Shown here in pieces: positions 1 through 64,000 of a DNA stretch of 64,000 bases. The stretch covers positions 27,734,476 through 27,798,475 of the forward strand of contig NC_041007.1 of the NCBI RefSeq assembly GCF_004193775.1, in the 5' to 3' direction. How positions within the stretch are numbered: position 1 is the stretch's first letter; each line of letters begins with the position of its first letter. A program made the position numbers and the translations under genes. Below the pieces are notes generated by a model. The model was given only the letters and a program-made list of their open reading frames with translations, was not told the DNA's origin and did no database searches. This DNA comes from Glycine soja (lineage: Eukaryota; Streptophyta; Magnoliopsida; Fabales; Fabaceae).

Positions 1-735
1 AATTTGCAATTGTGATATTTTATAAATGGAAAGCTTCATGTAACCTAGTAAATTAGCATGCATATACCTTTGCTGCATATATAATGACCATTTGTGTTGA
101 TATCAATACACTTCCAAGTACAAAACTGATTGATTTATAAGGAAAGAACTAACACATATGCTATAATTTCCATATATTCATGCTACCTCGAGCCATGTTT
201 TTTTTCTATAACCACTTCAAATAAATTGTAACTTTTCTTTTTAAATATCAAAGTCTTCAATTAAGCATTTTTCCAAATAAACAAGGTTATGTAAATAAAT
301 TGGACTAAACTTATGTACGAATTAATTTTCACAAATTAATATTTTACACACTCAAATAAAGTGCAATCAACACAAAATTGCTATTGACCCATACAAATTG
401 CAAATCTGTAATGACTTTACGAATTCATAATATGTATCAAATTCAACAAAGGAAAATTTTGTAATTGTCCAAAATGGCCTGGGTGCCCAAGTATATTGGT
501 GGGTGCAGGAAGCAAATTTGGTGCTATGATGAATGCTTCGTTCTTAAAACCACAAACTTCGTATACGGTCTCATTTGCTTCTCTTCATTTCCAAAGCCGG
601 AGACACCTCCTACACTGACCAGTGAAGAACACATGCCTATCTTGCAAAGATGAAGATCAAGCCGGGGTTGGAAGACAAAGTTGGTCCGTATAACGTCCAA
701 CCACAACGCCCCATTCCACCATCATCACTATTTGG
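1..735. other. AT-rich flank, no gene recognised
   Basis: AT-rich DNA with scattered short reading frames and no recognisable protein. Roughly 465-735 is less AT-rich and continues across element D into 9752 onward once the element and its 5-bp duplication (tttgg, 731-735) are removed, so both sides were one host segment. A short exon-like stretch is possible, but nothing identifies it. Confidence 0.6.
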
Positions 736-3361
736 TGTAACACCCTGAAATTTTGCTAATTATAAATTGATGTTTAATTGCATTTATCGTGTTATTGATT
801 ATACGATTGACTTGAATGAGTTGAGGTATGGTCTGAATTAGTCATGTGTGATTTCCTTGATGTGGATGATGAGTTATGTGGAGTTTTACTAACCAAAGTT
901 GAAATTATAAGATTTCAAAATTTACCTAAACTTATTCTAGTAAAATCATGATCCAAGATTTGTAACCGTTGGATCATGTTAAAATTTTGATTGTCGGTTC
1001 CTGCGATATGTCCCCACGGTTTGACCGTTGGGATTTTGAAAATAACAACTTTTGATGTCTCACTTAGCACGAGAAGTGTGCTAAGTGCAATTCCAACCTG
1101 AGAGGGAATTGAGCTGAGCAAGAATTGTCGCGCTTAGTGCAAAAGGAATTGAGCTTAGCGTGAATTGTCGCACTTAGTGCCAAAAGTGGACTCCCGCTTA
1201 GCGATATGAGCTCGCTAAGCGAGATCTGCAAATTATAAATACGTTTTTCAGCGTGAAAAATATGATTTCACGCCTCTCTCTCTCTCTCTAAACTCCATCC
1301 AAACTACCTTAGAAACTCTTTCTTCACCACTCACAACCACCGGTGGCCACCACGAGCCAGCGTTGCATTCCGTTGAACCACCACACCGAGAGGAATTTTT
1401 TAATCAGAGTGGAATCCTCATAATCAACCTCATGGATTTGATGGAGAACAATCCCTCAAATCCTTTTTTTACATAGCTTCTTTGAGGTAATCTTGACTTC
1501 TAAGCCTTCCTCCTAGTTAGTTTGAGCTTCTCTTAGTGTTTCTTGTGTTTTAGGTACTGTAATAGGGTGTTTTTACAGTTCCTTTCAAAAACCCTTGAAA
1601 ATTAGACGTTATAAAAGTTCTTTTTATAAAATTGATGTTATTTTCGTGACCTTCACTGAATGCGGTCACACTGGCGTGATTGAAATTTCAAAATGATGTC
1701 TCGTTTTAGTAGAATCTAAAATGCCCCTTAGCCCTTTGATTTTTGACTGGGGTAATTGACCCTAAATGTTGTTATTAACATTGTTTTTGAAATCCATACT
1801 AAATTTCTTTCAATTTGGTATATAGAACATTGCATTTGGATTGACAAACATGAACGAAAGAGGTCTTTGTGCAACACAAAGAGGAACTGATGGAGAACTC
1901 ATGATAGGTGAGGGGAGTTTATTATAATTTATCGCTTTTGATACCATAGTTGGAGTTAGGGAACCTAACTATGAGGATGTATGCATGTCCCTGTTGAATG
2001 CTAGTTTCTAAGAAAAATAATGTTTTTTACTAATTGGATGTGATACGTCTGTTATTGATAAATGACATTATTAATTTTGTAAGACTTGTGTTGTCTGAAG
2101 ACTTGGGGAGTGTGAATCTCAGGCATGAACTATATATGTGTGTATATGCAGAATGTGATTTACTAAGGATATTGTTATTGATGATATAAATTGATATTAG
2201 GTGACGTTGATGTGTATGATAATGTTGATAGAGAATTATGTTGTTATTGAAGAAGATATCGATAATAATTGATACGAGACGATGTTGGTGTTGATGATAA
2301 TGTTGGTATTAATGATTATGTTGATATGAGATGATGTTGTTGTTGTTGTTGTTGATAATGTCATTGAGATGAGATTGTTTTGATGTTGAGAATGACATTG
2401 AGATGAGATGATGTTGATGTTGAGAATAACATTGATATGAGATGATGCTGATGTTGAAAATGTCATTGTGATGATGTGTGATGTGTATGTACATGGGGGG
2501 GGGGGTGCAGTGACGATGTTGGATATCCTTGGTGGGGGAAATAAAGTGGTTAAAGAGAGTTTTAAGAATCTCCGGAGGGGGATGGCTTAGAATCTTTAAT
2601 TATCCACGGTCAAGGCATTGATGGTGCCCATGTTTCATATTTCATATTTCATGCAAATAGTATAAACTTTGTCAGTAAGTACTTGTAGTCTCTCATGAGG
2701 GGGAATACTTGTACTTGGTGGCATGCCACTCGGTTTGGAACTCCCTTGAGACTCAGGTTGATCACCATGGGGGAGTTGCCTATGCATGATAAGGTGACCT
2801 CGACACTTACTGCCTGGTTTCCCTAAGTGAGAGTGTCGTGTGGATACACTTAGGCTATTTCCTTGATGAATGGTACCACATTGAATTTGAGAGTTGAGGT
2901 CAGGTGCATGCATCATACTGAGCATGATTGATTGGAATTATGAGTGGATGATGACTACTTGTTGAATGTATGCTGGACTAATGGATGTTTGTGCAAGCTT
3001 ATGGTATTTGTTAATGTTTTCTTACCAATTATGGTTATTTAATTTTTGTATTAATTTCTTTTATAATAAACTCATCCTTGGAATTTTTGTACCGTGTGGT
3101 TGATACCTGTGATGATCGTGAACCTTTGTTTGTGGAAGCAGAATGACGACAGTAGAGTAAGTGAAGTGAGATACTTTTATGGAGCCGCCAAGCCGACATG
3201 ATGACGTTGGGATTATTTTAGGAGAGAGTTAGTTTTGTTAATCAACTCCTCCATAGCCGATTCCATAATTCTTTTTTTGAATTGAGAATGTAAATCACAA
3301 ATTTAATTATATGTATGAACTAATTTACTTTCCATTATGTGAATGATGTGTACTGGGTTAC

Positions 3362-3396
<35 letters not shown>

Positions 3397-3551
3397 ATAT
3401 ATTCATTTAAGTAATTATGCGTTGTTTGGGGAATGTATATTGCAAAAAATTTACCTTTATTTTTCATAAGCAAATTAACGGAGTTTTCCTTTTAAAAATT
3501 GAAATTTATGTGGTTTAGAGTGGTGATATAGTGACGAGGCGGGTCGTTTCA
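736..3551 (+). repeat. 5' LTR of element D (2816 bp)
   Basis: Starts TGTAACACCC and ends GTCGTTTCA directly before the primer-binding site. A cluster of short GCTTAGC/GCTAAGC-type motifs at about 1064-1222 lies just upstream of a TATA box at 1234-1240, marking the U3 promoter. Downstream are imperfect repeats of about 33 bp (2280-2480), an 11-G run (2495-2505) and a TA microsatellite (3362-3384). The last about 715 bp match the truncated 3' LTR at 9008-9746, and the beginning matches the LTR start at the right edge of the window. Confidence 0.9.
1234..1240 (+). promoter_or_regulatory. TATA box of element D LTR
   Basis: TATAAAT follows a cluster of palindrome-like GCTTAGC/GCTAAGC motifs and precedes a CT-rich stretch (1268-1295), as expected at the start of an LTR transcript. 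Position and context are seen; activity is inferred. Confidence 0.6.
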
Positions 3552-3555
3552 TTAG

Positions 3556-3567
3556 TGGTATCAGAGC
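3556..3567 (+). other. Primer-binding site of element D (tRNA-iMet type)
   Basis: TGGTATCAGAGC lies four bases after the LTR end. It complements the 3' end of plant initiator tRNA-Met, the usual primer of many plant LTR retrotransposons. Confidence 0.9.
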
Positions 3568-4018
3568 CGATCAAACCTTTTGGCCAGTGAGTTACGAGTC
3601 GGCTATGTTTCTCTGTGAATTTTGTGGTTGCCTTGTTGAATGCTTGATGTTTGTTGTTTGTATTTGGAACTTACTCAGCTTGTTGTGTTTCCATGAGTCA
3701 TAGAGATTTGATTGGTGTAGTCATAACATGTTTGTTCCCTTGATGTCTGCTATTTCATGAGTTTCAATGCCTTGTCATGAGTTATCAGATTGGCCATCTG
3801 TAAAATTTGTGAAGTGCAATGGGATGATATGGCAAGCGATTAGGAATACAAAGGATGAAAAGTAAGTGTTAATGTCTCAAGAGATTTAGAGGAGTAATTT
3901 CTCAAGGCATTAGCTCTCAAAAGTAACTAAGTAGGGACTTAAGATAGGTGTGATTTTGTTCTGTTCTTTTTCTTGTGTGTATTCTTTCCACGTTCTCACT
4001 TCCTGGTGTGTATAGGGA

Positions 4019-5143
4019 ATGATGGCTGGGTGGAATGATTGTGCGATAGCTGATGCTCTCCAAGCCTTAGCTCGAACTATGGGGAATCATAATAGGGGAG
4101 GAGTTGCTGGAGATGTTGAGTACCAAGGGTTGGACTGCTTCCAATGAAACAATCCTCTTGCTTTCAACGGAGGATACAACCCTGATGGTGCTCAGAATTA
4201 GATAAGGGAGATCAAGAAAATCTTTCTAGTGATGGCATGTCCGGAGGCAAAAAAAGTTGCTTTTGGTACATATACTCTGGTGGAAGAAGCTGAGTATTGG
4301 TGGGAGAATACTCGCTAATGCTTAGAGTTTGAAGGTCAAGTTGTGACCTGGGATGTCTTCAAGAGGGTATTTCTGGAGAAATACTTTCCTGAGGATGTTA
4401 GGAACAAGAAGGAGATGGAGTTCCTTGAGCTCAAGCATGGGAACATGACTGTGGCTGAATATGCAGCCAAGTTTGAGGAATTGGTAAGGTACTTTCTGCA
4501 TTATCAAGGAAGAGATGGCGAAAGTTCAAAGTATGTGAAGTTTATGAATGGCTTGTGACCTGAGGTGAATCAAGTTGTGAATTACCAAGGTATTCGTCAG
4601 TTTCCACTTTTGGTGAACATGTGTTGGATTTGGGATGAAAACTCTCGAGATAGTGCGGCCTATTATAGGAGTACAGGCCCAATGAAGAACAAAAAGAATG
4701 GACCTTAACATAGGGAAAAACCGTACTCAACTCCCTCTAAGCAATATGGTAATCGCCCCAACAATCAAAGGACTGTTGCTATGGGTGGTGTTAGTGGTAG
4801 CAAACCCACTACTTCCTCAACTCTGATCACATGTTACAAATGTGGTAAGCCAGGGCATATCTCCTCAAATTGTGCTAATAAAGGCATGACTTGTTTCAAT
4901 TGTAAGCAGAAAGGGCATATTCAGAGAGATTGCCTATATCCCAAGAAGGAGCGGAATGGTGTGGGCCTGAATGACCAAACTGGATGTTCGAAGGCCACAG
5001 GAAGAGTCTTTACCCTTAACGGTGATGAAGCTTCAAAATCCAAGGATCTAATCCAAGGTAAATGTTTCATAAGTGGGATTCCCTTACTTATGCTATTTGA
5101 CTCATCAAGGAACTTAAGCTTGTTCGTGTGTAGAGAAACTTAA
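4019..5143 (+). pseudogene. Element D gag (capsid/nucleocapsid), broken
   Basis: Starts at an ATG ATG pair and reads MMAGWNDCAIADALQALA, typical of chromovirus Gag. The capsid part (about 4190-4560) holds the retrotransposon-gag signature with WDVFKRVFLEKYFPEDVRNK. Two zinc knuckles follow at about 4828-4930, CYKCGKPGHISSNC and CFNCKQKGHIQRDC, both with C-X2-C-X4-H-X4-C spacing, for RNA binding. In-frame stops near 4146, 4200, 4316, 4556 and 4706 break it. The frame runs into a protease remnant in which the usual D-S-G-A active site reads DSSRN, so protease is also dead. Confidence 0.85.
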
Positions 5144-5918
5144 GCTTTCTGTGTCTTCTTTAAATAAAGATCCAGTGGTAGAGACCCCAACTAGTGGTTC
5201 TGTGTTAACTTCTAATATGTGTTTGAATTGTCCTATGGAAATTTCTAGTAGAACATTCTTGATTGATCTGATTTGTTTGCCTTTGATCCAAATTGATGTT
5301 ATTTTGGGTATGGACTGGTTATCTTCCAACCATGTCTTGTAAAACTATTTTGATAAAACTGTGGTGTTTGATGATTTTGGAGTGAGTAAGGATAGGATAT
5401 TTATATCTGCCAACCAAGTTGTGATATCTTTAAAAGAAGATGCTTAAGTGCATATGATCTTGTTTAACTTTGAAGTAGAGACAAATGTTTCCATGGGTGA
5501 CCTCCCTGTTGTTAGAGTGTTTCCTAAAGTGTTCCCTGAAGATATATCTGGTTTACCACCTGAGAAAGAGAGAGTTTTCTGTAGACCTGGTACCTGGTGC
5601 TAGACCCATATCCAAAGCCCCTTATAGGATGTCTCCTATAGAGTTAGCCGAGCTTAAGAAATAGTTAGAGAAGTTGTTGGAGAAGCAGTTTGTCAGACCC
5701 AGTATGTCTCCATGGGGAGCACCAGTGTTGTTAGTAAAGAAGAAAGATGAGACCATGCGGTTGTGTGTAGACGTCAGTTAAATAAGGTGACAATTAAGAA
5801 TAAGTACCTTTTGCCTAGAATAGAAGACCTTATGGACCAGTAGTAGGAGTTTGTGTGTTTTGCAAGATAGACATTAGGTCAGGTTACCATCAGATCCGAA
5901 TGAAGTTTGAGGATATTT
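5144..5918 (+). pseudogene. Element D protease end and start of reverse transcriptase, broken
   Basis: The protease tail is seen as DVILGMDWLSSNHV (about 5295-5338). The linker [20 protein letters not shown] leads into RT (about 5495 on), with the conserved PYRMSP, the stretch [20 protein letters not shown], then frame breaks and the KIDIRSGYHQIRMKFEDI-like region up to the solo LTR. Multiple stops and frameshifts are present. Element E carries a homologous but differently deleted version at 61200-61580. Confidence 0.8.
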
Positions 5919-5923
5919 TGAAG

Positions 5924-6901
5924 TGATGCAATCCTACCCGCAAAGGACATTGGATAGAAGACTCCAAGAAGATTGGGCCAAAGATGCAAGAGAAGGCCCT
6001 AGGATTCTCATGAGCCTTAGGGTAGATTTTGGGTCCATGGGCTAAGTATGAGCCCACTTATCTTTGTACATATTAGATTAAGGTTTCATTATTTTTGGGC
6101 CTTTTATTTAGGGCTCCATAATGTAGGTAGGGTACCCTAGAATTGTAGGATTTTTCATCCCTTGTATTTTAGGGCACCTAGACTAGCTTTTGTATTAGGG
6201 GTAGTTTTGTAATTTCACATGCATTAAGTGAATATTTGATGTGTGTGTTGGGAAATAAATTTAGTTGAATGGGAGAAGCCCAATCCAATTAAATTTTAGA
6301 GGGGGAGGTGAGCATTTGCTTGCTATACCCCATTGCCAAATCATATAGTCACACTTTGTGCATGTCCTTCATGCTTTACATGCCTCATGACACCTAAGCA
6401 CATTTAGTGGAGAATCTTGGACTTGATCTTGGATTAGTGGGCTGAATCATAACTGAAATTCACTAATCACAATTAGTGAATTTTTGGCTCCAAAATTTGG
6501 CTCCACAAATTCAATTTCAAATTCAAGTGAAATTTGAATAGAAATTTAAATTTCCCTCTAATTTTGTGTGACACTTAGGCTATATAAATATAGGTGATGT
6601 GTGTGTATTTTTTTTTCAACTTTGATCATTTGAGAATTACACTTCAAAGTTCAGACTTCTTTTAAGGCACAAAATTTCGTGCTCCCTCTTTCCTTCTCCC
6701 TCCATTCTTTTTCTCATACCTTCAAGCTCTTATCCATGGCTTCCTATGGTGGTGAGCTTCTTCTTGACTCATCTTCTCCTTGAAGTGACGTCTCCAATCA
6801 TCTTTCTCCTTCTCCATTCTACTACCATTGATATTCAAGAAGCAAAGGACTCCATTGATGAAGAAGATCCAAGGCCTACAAGCTCCAATGGAGTTACATC
6901 A
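5924..6901 (+). mobile_element. Solo LTR of family A inside element D RT
   Basis: A 978-bp LTR beginning TGATGCAATCC and ending GTTACATCA, matching both LTRs of element A (12562-13540, 43647-44616) and of element F. A perfect 5-bp duplication tgaag (5919-5923 and 6902-6906) flanks it and the RT coding sequence continues on each side, so it is a true insertion reduced to one LTR, presumably by LTR-LTR recombination. No internal sequence remains. Confidence 0.95.
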
Positions 6902-7140
6902 TGAAGACTGCTTTTAGGACCCGTTATGGTCACTACAAGTATCTTGTCATGCCCTTTGGTGTGACTAATGCTCTAGGTGTGTTTATGGACTACATGAATA
7001 AAGTTTTTCACCCTTACCTCAATAGTTTTGTGGTAGTATTCATAGATGATATTTTGGTATATTCAAAGACTAGAGAGGAACATGAAGAGCACTTGAGTAC
7101 TTGTTTAGTCAGAAAGAGTTGAACACGCTTCAAAGGAGAT
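6902..7140 (+). pseudogene. Element D reverse transcriptase core fragment
   Basis: Continues the RT after the solo [22 protein letters not shown] (fingers/palm) and [19 protein letters not shown] with the catalytic DD pair. The frame then jumps from the end of this motif straight to the RNase H tail (a GTACTTGTTTAGT stretch). Comparison with element E shows that the RT thumb and nearly all of RNase H were deleted, apparently between short CTTGAG/CTTAAG repeats. Confidence 0.85.
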
Positions 7141-8489
7141 GACTAGAGTTTCTTAAAGATTATGATTTTGAGCTTAGCTACCATCCCGACAAAACCAATG
7201 TAATAGTTGATACCTTGAGTAGGAAATCCCTACATATATCTGCCTTGATCGTTAGAGAGGTGGATCTCCTAGAACAATTTAGAGACCTTAGGCTTGCATG
7301 TGAGGTTACCCTTAATAGTGTGAGATTGGGAGTTTTGAGGATCACCAGTTAGTTACTAGGAGATATCAGGGAGGGCCAAAAGATTGATCGTTTTCTAAGG
7401 ACTCAGTTAGAAGCTATAGAGTCAGGGAGAGATAGTAGTTTCATTGTGGGATCGGATGAAGTCTTGAGACTTCAAGATAGAATTTGCGTTCCTAATGTGC
7501 CAGAACTTAGGAAGATGATCTTAGAGGAAGGACATAGGAGTAACCTGAGCATCCACCCTGGTGCTACCAAGATGTATCAGGATCTGAAGATGATGTTTTG
7601 GTGGCCCAACAAGAAGAGAGAGGTTAGTTAGTTTATGTATGCATGTTTAGTTTGTCAAAAGGCTAAGATAGAACATCAAAGGCCTTTAGGGAAACTACAA
7701 CCCTTATAGATACCTAATGGAAGTGGGATAGTATTTTCATGGATTTTGTTGTAGGACTACCTAGGACACCTAAAGGTTTAGATTCTATTTGGGTTATTAT
7801 TGACAGACTAACCAAGTATACTCACTTTATTCCTATTAATATCAGATTTTCCTTAGAGAAGTTGACCTCCCTGTATATTAGTGAGATTGTCAGATTACAT
7901 GGTGTGCCATCTAGCATAGTGTCTGATAAAGATCCTAGGTTTACCTCTAGATTTTGGGGGAGTCTGAACAAAGCATTGGGAACCAAGCTTAGACTAAGTT
8001 CAGCCTACCACCCTCAGACTTATGGCCAAACTAAATGGACCATTCATTCGTTGGAGGACCTTTAGAGGGCGTGTGTTTTAGAATAAAAGAGGAGTTGGGA
8101 GAGTTTTCTGTCATTAATAGAGTTCACTTATAACAATAGTTTTCACTCTACCATTGGCATGGCTCCCTATGAAGCTTTGTATGGTAAAAGGTGTAGGACA
8201 CCCTTACATTGGCTAGAGCCCCAGGAAGACCTCACCTTAGGACTTGAAGTGGTATAACAAACCACTGAGAAGGTCAAGTTGATCCAAGAGAAGATGAGGA
8301 CTGCTGAGAGTAGGCAGAAAAATTATCAGGACAAGAGGAGGAAAGACCTGGAGTTTAAGGTTAGTGATCATGTATTCTTGAGACTGGGGTTGGTTGAGCA
8401 TTGTAATCCCAAAAACTCACACCTCTTTTTGTCAGTCCTTTCCAAATTCTCAAAAGAGTCGGTCCTGTGTCATACCAAATTGCATTACT
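7141..8489 (+). pseudogene. Element D RNase H tail and integrase, broken
   Basis: [15 protein letters not shown] is the RNase H tail. LRLQDRICVPNVPELRKMIL begins the integrase N-terminal zinc region (about 7446-7680). The core reads MDFVVGLPRTPKGLDSIWVI with the first catalytic D, then SDKDPRFTSRFW with the second D. The third acidic residue falls in QTYGQTKWTI, where the usual E (QTDGQ-[ST]-E) is K, so the active site is lost. Later parts include NNSFHSTIGMAPYEALYGK and the RVGP-like end near 8450-8489. The chromodomain seen in element E is absent here. Several stops interrupt it. Confidence 0.85.
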
Positions 8490-9007
8490 TTCCAGTCTCA
8501 CTTAAAATCCAATTTCATGACACTAGTGATCAAATACAATCATGCATCACGAGTAGAATGAAATCATAAATAATTAGTAGAAAAGATTGATACATATATA
8601 ATATCAAAAGGGATACATAAGGGTACAAAATTTACATCCAATCCTTAATAAAAACTAGCCGATCATTGCACAGAGCACAAGAGAAATGATGAAGGATGTG
8701 ATCCATGGTATGAACGCTGAAATCTAATCCTGTGTTTTCTTGAATTAATTTAAATTGTTTCCGTAATTTCCATATTTCCGATGCACTGAATTCCATTATT
8801 TCCGCAAGTCCGTTATTTTTACTATTCTTTTACTTTCAGTTAGTTAAACAAAAACCAAATGACATTCGATTGAATTTGTACATAACTATTAAATTGGTAA
8901 CCTTTATCTGAATGAATTAAATAACTCAAATCCATGTGGAGACGAACTCCTTTATAAATGTGAAACCTACAACGACAATTGGTACGCTTGCCAAAAGTCA
9001 TTAACGA
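8490..9007. other. Filler sequence between integrase and truncated 3' LTR of D
   Basis: This replaces the integrase end, the chromodomain, the polypurine tract and about the first 2 kb of the 3' LTR. It matches neither element E nor the 5' LTR by eye. The last about 170 bp (TGTGGAGACGAACTCC and following) resemble the tail of some plant gypsy LTRs, so it may be a scrap of another element picked up at a deletion repair. No gene seen. Confidence 0.45.
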
Positions 9008-9526
9008 TGGACACACTTAGGCTATTTCCTTGATGAATGGTACCACATTGCATTTGAGAGTTGAGGTCAGGTGCATGCATCATACTAAGCTTGATTGATT
9101 GGAATTATGGATGGATGATGACTACTTGTTGAATGTATGTTGGACTAATGGTTGTTTGTGTGTGCTTATGGTATTTGTTAATGTTTTCTTACTAATTATG
9201 GTTATTTAATTTTTGTATTAATTTCTTTTATAATAAACTCACCCTTGCAATTTTTGTACCGTGAGGTTGGTACTTGTGATGATTGCGAACCTTTGTTCAT
9301 AGGAGCAGAATGACAGCAGTAGAGTAAGTGAAGTGAGATTCTTTTGTGGAGTCGTCAAGCCGACGTGATCACATTGGGATTATTTTGGGAGAGAGTTGTG
9401 TTTTGTTAATCAACTCCTTCATAGCTGATTCCATAATTCTTTTCTTGAATTGAGGATGTAAATCATAGATTTATTTATATGTATGAACTAATTTACTTTT
9501 TATTATATGAATGATGTGTACTAAGT

Positions 9527-9603
<77 letters not shown>

Positions 9604-9746
9604 TAATTGTGCATTGTTTGGGGAATATATATCGCGAAAAATTTACCTTCGTTTTTCATAAGCAAATTAACAGAGTTTTCCTTTTAAAAATTGAAATTTA
9701 CGCAGTTTTGAGTGGTGATATCGTAGCAACAAGGCGGGTCGTTACA
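9008..9746 (+). repeat. Truncated 3' LTR of element D
   Basis: Matches the last part of the 5' LTR from about 2835 (CACTTAGGCTATTTCCTTGA onward) to its end, closing with GTCGTTACA before the duplication tttgg. Only the right about 740 bp remain. The internal AT microsatellite is much longer than in the 5' copy. Confidence 0.9.
9531..9600. repeat. (AT)35 microsatellite
   Basis: Seventy uninterrupted bases of AT dinucleotide. The matching site in the 5' LTR (3362-3384) has only about 11 units followed by GTATGTATG, so the run expanded after insertion or the other copy contracted. Confidence 0.95.
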
Positions 9747-9751
9747 TTTGG

Positions 9752-10734
9752 CACCCTCAACCTGTCTCACCAGTTGCGCGTCGAGCCACCACGCCTGGTA
9801 AAAATGTTTAAACTAGACCCAACATCATATTAGGCTTAATGTTCTCTGCATGCGCTTTTAGTTTGAATTTAGGAAAAGAGCATTAGGAGTGGCTAAACGC
9901 AGATTATGTTAGGCATGCTAATTGAATGGCCTAACTGTTATTACATAATAAATGTTTGTCAGAAAATGATTTCTATTTTACCCATTTAATTTATATGAAC
10001 ATTGTGTAGTAATAGCTTTGTGTATGAAGGGACTTTCATCATGCCACAAGATTATTATGTCAAATTTGTAATAGCATTGTCTACTAATACATTGTATGAA
10101 GGGCTTTTCATCTTCCTTTTCTTCATTAACAAAGTATATCATTTTTTTGATAATGATAACACTATGGAACAAAAAACCAGAGAGCTAGGCACATTGTTCT
10201 GTTACCTTTTGAAATTTCCTTTTCAGCAAATTATGAGTATTGTAGTTTTATCCATCTCATTGCATTTATTTATTGATTGGTTGTTCTGTTTCAATTCATA
10301 ATATGCATAACTTTGGGCACATTGAACATGGATAATAGGTGTGTGATGTACATCTTTATGTGAGGCTAAGAAGGAATTGGCTTTCATCGTGACACAAGAT
10401 TAATGTCAATTTTGTTATATCATTGTATAATAATCTACTTAAATGGTTATTTATGTGTCAACATTTAATCATGCCAAATTTATAATTCTATATGGATTTT
10501 AGAATTAATGAACGAAGACCATAGAAAGTGCTATGAAATGGCCAACATCATGTTGCAGATCACAAGAACATCATAGGAGATTTTAAACATTGTTCATGCC
10601 AAGGAACAGGTCAACCATTTATTATGATATTGTTGTCATTTTCATTTTTATTTAACATATCATTTTTTCAATTATTTTATACAACTGATCAACCAATTAT
10701 TCTCATTCTAATGTTACACCTATTTCAAATGTAG
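9752..10734. other. Host flank, no gene recognised
   Basis: The right side of the target of element D. It holds short AT-rich reading frames only. A possible first exon of the B3-like pseudogene sits near 10538-10606 (an ATG followed by about 23 codons with a stop and a GT donor at GAACAG/GTCAAC), but this is weak. Confidence 0.4.
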
Positions 10735-11414
10735 ACTTACGGTGAAGTTACTAGGTCGTTTTCCATGAGGTGGAAGGACATGGTTGAACGTTACTGGCAT
10801 TTGGTTGACAAAAATGGAAATATGCATACCATTGTCTACAACCAAGATTTGGATGGCCCAACCATTGTATTAGGGTGAACAACATTAAGGGATTTCTATT
10901 AGTTGATCGAAGATCATCAAGTGATGTTAACTTATTATGGTCTGAGTCTATTCTTGTTGACCATATTCAAAACTAGTAGCCATCCAAAATCGTTCCCAAA
11001 ATGGCACTCATTATACCATAAAGTGCCAAATTCGGTCATTTTCAACGTGCTTTTGAATCAATACAAAATTACCTGTAGCAGCTTGGTAAGTCACTTAGTA
11101 ATTTACTTAATCATTTGGCCAACCTTTATTTGCCAAGATTTTAATTTTTTCCATTTCTCACATAAAGTTATTGTTAATATCAGGATGTTCCAAGCAGGAT
11201 GTATTATTTTATGAAAGACAAAGGGTTCACTCATTTGAATTTGGAAGACATTGCGGAATGCCTCATTGTTTACAATCAGTGGAGAAAGACAACTAAAGTT
11301 GGAGCCGGATGGAAATTTTTTTTTGAAACACAAACTTTCGAACCTGACATGGAAATTATCTTCAAATTCCCTGATCCAACAGTTAACTATGTTTTATTTT
11401 GGCCATGTTTGTAA
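10735..11414 (+). pseudogene. B3-like (REM-type) DNA-binding protein pseudogene, two exons
   Basis: Exon 10735-11085 follows an AG acceptor (ATGTAG) and reads TYGEVTRSFSMRWKDMVERY, then a stretch with DHQVMLTYYGLSLFLLTIFK, the strand pattern of a plant B3 fold. Intron 11086-11183 has GT...AG ends (GTAAG...TATCAG). Exon 11184-11414 continues in phase with LDVPSRMYYFMKDKGFTHLN and ends VGAGWKFFFETQTFEPDMEI and FWPCL then a stop; GxGWKxF...L.xxD is the usual end of a B3 domain. Two in-frame stops (TGA for likely W, TAG for likely Q, near 10876-10903) mark it as a pseudogene. The family call rests on pattern, not a search. It is the only host-gene-like sequence in the window. Confidence 0.5.
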
Positions 11415-11715
11415 ATTAAGTACAATGTTATTTTGACTATTGTAAATATTTGTAAATTGACTCTTTATTTTGTGGGCGTGCTTTTCCTACAAACAATGTC
11501 TCTAACATTATGACTTTGTTCATTGGTTGTTTCTTATATAATATTTGTTTTATTATGGTAGACCTTCAATTCAGTTTACGTGTGTTGATCATAAATTTAT
11601 TGAGCCATATTCATTTTTGTTCTTATTTACTTAGTTTCCAATTAAATACATCATAATACTATCCAGTGTTATAGCCATACTAATATAATTATACTGTCAA
11701 TTTTCATGTACTGAA
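11415..11715. other. AT-rich spacer, nothing recognised
   Basis: Lies between the B3-like pseudogene and the truncated 3' end of the LINE. No poly-T or duplication marks the LINE end, which suggests the LINE was cut by a later deletion. Confidence 0.5.
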
Positions 11716-12561
11716 CTTGTTTGTCTTAAAGGATCACCATTGACCATGATTGAGTAGTGAACACTTTGGAGACATAGTTTAATCCAAGCCACTCATTTTT
11801 TATGAAAACTCATTTTTGTCATGACTGGAAATAAAAATTTCTAGTCCACTTTGTCAAAGGTCTTGCTAATATCAATTTTCAAGGTCATCTCACTAGCTTT
11901 TCCATTTGTTTTGCATTTCATGTGATGAATTACCTCAGATTTTGAGCACATTATAAAACAATCTATAGCCTTGAGTGATAGGACGATCTTCTATAAAACA
12001 AATTGTTCTTCTAAAATAGATTTTGAGCGGAAAGGCTTGAGTCTCTTTGCAAGGGTTTTGGAGATAATTTTATAGAGAACATTGCAAAGTGAAATGAGTC
12101 TATAGTCTCTCATGGAATTTGGGTTTGGAAATTTGGGAATAAGAAAAATGGTGGTTTTATTTAATTCTAGTGGGAAGAAACCATTTTCTAGCCAACCGGA
12201 AATTTTTAAAGAAAGCAACGTTTAACCCATCAGGGTCAGGAAACTTGTCAGAATGCATTTGGAAAAGAGAGGCTTTAAATTTAGTCATAGAAAAAGGGGC
12301 TAACAAAGATTGATTGTCCTCATCAGAGATGCAAGAACGGATATAATTAATATGAATTATATTTTCAAAACAATTTGTTGAAAATAAACCCTCAAAATAA
12401 TTTGTTGCAATTCTGCCAAAGTCGTGATGCTCATAAAAGAACACACTATTTTTGTTTGACATAGAGGTGATGGAATTTATTTTCTTCTTGATCGTGGCTA
12501 TGGAGTAGAAGAATTTTGAGTTGATATCTCCCTTTTTAACCCAAAAGGTTTTAGCTCATTG
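11716..12561 (-). pseudogene. L1-type LINE reverse transcriptase, part of a LINE split by element A
   Basis: Read on the minus strand this is the LINE ORF2 between endonuclease and RT palm. It has an AKTFWVKKGDINSKFF-like region next to the element A junction, DKFPDPDGLNVAFFKNF (the usual K-x-PGPDG-x-N), then TTIFLIPKFPNPNSMRDYRL and ISLCNVLYKIISKTLAKRLK. It ends with KIDISKTFDKVDW, which includes the first RT catalytic D, and SVHYSIMVNGDPL. The YADD motif and everything 3' are missing. Stops and frameshifts interrupt it. The 5' half lies at 44622-45652 on the far side of element A. Confidence 0.85.
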
Positions 12562-13540
12562 TGATGCAATCCTACCCCTCAAGGACATTGGATAGAAGAC
12601 TTCAAGAAGATTAGGCCAAGATGCAGGAGAAGACCCTAGGGTACTCATGAGCCTTAGGATAGATTTTGGGCCCATGGGCTATATATGAGCCCACCTATCT
12701 TTGTAGATATTAGATTAGGGTTTCATTATTTTTGGGCCTTGTATTTAGGGCTCTATAGAGTAGGGAGGGTACCTTAGTAATGTAGGATTTTTCAACCCTT
12801 GTATTTTAGGTCGCCTAAACTAGTTTTTGTATTATGGGTAGTTTTCTAATTTCACATGCATTAAGTGCACTATTTGATGCACGTGTTGGGAGAGAAATTT
12901 AATTCAATTGGGAGAAGCCCAATCTAATTAAATTTTGGACCAGCCTAAGGGGGAGGTGAGCATTTGCTTACTACACCACATTGCCACATCATATAGTCAC
13001 ACTTTATGCATGTCCTTCATGCTTTACATGCCTCATGACACCTAAGCACACTTAGTGGAGAATCTCGGACTTGATCTTGGATTAGTGGGTTGAACCATAG
13101 CTGAAATTCACTAATCATAATTAGCAAAATTTTAGCTCCAAATTTGACTCCACAAATTCAAATTCAAGTGAAATTTGAATAGAAATTTAAATTTCCCTCT
13201 AACTTTGTGTTATACTTAGGATATAAATAGAGGCCTTGTGTGTGCACTTTTTCAACTTTGATCATTTGAAAAATTAGACTTCAAAGTTCAGACCTCATTT
13301 GAGACATCAAATTCGTGCCCCCCATTTTACCTCTCCCTCCACTCATCTTCTCCTACTTTCAAGTTCTTATCCATGGCCTCCTATAGTGGTGAGCTTGTTC
13401 TTGACTCATCTTCTCCTTGAAGTGGCATCACCAATCACCTTTCCTCCTTCTCCATTCTGCTGCCATTGATCTTCAAGAAGCAAATAACTCCATTGATGAA
13501 GAAGATCCAAGGCCTACAAGCTCTACTTGGAGCTACATCA
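12562..13540 (+). repeat. 5' LTR of element A (979 bp)
   Basis: Starts TGATGCAATCC and ends GCTACATCA. A TATA box (TATAAATAG, about 13222-13230) follows a long AT-rich U3. It is closely similar to the solo LTR at 5924-6901, the 3' LTR at 43647-44616 and the element F LTRs. Confidence 0.95.
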
Positions 13541-13542
13541 TG

Positions 13543-13555
13543 TGGTATCAAAAGC
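13543..13555 (+). other. Primer-binding site of element A
   Basis: TGGTATCAAAAGC lies two bases after the LTR end. It is a degenerate form of the iMet-type TGGTATCAGAGC; element F has TGGTATCAAGAGC at the same place. Confidence 0.75.
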
Positions 13556-15425
13556 ATCTTCATCTAGGTGATGTTCTTTTGCTTCCTCTATCTTTTGTTT
13601 GGTCAATTCACTTTAATTCCTTGTTCTTCATCGTCTTCTTCATGTATCTCCTCCATTATCTTGTGGTTTTGTGTTGTTTAGAGCAGATTCAAAAAAATAA
13701 ACCGATTAAATCTTAGAAGTACACTTGTTCTTGCATTTTTATGGTTCAAATTTTATAGATCTACTCTTGAATCATGATTTTGTGTTGATTTTAGGTTCTA
13801 TCATTTTTCAGTCATAATCTTCTTGTGCAGAACCCTTAGATCTCATTTTTCTTGCAAAATATTGATTATTAAAGAAAACACAAAAATCTAAGTGTAAATC
13901 ACTTCATTCATGTTGTCTTAGAGTCATGTTTAGTCATAATAATTGTCACATTATGTTCTAAGTTTGTGTTGAATTTTGATTTTGTTGATTGAATTCTAGA
14001 TACATTTGTTTGTGTATTCTTGCAAATCTTAGCCTATCATTTTAATTTTGAGTCTAATTCATGCATGTTATTTATTTCATAACATGTTCTAAATCAATTC
14101 CTAGAAGTAGTCTTGTTGTTAATTTTTTTTTCTAAGTTTCTTATATGATGCCTATGAAGAAATTGAGTTGCGGTGCTGAGTTGTGGCTGGATTTGTGAAT
14201 TAAAATAAGTCTTAAGCTCTCTTGAATTGTGTTATCCAAGACAATTGGTCATAAGAAAACACAAATTGTAACTACCCAAGCCTTAAGCAACATAAACACC
14301 ACTCTTGATTTCTAGGTTGAAATTCTGGTTGTTGTCAGTTATGGCACACTATCTTCTTAACTCCACTATGGCTTGAATACTTTGAGTTTTGAGCTGAAAT
14401 TTTAACTGGATAAAATAGATATCTAGAAGAAAAAAATGTAAAAATAATGAACAAAAACGAAAAATAAATGAGCAATAAAAGGTGATAAAGATTAACGTCA
14501 AAATACACATCCAGAACAACCAAAAAAAATGTGTATGCTTGATTTGCTTTAAAATTGTTCATTATTTTGAGTTGTATTACAAGCCTATTTGACTTCTTGG
14601 AGTTGTTAATCTTTTAGATGTGTTTCCAAATTGACATAACTAGAATTTTCCTTTGATTCTTGTTTTTAATTTGTCAATATAATCTAGTGTCATTCTAGGA
14701 CTTCCTCTATGTTCCACCTTGGCTTGTGGTGTTGTCCTTTTGCTTTTCTCATTGAGTTAATGTCATGTTAAATTTACTTTTGGTTTATCTTTCATTTCAT
14801 CTTTTGGTTTCTTGCTTGTCTTCTTCTTTTTTTAAAGTGTTGCCTACAATAAGGATTGGAAGAGGAAATTGGTGCATTGCTTGAAGGAAGATTTTTGAGT
14901 CTTAGAGGTTAACCATCCTAGGAGCACCATTGGATTTGAAGAAACCAAAGCCTCACCAAATTTTGAGTGAAACACTTGATAAAACAAACAAGAATTGAAG
15001 AAAAATTTGAAGACCTTAATTTCTTTGTTAAATTTGTTGTAATAGAATAATTGAGTGTTGAATTTTTTCTATTGCAATTCCTTGTATTTGGACATTCTTC
15101 AGGGGTGTATTGGGAGACTCCAAGACACTACCCAAACCTCTATTTGTGTGTAATAGCTTAGTGTAAACTGTGTAGCCTAAGTGAAGAGCCAATTGGGACC
15201 TCCAAAGGGTTATCCAAGCATTCACATAGGAAACTATCTTGCTTGCTTTAAATTTCCTTTAACTTCTATTGTCAAACCGCCAAGATAGATTTCTTTTTAC
15301 CATTTAGGTTTTACCTTATCTTTCACACCTCTTTTAGTGTTTATTTTGGCTAGTTTCAACCATACTTTCTTTTACTTTTTATCTTCAAACCCCCAACAAG
15401 AAAGAACCATAACTTAGGAACCAAC
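13556..15425 (+). other. Leader of element A, non-coding
   Basis: About 1.9 kb between primer-binding site and gag with no conserved reading frame. The same leader is present in element F (58377-60245, minus strand), so a long leader is a family trait. It may contain packaging signals, which would matter for a trans-mobilised family; that is inference. Confidence 0.7.
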
Positions 15426-15973
15426 ATGAGTCTTCATTCTTCATCTAGTGTTAATGGTGAGGGTTCTACTCCTAAGGACCCCTTGTATAAGATATTAGAT
15501 GAGTTGAGATCCCTTAAATTGTGGAAAGAAAAACAAGAGAGAAAAGAAAAAGGAAAAAAGATTGGAAGAATTAAGTCAAGATGAAAGAGAGAAAATAAGA
15601 GAAGAAGAAAGAAGGAAAATAATGAAAGAAATGAAAAAAGAAAAACATGCCTCCTATAATAGTCATGACTCTTGCAAGAGTTTAAGTGAAGAACTTAGTG
15701 ACTATTATGGAGGGCGGCATAGGTCACATACTAAACATCACTCCCAAAGAAGAGAAAAGGATAGAAGGCCTTAAGATGTTAACATTAGCCTCCCATATTT
15801 CCATGGAAAAAGATAATGTTGAGGCCTACCTAGATTGGGAAATGAAAGTTGAACAACTCTTTGCTTGTCATCATATTAGTGAAGAGAGAAAAGTTCCATT
15901 GGCTACCCTTAGCATTCAAGGGTATGCCCTCTATTGGTGGACTTCCCTTGTTAGGGAAAGAAGGATTTATGGG
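15426..15973 (+). pseudogene. Element A gag, 5' part, interrupted by element B
   Basis: ATG at 15426 reads MSLHSSSSVNGEGSTPKDPL, a charged coiled-coil stretch rich in K and E, and RHRSHTKHHSQRREKDRRP. After a stop and one extra A in an A-run (about 15806) the capsid domain continues: DNVEAYLDWEMKVEQLFACH, ISEERKVPLATLSIQGYALY, WWTSLVRERRIYG. Element B enters right after this and Gag resumes at 42043 with DLPVKYWNDLKSALRKRH. The family is the retrotransposon Gag domain common in legume gypsy elements. Confidence 0.85.
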
Positions 15974-16756
15974 TGTCAGACCCAAATTTCGTCTGGGGAC
16001 TATCATTCATGGATATTTGGATTCTCGCTAGCCGAATTGAGTTGTTCGACACCAGTTACCGTGCAAGATGAAAGATCATTCGATGTTTTGGTCAAGGGTG
16101 CGAAAGATACTAAAAGGGATGGGCAAAAGGGTCTTTTTAGGGATTTTTCTAGACCTCAGCTTGCCCAGGCTAGCCTCTGGCTCACCTGGGCCCCCCCAAA
16201 TGGCTTAGGGTTGAAGTCCCCAACTCGTCCAGGCGAGCCAAGTCACTTCAGAGTGAAGCATCAGCTCAACACACATCTTTCTCGCGTTAGGGCTGAAGTC
16301 CCCAACGCCTTAACAACCTCTTTCGTTCTTGTTAGTTAAAGATGAATCTTTCAAAAGCCTAAAATCAACTCAACACACATCTTTATCGCTTTAAAGAATT
16401 ATGTAGGTCTGAATTCCTCAACGCACTTGAGGATACGTAGGAGCAAGGGCAACACCCTTGTCGACCCCAAAATAATAAATAAAATACAAAAACAGAAAAT
16501 AAATAATTTTGAAGTCACGTTGCGTACACTCGATTAAGGCTACCATCCCTTGTGACGGATGTGTGGGGTGCTAATACCTTCCCTATGCGTAAACAACTCC
16601 CGGACCCTTATTTTCGAAATTCGTAAACCCCTCTTTTTGGTTTTTCTAATGTTTTCCCCGAATAAACGTTGGTGGCAACTCCCGTGCATTTTCCTTTTTG
16701 GAAGACGAGCCTTTGGCTTTTCGCCTTGCCCTCCCGCCAAAGGGTAGGCTACGACA
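15974..16756 (+). repeat. 5' LTR of element B (783 bp, internally deleted)
   Basis: Matches the 3' LTR (40863-42037) but lacks about 400 bp between roughly 16265 and 16305, including the TATA box region kept in the 3' copy at 41196-41203. The joint contains a shuffled repeat of CTCAACACACATCTTT, which also occurs near 16366. A single element should start with identical LTRs, so this copy lost its promoter after insertion. Confidence 0.9.
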
Positions 16757-16758
16757 GT

Positions 16759-16775
16759 TGGCAACTCCACTGGGG
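16759..16775 (+). other. Primer-binding site region of element B
   Basis: TGGCAACTCCACTGGGG directly follows the LTR end. The form TGGCGACTCCACTGGGG is what I associate with Ogre-like elements; the tRNA identity is not established here. Confidence 0.65.
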
Positions 16776-17717
16776 AATTCTTTTGTTAGAGAGTTAAGCC
16801 ATTTAATTTGTGTGCAATGTTTTGTTTATATTTACATAACCCTTTTTTCTATGCTTTTATGTTTGGTGTGTGGCTGCCTATCTATTACATGCATAATTAG
16901 AAATATTTGTTTGTTCTATGCACACATGACACCTACACCTTTGCACACACAGTGAGTTATTAGGCCCTATACTCGGGTCTGTGTGAAACATAGGAAGTGG
17001 AGGTCGATCTGTGGTCATGCTGGGTCTCCGACTCGCTTGATAACAGTGAAGTCTCATCTAGAGTTTTTCTCTTTTGATGATACATTGTCACTGGTAGTCC
17101 CTACCACCACAATGTTTGATATCAAAGAGGATGATATCTCTAGAAACCTTTGAAATTTATATATGACCACCCTTGGGAGTTGGCACTAAATTAGGGACAC
17201 GGAACAAACACACTATGTTTTGTTTCCTTAATCTAGTCATGCATATATTTATGACGTCATGATTGTGTACATCATTCCTGTGTTTACCATGTTATTATGT
17301 TAACACATGGCATTTTGGCATTAAGTCATTGCATGATCCTGCTCATTCGTTTATCATGTTTCTCTTGGTGCTGCCAACCATATACTCTTTGTTGTCATTA
17401 GTCATTACTTTCACGCATGCATACTCATGTTGTGTCATTTCTCATGCCTTGCATTTGTTTTCTTCATCTTCGTCACGGGAAGCCAGAAAGTCTATATCAC
17501 CTTCTTAATTGCAAGCATTGGGCACCATGGTAATGACTGCAAATGAACCATGATACCCAATGCATTGTAGGTAAGAAGAGATGGTCTTCCGAGCTCTTGT
17601 GTCCATAGATAAACGCATTTGTCACGCATAGCATGAAGATGCCCTGATGCATTCATCATACCTCCTCTATGATAGGGTGTTGACATATAGGTCATCAGAA
17701 CTTTCATTCCTGCAAAC
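16776..17717 (+). other. Leader of element B, non-coding
   Basis: About 0.94 kb without a conserved ORF, as expected for the 5' untranslated region of Ogre elements before ORF1. Confidence 0.65.
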
Positions 17718-19558
17718 ATGGGGTCAGACCAAGCGCCTTCCTTTAAAAAGAGGTTCTATCATGTCAAATTCAAGAACCTAGAACTAGCTAGCTTGCAAGA
17801 ACTAGGATAACAGATGGATCAAGTTCGACATCAAGCCTTCAGCAAGGCGTATGGGAAAATATGGGATTCGGCCATGGTAGAAGTGCCGTTGAAGCCATCA
17901 CATCCCTCACTCAATACTACGACCAATCACTCAGATGCTTCACTTTTAGGGACTTTCAGTTGACACCAACCATAGAAGAGTTTGAGGAGATCTTAGGATG
18001 CCCATTAGGGGGAAGGAAGTCGTACCTCTTTGCTAGATTCTATCCTTCTATGGCAAGAATAGCAAAAGCGATCCAGATCTCGGAACAAGAGCTAGACCGA
18101 GTGAAGCAAAATAGGAATGGGGTGATAGGGATACCAAGAAAGCACTTGGAGGAGAAGGCAGAAGCTTTGGCAAATAAAAGGGAGTGGACCTCATTCATTG
18201 ACATATTAGCACTATTGGTGTTTGGAACTATACTATTTCCGAATTTAGACGGGCTAGTGGACCTAGCAGCGATCGACACCTATCTTGCTTATCACCATAG
18301 CAAGCAAAGCCTGGTCATCACCATTTTGGCAGATACATATGATACACTCGACTTGAGGTGCGAGAAGAGCAGTGCAAGAATTATCTATTGTACGCCTACT
18401 CTTTATGTGTGGTTGGTCTCCCATGTTTTCGTCATGAAGGTAGGCCTATTTGTCCTCTACAAGGTCATCGCATGTGCACCGAAAAAGGGAAAAGAAAATT
18501 GGGAAGAACTCTTGACAAGTATGGTAGGAGCGTCCATTAGCCGGCTCCCCCGATGGAAAGAAGGAGGGGCAAGAGTGTTATGCTCGTGTGAAGGATTCCC
18601 AAATGTCCCCTTGATGGGAATGAAGGGTTGTATTAATTATAATCCCATGCTAGCCATAAGACAACTAGGCTACCCTATGAGAGGTGCACCATCGGAGGAG
18701 ATCATCGCGTGTTTCGTTGCACGAGGCTTCAATGAAGCCAATGCGAAGATACTTCAAAGAGTTCGTAAAGCATGGAATACAGTGGAAAGGAAAGATAAGG
18801 AGCTTAGGGGAAGTAGCAATGGCATCATCGGTGGCTATCACAAGTGGTTGAATTCTAGGACGCAAGGGATAACTTGGCTCCCAAAGCTAAAAGGCCTAAG
18901 TGGGAAAGAAGCTGAAGTCCCTAAGGAAAGCAAAGAAGTGCAAGCTTTGAAAGCGGAACTCGAAAAAACAAGAGTGATCAAGGAGAAGCTAAAGACGGCA
19001 GTCACTAGAGTCAGGAAAGATTGTGATGAGCTGAGAGGTCAACATGACTACGGTTGAAGCATTAGAGCGGGAAACAAAAAGGGCCCGAAAGGAAGAATAG
19101 AGCAGGAACAAATTCCGAGGGACCGAGAGGGACGAGTCAAGGATGGAAAGCATGGTGTTAGAGGATAAGTTGAAGGCTTGTCAAAGGTCGAAGAGAAGCT
19201 TGATGGAATGGTTGAGCAGAACAAAAGAAAATATGTTGACAATTATTGATCAATATAAGGAGAAGGTGAACTTAGCTACTAGTCATGGGCAGAGGCTAGA
19301 GGATGAACATGTGAAGGTATTGGCTCTGTAAATTGAAAGGGAAGCAAGAGAGAGGGTGACCGAATCATTGCGAAGGGAAGCTATGAAATGGATGGATAGG
19401 TTCGCTCTCACTCTAAATGGGAGTCAAGGGCTTCCAAGGTTGTTAGCCAAAGCCAAGGCAATGATCGACACGTACTCAGCTCCCGATGAAGTTCATGGTC
19501 TTTTTTATTACTGCCAATGCATGGTCAAACTAATGACCCACCTAATTAGGAATCGCTA
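17718..19558 (+). pseudogene. Ogre ORF1 protein (DUF7745-like), upstream of gag, broken
   Basis: The likely start is ATG at 17718 (MGSDQAPSFKKRFYHVKFKN). After an in-frame TAA and a frameshift near 17870, a 398-residue open stretch (17861-19057) carries the conserved part: AVEAITSLTQYYDQSLRCFT, FRDFQLTPTIEEFEEILGCP, then RQLGYPMRGAPSEEII and YHKWLNSRTQGITWLP. Beyond 19057 the frame shifts and a charged, coiled-coil-like tail runs to 19558 (ARERVTESLRREAMKWMDRF, then AMIDTYSAPDEV). Ogre elements carry such an extra ORF before gag; its function is unknown. About 610 residues in all. Family assignment is from memory of the pattern. Confidence 0.8.
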
Positions 19559-19833
19559 AGGCGTTTGTGTTGTATTTATGCCTTGGCTTTGGCAAGATAA
19601 ACTATGTTGTTTCTTAATGAAAATGGAATTTGATTCGACCCTATGTCTTTACAAAAGTTCTACATGGATTCAATACCTCAGCAACTTATCATTCTCATGC
19701 ATTTACATTTAGTTAGTTGTTGCATTACTCATTGCTTTCTATTTTTAACAGTCATTAAAAAGTAATCATAGTAACCAAAAGGAACGAACAAGCTTTACGG
19801 CACCCTTACCGAACATGCGCCAGGGGTAGAATC

Positions 19834-20539
19834 ATGAGTGAGGTAGACGAAGTTCAGGAAGAGATGAAGGCCGACATGGAGGCCATGAAAGACCAAATAG
19901 CTCCTATGATGGAGGCCATGTTGAGCATGAAGAAAATAATGAAAAGCAATGCGACTATTGTTGCCACTACTAGCGCTGCCGCTTAGGTAGATCCAACTCA
20001 CCCATCTTGTGTGAATCAAATAAGTCGTCCAATCCCGGACATGGTTGGTCAGGGATGAGAAGCATTGGGAAGTACAGGCGGGCCTCATGTTGTGCAAAGC
20101 AATAATTCTTTCCCACCATATGAATTGCCTCCCAATTATGCCCCACCCAATGTTGTACATGTGCCCGACGAGAACGCCGACCACTCCGCTCCTGTTCCCC
20201 TTGAAAGCCAGCAACCCCAGTTGGGGCATGCATATTTTGCTCAGCCCATAGGGGGCCAAGTGAAGAATCCCGAGACCACGTTATGGCCAACTTCAAGCCT
20301 TACCCTGGATATGCCACTAAGGGGCCAACATTTGGTGGCATGCCCCAGCCTAACACCTTAAGGGGCCCTCAGCATCGCCCGCTGCAACCCTTACATTTCT
20401 CTGTGGGAAGACTGCCACCTGCCATGGAAGAAAGGGAGAAATTTGATCTTATAGAGGAAAGGCTGAGAGCCATTGAGAGGATTGGAGATTACCCTTTTGC
20501 CGACATGACGGAACTGTGCCTAGTTCCCGATGTCATCAT
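19834..20539 (+). pseudogene. Ogre gag, 5' part, interrupted by a solo LTR
   Basis: ATG at 19834 gives MSEVDEVQEEMKADMEAMKD, a coiled-coil start typical of Ogre Gag. A proline-rich linker follows (PPYELPPNYAPPNVVHVPDE), with stops near 19984 and 20056, then REKFDLIEERLRAIERIGDY. It breaks at LVPDVII, where the minus-strand solo LTR is inserted. Gag resumes at 21952. Confidence 0.8.
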
Positions 20540-21946
20540 TGTTCGCTTCTAGCAAGTGCACTGGATCGCGCAAGTAGTATAAAATGGTAAGAACCGTGTA
20601 TCGAACTCTCAGGGAACTTGTGTTACTTGGTAAAGCTATTTCAGTGAATAGGTGTCTAGTGTGAAAAGAGATGTGTTTACTATGAACAAATGTGTAAACT
20701 AACTATTAAAAGGGAAAATCACGTGAGAAATGATGCGTAAAAACAAGTAGATGACACGTTGGTCTTCCTAATAAGTGCCTGATGTTAGAAGGATATTCTC
20801 TACTTAACAATGCTCATGTGTTCTATGGTGTCTCCTGAAATGCTAAACCCCGATTCCTCATGATAGTCTAGCCTAATCCTGATCAAGCATCATCCGCAGA
20901 TTCCTCTTGTTGGACTAAACTCAGCCAGGACCGCATTAAGACAAACATACAACAACTAGGTTACCGTACCCCGATTCCTCGTGAAAATACAACAAACTAG
21001 CCCCGTCTTATCAAGTTCTAAGAATCAGACCAGTTTCCATTGTTGAATGATCCTAAAAACACATGCATCTACGTGATCAAGGCAAAAACATGGAAGAATG
21101 AAGTTCTGATAGCATAGTGAACACACAAAACATCATTATATAGATAAAAAGATATTTACATCAAGTACTTGCAAGGAAGATCCAATAGAGGATTTAGCTT
21201 TCCACAACTGGGAAGCTTCCTTTACAACAAAGAGAAGAGAAAGATGAAAGATTGTAGAAATACAAGTAGTGGGGATGTCTCCTCCACCTCTAGGACCTCA
21301 CAATCACTCACAAACTCATCTCAAGTTCTCAGGACGGCTTCCTCTTCCAGCTCTGGTCTTTGCAGATCTTCATATAACAAAATCTCTCAAACTCTCTAGA
21401 ACTTGGACCTTTCTCTCTCTAGAACTCTCCAACTATGCAGAAGCTTCAAGAAAAGGCCAAACTCCCTCTCAAAATCTGATTTCAGGCTTAAATAGGTGGC
21501 TTTGTTCGTGCTCGTGCGCTTAGCGCAATTCTGAACCGCTTAATGCGCATTAGTGAATTTCGGCTTAGCGCGGCTTTTCTTGCTCAGCGGATGGACCAAA
21601 CCGGTGCGCTTAGCAGGATGGCCCTTCTCTCAGCAAACAAGCATAGCTCATCCTTCTTCCAGATTCTTCCTCGCGCTTAGCTGAGGAATGTTTTGCTCAG
21701 TGGATAGCTCGCTAAGCCAACAGATTGGCTTAGCGAGAGGGTGAAAATCAGCACTTCAAAACTTGCCTAATTATCCTGAAATTGAGAGAAAATGATTATT
21801 AAATACACAAAATGAGTACTGCGTATTTATTACCTATCTTTAACAAAAAGTAATTATAACACTACAAAATAACCATAAATTGGAGGAGTTTGATACAATT
21901 TACACAAGTTTTATACACAAAAGTTAGTCGTATTCACCGACTAACA
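20540..21946 (-). mobile_element. Solo LTR in Ogre gag (1407 bp, minus strand)
   Basis: Ends TG...CA with a perfect 5-bp duplication atcat (20535-20539, 21947-21951) and the Gag reading frame continuing on both sides. Orientation is from a minus-strand TATA-like box (CTATTTAAG, about 21487-21495) with CGCTTAGCG/GCTAAGCC-type motifs upstream of it (21515-21740) and a CT-rich leader after it. Its minus-strand 5' end forms a perfect 8-bp hairpin (GTTAGTCG/CGACTAAC, 21923-21945). The phrase TTTCAGGATAATTA is shared with the Athila-type LTR at 45653, so it may belong to that lineage; family otherwise unknown. Confidence 0.8.
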
Positions 21947-21951
21947 ATCAT

Positions 21952-23486
21952 CCCTCCCAAATTCAAGGTGTCAGACTTTGACAAGTACAAGGGGACTACT
22001 TGTCCCAAGAACCACCTGAAGATGTACTATCGGAAGATGGGGGGCGTACGCCAAAGATGAAAAACTCTTATGCATTTTATTCAAGAGAGTTTTGCCGGGG
22101 CGGTAAACACTTGGTATACCAACCTGGAATCTTCCCAGATCCGTTCTTGGAAAGACTTAATGGCTGCCTTCATTAGGCAGTATCAATACAACTCTGACAT
22201 GGCTCTGGATAGAACACAATTGCAAAACATGTGTAAGAAGGAGCATGAGTCTTTTAAAGAATACGCCTAGAGGTGGAGGGATTTGGCAGTTCAGGTAGCA
22301 CCTCCAATGATGAAGAGAGAGATGATAACGATGATAGTGGACACATTTCTAGTGTTCTACTATGAGAAAATGGTAGGTCAAATGCCTTCGAGCTTTGCAG
22401 ATCTGGTATTTGTGGGCGAAAGGATTGAAGTGGGCCTAATAAGGGGCAAGTTCGATTACGTAGCTTCAACAAGTGCTGGCAACAGGAGGACCAGTACAGG
22501 TGGAGCTAAGAAAAAGGAGGGAGATGCCCATGCCATAACTGCAGCTCCCACATGGCCAAAGTCCCAACAAACCCCTCACAACCCCACTTACCAATATCCC
22601 TTGCCCCGGTATAATTACTCAGCCAATATCGAATCTCCTCCCAGTCCGACGCCCCTCCAACAGAGAATGCCCACTCAACCACAAAGGCCTACCCCACAAA
22701 ATCCATTCCCTGCACAGCCTCGACTAGCTGGAAATCCCAACCCCAACATAAACACAAACCCAAGGAGGAACTTCCCAGAAAGAAAACCTGTAGAGTTCAC
22801 CCCAATATTGATGCCTTATGCCAACCTGCTACCATCTTTACTCAGCAACCAAATGGTTGTGGTGAGCCTGGGGAAGGTCTATCAACCTCATTTTCCCCGA
22901 TGGTACAATCCCAAAGCAACCTACACCTATCATGGTGGTATTCCGGGGCACTCTATCGAGCAGCGTGTAGCCTTCAAGCACAAGGTACAAAGCTTGATTG
23001 ACGTTGGATGGCTGACATTTCAAAAGGACCGTCTGAATGTGAGGACTAATCCACTAACCAACCATAGGGGCTCGACGATGAATGCAGTGGAAGAATGGGA
23101 GTCTCGGGGGTAGAAGCAGATAGGGAATGTGTCAACATCCAGAGGGTTCATATTGGAAGCATTGTGTGCGGCTGGTATGATTGACCTTGATGGTGACAAA
23201 GGAGATTCTTGTTTAATACATCTAGGGATATCGCACGATGTGAAGACATGTCTAATAGCGGAGGAGCTACTACAAGGAATGATGAACAGGGGGAAGATTG
23301 AAGTCTGCAGTGCGAAGAAAGGGGAAGGAGATGTATGCATGCAGTCAGACGACAGAAACCCGAGTAAGCCCAAGCCTTTGGTGATCCATTTCACCAGGGA
23401 CGTCACCACTCAGAGGCCTCGAGGTTTCCAGCCCTTTACAGTTAAGACGCCTGCACCTTTCCCTTATAAAAGTGATAAGGCGGTGC
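21952..23486 (+). pseudogene. Ogre gag, 3' part, broken
   Basis: Capsid region: PPKFKVSDFDKYKGTTCPKN, then MHFIQESFAGAVNTWYTNLE and SWKDLMAAFIRQYQYNSDMA, the usual retrotransposon-Gag core. After one stop it continues RWRDLAVQVAPPMMKREMIT and FADLVFVGERIEVGLIRGKF. A proline-rich linker (about 22550-22800) and a partial zinc-knuckle-like segment (YTYHGGIPGHSIEQRVAFKH, where C residues of a CHHC pattern are lost) follow. Stops at about 22056, 22268 and 23111. It leads into the protease region. Confidence 0.8.
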
Positions 23487-23487
23487 C

Positions 23488-24525
23488 ATGGAAATATATG
23501 CGCAAGGGTCCGAGGGAAGGAAGGACGCATCCATCATACGTGTTAAGGAGGACCTATCGTCTGCTAAAGTTACAAATATTTCTGGTATGAGTGGCATGAC
23601 TTGTAGTGGACGGATCTTCATTGCGCCTGAGCTATCGGTACGGTCAAAGGACAAAGGGAAGGCGAAGGCAGATATAGGCGAGAGAGATAAGGCGGACCTA
23701 ACCCTGAATGACGAGGTCCCTGTTGGAAAGATCACAGAGGAAGGGAACAACTTTAGGAAGAAAGAGATATCAACTGAAGAGGTGACCGAGTTCCTAAGGA
23801 TCATTCAACAAAGTGAGTTCAAAGTAATTGAACAATTGAACAAAACCCTAGTTAGGATATCTCTGTTGGGGCTGCTCATGAACTCTGAGCCTCATCGGGT
23901 GCTGTTGGTCAAAATTTTGAATGAAGCTCATGTAGCGAAAGACATATTAGTGGAGGACTTCGGGGGCATAGTCAACATCATCACTGCTAACAATTACCTT
24001 ACTTTCTTCAACGAGGAGATACCAATCGAGGGCAAGGGACACAACAAATCCTTGCATGTGTCCATCAAATGCTTAGACCACATAGTGGCCAAAGTGCTCA
24101 TCGACAACGGCTCTTCCCTCAACGTCATGCCCAAAACTACGTTGGATAAGCTGCCTTTTAACGCATCGCACATGAGGTCAAGTTCCATGGTGGTGCAGGC
24201 TTTCGATGGTAGCTATCGGGATGTAAGGGGAGACATAGATCTCCCAATTCAAATTGGGCCCCTCATATGTCAGATAACCTTCCAAATAAAGGACATAAGC
24301 CTTGCCTACAGTTCCTTGTTAGGCCTGCCTTGGATCCATTCGGTTGGGGTGGTCCCGTCAATGCTACACCAGAAATTAAAGTTTGTGGTGGAAAGGCAGT
24401 TGGTTATAGTATCAGGGGAGGAAGACATACTAGTAAGTTTTCCATCTTCTACGCCTTATGTTGAGCCTACAGAGGAGTCATTGGAAACATCATTCCAAGC
24501 ACTGGAAATTGTGAGCAATGCTTAA
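23488..24525 (+). pseudogene. Ogre linker and aspartic protease (open for 345 codons)
   Basis: The longest open stretch of the Ogre gag-pol here. A linker is followed by the conserved VTEFLRIIQQSEFKVIEQLN and LLGLLMNSEPHRVLL, then the retropepsin-like domain: VAKVLIDNGSSLNVMPKTTL holds the catalytic D in D-N-G-S-S, and LLGLPWIHSVGVVPSMLHQK the following hydrophobic flap/core. The active-site triad is D-N-G, known from other Ogre-like proteases, so this domain is not obviously dead. The following coding sequence is cut by element C. Confidence 0.85.
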
Positions 24526-24633
24526 GTGGAATCGCCTTCGATGCAGCCACGCTTAGCTAGTGCCGCTTTGATGGTGGCTTGGGTTATGTTAAGAGACGGA
24601 TATGAGCCCAGAATGGGTTTAGGTCGAAACGGG
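24526..24633 (+). pseudogene. Ogre G-patch-like tail of protease, first half
   Basis: Reads MVAWVMLRDGYEPRMGLGRN-like and is cut by element C at the end of GLGRNG. The second half lies at 30359-30450 (DGTASLVEFAENRGRFGLGY). Joined, the spacing of G residues and the aromatic resemble a G-patch (D111) motif, a nucleic-acid-binding element known after some retroelement proteases. Confidence 0.6.
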
Positions 24634-25845
24634 TGTAGAAGAAAGATATTTTGATGTTTTGATGATGCCAAAGGATCAAGTGCTTCTCAAGTTTTATTCA
24701 AGACAAGAATCTAAGAATCCAAGAAAATCAAGATATATGATCAAGTTGATCTCTAGAATCTTAGGAAGAAGGTTCCAAATTGAAAAAGCAAAAGGTTTGG
24801 CCAAAGAATTTTATCTAAATCATGCTAAATTGAGATTTACTCTCTGGTAATTGATTACCAGAGGATGTAATCGATTACCAGTGGCCAATATGCTTTCCAA
24901 AAAGGTTTTAAAAGGTTTTAAATATTTTAGAAAGCATGTAGTCGATTACACATGGCTTGTAATCGATTACCAGAGGTTTGGAACGTTTTAAAACAACTAT
25001 AAGAAATTTGAATTTAAATTTCAAAGTTGTGTAATCGATTATAGTAAGGTTGTATTCGATTACCAGTGTTTAAATATTCAAATTTCAAATGAGAAAAGTC
25101 ATAACTCTTCAGAAGTAATTGTGTAATCAATTACACCATTATTGTAATCGATTACCAGTGAGGATTTTTGAATATAACTCCTAACAGTCACATATTTTCA
25201 AATGTTTTTGAACGGCCATCAAAGGCCTATATATAAGTGACTTGGGATACGAAAATTCTTGAGAGTTTTTATTGCCCAAAAAGTTTTATCCTCTCAAAAG
25301 ATTAAGAGAGTTTTTCTGAACTAAAATGTCTTATTCTCTCAAAAAGGATTCTTTGGTCAAACACTTTTATATTCAATAAGGAATCTTGATTGATCTTCAA
25401 TTGTAATATCTTTCTCTTTCAAGAGAGATTTCTTCTTCTCTTCTTCTTAATTCTGAAAAGGGATTAAGAGACCGAGGGTCTCTTGTTGTAAAGGATTCCC
25501 GAACACAAGGGAAGGGTTGTCCCTGTGTGGTTCAGACTTTGTAAAAGGAGTTTTACAAAGAGAGTGGAAAATCTCAAGTGGGTTTCTTGAGGACTGGACG
25601 TAGGCACGGGAAGTGGCCGAACCAGTATAAATCAAGTTTGCATTTCTCTCTTCCCTTAAACTTCCTTTATTTATTGTTATTTATCTTTTGCTTTAAAGAA
25701 GTTTATTTTGAATTGTCTTTTAAGTAATTCATGTTAAGGGTGCATTGTTAATCCTAAAAGAGAGAGTGAAATTTTAATTGGGGAATAGTCTTTGTATCTT
25801 AATTCAACCCCCCTTCTTAAGATATTTGAGGCCACTTGTCTAACA
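24634..25845 (+). repeat. 5' LTR of element C (1212 bp)
   Basis: Very similar to the 3' LTR. U3 carries eight copies of a TGTAATCGATTACCA-type palindromic motif as four pairs beginning near 24845, 24937, 25029 and 25122, a period of about 92 bp. A TATA box (TATATATAAG) lies at 25228-25237. The transcribed part has strong hairpins: AAGAGACC/GGTCTCTT (25466-25484) and CTTTGTAAAA/TTTTACAAAG (25537-25560). Confidence 0.95.
25228..25237 (+). promoter_or_regulatory. TATA box of element C 5' LTR
   Basis: TATATATAAG lies about 70 bp after the last ATCGATTAC motif. The same box is in the 3' LTR near 29732. Confidence 0.6.
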
Positions 25846-25847
25846 AG

Positions 25848-25859
25848 TGGTATCAGAGC
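25848..25859 (+). other. Primer-binding site of element C (tRNA-iMet)
   Basis: TGGTATCAGAGC, two bases after the LTR end; matches the complement of initiator tRNA-Met exactly. Confidence 0.92.
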
Positions 25860-25898
25860 AGGATTCTTGTATAAAGTTTAAAAACTTCAAGAATAGAT

Positions 25899-26726
25899 AT
25901 GGCCTCATCCAACTTTCCATTTCCTGTGGGAAATTCTATTAATAGGCCTCTTATATTCAATGGTAAGGGTTATCACTATTGGAAAACCCGAATGCAGATC
26001 CTTATTGAAGCCATAGATTTAAATATATGGGAAGCCATTGAAGTTGGTCCCTTTATTCCAACAAAGGTAGTGGGAAATGCAACTATAGAAAAACCAAGAG
26101 AAGAATGGAATGATGATGAAAGAAGAAAGGTTCAATACAATTTAAAGGCCAAAAATATAATCACTTCTGCATTAGGCATGGAAGAATATTTTAGAGTCTC
26201 AAATTGTAAAAATGCAAAAGAAATGTGGGATATATTGCAAGTAACCTATGAAGGCACAACTGATGTCAAGAGATCTAGAATAAACACTCTCACACATGAA
26301 TATGAATTGTTCAAAATGTTTCAATATGAGACCATAGAAGACATGCAGAAAAGATTTACTCATATAGTTAATCATCTTGCATCATTGGGAAAAATATTTC
26401 CTAATGAAGATCTTATTAACAAAGTGTTGAGATGTTTAAGCAGGCAATGTCAACCAAAAGTAACAGCAATTGCAGAATCAAGAGATCTCACTAATATGTC
26501 TCTTGCCACTCTCTTTGGAAAACTTCAGGAACATGAAATGGAACTTATGAGACTCCATCAACATAAAGAGAATGATATAAAGAGAAAAGGAATAGCACTC
26601 AGAGCCTCATCATCTTTTATTCAAGAAGAAAGTGACAAAGAGGACTTGACTGAAATAGAAGAAGATGATGATGATTTCAGATTCTTTGTGAAAAGGTTCA
26701 ATAAATTTTTGAGAAACAAGAAATAA
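25899..26726 (+). CDS. Copia Gag (SIRE type), open reading frame
   Basis: A 275-residue open frame starting 39 bases after the primer-binding site: MASSNFPFPVGNSINRPLIF, then FNGKGYHYWKTRMQILIEAI (the copia Gag N-terminal DUF4219-like motif with conserved Y-x-x-W), AKEMWDILQVTYEGTTDVKR and FTHIVNHLASLGKIFPNEDL (UBN2-like capsid). It ends in an acidic stretch and stops before a zinc knuckle, which in related proteins follows shortly. The stop (TAA at 26724) may therefore be a truncation. It is the most intact Gag in the window. Confidence 0.85.
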   Translation: MASSNFPFPVGNSINRPLIFNGKGYHYWKTRMQILIEAIDLNIWEAIEVGPFIPTKVVGNATIEKPREEWNDDERRKVQYNLKAKNIITSALGMEEYFRVSNCKNAKEMWDILQVTYEGTTDVKRSRINTLTHEYELFKMFQYETIEDMQKRFTHIVNHLASLGKIFPNEDLINKVLRCLSRQCQPKVTAIAESRDLTNMSLATLFGKLQEHEMELMRLHQHKENDIKRKGIALRASSSFIQEESDKEDLTEIEEDDDDFRFFVKRFNKFLRNKK

Positions 26727-27030
26727 AAGGGAATCAAACATCAATACAAAGAAGAATGGAAAAATCCGACAAGAGGAATCTCAAAGAAAAGAAAGAAAGA
26801 AAGCATAAATCACTTGGGAAGATAATGACATAAATTCTTCAAGTGATTCAGAAAAATAAAATCATAAATTTGGGTTTCATGTTGAAAGACTATGAAAACG
26901 GAGAAGAGCAAAGTTGATACATTGATAGCAATTTCTCCAAACACATGGCGGGAGATGCATTAGAGTTTATTCATATTTCTCCCAAAGATAGTAAATATGT
27001 GATCTATGGAGACAACAAACAAAGGTCACT
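26727..27030 (+). pseudogene. Element C gag-pol remnant: protease/GAG-pre-integrase scrap
   Basis: After lysine-rich, frameshifted Gag tail, the segment at about 26925-27025 reads SNFSKHMAGDALEFIHISPK and VIYGDNK, matching the copia signature around D-S-G-C-S-x-H-M-T-G-D. The catalytic D-S-G is altered. Sequence homology to pol stops here, marking the left edge of the pol deletion. Confidence 0.75.
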
Positions 27031-27660
27031 TGTCTTTGATTAATTACTTTTGATTATTTTTTGCCTATGATTGTTAACTCTTGATTGAATTTTGATGCTT
27101 GTTTTCTGCTTAAATGTTGATTGTCTTTGATGATTGTTTTTGAATGAGTTTTTGATTGTGTTTGAGATTGATGTTTGATTGTGTTTAATTGTAAGTATTT
27201 AATTGTGTTTTTGATTGATGTGTTATTGTGTTTTGATTTTGCTTGATTAATATTGTATGCTTGTTAGTATAATTGATTGATAGAGTTAGATGATGTTCTT
27301 AGATAATAGAAATAGGTAATTTTTAGGAGAAAAGCCTTGTTTGGTGTTCTGATAATCGATTGTCATTACGTGTAATCGATACAAGAACAGGTAGCCTATA
27401 ATCGATTACCAGTAGGCAGTATGGTCTTGTAATTGATTACGAAGCCCTATAATTGATTACCATTCGTCCTCCACTATAAATAACATGTGTTTCAAACGTT
27501 GCAGCCACGAAACACATGATTGTGGCACCCTTTTTTTTCAAAATTAAAATCCTCATATCTTCTTCGTTTCTTAACCAAATCACATCCCACAAAGCCTAAA
27601 CTTCATCATTTTCAATCCTCTTTTGATTCCATTGATTGAAATCTGCAAAAACTTCCTCAA
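27031..27660 (+). promoter_or_regulatory. Spacer before env-like ORF with promoter-like motif cluster and TATA box
   Basis: A T/G-rich stretch (27031-27300) is followed by five ATCGATTAC-type motifs (about 27352, 27371, 27398, 27430, 27450) and a TATA box CTATAAATA at 27473-27481, roughly 190 bp before the ATG at 27661. The motif-then-TATA order copies that of the LTR U3, suggesting a separate promoter for the env-like ORF. Presence is seen; promoter function is inferred. Confidence 0.5.
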
Positions 27661-28797
27661 ATGGCTGAATCGATGAAAAAGCGAAAGGTCTCTTCCACCA
27701 CCACCGCCGCTACTGGCCATCGACGCCACAGACCATCTGAAGCACCCACAACACCAGTTCCTCCTTTCTTGTCATCTCCATGATCATCTACTCTATTTTC
27801 TTCATATTATCAATGTCTACGGTACTTTCTTCAATTTTCTACTAGAATCATATTAGACCCTAAGTACCTAGACATAGCTTTCTTTGATGATGAGACATTT
27901 GACTGTTATCAAGTATTTCAAAACTCTGGCTTAGTTGATTTTATGTCTTTAAAGTTGCCTCATTATCTTGAACTAGTTAGAGTCTTCTACAATAACTTAA
28001 GAATTCAGGATAGTACACTTTATTCTGAGGTGCATGGTATTCCTCTTGTCATTGATTAATCTTTATTTTTCTAATTGACTAAATTACCCAGTCAAGGTGT
28101 TCCTTTTGAAGGCACTCTTGTTGATGGTTGGAAGTTCGATTATTCGAGTCATGATGCTCGTCGTATGGTCTGTAATGACCAGGCTGATATGACCAGCAGA
28201 TTGCTTGTCAGGTCATTAACCTTTGATTGCCGCATCATGCACTACATCATTGTTAGAATTTTGTTACCCTGTTCGTCTAATCTTGCTCAAGCCTCTGAGG
28301 AGGACTTGATTTTGATGTGGGATTTTCTTATTGATTGTCAGATTGACTGGGCCCATTTGGTTAAGGATCGTATGCATAAGGCATTACAGACCAATGCAGC
28401 TTTTACATATCCTCAGTTAGTCACTCTTTTTCTTCGTCACTTTCAAATTCCTCTCGATGATGAACCTTTTGTTCAAGTCAAGAGATCTTTTGCCATTGGT
28501 GCTGGAGCGGTAACTTCTTTTGGGTACCGTAAGGATATTGATGGACAGTGGATTAGGAAACAAGATTTACCACCACCAATTCCTGATGAGCGTACTTCGT
28601 CTCCTCTGCCACAGAGAGATGCTTCCTCTACTCTTATGCATGAAGTCCTTTCTGAACTACGTGGCCTTCGAGCGTTCGTAGGTGACCGTTTGGATGCCAT
28701 GGATGCTCATTTTGAAGGCATGGATACATGGATTACTCAACTTGAAGATGACATAGGTTTCATTTGTCGTTGCTTCAATCCACCGGCTGCCCCATAG
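27661..28797 (+). pseudogene. Env-like accessory ORF of SIRE-type element, broken
   Basis: ATG at 27661 gives MAESMKKRKVSSTTTAATGH, a basic, S/T-rich start, with stops near 27781 and 28057. The conserved middle includes YLELVRVFYNNLRIQ and then an open frame from 28075 (240 residues): RSLTFDCRIMHYIIVRILLP, YPQLVTLFLRHFQIPLDDEP, and a C-terminal coiled-coil-like end (LHEVLSELRGLRAFVGDRLD). SIRE elements carry an 'env-like' ORF after pol; I see no signal peptide or obvious transmembrane helix here, so envelope function is doubtful. Its layout resembles the plant transposon protein-like ORF at 37614. Confidence 0.7.
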
Positions 28798-29150
28798 TTC
28801 TTTATAGTAGTTCTTTATTTCAGCCATGTATTTGGCTTTTATTGTTTTAGTTATGGTTAACTTGCACTTTTATTACTATTTCTAGACTTTAAATTGATTG
28901 GTTAAGACTGTGTGGTCTGCTTCAGTTTATGACTGACTTTGTTTACTATTGATTGATTTCCTTAATTCTTTTCCTTATACGTTCTTGGTTTTTTTATGTT
29001 GCCAAAGGGGGAGAGAACATGGGTTAGAAATCATTAACTTAGGTGTAAATTCCAAAAGATAGGGGGAATAAGGGTTGTGTGTACACGCTATCAACTTGTA
29101 TATAGTTTATCTTGATTTTAGGATATTGTCATCATCAAAAAGTGGGAGAT
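28798..29150 (+). other. Element C 3' untranslated spacer and polypurine tract
   Basis: No coding sequence. It ends in AAAAAGTGGGAGAT just before the 3' LTR; AAGTGGGAGA is the likely polypurine tract priming plus-strand DNA. Confidence 0.75.
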
Positions 29151-30353
29151 TGTAGAAGCAATATATTTTGATGTTTTGATGATGCCAAAGGATCAAGTGC
29201 TTCACAAGTTTTATTCAAGACAAGAATCCAAGAATCCAAGAAAATCAAGATATATGATCAACTTGATCTCTAGAATCTTAGGAAGAAGGTTCCAAATTGA
29301 AAAAGGAAAAGGTTTGGCCAAAGAATTTTATCTAAATCATTTAAATTGAGATTTACTCTCTGGTAATCGATTACCAGAGGATGTAATTGATTACCAGTGG
29401 CCAATAAGCCTTCCAAAAAGGTTTTAAATATTTTAGAAAGCATGTAATCGATTACACATGGCTTGTAATCGATTACCAGAGGTTTGGAATGTTTTAAAAC
29501 AGCCATAAGAAATTTGAATTTAAATTTCAAAGTTGTGTAATCGATTACAGTAAGTTGGTAATCGATTACCAGTGTTTAAATATTCAAATTTCAAATGAGA
29601 AAAGTCACAACTCTTCAAAAGTAACTGTGTAATCGATTACACCATTATTGTAATCGATTACCAGTGAGGCTTTTCGAATATAACTCCTAACAGTCACATA
29701 TTTTCAAATGTTTTTGAACGGCCATCAAAGGCCTATATATAAGTGAGTTGGGATACGAAAATTCTTGAGGGTTTTTATTGCCCAAAAAGTCTTATCCGCT
29801 CAAAAGATTAAGAGAGTTTTTCTGAACTAAAATGTCTTATCCTCTCAAAAAGGATTCTTTGGTCAAACACTTTTATATTCAATAAGGAATCTTGATTGAT
29901 CTTCAATTGTAATATCTTTCTCTTTCAAGAGAGATTTCTTCTTCTCTTCTTCTTACTTCTGAAAAGGGATTAAGAGACCGAGGGTCTCTTGTAGTAAAGG
30001 ATTCCTGAACACAAGGGAAGGGTTGTCCCTATGTGGTTCAGACTTTGTAAAAAGAGTTTTACAAAGAGAGTGGAAAATCACATGTGGGTTGCTTGAGGAT
30101 TGGACGTAGGCACGGGAAGTGGCCGAACCAGTATAAATCAAGTTTGCATTTCTCTCTTCCCTTAAACTTCCTTTATTTATTGTTATTTATCTTTTTCTTT
30201 AAAGAAGTTTATTTTGAATTGTCTTTTGAGTAATTCATGTTAAAGGTGCATTGTTAATCCAAAAAAAAAAGAGTGAAATTTTAATTGGGGAATAGTCTTT
30301 GTATCTTAATTCAACCCCCCCTTCTTAAGATATTTGAGGCCACTTGTCTAACA
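29151..30353 (+). repeat. 3' LTR of element C (1203 bp)
   Basis: Differs from the 5' LTR by scattered substitutions and a few small indels. Several ATCGATTAC motifs that are mutated in the 5' copy are canonical here. Hairpins AAGAGACC/GGTCTCTT (29972-29990) and CTTTGTAAAA/TTTTACAAAG (30043-30066) keep their stems. Confidence 0.95.
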
Positions 30354-30358
30354 ACGGG

Positions 30359-30879
30359 GATGGCACGGCAAGCTTGGTGGAGTTCGCTGAGAATCGTGGA
30401 AGGTTTGGGTAGGGTTACGAGCCTACACAGGTGGACAAGAAGAGGGTCGCCTTTGAAAGGAAGGAGAGAAGCCTGGCCCATCTACAAGGGCAAGGACTAC
30501 AAGTGGAAAGGGTCCCCATTTGTCACATCAGCAAAAGCTTTGTTGGTGCAAGATGGATGCGCTAGGATCAGGTGGCGGTGATAGATGAAGAAACCCCTCA
30601 AGACTGACCAAATTGGGTGCAACCATGTCCTACGGACTTTGAATTGGGGAATTGGCAAATCGTTGAACGACCCGAGATTTCCATGACAAATTCAATGTAA
30701 TCCAATAGTTCCAACCCTATTGCTAGGCCTAGGCTTTTAGGGTCTGCATCTTTTGTTAAGCATACCTCTTTCTTTAATGGTCCCACAATTATAAATACAC
30801 AACCCATTTCATTTGATGTGTTCCCTCTCGCACTTTCGTCTATTTTCATTCTTCTGCATATTTATTTTTGTTGCGATTA
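30359..30879 (+). pseudogene. Ogre G-patch-like tail, second half, and region at the Ogre intron position
   Basis: Begins with DGTASLVEFAENRGRFGLGY after element C and continues VDKKRVAFERKERSLAHLQG and FELGNWQIVERPEISM, all known features of the Ogre protease-RT linker. From about 30690 to 30880 the sequence has no homology to coding parts and is T-rich toward its end, which fits the spliced intron that Ogre elements carry between protease and RT. Exact splice sites are not clear. Confidence 0.6.
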
Positions 30880-32600
30880 AATGATTTGTCGTAGATCTGA
30901 TGTTGAGTCCTGTAAGAGTAACGATACCGAGGACTCGGACGTCGACTTTGAGTGTCCGATAAGTCAAGCGAAAGGGGAAGAGAATGAAGATTGGGGGCTT
31001 CCCCCGGACTTGAGAGGAATGGTGGGGCAAGAAGAAAAGGAAGTGAAGCCACACCGAGAGGAAACAAAAATTGTGAACTTAGGTGCTAACAGAGAAAGAA
31101 AAGAGGTCAAGGTCGACACTTGCATGTCCATAAATGTCTGAGATGAATTGGTGACTCTGTTGCGAGACTACCAAGAAATCTTTGCTTGGTCCTACCAGGA
31201 TATGCCTAGTTTGAGCTCGGACATCATTTAGCACAAACTACCTTTGAATCCCGAGTGTTCCTGGTAAAGCAAAAACTGAGGAGAATGAAACACGAGATGT
31301 CCCTGAAAATAAAGGAGGAAGTGAGGAAGCAATTTGACATTGGTTCCTTGGTTGTGGCTCGGTACCCAGAATGGGTCGCCAATATCCCTTAAAAGGATGG
31401 GAAGGTGCAAATGTGCGTGGACTATCGGGATTTAAACCGAGCCAGTCCAAAGGATAACTTTCCTTTACTGCACATTGATGTTCTCATAGATAACACGACC
31501 AATTTTGCCCTATTTTCTTTCATGGATGGATTTTCGGGCTATAATCAGATAAAGATGGCACCGGAGGATATGGAAAAGACAACCTTCATCACTCTATGGG
31601 GAACTTTATGCTACAAGGTGATGTCCTTTGGGCTCAAGAACGTTGGGGCAACATACCAGCGGGCCATGGTGGCGTTATTCCACGACATGATGCATAAAGA
31701 GATCGAGGTCTACATGGATGACATGATCGCTAAATTGAGGACTAAGGAGGAACACCTTATTAGTTTACGAAAGTTGTTCGAGCGACTGCGTAAATACATG
31801 TTAAGGTTGAATCCCACAAAGTGTACTTTTGGGGTTAAATCAGGAAAATTGCTCGGCTTTGTCGTTAGTTAGAAAGGAATAAAGGTAGATCCAGACAAGG
31901 TAAAGGCAATCCTCGAAATGCCTGAGCCACGCACCGAGAAGCAGGTCCGAGGTTTCCTGGGAAGGTTGAACTACATAGTGAGATTCATATCACAACTGAC
32001 CTCCACTTGCAAGCCTCTTTTCCAATTATTGCGTAAGAATCAGTCCATCCAATGGGATGATGATTGTCAAGTGGCATTTGAAAGGATTAAACAGTGTCTC
32101 ATGAATCCTCCTATGCTCATACCACTGGTGCCCGAAAGATCTTTTATCCTATACATGACTGTATTAGATGAGTCAATGGGGTGTGTGCTGGGACAGCATG
32201 ATGAGTCCGAAAAAAGGGAACGAACCGTCTATTACTTGAGCAAGAAGTTCACGGCATGCGAGATGAACTACTCTTTGCTAGAGAGGACATGTTGTTCCTT
32301 GGTATGGGTAGCTCACCGTCTGAGGCAGTATATGCTGAATTACACTACTTGGTTGGTGCCCAAAATGGATCTCGTCAAGTACATCTTCGAAAAGCCCTCT
32401 CTCACTGGACGGATAGCCCGGTGGCAGGTTCTGCTATCAGAATTTGATATTGTCTATGTCACTCAAAAGGTAATAAAGGGAAGTGCCTTGGCTGATTACC
32501 TAGCTCAACAGCCCATCAATGATTATCAGCCTATGCATCCAGAATTCCCAAATGAGGACATCATGACCTTGTTTGAGGAGGAAGTAAAAGATGAAGACAG
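30880..32600 (+). pseudogene. Ogre reverse transcriptase and RNase H, broken
   Basis: The acidic linker (SNDTEDSDVDFECPISQAKG) precedes RT. RT motifs in order: QMCVDYRDLNRASPKDNFPL, FSFMDGFSGYNQIKMAPEDM, MSFGLKNVGATYQRAMVALF, and VYMDDMIAKLRTKEEHL with an intact YMDD. The thumb has PEPRTEKQVRGFLGRLNYIV. The first RNase H reads LDESMGCVLGQHDESEKRER and YYLSKKFTACEMNYSLLERT. A few in-frame stops (near 31229, 31265, 31389 and 31870) separate long open stretches, so decay is modest. Confidence 0.9.
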
Positions 32601-33066
32601 GGACAAGTGGATCGTGTGGTTTGACGGCGCGTCTAATACACTATGCCATGGAATTGGGGTAGTATTGATTTCTCTGTACAAACAATATATACCTTTCACG
32701 GCTAGGTTGTGCTTCGACTGCACAAACAACATAGCAGAGTACGAGGTGTGTGCCCTGGGATCCGAGCAGCAATCGACTTTAGGGTCAAGTTACTCAAGGT
32801 ATACAAGGACTCGACATTGGTAATTCATCAGTTGAAAGGTGAATGGGAGACCAGGGACCACAAATTGGTACCTTACCAAGCTTATATCAGGAAGTTGATG
32901 GAATTCTTTGATGACATATCTTTTCATCACATTCTAAGAGAGGAAAATCAGATGGCTGACGCCCTTGCCACTCTAGCGTCCATGTTCAAAGTAAGCCCGC
33001 ACGGAGATTTGTCGTACATCAAATTTAGATGCCGTAGTGAGCCTGCACATTGCAATTTGATAGAAG
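32601..33066 (+). pseudogene. Ogre second (archaeal-type) RNase H
   Basis: KWIVWFDGASNTLCHGIGVV carries the first catalytic D, FDCTNNIAEYEVCALG the E, YKDSTLVIHQLKGEW the next D, and LREENQMADALATLASM the last D. This additional RNase H after the retroviral one is a hallmark of Tat/Ogre elements. A one-base frameshift near 32755 splits it into two open frames. All four acidic residues are still present. Confidence 0.88.
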
Positions 33067-34334
33067 AAGAGGAGGATGGTAAGCCTTGGAACTTCGATAT
33101 CAAACGATACATCGAAGACAAGGAATACCCGCCTGAGGCCTCTGACAACGACAAAAGGACATTACGAAGGTTGGCGGCCGGTTTCCTCCTTAGTGGAAAT
33201 ATCTTGTACAAGAGAAACCATGACATGGTGTTGCTTCGGTGTGTCGATGCAAGAGAGGCCGAACAAATGCTAATAGAGGTGCACGAGGGGTCCTTTGGTA
33301 TGCATGCCAATGGACATGCCATAGCCCAAAAGATTCTAAGAGCGGGGTATTACTGGCTCACTATGGAGAGCAATTGTTACGTTCATGTGAGGAAATGCCA
33401 TAAGTGTCAGACCTTCACTGATAATGTTAATGCTTCACCTGTACCATTGAACATCTTGGCAGCACCTTGGCCATTCTCTATGTGGGGCATAGACGTGATT
33501 GGGGCCATCAAACCCAAGGCTTCCAACAGGCATCGCTTCATCTTAGTCGCCATTGATTACTTCAGAAAGTGGGTGGAAGCAGCTTCATATGCTAGCGTGA
33601 CTAGGAATGTGGTGATCAGATTCATTAAGAAAGAGATAATATGCATATATGGGTTGCCCAGGAAAATCATTATTGATAATGCCACCAATTTAAACAACAA
33701 GATGATGAAGGAAATGTGTGAGGATTTCAAAATCCAACACCATAATTTCACGCCTTATCGGCCAAAGATGAATGCGGCAGTTGAGGCTGCCAATAAAAAT
33801 ATCAAGAAAATCATTCAGAAGATGATCGTGTCATACAAGGATTGGCACAAGATGCTCCCCTTTTGCATTACATGGTTATCAAACTTTTGTGCGCACATCT
33901 ACTGGGGCAACCCCTTTTTCTTTGGTGTACGGGGTGGAAGTTGTGCTCCCGTTTGAGGTAAAGGTTCCTTCTTTAAGAATCCTAGCAGAGTCAGGTTGGA
34001 AGAATCAGAGTGGACCCAAACACGCTTTGATCAGTTAAATCTTATCGAAGGTAAGAGATTGGACGCCATGAGCCATGGGCGACTATACCAAAGCAGAGTG
34101 AAAAATGTTTTTGACAAAAGGGTACGCCCGCGTAAGTTCAGCGAGGGGAACATTGGTCTAAAGAAAGTGTCACAGGCTCAAAAGGATCACAGAAGGAAAT
34201 GGGCCCCGAACTATGAGGGGTCGTTTGTTGTGAAGAAAGCTTTCTTGGGAGGAGTGTTGTTGCTTATGAATATGGATGACGAAGAGCTGCCTTAGCCTGT
34301 GAATTCCGACATCATCAAGCAGTATTACGCGTGA
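33067..34334 (+). pseudogene. Ogre integrase (no chromodomain), broken
   Basis: Zinc-binding N-terminus: HEGSFGMHANGHAIAQKIL and VRKCHKCQTF (H-H-C-C). Catalytic core: WGIDVIGAIKPKASNRHRFI with first D, GLPRKIIIDNATNLNN with second D, and [20 protein letters not shown] with E, so the D-D-E triad is preserved. A frameshift near 33930 moves the C-terminus (LYQSRVKNVFDKRVRPRKFS) to another frame; one stop precedes the last residues SDIIKQYYA and TGA at 34332. Absence of a chromodomain fits Tat. Confidence 0.88.
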
Positions 34335-35608
34335 TGCTTGGGGGCAATTCAAAGACTCAATATTTGGACTTCCTCAAGGACTCATTAGGATCTCCAAGTC
34401 TTAAAATTTTTGTAAACCATAATCACAACATTAATAAATACAGATTAATTATTTGCATCTCTCCTTCCAGTGTTGTGTCCTTTACATTTTTATTGTCTTT
34501 AAGAACATACAATCTTGTTCTTGCTCACTCATTTTCGAGCCATTTTGCACATATAGCAGGGGTACCGTAAACGTTAAATAAAATTGAACTCGGCAATGCC
34601 CGTTTAATTATTTGCATTTTTACATTCGATCATAAACATGCATGCATCTGCATCTTATCGTTAAGGGATCCTGCAAATCAGAAAACAAATGAAGAGTCAT
34701 TTTGGGTGATGGTTAGCACCACACCAACTTGGGTAAGTCTAGGGGCAATTGGAAAGGTGATAAAAGTATCTTGTAGTATTTTTTTCACATTTTACATGAT
34801 AACACTTTCTTTGTCAAAGCATTAGGGCAGGTACTAACAGGTGCTAGGCCCATGATCAGATCGATCACCACCCAGCGTCCGACTAAAGACGTTAAAGAAG
34901 CGCTCCTAGGTGGCAACCTAGTATCTCTAACTTTGCTCTTTAATTTCATGTTCGTTTTCTTGAATTATCGCATGAGTTCGCCTAAGCATATACATAATTA
35001 ATAAGGTTTAAAAGGGAAATATATATAACAAAATCTTTGCAAAAAAAAATAAAAAATTTCAACTCGCCTAGGCGAGCGTGCTCTGACGAAAAAGATAAAA
35101 AGGAGGGGGGGGGTGAAGCCAAATTTCACCCATCTTCCCCCATTTTCTTCCAAACTCACCAAAGGCTCCCCAAGACCCACGGGAACCACCATTTTTTGCA
35201 CCTTCAAGCTTTTGTTGTGCATTTGTCTCAATTATTTTCTCTTTCCATTCATCTCACTCAACTAAGTGCCATCTCCATCTATTTTTACTTCTTCCTTGTG
35301 GTATTTGGTGCCTTATTTGTTGTTTTCTTGGCAATATTTGTGAGATAAATTATGTGTAAATCCATGATCTGAATGCTTTGGTTAAGGGCTTCAATGGATG
35401 GCTCTAGGCCTATCCTTGATTCTGTTGTAAATTTGCATGTCATATTGCTCCTTATCCCTTATTTTTACATGCTTTAACATATGCCCACCAATTGTTTGAT
35501 AAAATGCCACAATAACTATTCCATGTGTTGTTTTGAAATTTGAATGAGTAATGATCTTTATGCATGTCCAGCCATCATTTTAGATGTATCATCAAGTTAG
35601 GTTGATAG
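34335..35608 (+). other. Ogre 3' region before solo LTR
   Basis: Non-coding by eye. It contains a perfect 14-bp palindrome CTCGCCTAGGCGAG (35063-35076), the same kind of motif that clusters in the element's LTR, followed by a C-rich leader-like stretch (about 35120-35250) and a possible splice donor near 35339. Confidence 0.6.
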
Positions 35609-37263
35609 TATTGGATCGAGTGACCTCAGAATAATTAAGAAGGGGGGGTTGAATTTTATTCCTAAACCTTTACTAATTAAAAATTACTCTTCTAAGGCTT
35701 TTAATTATTTTGTTAAGAGAATATGGAGTTGAAGAGAAACTTAACAGAAAGTAAAAGCAGAAATTAAATGCACAGCGGAAAGTAAAAGAGTAGGGAAGAA
35801 GGAAACAAACACACAAGAGTTTTTATACTGGTTCAGCAACAACCCGTGCCTACATCCAATCCCCAAGCGACCTGCAGTCCTTGAGATTTCTTTCAACCTT
35901 GTAAAAATCCATTTACAAGCAAAGATCCACAAGGGATGTACCCTCCCTTATTCTCTTTGAACCTAGTGGATGTACCCTCCACTAGAACTGATCCACAAGA
36001 GATGTACCCTCTCTTGTTCTCAGTCAAACCCAAGTAGATGTACCCTCTACTTGTACCACAAAGGATGTACCCTCCAATGTGTTAAGACAAAGATCTCAGG
36101 CTGTTAAACCTTTGATACTTTGTGAATGGGGATAGAAAAGTATTCTCAGGCGGTTAGTCCTTTGAACACTTTTGTATTAGGGAAAGGGAAGAATCAAAAG
36201 AATTCTCAGACTGTGTCGTTTTGAATTCTTTGACAAGGGAGAAGGGAGACACAAAAGAATTCAGGCGGTTAGTCCTTTGTTCTTTTGGAAAAGGGAGAAG
36301 AGAGACACAAAAAGAATTCAGGCGGTTAGTCCTTGGTGAATTCTTTTTGGCAAAGGGAGAAGGGAATGAAACAGATGAATATCACAAGTTTTCAAGGTTT
36401 AGAAAAACCAGAAAACTTTGGAAAGCTTTTGGCAAAAGGAAGAAGAAGAAGAAGTTAAAAGAGACTCAGAAATCAATGTGGAAAACTTGCTTGTGTAAAG
36501 AATGAATTGGAAAAGATTGATTGATAGAATGAATGAATTGATTGAAAAATGCAAAACAAAACCTTGCTTTTATAGACTCTTCGTATCTGGTTAAGAAGAC
36601 CATTTAGAAGAGTTATAACTTTTAGAAAAACTTAAAACCAATTTGAAAAAGTCAAAAACCTTTTGAAGAGTTTAATCTTTTGATTTATTCAGAAACAGTC
36701 ACTAGTAATCGATTACCAAATTAGTGTAATTGATTACACAAAGCTTTTGTGTGAAAGGATGTGACTCTTCACATTTGAATTTGAATTTCAACATTCAAAG
36801 GCACTGGTAATCGATTACCAAAACATTGTAATCGATTACAGCTTTTTGAAAATAATTGGAACGTTGTAAATTCAATTTGAAAACTTTTTCAAAACAATTT
36901 TGCTACTGGTAATCGATTACCAGAGAGTAAAAACTCTTTGGTAAAAGGTTTTGTCAAAAACTCATGTGCTATTCAAAGTTTTGAAAAAAAATTTAATACT
37001 TATCTTGATTGAGTCTTCTCTTCATTCTTGAATCTTGAGTCTTGAATCTTGATCTTGATTCTTGAAATCTTGAACCTTGAATCTTGATTCTTGTCTCTAG
37101 ACTTTCTTCTTGAGTCTTGAATTCTTCTTGATTCTTATCTTGAACTCTTGAATTGTTCTTGATTGATCTTTGAGCTTTTTGTCATCACCTTTGTCATCAT
37201 CTTTTGTTATCATCAAAACACATTTGAATCACCTTTGATTCACCATGAAGCTTTGCTTCTACA
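35609..37263 (-). mobile_element. Solo LTR, copia/SIRE-like, minus strand (1655 bp)
   Basis: On the minus strand it starts TGTAGAAGCAAAGCTTCATG and ends CCAATA (CCAACA with one change). Perfect duplication gatag (35604-35608, 37264-37268). U3 holds TGGTAATCGATTACCA-type motifs (about 36710-36920), with a TATA box at 36567-36574. The transcribed part contains the hairpin train at 35898-36349. The start sequence and motif type resemble element C but the body differs, so it is a related, separate family. Confidence 0.85.
35898..36349 (-). repeat. Train of eleven hairpins with constant loops and variable stems
   Basis: Plus-strand coordinates. H0 CTTGTAAA/TTTACAAG (35898-35919). Four hairpins with loop ATGTACCCT: AAGGG/CCCTT (35931-35949), CTAGTGG/CCACTAG (35963-35985), ACAAGAG/CTCTTGT (35995-36017), CAAGTAG/CTACTTG (36031-36053); a fifth is partly decayed (36057-36081). 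Five with a loop of type CAGGCGGTTAGTCC: 36087-36123, 36136-36173, 36197-36231, 36252-36287 (CAAAAGAA/TTCTTTTG) and 36308-36349 (CAAAAAGAATTC/GAATTCTTTTTG, 12 bp). Stems differ from one another yet pair, downstream of the LTR TATA box and so in the expected transcript. Confidence 0.85.
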
Positions 37264-37613
37264 GATAGATTAAATGCCAAGAGCATGAACTAAGCTTGGA
37301 AATCTAGACATTGCTTTCAATGTAAACGCATGAGTTACATGAATGCTTAAAATTCTTTGAGTAGAATTAGTCTAATTGTTGGTTAAACATGCTACACTAT
37401 GATGGGCACATTGCACCTAAATTGTTGTAGAATGTTAATTTCTTTCAAAATAATACGCACTGAGTTGTAATTTGTTTTATTAGTTGCACAGTAACACATG
37501 CAATTAGCAAAAACCACACAAAGTTGATTGACTTCTTGCTTGCTTAGTATAACTAAAATAATGGTTACATATTTCATGCAAACTACCTTTTTATGGATGT
37601 GTCATTGTAGGCA
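37264..37613 (+). other. Ogre 3' region after solo LTR, non-coding
   Basis: Continues the sequence at 35608 once the solo LTR is removed. It ends in TTGTAG, a plausible splice acceptor, four bases before the ATG at 37614. No ORF recognised. Confidence 0.55.
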
Positions 37614-38888
37614 ATGGCTCCAAAGAAGCTTCTCACTGAAAGGGCTAGGAAGGACACCGTAGGGGAGGGATCCAGTGCAACCCCACAAGAAGAAATTGAG
37701 TTTGACGAACACCATTTCTGAAGCGAGGAGCACCAGCGCCACTTTGAAGCAATCAAGGGTTGGTCTTTCCTCAAAGAGAGACGGGTTCAGCTAAGAGAAG
37801 GGGAGTACAAAGAATTCCAGGAGGAGGTTGCCAGGAGGCAATGGACCCAGCTGACAAAGCCCATGACTAAGTACGACCCTGAGATAGTCACGGAGTTCTA
37901 TGCAAATGCCTAGCCCACCAAAGAAGGAGTCATGGATAAGCGCTCCTGGGTGCAGGGCCAATTGATCCCCTATGATGAGGATGCTATCAACCAGTTCCCG
38001 GGGCATCCGTTGGTCCTAGAGGAGGGGCAACATTGTGAGTATAGCAAGAGAAGAAGCCAGGTCTTGGGATTTGGTGAGGAGGCCATAGGCTAGCTACTGA
38101 GCTCCCCAAGATAGGACTTTGAATGAAGCGTGATGGGAAGGCGGGTGCGAATCATGCGCACTAGCATGACCACTTTGACATAAATCTGGATGACGCTTCT
38201 CCTCAGCAACATCCTTCCCAGCGACCATAATTATGATCTTCTGCCGCCTAAATGCCAGCTGGTCTACACTATCCAGACCTAGATCAGTGTTCATGTAGCC
38301 CAGCTTATCTCGGATGCCATTTACTAGTTTGTAGGTATCACGCCTCCAAGACACCCAGTGGACCCAGAAAAGTCCAACAGAGCATTGGGATTCCAGCTTT
38401 GATCACAGGTCTCTGCCAATTCTATGGGGTACCGGTTACGCCCACAAAGCTCATCTGGCCTCCCATTAACAGGTCTTTCATTGAGAAGTACTGCATGTCA
38501 AGGCAAGCACAGCAGCCGGGGCAGGACCAGCAGCAGCAGTTGGCCGCGAACGCACCACCGCCACCTCTACAGCAGCCACCATCTCTAAAGTCCATCTCGG
38601 CTCACATGCAGAGGATGGGGCTCTACATGCAACATTTAGCTGACTAGCAGCAACCATAGGGGCTAGGTGTAGTTGAAAGACAGCTTCTACCAGTATACCC
38701 TACACCAGCAGCGCTAGGACCCCAGCCCTTACCCATGGCCTACTCCTGAGCTGTTCAAGGCCACAGTTGCATGGCTTGGGGACAGGCCTAATTTTCAGGC
38801 GGGGGCAGGCCCCACAGAGGCCCCAGGAGATGAAGACGGAGTTGAGGAAGATGATGACATGGCAGATGTGATGGATTTCTTCCTTTGA
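37614..38888 (+). pseudogene. Extra ORF downstream of Ogre pol, 'putative plant transposon protein'-like
   Basis: MAPKKLLTERARKDTVGEGS opens a frame of about 425 codons with several stops and frameshifts (near 37718, 37912, 38089, 38280, 38322). Recognisable blocks are WSFLKERRVQLREGEYKEFQ, YDPEIVTEFYANA, VQGQLIPYDEDAINQF, LLSNILPSDHNYDLLPP, ALGFPALITGLCQFYGVPVT, a Q/P-rich linker, and an acidic end (VEEDDDMADVMDFFL). I associate this with the plant 'putative transposon protein' domain family (PF20167-like). It is sense to the Ogre. Function unknown. Confidence 0.65.
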
Positions 38889-40333
38889 GGAGTTTGAGCC
38901 TTTTGACCAGGACCTTTTAAATTTGTGAACTTTTCTTTATTTTATTTATCGCTTTCAGTATTTTGTTATGTTTTCGTTGTGATGTTTAGTTTGAAACACA
39001 AAAAAAACTAAACAAAAAAACTTATGCATGTTTCCTTTTTTCATGCACCTTTTGTTCCTTTGATAAGTGTAGTCTCGGATTACAATTTTTCATGTGTTTC
39101 AAATCTTCCCTAAAAAAATAATCACCAGTTTTCTTCAGAAAGTTTACGGATCAAAACACAGGTTTTTTTTAAAAAAAAGAAATGTGTACCTAGAGGGTGA
39201 AAACAATGAAAGACTTTCTCGAATGTCAAAATGGGCTTGGATGTTTTGTATGACTTGATAAAAGAGCAATTGTTGAAATACTGACTTGGCCTGAATGTGG
39301 AAACAGGCCCTAAGCCTTAGTGATTGCTTAACCATAAATTTTATGTTGAGTGTCTGCACAGGTATGTTTTGCGATTGATTTTGCATGGATTTCTAATTAT
39401 CATAATATGTGATTCATGGGGATGATCTGGGCATTCCTTTCTTTCTAAGCCATTGGCCAAACAACAGTCCCAATATACATTATTTTCTACCATTTGCAAG
39501 CCTTTTGAGCCAAACATTGATTTTTTCTAGAACCCTGACCTAGGATGGAAGTTTCCAACCTTACCCTGGGATCAGAAAGAAGGGAGATCTTCCAAGGGGG
39601 ATTTCTAGCATCTTTTGGTTAGTGATGTTCATCAAAACAAAAAAAAAACAAAAAGAACAAAAATGACAAAGAAAGAAAGAAAAAAAAGGAAAAAAAATCA
39701 ATCAATTAAAGATAGAAAAGAGCGAAGGAAAATAGAAAAGGAAAACAGGCTCTTTGGACCAAACATTGGCTAAACCATGTACAGAGTTGTCGAAAGGAGG
39801 AAAAAGGAGGGGGCAATAGTAACTTGGTTAAGACATGAGGGGATAGGAAGTGATCGCCTATTTAAGTTACTAACCAAATCTTTGGACCTACTCTCCTGTT
39901 CCACACAAAACAAAAAGGAAGAGAAAGGGGAAAGGCCAGAGCAACCAAAACCAATTTCCTACAAAGTTCGACCTTAGAAAGTCCTATTGGTCCATGATGA
40001 TTATGCATATTATCCTTGATTTGATGGGAAATGACCTGCAAAATCAATTTATGACATATCTATGATTTGGAATTAAGACGAAAACACTTTCCTATGTGAA
40101 GCTTTATACACCTTGTGCAATTTCCTCTGTTCGGTTGGACCCAGTGTTTCTTCTAATGTTCTTTTAGAAACAAAATACAAATGTCTTAAATCTCATTTTT
40201 GGTTATGAGAAATTCTATCTGCATGCTTTCATTTCCCATTACTCACATTGTTTTTTGAAAAATAATGTGTGTTCTTCTTATCAATTTGGGGGTTTGTTTC
40301 TTTACCAAGCATGTTCACGTTTTAGTGAAAGAT
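38889..40333 (+). other. Ogre 3' untranslated region
   Basis: No conserved ORF. It has A-rich simple stretches (39640-39700). Fits the long 3' non-coding region of Ogre elements. Confidence 0.6.
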
Positions 40334-40643
40334 TTCAAGACTTCAATCTCTTCTGTCTTTACATTTCAAGACTTCGATATCTTCTATCTTCACATTTCAA
40401 GACTTCAATGTCTTCGGTCTTTACATTTCAAGACTTCAATGTCTTCTGTCTTTACATTTCAAGACTTCATTGTCTTCTGTCTTTACATTTCAAGATTTCA
40501 ATGTCTTCTGTCTTTACATTTCAAGACTTCAATGTCTTCTGTCTTTACATTTCAAGACTTCAATGTCTTTTGTCTTTACATTTTGAGACTTCAATGTCTT
40601 TTATCTTTACATTTCAAGACTACAATGTCTTTTGTCTTTACAT
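40334..40643 (+). repeat. 31-bp minisatellite, ten units, in Ogre 3' region
   Basis: Ten consecutive 31-base units of the form TTCAAGACTTCAATGTCTTC followed by TGTCTTTACAT, with substitutions but no indels in 310 bp. Because 31 is not a multiple of three, all three frames read the same peptide cyclically, giving long false ORFs. Each unit can form a small hairpin (AAGAC/GTCTT). Confidence 0.95.
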
Positions 40644-40849
40644 TCCCAAAGACTTCAATGTGCCCTATTTTGTTGTGCAAGACTACAACATCTTTTGTTT
40701 AGTACTTTTGATACTTCATCCGCTTACTCTTTTTTTTAAAAGTTTCACTTCTTTTGTTTTCGCTAGTTGCCGATCGGATAACAAGATCGCTTGGATGAAA
40801 TTAGTGTCCTTATCTTTACTTACCTTTTCATTTTCAATAAAAGATAAGT

Positions 40850-40862
40850 AAAGAGGGGCAAC
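40850..40862 (+). other. Polypurine tract of element B
   Basis: AAAGAGGGGCAAC lies directly before the 3' LTR start TGTCAGACC; the purine run AAAGAGGGG fits a plus-strand primer. Confidence 0.75.
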
Positions 40863-42037
40863 TGTCAGACCCTAATTTCGTCTGGAGACTATCATTCATG
40901 GATATTTTGATTCTCGCTAACCGAATTGAGTTGTTCGACATCAGTTGTCGTGCAAGACAAAAGATCATTCGATGTTTTGGTCAAGGGTGCGAAAGATACT
41001 AAAAGGGAGGGTCAAAAGGGTTTTTTTAGGGTTTTTTCTGGACCGCAGCTCGCCCAGGCTAGCCTTTGGCTCACTTGGGCCCCCCAAATGGCTTAGGGAT
41101 GAAGTAACCAGCTCGCGTAGGTGAGCCAAGTTACTTTAGAGTGAAGCATCAGCTCGCCTGGGCGAGCTGCAAGTCCACCAAGTGCCCCTTTTTGCTATAA
41201 ATAGGCATGAGGGAGGCTGAGTAAAGGGTTCCAAGGTTCAGCATTGAGAGATTTTGAGAGAAAGAAGTGAGAAGAAGAAGAAAGAAGAGAAAACGAAGTC
41301 AAGGCACTGCCAAACCACGACTGTAATCAACCTCTACATCGTTCTTTGTTAGATGTTCTTTGTTCGTCATCCGGTTAGTGTTTTGTTTTTAAGGATTTGA
41401 ACATGATCTATGCACCCTTAGGGGTCCCATTTTTTGTTTGATGCACATTCATCTCCTTCTTCTATCATCGATAATCCCTTTTCTGTTATAAAGTAAATTT
41501 CAACTGATCGTTTGTGTCGTAAATCATCTTATTAAAGAGATTGAAAGTTAATGAACAAAACCAAGATAAAATCAACATACAACTTTTTTTTCTCCATTAA
41601 AAGTCACTTGAGATCATTCAAGGTACAATGCCTTAACGACCTCTTCCGTTCTTGTTAGTTAAAGATGAATCTTTCAAAAACCTAAAATCAACTCAACACA
41701 CAACTTTCTTGCTTTAAAGAACTACATAGATCTGAATTCCTTATCACACTTGAGGATACGTAGGAGCAAGGGCAACACCCTTGTTGACCCCAAAAAAATA
41801 AAAAAATACAAAATGGGAAAATAAATAATTTTGAAGTCACGTTGTGCACACTCGATTAAAGGCTAGCGTCCCTTGTGACGGGCGTGTGGGGTGCTAATAC
41901 CTTCCCTATGCGTAAACAACTCCCAAACCCTTATTTTTGAAATTTGCAGACCCCTCTTTTTGATGCGCATTTTCCTTTTTGGAAGACGCACATTTGGCTT
42001 TTCGCCTCGCCCTCCTGCCGAAGAGTAGGTTACAACA
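40863..42037 (+). repeat. 3' LTR of element B (1175 bp)
   Basis: Full-length version of the LTR. CTCGCCTGGGCGAG-type motifs cluster at 41047-41172, just before a TATA box TATAAATA at 41196-41203. It ends TTACAACA before the duplication atagg. Confidence 0.93.
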
Positions 42038-42042
42038 ATAGG

Positions 42043-42780
42043 GATCTTCCAGTAAAGTATTGGAATGATCTTAAGAGTGCCCTTAGGAAGAGGCACATTC
42101 CCTCCTACTATAAAAGGGAGCTTATGGACAAGCTCCAAAGGCTTAGATAAGGGAGTATGAGTGTTGAAAAATATAGACAACGAATGGAACTACTCCTTTT
42201 AAGAGCTGGACTTAGGGAGGAGGAAAGAACAACCATAGCTAGGTGACCTCCTAATGGTTAGAAAGCTCCTTGGAGGTCAATCTTGTGATCTATCCCAATC
42301 CCAAAAAGAGAACATCTTTCATACTAGATGCAAAATTTTAGATAAAACTTATTCTCTCATTGTGGATAGTAGATCTTGTTGCTATTGTTGTATCACAAGA
42401 TTAGTTTCTTAGTTGAACTTCACTATCATTCCCCACCCAAAACCTTATAAACTTCAATGGCTCAATGAGCAAGGGGAAATGATAGTTAACCAACAAGTGA
42501 AGGTGTCTTTCTCCATTGGGACATATAAGGATGAAGTTAATTATGATGTAGTTCCTTGGAGGCATGGCATATTCTCTTAGGAAGGCATGACAATTTGATA
42601 GGAAGATCATTTACAATGGCCTAAATAATCAGATTACCCTCACCCATCTTGGCACTAAATTTATGTTGCATCCTCAAACACCATCGTAGGTAGCTAAGGA
42701 TCAAATACAAGTAAAACTTAAATGGGATGACAAAAGGAATAGAAAAACAAAAGAAGAACAAACTTTAATGATTTAGGAGA
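42043..42780 (+). pseudogene. Element A gag remainder and protease remnant
   Basis: Gag resumes after element B with DLPVKYWNDLKSALRKRHIP, SYYKRELMDKLQRL and MELLLLRAGLREEERTTIAR. The zinc-knuckle region is deleted: sequence jumps to QKENIFHTRCKILDKTYSLI and the retropepsin-like start VDSRSCCYCC (expected D-G-G-S-C), then PHPKPYKLQWLNEQGEMIVN and VKVSFSIGTYKDEVNYDVVP, matching legume gypsy proteases. Many stops. Confidence 0.8.
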
Positions 42781-43632
42781 AGTGTAAGGAGGTAAGTGTC
42801 TCCTCCAAGAGGTTAGCTAAGAAGGAAAGTCATTTTACAATAAATACAAACATTAAAGAAACTTCCTTACTTAGACAACCTCCACATCTTCTCCTTTGTA
42901 GAAGAACACATTTTAGCACCACCATACCTCTTAAGCTTAAGTTATTTCTCAAGTAAAGGAGTTGTTGGATGATGGTTTGGTTCATAAGAGCGTAAATCCT
43001 TGTGCTTTGTTGGTGCCCAAAATAGGTATTATGAGACACAAAATCTCTATGATAGGTGGTATGATGAATGTGCTGAGTGGTGCAACCCTCTTTTGTAAAA
43101 TCACTCATGCATCCAACATCTTCATGATTCGTATACATAGGGACTCATTAGGTAGGTTTGTTTTTATTTTTGGTTTCAATACAAACCTAGGTGCTCATAT
43201 GGGACACCTTAGGTTTGTTATACTTTTTGGTAAGAGTAATCAACATGAAAATACAGAAAAAGGTATGTTTTATTGCATCACTTTCCTAAATTTTTAAAAA
43301 GTGATCAAGGGGTTCCCACGAACCCTAAGAGAATAAAAGTCATTCCTGAGTGGCCCATTCTACCAAGTATAAAGGAAATTTAGGGCTTCCATGGCTTAAT
43401 AAACCTTTACAAAAGGTTTGTCCCATATTTTTCTATACTTGTAGGACCACTCATTGAGTTAGTGAGGAACCATGTTCCCTCATGGAAAGATGCCCAGGAA
43501 AGGGATTTTCATACCTTACCCTACTCTAACATACCCAACACCACTAATATATATGTTCTTATTCTTTTTACAGGTGTTGAAGGAAGAAGCCCAGAGTTTC
43601 AAGAACCTCTAGATTTGAGATCAAATCCTTTT
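42781..43632 (+). pseudogene. Element A collapsed pol: shrunken RT, no RNase H, no integrase
   Basis: RT start is seen in LDDGLVHKSVNPCALLVPKI and GGMMNVLSGATLFCKI. The palm core with the YxDD box is missing or degenerate: sequence passes to RDSLGRFVFIFGFNTNLGAH, where the expected V-V-Y-F-D-D is altered. A thumb-like part and then the very end of pol (VEGRSPEFQEPLDLRSNPFQ) follow directly. RNase H and integrase are absent. Element F has the same layout. Confidence 0.8.
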
Positions 43633-43646
43633 CAAGGGGGAGGGGA
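43633..43646 (+). other. Polypurine tract of element A
   Basis: CAAGGGGGAGGGGA directly before the 3' LTR start TGATGCAATCC. Element F has the equivalent CAAGGGGGAGGAAA. Confidence 0.85.
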
Positions 43647-44616
43647 TGATGCAATCCTACCCCCTCAAGAGCATTGGATAGAAGGCTCCAAGAATATTGG
43701 GCCAAAGATGCAGGAGAAGGCCCTTGGATTCTCATGAGCCTTAGGGTAGATTTTGGGCCCATGGGCTAAGTATGAGCCCACTTATCTTTGTAGATATTAG
43801 ATTAGGGTTTCATTATTTTGGGGCCTTGTATTTAGGGCTTCATAGTGTATGGAGGGTACCCTAGTAATGTAGGATTTTTCAACCCTTGTATTTTAGGGCA
43901 CCTAGACTAGTTTTTATATTATGGGTATTTTTGTGATGTCACATGCATTAAGTGCACTATTTGATGTGTGTGTTAGGAGAGAAATTTAATTGAATTGGGA
44001 GAATCCCAATCCAATTAAATTTTGCATCAGCCTAAGGGGGAGTGAGCATTTGCTTGCTATACCTTATTGTCACATCATATAGTCACACTTTGTGCATGCC
44101 CTTCATGTTTTACATGTCTCATGACACCTAAGCACACTTAGCGAAGAATCTTGGACTTGATCTTGGATTAGTGGGCTAAACCATAGCTGAAATTCACTAA
44201 TCATAATTAGTGAAATTTTGGCTCCACAAATTCAAATTCAAATTCAAGTGAAATTTGAATAAAAATTCAAATTTCCCTTTAATTTTGTGTGACACTTTAG
44301 CTATAAACAAAGGTCTTTGTGTGCATTTTTTTCAACTTTGGTAATTTGAGAAAATAGACTTCAAAGGACCTCATTTGAGGCATAAAATTCGTGCCCCACT
44401 CTCTCCCTCTCCCTTCATTCATCCTCTCCTACCTTCAAGCTCTTATCCATGGCCTCCTATGGTGGTGAACTTGTTCTTGACTCATCTTCTCCTTGAAGTG
44501 ACGCCTCCCATCACCTTTTCTTCTTCTCCATTCCACTATCATTGATCTTCAAGAATCAAAGGACTCCATTGATGAAGAAGATCTAAGTCCTACAAGCTCT
44601 ACTTGGAGCTACAGCA
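43647..44616 (+). repeat. 3' LTR of element A (970 bp)
   Basis: Matches the 5' LTR at 12562-13540 along its length. Ends GCTACAGCA before duplication cattg. Confidence 0.95.
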
Positions 44617-44621
44617 CATTG

Positions 44622-45652
44622 CTTCCAATACGCTTCTTCTTTGGCTATGAGATTATTTGACTTGTTGTTTATCTACTTATATCTTCTAGTAGAGGACTCT
44701 TCTTGTGAATTACATAGGTTTTCAAGTTGCTTCCTACACTCCTCAATGCGTGGCCAAAATTGAGTTATGTTTCCTTCCCCAGGTATACATGTTACTTGTG
44801 CATGATTTGAATTTTTCCATTACCTCGTTGGAGCATGAATTGAGCCAGCCTTCGTGCACTATCTTTTCTAATTCAGGCTTGAGTAACCAGGAATTTTCAA
44901 ACTTGAAGATGTTGTATAAATTCCTTCTTCATGTTGAGTTGTTATTTAAAAATATTAGGGAGTGGTTAGATTTAGATGCAATACCATTTGTGAGTTTGAA
45001 TTGAGGGAAAATGCCAATCCAGGGCTAAAGCCCTATCCAACTTTTCTTCAATGTCGTTTGGTTTTCCTTTTCTTCTTGCCCAAGTGTATTTGTAACCCTT
45101 CATTGGTAGATCATGGAGATTACTATGAAAGATGGAGTCATGGAATTCTTCAATCAACCGGTTTGCATGCTCAGAATTACCAATTGTTTCATCATTTGAA
45201 AGAAGATCATTGAAATCTCCTATAATACACCAATGGAGGAGAGAGAATGAAGATATAGAATGGATGAGATTCCACGAGTCTCTCCTTCTATCACTTTTTG
45301 AGAACCCATAAAAACTTGTTATTTGCCAACAAGGTTTTCTTGGTACTTGCACTTCAACATTAATAAAATTTATGGAGAAATTTAGGAGGCTATAGGTAAA
45401 AGTGTGTTTCCAAAAGAGAGTAAGACCATTGCTTATACCATTCACATTAACTGAAAAGCAAGAATCAAAACCAAATTTCATTCTTATGGTTCTTTGATAG
45501 AGAACCAAAGTTTCACATAAGAAGATAACATCTGAATGGTAAGCATGGATGAGGTCTTTTAGGCTAGGAATTTCACTTAGGTTACCCAAGCTCCAACAGT
45601 TCCAACTGAGGATGCTCATTGTCCTTGGCAAGCCCCTCTGCCATAGACCACT
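44622..45652 (-). pseudogene. L1-type LINE endonuclease half of the split LINE
   Basis: A 219-residue minus-strand frame (44972-45631) starts MSILSWNCWSLGN after MPRT, the usual start of plant L1 ORF2. It carries FLCETLV (catalytic E), CWQITSFYGF, WCIIGDFNDLLSNDETI (catalytic D region) and LDRALALDW of the APE-type endonuclease. The following region to 44622 is frameshifted. It reads into the RT half at 12561 once element A is removed. Its 5' side is cut by the Athila-type LTR at 45653. Confidence 0.88.
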
Positions 45653-46783
45653 GATGTGTCATTATTTTCTCCTATTTCTTAACCTTGTTGTCACCAATTT
45701 AATTACTGATTAACTCTAATTGTCAAATTTATTATTCATTTTTATCAATTGGGCTCACTTGACTAATTTGGTGTTTTTAATTCAATTTCAGGATAATTAT
45801 AAGCAATTGGGCTGAGCCAAATTGGACTTGAAGAGAGTAGACAATTTTATTAGATTTTGTCTAAATTCATTTTATTGCGTTCAGTTTTTATTTCGTTTTA
45901 GGCCGAAATAATGTAATCAGGCCCAATGACTTTGAGTGACCCTTATAAATAGCATAGCCTTGGGATTCGTGAGGGACTATTCTATTAAACTCTATTCTAT
46001 TTTCAGGAGAGAATACCCTAGTTGAGTGCATGGAGTTTTAGGGTTTTACGTTTTTTAGCTTTGTATTACTGTTCACGTGAATTCATTTTCCATTTTTCTG
46101 CTTCTAATTGCAATTTCATTTTTGTTCCTTCTTCTGCCTTTAGTTTCATTTTCGTTTTCTGCCTTCAGTTTCATTTACGTTTTCTGCTTTAGCTTCATTT
46201 ACGTTTTCTGCTTTTGTTGAACTTATGGAAGGCTAAATTTCTAGTGTTGTTTCCTTTTGAGGATGGAGCATAACTCTCTTTGAGGTTCTATTTTTAATGT
46301 TGCTCTCCTATCTGTTTTCCCTTCACCAATTAATCCACATTCGTTACTGTTAATCTATGCACGCTTCATGTTCGATTAATTGCCTTTGTGCTTAAGTTAA
46401 GTTCGTGCTTAATGAACGAGGGATTAATTGGTGTATGTGTTGCTTAATCACATATTGACAACCCTAAGTTGATTTTCGCTTAGTAAATTAAATTAGGGTT
46501 GGATTAAGTGGTTAACTATTAGGAGTGAAATCCTCATAACCTAGGATAGGAGAATGGCTTCTGAATCAAGAAGATACAACAATTTTTAATACTGTTAATT
46601 TTCTATTCCAGTCTGCTTGTTCTTTAATTCACAAAACAAACAACCCCCCCCCCCAAATTGTTACTGTTATAGCTAAGCATATTATGAACATTTGGTTAGT
46701 CATTGCTCGTTGGGAGACGACCTAGGATCACTTCCTAGTTACTAAAATCTAATGTTTATTTGATTCGGGTACGGCCTCAATCA
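45653..46783 (+). repeat. 5' LTR of the Athila-type element (1131 bp)
   Basis: TG...CA ends. TATA box near 45944-45951 (TTATAAATA). It contains an 11-C run (46644-46654), 13 C in the 3' copy. Confidence 0.85.
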
Positions 46784-46787
46784 AATT

Positions 46788-46805
46788 TGGCGCCGTTGTC
46801 GGGGA
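46788..46805 (+). other. Primer-binding site, Athila type
   Basis: TGGCGCCGTTGTCGGGGA, one base from the usual TGGCGCCGTTGCCGGGGA of Athila-group elements, reported to pair with tRNA-Asp. Confidence 0.85.
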
Positions 46806-47643
46806 TCAGTGGTCCAAAGGTTCATAATAGCTAGTGATTCGTGTTTTATGTTTAGTTGTTTTACGTTTACTTCTTTTGTTTAGTGTGTTTGTGTCGTGTT
46901 AGTGTGGTAATAGTATGTTGTGTTAGTGCGTTGTTCTGTTTTATTTGATGTTCTGTTTTGCAGTTTAGTAGTACCCCTTGTTCAGCGCTTCCCCTATTTC
47001 AGTTTTATGTTTTGCTGTAAATGGTGCTTAGTGACGGAATTAGAGACTGATTTTGTGTTACTATTCACACAGCATTACATTAGTGACTGAATTAGTGACG
47101 ACTGCTGACAATTTAATTGGCGATTTTTGTTTTGATAGTTAGGGTTGTTATTTTTGGCTGAATTTTTGTGTGGTAGGTTATTTTGACTCATATTTTGTGT
47201 GAAAAATACCAGGAACACTTGTTGTGGCTGGATTTGAGAGATTCAAAAAAATTTGAGAACTTGTATTTAGCAAAACTTCAAATGGCCATAACTTTCACTC
47301 CGGGTATCAGAATGACTATTATTATATATGTATTTTGGGTAGAAAAAAATTTCCCATACCATGGCAACCCGGTGGTTGAGGTATCTAACTAGCCAAAATC
47401 GCATGTTTACTAGTTTTTTTTTATTTTTCAAGTTTTATTGTTTTATTTTTCTAAACTTTCCTTAGGCAGTTTCCATAGTTAGACTTTGAATTTTTGTTTG
47501 AAAATTTTTCCTCTATCTTTTCATGATTTTAGGGTGTTGCTCACAAAATTTCAGCTCATTTGGATATCGTTTGAGTATAGTTGTAATTTTAATCCACCTT
47601 TTTTTCCCTGTTTGAGAAACACATGAACTGCTGCATATAGTGC
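46806..47643 (+). other. Leader of Athila-type element
   Basis: Non-coding between primer-binding site and gag; no conserved ORF. Confidence 0.6.
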
Positions 47644-48749
47644 ATGACTAGAGGCAATCCAGGTGACTTACAACCCTTTGATCCTGAAATAGATAGAACA
47701 TTTCATAGATTAGCTAGGCATAGTGTGCATCTTGATTACCCTGAACATTTTGTACCTTTTGAGCATCCTGAACATTCTGTTATTGGTGAGTCTGAGCATT
47801 CTGTGGTTGGTAATTTAGAACATTCTGGTTTTGAGCATTCTGATTTTGAACATTCTGAAAATATGGCTCAACCTCCACCTCGTGAGAGGACTCTAAGGGA
47901 AATGGCTGCACCTGATTTCACTTATGAAAGCTTGTGCATTCAATACCCTAATGAGGATGTCCCATATGTTCTTAAAATTGGATTGATCCACTTGTTGCCT
48001 ATGTTTCATGGTCTTGCAAGTGAAGACCCTCATAACCATATGAAAGAATTCCATATTGTCTACTCCACCATGAAACCTCCAGATGTCCAAGAAGATCACA
48101 TCTTTCTGAAGGCCTTTCCTCATTCTTTGGAGGGAGTGGCAAAAGATTGGCTATACTACCTTGCTCCAAGGTCCATTACGAGTTGGGATGACCTAAAGAG
48201 AGTTTTCTTAGAGAAATTTTTCCCTACTTCTAGGACCACTGCAATCAGAAAGGATATTTCAAGCATCAAGCAACTCACTGGAGAAAGTTTATATGAATAC
48301 TGGGAAAGATTCAAAAAATTATGCGCCAGCTGCCCTCACCACCAGATTTCTGAGCAACTTCTTCTCCAATATTTTTATGAAGGACTTAGTAACATGGAGA
48401 GAAGTATGATTGATGCTGCCAGTGGTGGAGCCCTTGGAGACATGACCCCTGCTGAAGCCAGGAATTTAATTGAGAAGATGGCTTCCAACTCCCAACAATT
48501 TAGTGCTAGAAATGATGCTATTGTCATTAAAGGAGTGCATGAGGTAGCCACGAATTCATCTTCATCATCTGAAACTAAGAAGCTTGATGGAAAACTAGAT
48601 GTTTTGGTTAACCTGGTAACCCAGCTGGCCTTGAATCAGAAATCTATACCTGTCGTAAGAGTCTGTGGTTTATGCTCCTCTGCCGACCACCATACAGACC
48701 TTTACCCTTCTATGCAGCAATCTGGAGCAATTGAGCAGCCTGAATGCTC
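47644..48749 (+). CDS. Athila-type Gag, open but 3' truncated
   Basis: Open for 404 codons; the first about 369 are Gag. MTRGNPGDLQPFDPEIDRTF is followed by a short acidic repeat of E-H-S units (HPEHSVIGESEHSVVGNLEH), then the capsid core: IGLIHLLPMFHGLASEDPHN, AFPHSLEGVAKDWLYYLAPR, SWDDLKRVFLEKFFPTSRTT, ISSIKQLTGESLYEYWERFK, LCASCPHHQISEQLLLQYFY. It ends in the start of the zinc-knuckle region (VCGLCSSADHHTDLYP). After about 48749 the frame runs into a family-A LTR fragment, so the last residues are not Gag. No stops inside the Gag part, unusual in this window. Confidence 0.85.
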
Positions 48750-48997
48750 CTCATTTAGAGCACAAAATTTCGTGCTCTTCTCTCCCTCTCCCTTCATTCA
48801 TCTCCTTCTTCCTCCAAGCTCTTATCCATGGCCTCCTATGGTGGTGAGCTTCTTCTAGACTCATCTTCTCCTTGAAGTAGCGTCTCCTTTCTCTCTTCCT
48901 TTCTCCATTCCGCTGTCATTCATCTTCCAAGAAGCAAAGGAATCCATTGATGAAGAAGATCTTAGGCCTACAAGCTCCAATGGAGCTTGCATCACTA
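48750..48997 (+). repeat. Family-A LTR fragment inside Athila-type element
   Basis: Matches the last about 250 bp of the solo LTR at 5924-6901 (GCACAAAATTTCGTGCTC onward) and ends GCTTGCATCA. Its left part is missing. Confidence 0.9.
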
Positions 48998-49526
48998 AAT
49001 TTCTAGTGTTGTTTCCTTCTGAGTATGGAACATAACTCTCTTTGAGGTTTTGTTTTTAATGTTGCTCTCCTATCAGTTTTCCCTTCACCAATTAACCCAC
49101 ATTCGTTACTGTTAATCTATGCACGCTTCGTGTTCGATTAATTGTCTTTGTGCTTAAGTTATGTTCGTGCTTAATGAACGAGGGATTAATTGGTGTATGT
49201 GTTGCTTAATCACATATTGACAATCCTAAGTTGATTTTCGCTTAGTAAATTAAATTAGGGTTGGATTAAGTGGTTAACTGTTAGGGGTGAAATCCTCATA
49301 ACCTAGGATAGGAGAATGGCTTCTGAATCAAGAGGATACAACACGTTTTTAATATTGTTAATTTTCTATTCCAGTCTGCTTGTTCTTTAATTCACAAAAC
49401 AAACAACCCACCCCCCCCCCCCCATTGTTACTATTATAGCTAAGCATATTATGAACATTTGGTTAGTCATTGCTCGTTGGGAGAGGACCTATGATCACTT
49501 CCTAGTTACTGCAATCTAATATTTAT
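48998..49526 (+). repeat. 3' LTR fragment of Athila-type element
   Basis: Matches 5' LTR positions about 46233-46766 (CTAAATTTCTAGTGTTG onward). The final bases before the LTR end are missing. Confidence 0.85.
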
Positions 49527-50020
49527 TTTATATAATTCTCTTAACACGAAAAAAGTTGTTAACATTTTTCATCATTATCGTCTTTTTATGTTTATACATT
49601 TTGGCATCACAAATAATTTACTTTTTACATCACAATTCATTTTTAATCATTAATACAGAAAAAAAACTGTTTTATTAATTGTTTTTATTAGTGTAGTAAA
49701 ACACACAAATAACATATTAGAAATCATTGTTAATAAATATCCAGTAAGAATTTTGAGCACTTTAAAATATATGTTATTATTTTAAGGGTTAAATATGTTT
49801 TTTATCCCTAATAAATATTTAATTTTTATGTTTGTTTCATAATAAATTTTTGTTTTGCTAGAATAATATTTTTATTTTTTATCCTTGATATTTTGTTTTA
49901 GTTCCTAATAAGTTAAAAAAATTTGTGTTTGCTTCCTCATAATACCTATTTTTTTATAAATATGTAATTAAACTATATTTAAAATGATTATAAAAAAAGT
50001 TAATTTTAAATAATTCATCA

Positions 50021-50062
<42 letters not shown>

Positions 50063-50088
50063 TGTTTGAAAATATTTTTTTATTATAA
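49527..50088. other. AT-rich spacer
   Basis: No gene. Contains GGGTTAAATATG-type sequence seen in many legume repeats but without a partner end, and an AT/GT microsatellite at about 50022-50060. Confidence 0.5.
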
Positions 50089-50130
50089 CTAGTCAGTCAC
50101 CCATGCATACACATGGGTCGCTCCATTTCG
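50089..50130 (-). mobile_element. Candidate Helitron 3' end
   Basis: On the minus strand a hairpin (ACCCATG...CATGGGT) is followed by GACTGA then CTAG and a T, the layout of a Helitron 3' terminus (hairpin, CTRR, insertion before T). No TC start was found on the other side, so this is a partial call. Confidence 0.35.
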
Positions 50131-50429
50131 CTATGTTATTTGTTTGTTTTAATATTGAAATTGTAATTAGATTTAAAATTAAAATATGCCAAAATGTAGG
50201 AAAGGTATAATTTTTTTTTTCCTTTTTAAACTAAATTTTGGTGAATAAAAAGAGTTGGATCCTCTCCATTTCTACTTTCCTTCACACAACACGTGATTGT
50301 TACATGTACGAGGTATGTCATGTCTCATGTATTTATCTTGTTGTTCTATTTTTCATTCGAGTCAATTTGTCCCTGTTTAAGCGACCTATAAACAATATAG
50401 GATAACTCAAAGTCATATAATTGGACCAA

Positions 50430-51400
50430 CAATTTATTGATTTAAAAAAAGTATGAAAAATGCTTATAAACTTTGATAATTTAATCCTCTATAACTATAA
50501 TTTAATAAATGAATAATGTTTACAAATTATATTATTATTTAATCATAAAATTATCATCTATGATAAATTTATTAATTTTTATAATAATCATTTTATAAGT
50601 TAAACTGAAAAAAAAATTAATGATTGAGTAATGATACAAAAACTTTTACGGAAATCAAACTTTTGAATTAACTTTCATATAAAATTGTTTATACTACTAA
50701 AATTGATGTATTTATTATTATATTTGGTCTCTGTGTTTGGATAAGAACCTTATCATGTGATATTAGAAGGTAATTCACAAAATTATCATTTATGATAAAT
50801 TTATTAATTTTTATAATAATAATTTTATAAGTTAAACTGAAAAAAATTAATGATAAAATAATGATACAAAAACTTTTCCGGATATCAAACTTTTGAATTA
50901 ACTTTTATATATATAAATTTTTATACTACATGTATCTATTATTATACTTCGTCTTTGTGTTTTGGATAAGAATATTACCCGTGTTATTAGAAGGTCATGT
51001 GATATTAGGATGTCCCAACAAACCCAACAAGCTATACTTTTTTATATTTATATACTCTTTTAAAATGAATAAAAATGATTTATAAATTTTGATAATTTTT
51101 TTTCTATACAACTATATTTTAATAAAATATATGTATATAAATTATATTTTTATTTAATTAAAAATTATTATATATGAGAAATTAATTATTTCTATAATAA
51201 GTTATACTGAAAAAATATTTATGATTGATTAATAACACAAAAACTTTTACATAAATCAAACTTTTGAATTAACTTTTATATAAAAAAATTTATTCTACTA
51301 AAATTGTTTTATCTATTATTATATTTCGTCTATAGTTTTGAATAAGAAATTCATCATGTGATATTAGAAGGTCTCATGGTATTAGAAGGTTTCAGCAAAT
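50430..51400. repeat. Diverged AT-rich unit present three times
   Basis: Units at about 50430-50776, 50777-51010 (shorter on the left) and 51040-51400 share TTATAAGTTA.ACTGAAAAA, ATCAAACTTTTGAATTAACT and CATGTGATATTAGAAGG in the same order. Identity is moderate. No coding sequence and no known element recognised. Confidence 0.7.
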
Positions 51401-52275
51401 TATATTCTTTTATATATTTAAATTGTTATTTTTGGTAGCCTACTTTTTTATATACTCTTTTATATACTAAAAATAACTTTTCAAAAATTTGAATGACTAA
51501 TTTTTGAAAAAAATTAAAAAATAATTATCAAATTTAAAAAAAATATATATTTAAGCCCTAAAAAAAACTAATCCCTGCATTTAAAAGAAATTAAAAAACG
51601 TAGTAGGCATGTGAGTTGTGATTATTATTGGTGACTCCTTATTATAGCTGAGTCACTCCTTGTAAGGCCAAACCATACGTCCACACCCATCTCTCTTTAG
51701 GTAGGAAACTGCCAAACAAATTTCATTGGCCCAACTTCTTTGGTTTATCCTTTCCGAGTCACAAAATTTGGCTACGCGTTTCAGTCTTGTACGTCGATTA
51801 ATAGTAAATTCCAACTTTGTCAACTAAGGAGGGCAGAAACGTATTATTAGCCTATTCTTTTCATATATGTTTAATAGATTTAAATTTTAAAGTTAAAAAT
51901 ATACTTCTTAATTAGCTTTGTTTTTAAAGATCAAATATGTTTTTAGATTAGATTTTCCTAAAAACCAAAAGCACCCCTTTATCTTCTTCCATTCCTTAAA
52001 GTAACTAATTTATAATTTAAAATAATTTATAAATAACTAACAACATTAGTTTACTAACATCTTTCACAATATTCTACAAAAAATTATTTCTGAATATAAA
52101 AAAACCATAAAAAAATACCAACATATTTGCCTAATCAAATTTAATTATATTAAATTAGTATTTAATGGCATTAAAACAAAAATGAGTCTGTTTTAAAATT
52201 TAATATTATTTATAGCCATTAATTTATATTAATACTATGTATCTGTTTTTAAATTACTGAATTATAAATCTTTAT
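51401..52275. other. Intergenic, nothing recognised
   Basis: AT-rich except for a less AT-rich patch at about 51600-51840 without ORF. Confidence 0.5.
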
Positions 52276-52288
52276 ATAAGTTTGAGCT

Positions 52289-52446
52289 TTTTTTTTTTTT
52301 GGTAAAGTACTCAAAAGAAAAAACTAAAGAACAAGAGGAGAGTCCAACGGTCTCTAAATCTTCAACCGGAGGAGAAGACCATGTCTGGTGTTAATCTTGA
52401 TTCCTCCTCTCCCATCCTGTCAGTCAGGACGTCCGTTGTGTCCTAA
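52289..52446 (-). mobile_element. 5'-truncated LINE tail with 13-bp target duplication
   Basis: A poly-T run (52289-52300) followed by GGTAAAGTACTCAAAAG represents, on the minus strand, a 3' end with a poly-A tail. It is flanked by ATAAGTTTGAGCT (52276-52288) and ATAAGTTTTAGCT (52447-52459), a 13-bp duplication with one mismatch. Length about 158 bp. A SINE is less likely because no pol III promoter boxes are seen. Confidence 0.75.
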
Positions 52447-52794
52447 ATAAGTTTTAGCTAAATGCTACGAGAGTACGCATTTTATTTGTTTCATTTTAAT
52501 TTTAGTAGTTTCTTATTATAATGTTGGAAGATCGAGGTACACATTTTCCCTTAAAATTCGTTAGAGAAGAATCGTGTCTCATTAAGAAAAATCTTTGTGC
52601 TAAATATCATACTTTTCTTTTGGTAACGTAAACTGATCCCATTTGTGCTTTTTAAGATTTATTTTTAAATTAAAATTTGGATAAAAAAATAAAGTCAATT
52701 TATAATTAGTTGATAATGTTATAAATATATTTTACTTCTAATAATTTTATAATATTTCAATTAATACAAAATTTCCTATCAAATATATAACACT

Positions 52795-53192
52795 CAGGGG
52801 TGGAAATGAGTCAAGCCAAACCTAATTTTACTAGGCTTGAACTTGGCTTGAATTTGGCTTGAGTTGAATACGTAAGGCTTAAATTGAGTCTATTTAAAAG
52901 TATGCTTAAATACGTCTCTAACCAATTAATTATTTTAAAACCTAGTGAAATACTAACTAAAAAAAGAAACGTATAAAATTTCGTATAAATAATGTACAAA
53001 TCCAAAAATATTTGATAAACAAAATTATATTAAATTCAAGTTATTAAAACACAAAGTATATAAAAAGAAAATGAAAAAAAAGCATAATATTAAAAAATAT
53101 ATGGATTAGAGATGATTTATACTAATATAGCCAAATAAAAATATTTAAATTGCCTGAAAATATCTTTACAAAACATTCTTTTCTTTGAAAGT

Positions 53193-53239
<47 letters not shown>

Positions 53240-53419
53240 TTAAACAAGTCGGCTTGTCAAGCTTAATAAATTTTTTTTATAATTTGATTTTGACCTCTTT
53301 ATCTAAAAAAGCTTTTTAAAAAGTTTAAACTTGACATTTATAGTAAACAAGTCAAGCAGAGCCTTGAATAGATGAAGTCATAGACTTTTGACAAACAATT
53401 CGACTCATTTCCATTCCTA
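52795..53419. mobile_element. Non-autonomous hAT-type DNA element (625 bp)
   Basis: Terminal inverted repeats CAGGGGTGGAAATGAGTC and, from the other end, TAGGAATGGAAATGAGTC. Flanked by 8-bp duplications ataacact (52787-52794) and ataacacc (53420-53427), one mismatch. The 8-bp duplication and C/TAGGG-type ends indicate the hAT superfamily. No transposase. Contains an ATT microsatellite. Confidence 0.85.
53195..53238. repeat. (ATT)n microsatellite
   Basis: About 14-15 units of ATT inside the hAT-type element. Confidence 0.9.
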
Positions 53420-53427
53420 ATAACACC

Positions 53428-55090
53428 TAAAGAGTAGGTGAATGACTTATTTTTTCTCACTTTCTCTTATTAATTTGTCATTAGTTTCATTTTTTATCCT
53501 AATTTCTCATTAGTAACGACTCCCACTTTTATTTTTCTTTATGTTTGATTTTTGTATATATTGAATTTCATTGCGAAAAGAGGTTAAAAAAATTGTTATC
53601 CTTCAACAATTTCAAGCTAAACTATCCCAGCTTTTCTCCCACTCACCCTTTTCTCTCCAAGAATTACATCATATTTTCTTTCATCTATATTGAATCTCAT
53701 CATCTTTTGCTTCCTCCTCTCAATGAATTTTCTTTATCTATATCTTATTTTTCTTACAAAACGATGCTAATTTTTTCTTTCACTTCCTATCTCAATGAAT
53801 TTTCTTTATATAAATCTATATCTTATTTAGCTTACATATTTTTGTTTCATGTGAAGAAACATATATTTCAATTTAGGAAAGAGGATTTGGGTATTTGAAT
53901 ATAACCATCCTTATCTCTAATATTTAGCAATAATCTTTATCTTTGCAATTAAGCAATCATCCGTATCTCTTAAATAAACATCTTTTTTTTGGTTTTTTTC
54001 AGCTGTCACCATGATGATTCGTTTGAATACATATAAACAACAAAAAAGCAATAAGGTAGGCGGTAAATATTTTGTTTAGGAGCTTTGAAAATAAAAGTGA
54101 AGCCAAAAAATTGACTTCTTTTTCACTTTGATATGGAAAGAAAAAAAAAATTGTTGCGTTTTAGTTCTAATAGTGGGAATTTTTAATTATTATCTTATGA
54201 TTAATTTCTTATTTAAGAAAATATTAATTTTTATAATTTGAAAAAAAAATTGACAAATTGTAAATTATACTGTTAATAATTTAGTTGTCAAGATTCTCTC
54301 TTCTTTATTTGTTGCAACTTGCAATTGAAAATTATAAGTATAATAAAAACAGCACCGTGACTTAAAAAAAAAAAAAAGCAGTACCATGACAAAAAAAGTG
54401 CATGTTGACATAATATCTAAAATAGAAAAAAATGAACACACAAATAGTCAAATTTAAATAATTATATATGGATACTGATCAAATGTTTTTTTTTTCAATT
54501 TAAACATTTCATATAGGTTTTGCATGACTGTTATTACTCAAATAAAAAATAAATCATAATAAATTTCAATAGATGAAATATTAATTTTGGCTGTAGACTA
54601 AATATTTTTTTAACACAACACATGCTTACTTAAAATTTTATCTAATCATATTCCTCAATAATTAAAATATGTTATATTTCACTTGATATTTTAAACATTG
54701 ATAATTTTATTTATGTAAATATATGGTAAAAAATAGGTACAATTATAATAATTATATAATTTAAAGAAAGGTTTAAAATCTAGTATTTAAGTAAACTTTA
54801 TTTAAAGTTGTTAGAGCCGTCCGATCCAAATGTGAACTTTAAAATATCCGTTGATCTAATTTTACCACTTGAATCATTAAGAGCCACAATATCAACATTT
54901 GAAGTTTACAATTTGTTTTCACTTCAACATTTGGAACTTAAATCTTGAACTTTATAATAGTCATTGATCTAATTTTACTATCACTCCTACATCTTGAACG
55001 GTTAGATCAAAATATTTTTAGCAATTTCAAATATAGAAAAAATTAAAAAAATAAGTGATAATATAATATTAATTTTAAAATTAAAAAATA

Positions 55091-55131
<41 letters not shown>

Positions 55132-55737
55132 CATAAGTATTTTATAGGAGAGAATAAGATAATTAAATCTAAAGCATGTAATTATACATGGAAGTTGAGA
55201 TTTGATGTAAATATGTCCCTTCACATATTTATTATATAATTCATACAAAAATTTAAAATGCTTTTTAAAATTAGATTCATCCACAAAATTAACAAATAAT
55301 TACAATTATTGATTATTAAATTATTCATTAATTCTATTTATTGCATATACAATTTATGCACACAGTTAACGGTTCCCATTTTTCCATTAATACAAATTAT
55401 CCGTTAAAATCAATAGAACACATTTATTGTACTCCTAATTCAGCCTGATATATTCAATTGATGACACGTATGATAGGAATAATATGTTTACCTAATATAT
55501 TGAATTTTAAGTCATTCACCGTACCGTTAATTCATATACTTTTTTTCTTATTTTATAATTTAAATTAATGTAATTTAATATATGGAAGAAAATTTAAATT
55601 TATAATATTTACTCACAAATCATAATTAAGGAAGTGAAACTCACCAAAAAGTTTAGGAAATGAACATGGTACAATTAAATATATTAACAAGTGTAAAATT
55701 ATGTATAATTTTTATGTCTAATCATTTCATTGTTTTA
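53428..55737. other. AT-rich intergenic region
   Basis: Only short chance ORFs. Contains a (TA)17 microsatellite at 55096-55129. No element ends identified. Confidence 0.55.
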
Positions 55738-55772
55738 GTTTTAAGCTTTATGTGTTCTTTAAATAATGATCT

Positions 55773-56734
55773 TGATGAAGCTTCATGTGGAGCTTGTAGG
55801 CCTTGAATCTTCTTCATCAATGGTGTTCTTTGCTTCTTGAAGATCAATGACAACAGAATGGAGAAGGAGGAAGGGTGATTGAAGACGTCACTTCAAGGAG
55901 AATATGAGTCAAGAAGAAACTCACCACAATAGGAAGTCATGGATAAGAGCTTGAAGGTAGGAGAAGATGAGTGAAGGGAGAGGGAAAGAAGGAGCACGAA
56001 ATTTTATGCCTCAAATGAGGTCTAAACTTTGAAGTGTAATTCTCAAATGATCAAAGTTGAAAAAAATGCACACACAAGACCTCTATTTATAGCCTAAGTG
56101 TTACACAAAATTAGAGGAAAATTTGAATTTCTATTCAAATTTCACTTGAATTTGAATTTGAATTGATGGAACCAAAATTTTACTAATTATCATTAGTGAA
56201 TTTTAGTTATGGTTCAGCCCACTTATCCAAGATTCTCCACTAAGTGTGCTTAGGTGTCATGAGACATGTAAAACATGAAGGACATGCACAAAATGTGACT
56301 ATATGATGTGACAAGGGTGTAACAAACAAATGCTCATCTCCCCCTTAAGATGGTCCAAAATTTAATTGGATTGGACTTCTTCCAATTCAATTAAATTTAT
56401 CTCCCAACACATACACATCAAATAGTGCACGTAATGCATGCGAAATTACAAAACTACCCTTAATACAAAAACTAGTCTAGGTGCCCTAAAATACAAGGGT
56501 TGAAAAATCCTACATTACTAGGGTACCCTCCCTACACTATGGAGCCCTAAATACAAGGTCCAAAAATAATGAAACTTTAATCTAATATGTACAAAAATAA
56601 GTGAGCTCATACTGAGCCCATGAACCCAAAATCTACCCTAAGGCTCATGAGAACCCTAGGGCCTTCTCCTGCATCTTTGGCCCAATCTTCTTGGAGTCTT
56701 CTATCCAATGCCCTTAGGGGGTATGATTGCATCA
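55773..56734 (-). repeat. 3' LTR of element F (962 bp)
   Basis: Minus-strand start TGATGCAATCATACCCCC, end CTTCATCA. Matches family A LTRs. Confidence 0.93.
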
Positions 56735-57614
56735 TTTCCTCCCCCTTGAAAAGGATTTGACCTCAAATCCAGAGGTTCTTGAAACTCTAGGCTTCTTCCC
56801 TCAACACTTGTAAAAAGAATAAAAACATATATATTAGTGGTGTTTGGCATGTTGGAGTAGGGTAAGGTCTGAAAACCCCTTTCCTGGGCATCTTCCCATG
56901 AGAGAACATGATTCCTCACCAACTCAATGTGTGGTGCTACAAGTATAGAAATATATGAGACAAACCTTTTGTAAAAGTTTGTTAAGTCATGCAAGCCCCA
57001 AATTTTCCTTATACTTGGTGGGGTGGGCCACTCAGGAATGACCTTTATTCTCTTAAGGTCCGTGGGAACCCCTTGATCACTATTTAAAAAATTAGAAAAG
57101 TAATGCAATAAAACATATCTTTTTCTATATTTTTATGTTGATTATTCCTACAAAAAAGTACGACAAACCTAAGGTGTCCCATATGAGCACCTAGGTTTGT
57201 ATTGAAACCAAAAATAAGAACAAACCTACCTAATGAGTCCCTATATACATGAATCATGAAGATGTTGGGTGCATGATTGATTTTACAAAAGAGGGTTGCA
57301 TCACTCGACACATTCATCATGTCACTTATTTTGGGGATTTGGTGCCTAATAATACCTATTTTGGGCACCAACAAAGCACAAGGATTTAAGTTCTTACGAA
57401 CCAAACCCTCATCCAACAACTCCTTTACTTGAGAAATAACCTCAAGCCCAAGAGGTGTGGCAGTGTTAAAAAGTGTCTTTTTACAAAGGAGAAGATGTGG
57501 AGGTTGTCTAAGAAAGGAAATTTTTTTAATGTTTATCTTTATTGTAAATTGACTTTCCTTCTTTGCTAACCTCTTGGAGGAGACACTTACCTCCTTACAC
57601 TTCTCCTTAACCAT
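56735..57614 (-). pseudogene. Element F collapsed pol
   Basis: Minus strand. LLDEGLVRKNLNPCALLVPK and SDMMNVSSDATLFCKI are RT start blocks. RDSLGRFVLIFGFNTNLGAH replaces the YxDD region exactly as in element A. LKRIKVIPEWPTPPSIRKIW and GLHDLTNFYKRFVSYISILV are the RT thumb. Then VEGRSLEFQEPLDLRSNPFQ, the end of pol, follows. RNase H and integrase are missing. A polypurine tract (CAAGGGGGAGGAAA) leads to the LTR. Confidence 0.85.
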
Positions 57615-58376
57615 TAAAGGTTGTCCTTCTTCTTGGGGGTAGATTTCTTCACTAGATTCTTCCCTTTTTGCTTCTTCACTTTCACTAGAGGAAGTGAAGT
57701 AGTAGCCTCATCTTGGCTACTATAAATGTCTTGGCCCCTCATAATCATGGTTTTCTTGGTGGGACATTGAGAAGTAATGTGTCCTCTTCCAAGACATTTG
57801 AAACACTTTATAGAGCTAGTCTTCTCTTGCATACTAGCCTTAGGGGGTTGCTTTTCTATTGTCTTCCCCTTATCATCTTTGGGCTTAGAAGGTGTCACCC
57901 CTAAGATGCCTTGACCTTGGTCTTTCTTTGGATAAGAGTGAAAGCCATAAGATTTTGAAGTAGACTTCCTTTTATGTTGTTGCTCTACCCTTATTTCCCA
58001 ATCTTAGTAAGCCTTTACATTGTCCTTCCTATGGAAGTATGGGAGGTTAATGTTAACCTCTTGATGCTTTCTAAGATGTGACCTATGCCTTCCTTCATAA
58101 TAGTCATGAAGTTCTTCACTTAGGCTTTTGCAAGAATCATGACTACTATAGGAGGCCTGTTTTTCTGTTATTAACTCTTTTAGTATTTTCCTTCTTTCTT
58201 ATTCCCTTATTTGTTCCCTCTTATCTTGATTTATTTCTACCCTCTCTTTTCCTTTTTCTTTTCTTTCTAGTTTTTCTTTTCGTAACTTGAGGGAACTCAA
58301 CTCATCTAAGATTCTAGATAAAAGGGTCCTTATGACTAGTACCCTCACCATTAACACTAGATGAATGATGACTCAT
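57614..58376 (-). pseudogene. Element F gag with zinc knuckle
   Basis: Minus strand, ATG at 58376 (MSHHSSSVNGEG). Coiled-coil-like part, then NINLPYFHRKDNVKAY and DWEIRVEQ, after which the capsid core is deleted and the sequence joins to KRKSTSKSYGFHSYPKKDQG. An open 94-residue tail contains CFKCLGRGHITSQC, a C-X2-C-X4-H-X4-C zinc knuckle, the part that is deleted in element A. Protease is absent. Confidence 0.85.
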
Positions 58377-60245
58377 GTTGGTTCCTAAATTGTGATTCTT
58401 TCTTGTTGGGGATTTGCAAAAGGTAAAAGCTAGGGTTCCAAAAGAACTCAAGATAAGCATGATAAGCAAGAAGAACGTATTATGCAATAACAATATAAAC
58501 TAGGCATGACTAGTAAAGAAAATAAGCTATGAAAGTAAGCATGAAATTAAAGTGCATGAAATCTAAACTAGGCGGATCCTAATAGTGTTTGGATGACCAC
58601 ATTTAAGGTTCCCAACAAAACAATCACTATCCTAAGGGAAAGTTTTCTAAAATTATTACACACAAAAATGGAAGTTTGGTAACCTATTGGAGGCTCCCAA
58701 CACACTTCTAATGAAAGGCCTGTTTGTTACAAAATTTGAAAGCAATGAAGGTAAGTAAATTGGAAATTACAAAGTTACAAAAAAAAGTCCTAAATTTTGG
58801 TGGTTGTTCTCTCTTTGGTGTTTCACTCAATTTGGAGTGCTTCTTAGTCCAATAGCTCTTAAGGTGGTTGACCCCTTGCTTCTTGACTCAAATTCTTCAA
58901 GGGATGGCACCAATCCTCCTTTCTACTTTCCTATATGGCAACCCACAAACAAGGAAACAAAGAGGCAAGCAATAACCAAAGACAAAAAAAAATGAAATAA
59001 AATTTAAACCAATAGAGTTTTAACAAGACAAATTTTCAAGGATTATTCAACAATTAAAGTAATGAAAAGCACATAAAAGCAAGCTAGGACTCAAAGAGAA
59101 ACCTAGAATGACTCTAGAGTAGAGTAAAAAAAACTAAAGAAAAAGACTCAAGAAACCTCTAGTTTTGGCACTTGTTTTCACAATACTTTTCAATTTAAAT
59201 TTCATAACTAAGATTGGTATAAAATAGGCACCAATTATAGAACTAATTTTGAGCCAAAACAACAAGCACACTTCCTTTTCACTTTTTTTTCCTGGACATT
59301 GATTTTCCTGCCAACTGGTGTGATTTTTCTTATTTTTTACTTTTATCAAAATCACTTGGTTCTTTTTTTCTAATTTTTTTCCAAATGTCTAGAAAATTAA
59401 GTAAAAATGTCAGCTCAAAATTCAAAGTATTCAAGCCATGGTGGAGTTAAGAAGACAGTGTGCCAAAACTGATAGCAACCAAAATTTCAACCTAGAAATC
59501 AAGAGTAGTGTTTATGTTGCTTAAGGCTTGGATAGTTACAATTTTTGTTTGCTTATGCTCAATTGTTTTGAATAAAAAAATTCAAGAGATCTTAAAACTT
59601 ATTATGATTCACAAATCCAGCCACAACTCAATTTCTTCATAGGCATCATATAGGAAATATAGAAAACAAAAAAAAAGTTCAACAACAAGGCTACTTCTAG
59701 GAATTGATTTAGAACATGTTATGAACTAAATAACATGCATGAATTAGACTCAAAATTCAAATCATAGGCTACGAGTTGCAAGAATACATGAACAAATGTA
59801 TCTAGAATTCAATCAACAAAATCAAAATTGAACACAAACTTAGAACATAGTGTGACAATTATTATGACTAAACATGACTCTAAGATAACATGAATGAAGT
59901 GATTTACACTTAGATTTTTGTGTTTTCTTTTCTAATCAATATTTAGAAAGAAAATTGAAATCTAAAGGTTCAGAACAAGAATATTATGGCTAAAAAATGG
60001 TAGAACCTAAAATCAACACAAAAACATGATTCAAGAGTAGATCTATAAAATTTGAACCATAGAAATGCAAGAACAAATGTAGGTCTAAGATTTAATCGGT
60101 TTATTTTTTTTAATCTACTCTAAACAACACCAAACCACGAGAAAATGGAGGAGATACATGGTGAAGAAGATGAAGAACAAGGAAATAAAGTGAATTGGCT
60201 GAACAAAAAGATAGAGGAAGCAAAAGAACATCACCTAGATAAAGA
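58377..60245 (-). other. Leader of element F, non-coding
   Basis: About 1.9 kb, collinear with the leader of element A (13556-15425). No conserved ORF. Confidence 0.75.
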
Positions 60246-60246
60246 T

Positions 60247-60259
60247 GCTCTTGATACCA
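60247..60259 (-). other. Primer-binding site of element F
   Basis: Minus strand TGGTATCAAGAGC two bases from the LTR end; iMet-like with one extra A. Confidence 0.8.
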
Positions 60260-60261
60260 CA

Positions 60262-61181
60262 TGATGTAGCTTCATGTGGAGCTTGTAGGCCTTGGATCTT
60301 CTTCATCAATGGAGTCCTTTGCTTCTTGAAGATCAATGGCAGCAGAATGGAGAAGGAGGAAAAGTGATTGGGGATGCCACTTCAAGAAGAAGATGAGTCA
60401 AGAAGAAGTTCACTACCATAGGAAGCCATGGATAAGAGCTTGAAGGTAGAGGGAGAGAAGGATCACAAAATTTTATGCCTGAAATGAGGTCTGAACTTTG
60501 AAGTGTAATTCTCAAATGATCAAACTAGAAAAAATTCACACTCAAGGCCTCTATTTATAGCCTAAGTGTCACACAAAATTAGAGGAAAATTTGAATTGAT
60601 GGAGCCAAATTTGGAGCCAAAATTTCACTAGTTATGATTAGTGAATTGTAGTTATGGTTCAGCCTACTAATCCAAGATCAAGTCCAAGATTTTCCACTAA
60701 GTGTGCTTAGGTGTCTGAGGCATGTAAAGCATGAAGGACATGTACAAAGTGTGACAATATGATGTGGCAATGGGGTGTAGCAAGCAAATGCTCACCTCCC
60801 CCTTAAGATGGTACAAAATTTAATTGGATTGGACTTCTCCCAATTCAATTAAATTTATCTCCCAACACACACCCATTAAATAGTGCACTTAATGCATTTG
60901 AAATTACAAAACTACCCCTAATACAAAAACTAGTCTAGGTGCCTTAAAATACAAGGGCTGAAAAATCCTACATTACTAGGGTACCCTCCCTACAATATGG
61001 AGCCCTAAATATAAGGCCCAAAATTAATGTAATATGTTCAAAGATAAGTGAGCTCATACTGAGCCCATGGGCCCAAAATCTACCCTAAGGCTCATGAGAA
61101 CCCTATGGCCTTCTCTTGCATCTTTGGCCCAATCTTCTTAGAGTCTTCTATCCAATGCCCTTGGAGGCTAGGATTGCATCA
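60262..61181 (-). repeat. 5' LTR of element F (920 bp)
   Basis: Minus-strand start TGATGCAATCCTAGCCTCC, end GCTACATCA. Confidence 0.93.
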
Positions 61182-61870
61182 AATCTAGTGGTAGAGATCC
61201 CAACTAGTAGTTTTTTGTTAACTTCTAATTGATGTTATTTTGGGTATGGACAAGTTATCTTGCAATCATGTCTTATTAAATTGTTTTGATAAAATTGTGG
61301 TGTTAGATGATTCTGGAGTAAGGATAGAATGTTTATCTCTTCAAACCAAGTTGTGACATCTTTTAAAGAAGATGATCAAGTGTAAATGATCCTCTCTAAC
61401 TTGGAAGTAGAGACAAAGGTTTCCATGGGTGACCTCCCTGTCGTCAGAGAGTTTCCTGAAGTGTTCCCTGAGGATATATCCAGAGCTTGTGTGTTTAGTA
61501 AGATAGACCTTAGGTCAGGTTACCATGAGATTCGAGTGAAGTTTAAGGATATTCCAAAGACTGGTTTTAGGACCCATAATGGTCACTATGAGTATCTAGT
61601 CATGCCTTTCGGTGTGACTAACGCTCCTGATGTGTTTATGGATTACATAGAGTCTTTCACCGTTACCTCGATAGTTTTGTGGTAGTATTCATAGATGATA
61701 TTTTGGTATACTCCAGGACTAGAGTGGAACATGAGAAGCACTTGAGGATTATGTTGCAGACCCTTAAGGACTGGCAACTTTATGCTCAGTTGTCCAAGTG
61801 TGAATTTTGGTTAGAGAAAGTTAGTTTCCTAGGGCATGTGATATCTTAAGGGGGTATAGCTATAGACCTC
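61182..61870 (+). pseudogene. Element E protease end and reverse transcriptase
   Basis: Protease tail DVILGMDKLSCNHVLLN-like, then [18 protein letters not shown]. The RT start is deleted, so sequence jumps to [20 protein letters not shown]. It continues [20 protein letters not shown] and, after a frameshift, [20 protein letters not shown] with the catalytic DD and [20 protein letters not shown]. Confidence 0.85.
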
Positions 61871-62520
61871 TCTAAGATAAAAGTTTTCCTTGAGTGGGAG
61901 AGTCCTAAGTTTGTTTTTGAGATTAGTTGTTTTCTGGGTTTAGCGGGATATTATCGGAGATTCATAAAAGGTGTCTCCAAATTAGCTTTACCTTTGACCA
62001 AACTGACTTGTAAGGGTCAAGGTTTTGTATGGAATACCCAGTGTAAGCATAGTTTCCAAACCCTTAAGGAAAAGTTGACAATTATTCTTGTGCTAGTTTT
62101 GCCTAACCCGAGAGAACCCATTAAGGTGTATTGTGATGCATCAAAGATGTGTTTAGGAGGAGTGTTGATGCAAAATGGGTAGGTAGTGGCCTATGCTTCT
62201 AGACAACTCAAGACTCATGAAAGGAATTGTCCCACCCATGATCTGGAGTTGGCTGCTATAGTTTTTGCCCTTAAGATGTGGAGGCATTACCTTTTTGGCT
62301 CCAAGTTTGAGGTGTTTAGTGATAATAAAAGCCTTAAGTACTTGTTTAGTTAGAAAAAGTTGAACATGTGTCAAAGGAGATGGTTAGAGTTTCTTAAGGA
62401 TTATGATTTTGAGCTTAGCTACCATCCCAACAAAGCCAATGTAGTGGCTGACACCTTGAGTAGAAATCCCTACATATATTTACCCTTAACAGTGTGAGGT
62501 TACCCCTAACAGTGTGAGAC
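61871..62520 (+). pseudogene. Element E RT connection and RNase H
   Basis: CFLGLAGYYRRFIKGVSKLA and FQTLKEKLT precede RNase H: IKVYCDASKMCLGGVLMQNG with the first [21 protein letters not shown] with E, and [14 protein letters not shown] with the next D. Some stops (about 62180, 62349). This is the region deleted from element D. Confidence 0.85.
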
Positions 62521-63500
62521 TGGGAGATTGAGGATCACCAGTGTGGGATCAAATGGAGTCTTGAGACTTCAAGATAGGATTTATGTTCCCAATGTGCCCG
62601 AACTTAGGAAGATGATCTTAGAGGAAGGACATAGGAGCAATCTGAGCATCCACCTTGGCGATACCAATATGTATTAGGATCTAAAGATAATGTTTTTTTG
62701 GCACAACATGAAGGGAGAGGTTAATGAGTTTGTGTATGCATATTTAGTCTATCATAAGGCTAAGATAGAACATAAGAGATCTTCAAGTAAGCTACAACCC
62801 TTGGAGATACCCTAGTGGAAGTGGGACAATATTTCCTTGGATTTTATTGTAGGACTACCTAGGAACTCCAGGGGTTTAGATTCTATCTGGGTTATTGTTG
62901 ACAGACTAACCAAGTCTGCTCACTTTATTTCCATTAATATCATATTTTTCTTGGAGAAGTTGAACTCCATGTATATTAGTGAGATTGTTGGATTACATGG
63001 TGGCATAATGTTTGATAGAGATCATAGGTCCACCTGTAGATTTTGGAAGAGTCTGAATAGAGTGCTGGGAACCAAGCTTAGACTAAGTTCATCCTACCAC
63101 CCTCAGACTGATGGCCATACTGAACTGACCATTCAACTGTTGTAGGACCTTTTAAGGGCGTGTGTCTTAGAACAAAATGGGAGTTGGGAGAGTTTTTCTA
63201 CCGTTGATAGAGTTCACTTATGACAATAGTTTTCACTCTACCATTGGCATGGCTCCCTATAAAACTCTATACGGTAGAAGGCGTAGGACACCCCTATGCT
63301 GGCTAGAGCCTAGAGAGAACCTCACCTTAGGACCTGAAGTGGTACAACAAACCACTGAGAAGCTCATGTTGATCCAAGAGAGGATGAGGACTACTCAGAG
63401 TAGGCTTAAAAGCTATCAGAACAAGAGTAGGAAATACTTGGAGTTCGAGGTTGGTGACCATGCATTCTTGAGAGTCATTCTGTTGACTGGATGATGTACA
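62521..63500 (+). pseudogene. Element E integrase
   Basis: LRLQDRIYVPNVPELRKMIL opens the N-terminal region; its CC pair is damaged (CLVCQKAK of D is YLVYHKAK here). Core: LDFIVGLPRNSRGLDSIWVI (first D), MFDRDHRSTCRFWKSLNRVL (second D) and YHPQTDGHTELTIQLL (E kept, unlike D). Then NSFHSTIGMAPYKTLYGRRR and LKSYQNKSRKYLEFEVGDHA. Several stops. Confidence 0.85.
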
Positions 63501-63599
63501 AGAGTCGGTCATTTCCAAATTCTCAAAAGAGTCGGTCTTGTGAATTGAATTACCCCCATCTATTTCTAATCTTTACAATGTCTTTCATATGCCTCAACT

Positions 63600-63850
63600 T
63601 TGTAAGTATATCCATGATCCATCTCATGTGATCAAATTGGATGATGTACAAGTGAAACATAACTTGACATATGAAACATTGCCATTGAGGATCAAGGATA
63701 GGCGAACAAAGCACCTAAGAGGGAAGGAGATTCCATTTGTTAAGGTGGTCTAGGGAGGTGCATTAGGAGAAGACACCACGTGGGAACTAGAGAGTCAAAT
63801 GCGAGAAGCCTATCTAGCCTTGTTTGAGTCAGGTAAATTTTGGGACTAAA
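63600..63850 (+). pseudogene. Element E chromodomain tail
   Basis: VKHNLTYETLPLRIKDRRTK, LRGKEIPFVKVV, a stop in place of W, then EDTTWELESQMREAYLALFE. The pattern of P-x-x-I-x-D-R and K-x-I-P-x-V-K-V-x-W...T-W-E is the integrase-linked chromodomain of chromoviruses, which guides insertion to heterochromatin. Confidence 0.8.
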
Positions 63851-63865
63851 TTTCTAAAAGGGTAG

Positions 63866-64000
63866 GAAATTTTGCTAATTGTAAATCGATGTTTAAATGT
63901 ATTTCTCGTGTTATTTGATTGTGTGATTGACTTGGATGAGTTGATGTATTGTGTGAATTAGCCTTGTGTGATTTGATTGATGTGGATGTTGAGTTATGAG
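63866..64000 (+). repeat. Start of 3' LTR of element E, cut by window end
   Basis: AAATTTTGCTAATTGTAAATCG and following match element D LTR from about 748 on. The first about 13 bases (TGTAACACCCTG) are missing after AAAAGGGTAGG, the likely polypurine tract. Confidence 0.85.

What the first reader, a model, noticed from the sequence alone, without database searches (positions are those of the whole stretch)
35898..36349. Train of eleven hairpins with constant loops and covarying stems in an LTR leader
Within 450 bp there are eleven consecutive inverted repeats. One group of five shares the loop ATGTACCCT, but the arms differ: AAGGG/CCCTT, CTAGTGG/CCACTAG, ACAAGAG/CTCTTGT, CAAGTAG/CTACTTG, and one partly decayed. 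A second group of five shares a loop like CAGGCGGTTAGTCC with other arms, up to a perfect 12-bp stem. Arms of different sequence that still pair around the same loop are what selection on RNA (or single-stranded DNA) structure produces, or what a repeated template-switch mechanism that copies an arm inverted would produce. The train lies downstream of the LTR TATA box, so it would be in the R/U5 leader RNA on the minus strand. Possible roles are packaging, dimerisation, blocking siRNA targeting, or a miRNA/phasiRNA source. I know of no description of it.
Basis: partly seen in the sequence, partly recalled or inferred. Interest (0 to 1): 0.88.

Follow-up and report, generated by a model that had tools for sequence, protein, structure and literature searches.

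The report
Hairpin array in a soybean retrotransposon leader
A jumping-gene remnant in a soybean-type genome carries a run of eleven small hairpins; in part of the run the stems have changed in matched pairs while the loop stayed the same, as expected if the element's RNA must fold, perhaps for packaging its genome.

Summary
The hairpins are real and far above chance: 8 non-overlapping perfect stems of at least 7 bp in 452 bp, against a shuffle mean of 0.8 and a maximum of 3 in 300. They lie in a solo Ty1-copia-type LTR (37263-35609, minus strand, target duplication CTATC), between a TATA box (36574) and a second, conserved TATA-like site (35834). Downstream of the first, ATG is depleted in element sense: 2 against a shuffle mean of 8.7, 0 of 1000 as low; U3 is not depleted. 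So the train probably sits in a scanned 5' leader.

Five hairpins share the loop GGGTACA. Their arms differ by paired changes (5 of 9 pairs; 0 of 500 shuffles reach the covariation score). Translated relatives (the named ones are Glycine) repeat one swap: L/R 43, Q/W 35, L/W 0 of 86 read. The second hairpin class shows no clear compensation.

Best reading: an RNA-structured leader extended by tandem duplication under pairing selection; packaging or dimerisation is a guess. Template switching remains a live rival. Hairpin-rich copia LTRs are known; I found no description of constant loops with covarying arms. New variant of a known kind.

The parts
35609..37263 (-). Solo LTR (1655 bp), TGTAGAAG...CCAATA
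   Evidence: Start matches the start of the related LTRs; exact 5-bp target duplication CTATC at 37264-37268 and 35604-35608; no near-identical second copy in the window
36700..36930 (.). U3 with repeats of the palindrome-like TGGTAATCGATTACCA
   Evidence: folding z of 36700-37000 is -6.2 in element sense and -6.9 antisense
36567..36574 (-). TATA box 1 (TATAAAAG)
   Evidence: ATG is depleted downstream of it and not upstream
36308..36349 (-). Hairpin B1, 13-bp perfect stem
36252..36287 (-). Hairpin B2, 8 bp
36197..36231 (-). Hairpin B3, 9 bp, different loop; not formed in the minimum-energy fold of the whole leader
   Evidence: fold
36132..36177 (-). Hairpin B4, imperfect, one G.U pair in element sense
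36087..36123 (-). Hairpin B5, 6 + 3 bp with a 1-nt bulge
   Evidence: Minimum-energy structure
36057..36081 (-). Hairpin E (loop GGGTACA), 7 of 9 pairs, U.U/U.U internal loop
36031..36053 (-). Hairpin D (loop GGGTACA), CAAGTAGA/TCTACTTG
35995..36017 (-). Hairpin C (loop GGGTACA), ACAAGAGA/TCTCTTGT
35963..35985 (-). Hairpin B (loop GGGTACA), CTAGTGGA/TCCACTAG
35929..35951 (-). Hairpin A (loop GGGTACA), ATAAGGGA/TCCCTTGT with one U.G pair
35898..35919 (-). Hairpin H0, 8 bp; lies opposite CTTTGTAAAAGGAGTTTTACAAAG of the related LTR
   Evidence: alignment
35924..36056 (-). Tandem duplication of about 66 bp: units A+B and units C+D
   Evidence: Tandem Repeats Finder; block alignment
35822..35834 (-). 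Conserved TATA-like site GAACCAGTATAAA (TATA 2)
   Evidence: Also at 25619 and 30125 in the related LTRs
35635..35664 (-). AATAAA (35655-35660), then CCCCCCCTTCTT, near the LTR end; poly(A) role inferred
   Evidence: C-rich end shared with the related LTRs
24634..30353 (+). Related element used for comparison: LTRs 24634-25845 and 29151-30353, target duplication ACGGG, PBS TGGTATCAGAGCA, copia-type gag
   Evidence: (ends read by eye)

Best explanation
This is the structured 5' leader (mostly R) of a Glycine Ty1-copia-type retrotransposon, seen here in a dead solo LTR. Stem-loop modules multiplied by tandem duplication (units A+B and C+D). While the element was replicating, the arms diverged under selection to keep pairing, and the loop GGGUACA was kept. 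Shown: the hairpins, the solo LTR, the ATG depletion downstream of TATA 1, the paired arm differences among class A units and one paired swap among family copies. Inferred: that TATA 1 starts the transcript and that RNA pairing is the selected trait. More weakly inferred: that the train acts as a repeated handle on the genomic RNA, bound through the G-rich loop by Gag or pairing loop-to-loop through its GUAC palindrome, so that only RNA started at TATA 1 is packaged and reverse-transcribed. This follows the split of RNA pools reported for barley BARE.
For: Hairpin excess over shuffles. Five class A units: 88.9% of cells paired against 71.2% shuffled, 10 cells changed on both sides against 4.2, covariation score 0.622 against 0.252, each reached by 0 of 500 shuffles; slid registers score 0.217 or less. 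Between the duplicated blocks, A/C differ at 3 and B/D at 4 arm sites yet keep 8 of 8 standard pairs each; random placement does this in about 2% and 0.8% of trials. Family copies read through their translations: unit B readable in 86 of 98 proteins (0 of the 120, which are in another frame): L/R 43, Q/W 35, Q/R 2, L/W 0, others 6. 166 motif occurrences in 110 of 311 proteins allow 5.62 of 6 pairs against 4.76 shuffled, 0 of 500; their 29 distinct combinations 5.17 against 4.31, 0 of 500. Hairpin H0 and its counterpart in the related LTR differ by a matched C-G/U-A swap in an ungapped alignment (by eye). Non-Watson-Crick pairs in element sense in 10 of the 11 hairpins (B5 left out): 3 G.U, 0 A.C, 7 other, beside 83 Watson-Crick. 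ATG 2 against a mean of 8.7, 0 of 1000 shuffles, while U3 has 12. 110-nt windows under -40 kcal/mol: 8 of 309 in element sense, 0 of 309 antisense. BARE: TATA1 RNA is packaged, TATA2 RNA translated (PMC3735527, passages).
Against: The paired changes rest on few independent events, and the Q/W state of unit B resembles the neighbouring unit of the same subfamily, so copying between units could have made it. Two of five covariation measures are ordinary: pairs with a change on both sides (5; 82 of 500 shuffles) and further pair types (8; 213 of 500). Class B gives no clear compensation within the family. In the related LTR (25440-25630) z is -1.75 in element sense and -4.6 antisense; 0 of 221 windows fall below -40 kcal/mol; and its minimum-energy leader fold forms the H0 counterpart but not the inverted repeats lying opposite units A and C (by eye). 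U3 has equally strong hairpin potential. The second TATA-like site may be the real promoter; the leader start at 36545 used for the counts is assumed. The ATG depletion is weaker in the related LTRs (2 and 4 ATG; 26 and 148 of 1000 shuffles). No RNA, packaging or expression data.
Confidence: 0.55

Rival explanations
1. Mutational origin: template switching during replication or reverse transcription copies one arm inverted and so creates and repairs perfect stems around a fixed loop, without selection on RNA.
For: PMC8794818 (abstract and passages) argues that template switching can create stems and fix pairing while retaining the loop. The unit B swap read as L/R against Q/W (U-A to A-U) has no G.U intermediate, so a single-step event is attractive.
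Against: Unit E keeps its U.U mismatches in the family (18 of 166 occurrences by its translations) and unit A keeps a U.G pair here, so stems are not routinely repaired. The few imperfect pairs are G.U rather than A.C in element sense (3 against 0), too few to decide. It does not explain the ATG depletion.
Confidence: 0.25
2. DNA-level cis-regulatory palindromes: the train is upstream promoter DNA of TATA 2, and the repeats bind host factors, as proposed for clustered palindromes of Sirevirus LTRs.
For: The conserved TATA-like site lies directly downstream; U3 of the same LTR has palindrome-like repeats; palindromic cis-regions of Copia LTRs are known (PMC10760457).
Against: A binding site would be expected to keep the arm sequence. 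Here the arms vary in pairs and the loop is kept, the reverse of the maize Copia consensus with constant arms and a free centre (CACCGGACNNNGTCCGGTG). The ATG depletion fits a transcribed, scanned leader.
Confidence: 0.15
3. The train is a host small-RNA source or a trap for silencing, like the hairpin regions of maize Copia LTRs. This can be true as a by-product beside the best explanation.
For: 8 of 309 windows of 110 nt in element sense fall below -40 kcal/mol, the energy cut-off used in PMC10760457; such regions carry more small RNAs in maize.
Against: Perfect stems here are 6 to 13 bp, short for Dicer substrates (recalled); no Rfam match at gathering score in the LTR; no small-RNA data here. 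It gives no reason for covariation.
Confidence: 0.1
4. Chance plus tandem duplication of one palindromic unit.
For: The units are tandem relatives.
Against: Hairpin count 8 against 0.8 expected; seven arm substitutions between the duplicated blocks leave all 16 pairs standard.
Confidence: 0.05

Closest known systems
Palindrome clusters in maize Sirevirus (Ty1-copia) LTRs (Bousios et al. 2016, not held; seen only as described in PMC10760457)
   Same: Copia-type LTR, several hairpins clustered in the LTR, strong predicted folding
   Different: The maize Copia consensus given there has constant arms, and the region is called cis-regulatory; here the loop is constant, the arms covary, and the train is downstream of a TATA box in ATG-poor sequence
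Barley BARE LTR with two promoters (PMC3735527, passages)
   Same: Two TATA sites in one copia LTR
   Different: The word 'hairpin' occurs 0 times in its text; promoter use here is untested
Ty1 5' leader with kissing-loop dimerisation (PMC5454406, title and start of abstract in listings only)
   Same: Structured 5' end of a retrotransposon RNA, with proposed dimerisation and packaging roles
   Different: The part of the abstract that I saw mentions no train of same-loop hairpins; no sequence relation was tested
Hairpins made or kept by template switching (PMC8794818, abstract and passages)
   Same: Perfect stems around a retained loop with matched changes
   Different: Described for RNA genes; no word beginning with 'retro' occurs in the text

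Membership tests
Ty1-copia-type LTR (solo) | TG start and 5-bp target duplication | tested here: met
   TGTAGAAG start; CTATC on both sides. The end reads ATA where the related LTRs read ACA
Ty1-copia-type LTR (solo) | Same architecture as an LTR with a copia gag and PBS | tested here: met
   Related LTRs 24634-25845 and 29151-30353: PBS TGGTATCAGAGCA, gag PF14223 E 2.6e-25, shared start, TATA 2 and C-rich end
Ty1-copia-type LTR (solo) | Own copia reverse transcriptase | not testable with these tools
   Solo LTR without an internal region; own-genome search unanswered
Sirevirus-type palindrome cluster | Repeated palindrome with constant arms | tested here: not met
   In class A the arms vary and the loop is constant; the U3 repeat of the same LTR does keep its palindrome
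BARE-like dual promoter | Two TATA sites in the LTR | tested here: met
   36574 and 35834; same order in the related LTRs
BARE-like dual promoter | Separate RNA pools for packaging and translation | not testable with these tools
   Needs RNA and particle experiments
Selected RNA structure | Compensatory changes beyond chance in class A | tested here: met
   relatedness is not fully controlled, and 2 of 5 measures are ordinary
Selected RNA structure | Compensation in class B within the family | tested here: inconclusive
   107 B2 and 36 B3 readings look invariant or one-sided by eye; 12 B4 readings vary on both arms and were not scored; the B1 pattern failed
Selected RNA structure | Better folding in element sense than antisense | tested here: inconclusive
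   Focal class A -6.0 against -5.1, class B -4.2 against -3.0; related LTR -1.75 against -4.6
Retroviral-type packaging or dimerisation signal | Binding by Gag or dimer formation | not testable with these tools
   Only the G-rich, GUAC-containing loop is seen
Known Rfam family | Match at the gathering score | tested here: not met
   One match in the window, snoR71 at 48243-48348, not in the LTR

The most novel reading that the evidence does not exclude
A multivalent genome-recognition tag: repeated stem-loops with one loop (GGGUACA) sit between two promoters of the same LTR, so that only RNA from the upstream promoter carries the tag at its 5' end and is packaged. The number of hairpins grows by tandem duplication, and arms are free to change as long as they pair, which would also limit mispairing between neighbouring units.
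Probability: 0.2. Interest if true: 0.8.

Novelty: new variant of a known kind. Interest (0 to 1): 0.5.

Why it matters
How plant LTR retrotransposons mark the RNA they package is poorly known; [quoted passage not shown] A family with at least 186 translated relatives in public data, a natural duplication of the hairpin unit and arms that covary offers a ready natural mutagenesis data set. It is also a good test case for separating selection on RNA pairing from template-switch repair, because a constant loop, a paired transversion and a mismatched unit shared by relatives occur side by side.

Tried and rejected
Other copies as DNA: the TATA 2 motif found no LTR copy in viral contigs or genome contigs (exact pattern only), the gag found none in viral contigs, and the LTR found none in plasmids; the phages collection was not searched. 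The one viral hit, L001, did not look like an LTR on reading. The window's own genome could not be searched: the tool was busy each time. Text search for the motifs listed 13 papers, unrelated by title and not opened. Rfam gave nothing in the LTR at gathering score.

Considered and rejected: a decayed fifth class A unit (its state recurs in relatives); a partner LTR in the window (no near-identical copy; target duplication found); a protein-coding origin of the repeats (the listed hits are 'hypothetical proteins' or unnamed short ORFs, with one Pfam label in all, PF13966 on P0259). Those hits were used only as translated copies of the LTR, so silent changes are invisible. In one search my pattern for B1 matched one wrong protein and is not used. 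The class B alignment A3 was gapped and no pair count was made on it.

Dropped rows: one search ran on 218 proteins (98 and 120) and read unit B in 86, all; 12 did not fit the pattern. One search found 186 proteins, of which 120 were listed and used. One search used every exact EGTS or DVPS occurrence in all 311 proteins (166 in 110 proteins); occurrences with a changed loop were left out. The related-LTR stretches used differ by a few bases from the final LTR ends.

Full report
Observation. The region 35898-36349 contains nine non-overlapping perfect hairpins with stems of 6 to 13 bp, plus two imperfect ones, E with a U.U/U.U internal loop and B5 with a bulge. Dinucleotide shuffles give 0.8 hairpins of at least 7 bp on average and 3 at most in 300, against 8 seen; among 452-base windows at 100-base steps the richest of the 64 kb starts at 35901. 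The minimum-energy fold of the 926-nt leader forms ten of the eleven, not B3 (by eye). The longest stem is 13 bp, and the exact CAGGCGGTTAGTCC loop occurs three times, not five.

Where it lies. The train is in an LTR on the minus strand that starts TGTAGAAG at 37263 and ends at 35609. CTATC stands directly before and after it (37264-37268, 35604-35608), and no near-identical copy is in the window, so it is a solo LTR. In element sense the order is: U3 with TAATCGATTACCA repeats, TATAAAAG at 36574, a pyrimidine-rich stretch, the hairpin train, GGATGTAGGCACGGG and GAACCAGTATAAA (35834), then AATAAA and a C-rich end. A related element on the plus strand (LTRs 24634-25845 and 29151-30353, target duplication ACGGG, read) has the same order, a PBS TGGTATCAGAGCA and a copia gag (PF14223, E 2.6e-25). 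This places the focal LTR with Ty1-copia by architecture; its own polymerase is not available. The host is inferred to be Glycine because the named protein hits are Glycine soja and Glycine max.

Is the train in RNA? Taking the start at 36545 (assumed), ATG occurs twice in 937 nt in element sense, against a shuffle mean of 8.7 (0 of 1000 as low), while U3 has 12 in 689 nt with no depletion (826 of 1000 shuffles as low or lower). The related LTRs show the same direction with weaker statistics (2 and 4 ATG; 26 and 148 of 1000). This favours a scanned 5' leader starting at TATA 1. The conserved TATA-like site at 35834 leaves a second possibility: if that is the main promoter, the train belongs to U3 and is carried only at the 3' end of the RNA.

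Covariation within the LTR. The five class A units align without gaps around GGGTACA. In the nine-pair stem, 88.9% of cells pair (71.2% shuffled), 10 cells are changed on both sides (4.2) and the covariation score is 0.622 (0.252); none of 500 shuffles reaches these. Two other measures are ordinary: 5 pairs with changes on both sides (82 of 500) and 8 further pair types (213 of 500). Sliding the register gives scores of 0.217 or less. Units A+B and C+D are a tandem duplication of about 66 bp. A and C differ at 3 arm sites, B and D at 4, and all 16 pairs stay standard, one of them a U.G. Random placement of the same number of changes does this in about 2% (A/C) and 0.8% (B/D) of trials.

Covariation among copies. 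No DNA copies could be fetched, so I searched translations of the LTR against the protein collection. The hits are translated LTR copies, some named as hypothetical proteins of Glycine soja and Glycine max, most from short unnamed contigs: 98, 186 of which 120 were listed, and 93 for the related LTR. Unit B was readable in 86 of the 98 (and in 0 of the 120, which are in another frame): residues L and R 43 times, Q and W 35, Q/L 3, Q/R 2, L/S, Q/S and Q/Y one each, L/W never. L/R corresponds to the focal CTA..AGG. W has the single codon TGG, so Q/W implies a U-A to A-U swap in the stem. Over 166 occurrences of the motif in 110 of 311 proteins, codon choices allow 5.62 of 6 pairs on average against 4.76 after shuffling (0 of 500); for the 29 distinct combinations, 5.17 against 4.31 (0 of 500). 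These shuffles do not remove relatedness, and in many copies a neighbouring unit reads the same QV..STW as this form of unit B, so copying between units and only one or few events may lie behind it. In class B, 107 B2 and 36 B3 readings look invariant or changed on one side by eye; 12 B4 readings vary on both arms and were not scored.

Related LTR. Inverted repeats lie opposite units A and C and hairpin H0 in the alignment; H0 and its counterpart differ by a matched C-G/U-A swap. The minimum-energy fold of the related leader forms the H0 counterpart but not the other two, and 0 of 221 of its 110-nt windows fall below -40 kcal/mol.

Strand. In 10 of the 11 hairpins (B5 left out), imperfect pairs in element sense are 3 G.U, 0 A.C and 7 others, which would suit RNA of the element strand but is too few. 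Folding z-scores lean the same way for the focal train (class A -6.0 against -5.1; class B -4.2 against -3.0) but the other way for the related LTR (-1.75 against -4.6). Eight of 309 110-nt windows fall below -40 kcal/mol in element sense, none of 309 antisense.

Mechanism. The most likely reading is a structured leader under pairing selection, extended by tandem duplication. The function is inferred. By analogy with BARE, where RNA from the upstream promoter is packaged and RNA from the downstream one is translated (PMC3735527, passages), a hairpin train between two promoters would mark the replicating RNA. The loop GGGUACA offers exposed G residues and a GUAC palindrome; that retroviral Gag prefers exposed G in loops, and that palindromic loops can start dimers, is recalled general knowledge apart from the Ty1 paper (PMC5454406, title and start of abstract in the listings). 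The chief rival is template switching, which can make and repair stems around a retained loop (PMC8794818, abstract and passages). Unit E's mismatches, shared by relatives, and unit A's U.G pair speak mildly against routine repair.

Known and new. Hairpins concentrated in LTRs of Copia elements, and palindrome clusters in Sirevirus LTRs, are described in maize (PMC10760457, passages; Bousios et al. 2016 itself is not held). The consensus given there has constant arms. LTR models have linked residual conservation in long retroviral R regions to stem-loops (PMC3601003, passages). My searches of the held library listed no description of this family or of a same-loop hairpin train in a plant LTR, judged from titles and abstract starts; most subscription papers are outside it. 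I file it as a new variant of a known kind.

Noticed in passing
window 24634-30353: The related LTR element holds a copia gag (PF14223) at 25893-26726 but, further in, an ORF with a weak Transposase_32 match (28075-28797, below the curated cut-off) and no other open frame of 150 aa or more; it looks like a non-autonomous, chimeric element.
   Followed up: partly
window 25619, 30125 and 35834: A stretch around GTAGGCACGGG...GAACCAGTATAAA is conserved between two otherwise diverged LTR families and recurs in many of the 93 translated relatives (by eye); it may be a core promoter or a conserved RNA element.
   Followed up: partly
window 36700-36930, 24840-25160, 29360-29670: Repeats of TGGTAATCGATTACCA in U3 of both LTR families, strong palindromes on DNA.
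   Followed up: partly
window 48243-48348: Plant snoRNA snoR71 on the minus strand, above the Rfam gathering score.
   Followed up: no
window 40332-40661: Array of about 10.6 copies of a 31-bp unit, 91% matches, overlapping a 227-aa open frame.
   Followed up: no
window 31393-33956: Pieces of a reverse transcriptase, RNase H-like domain and integrase (PF00078, PF13456, PF17921, PF00665) in separate open frames; by domain order a broken Ty3-type polymerase.
   Followed up: no
protein collection: Annotated 'hypothetical proteins' of Glycine soja and Glycine max are translations of LTR leader sequence, so they are probably spurious gene models.
   Followed up: partly
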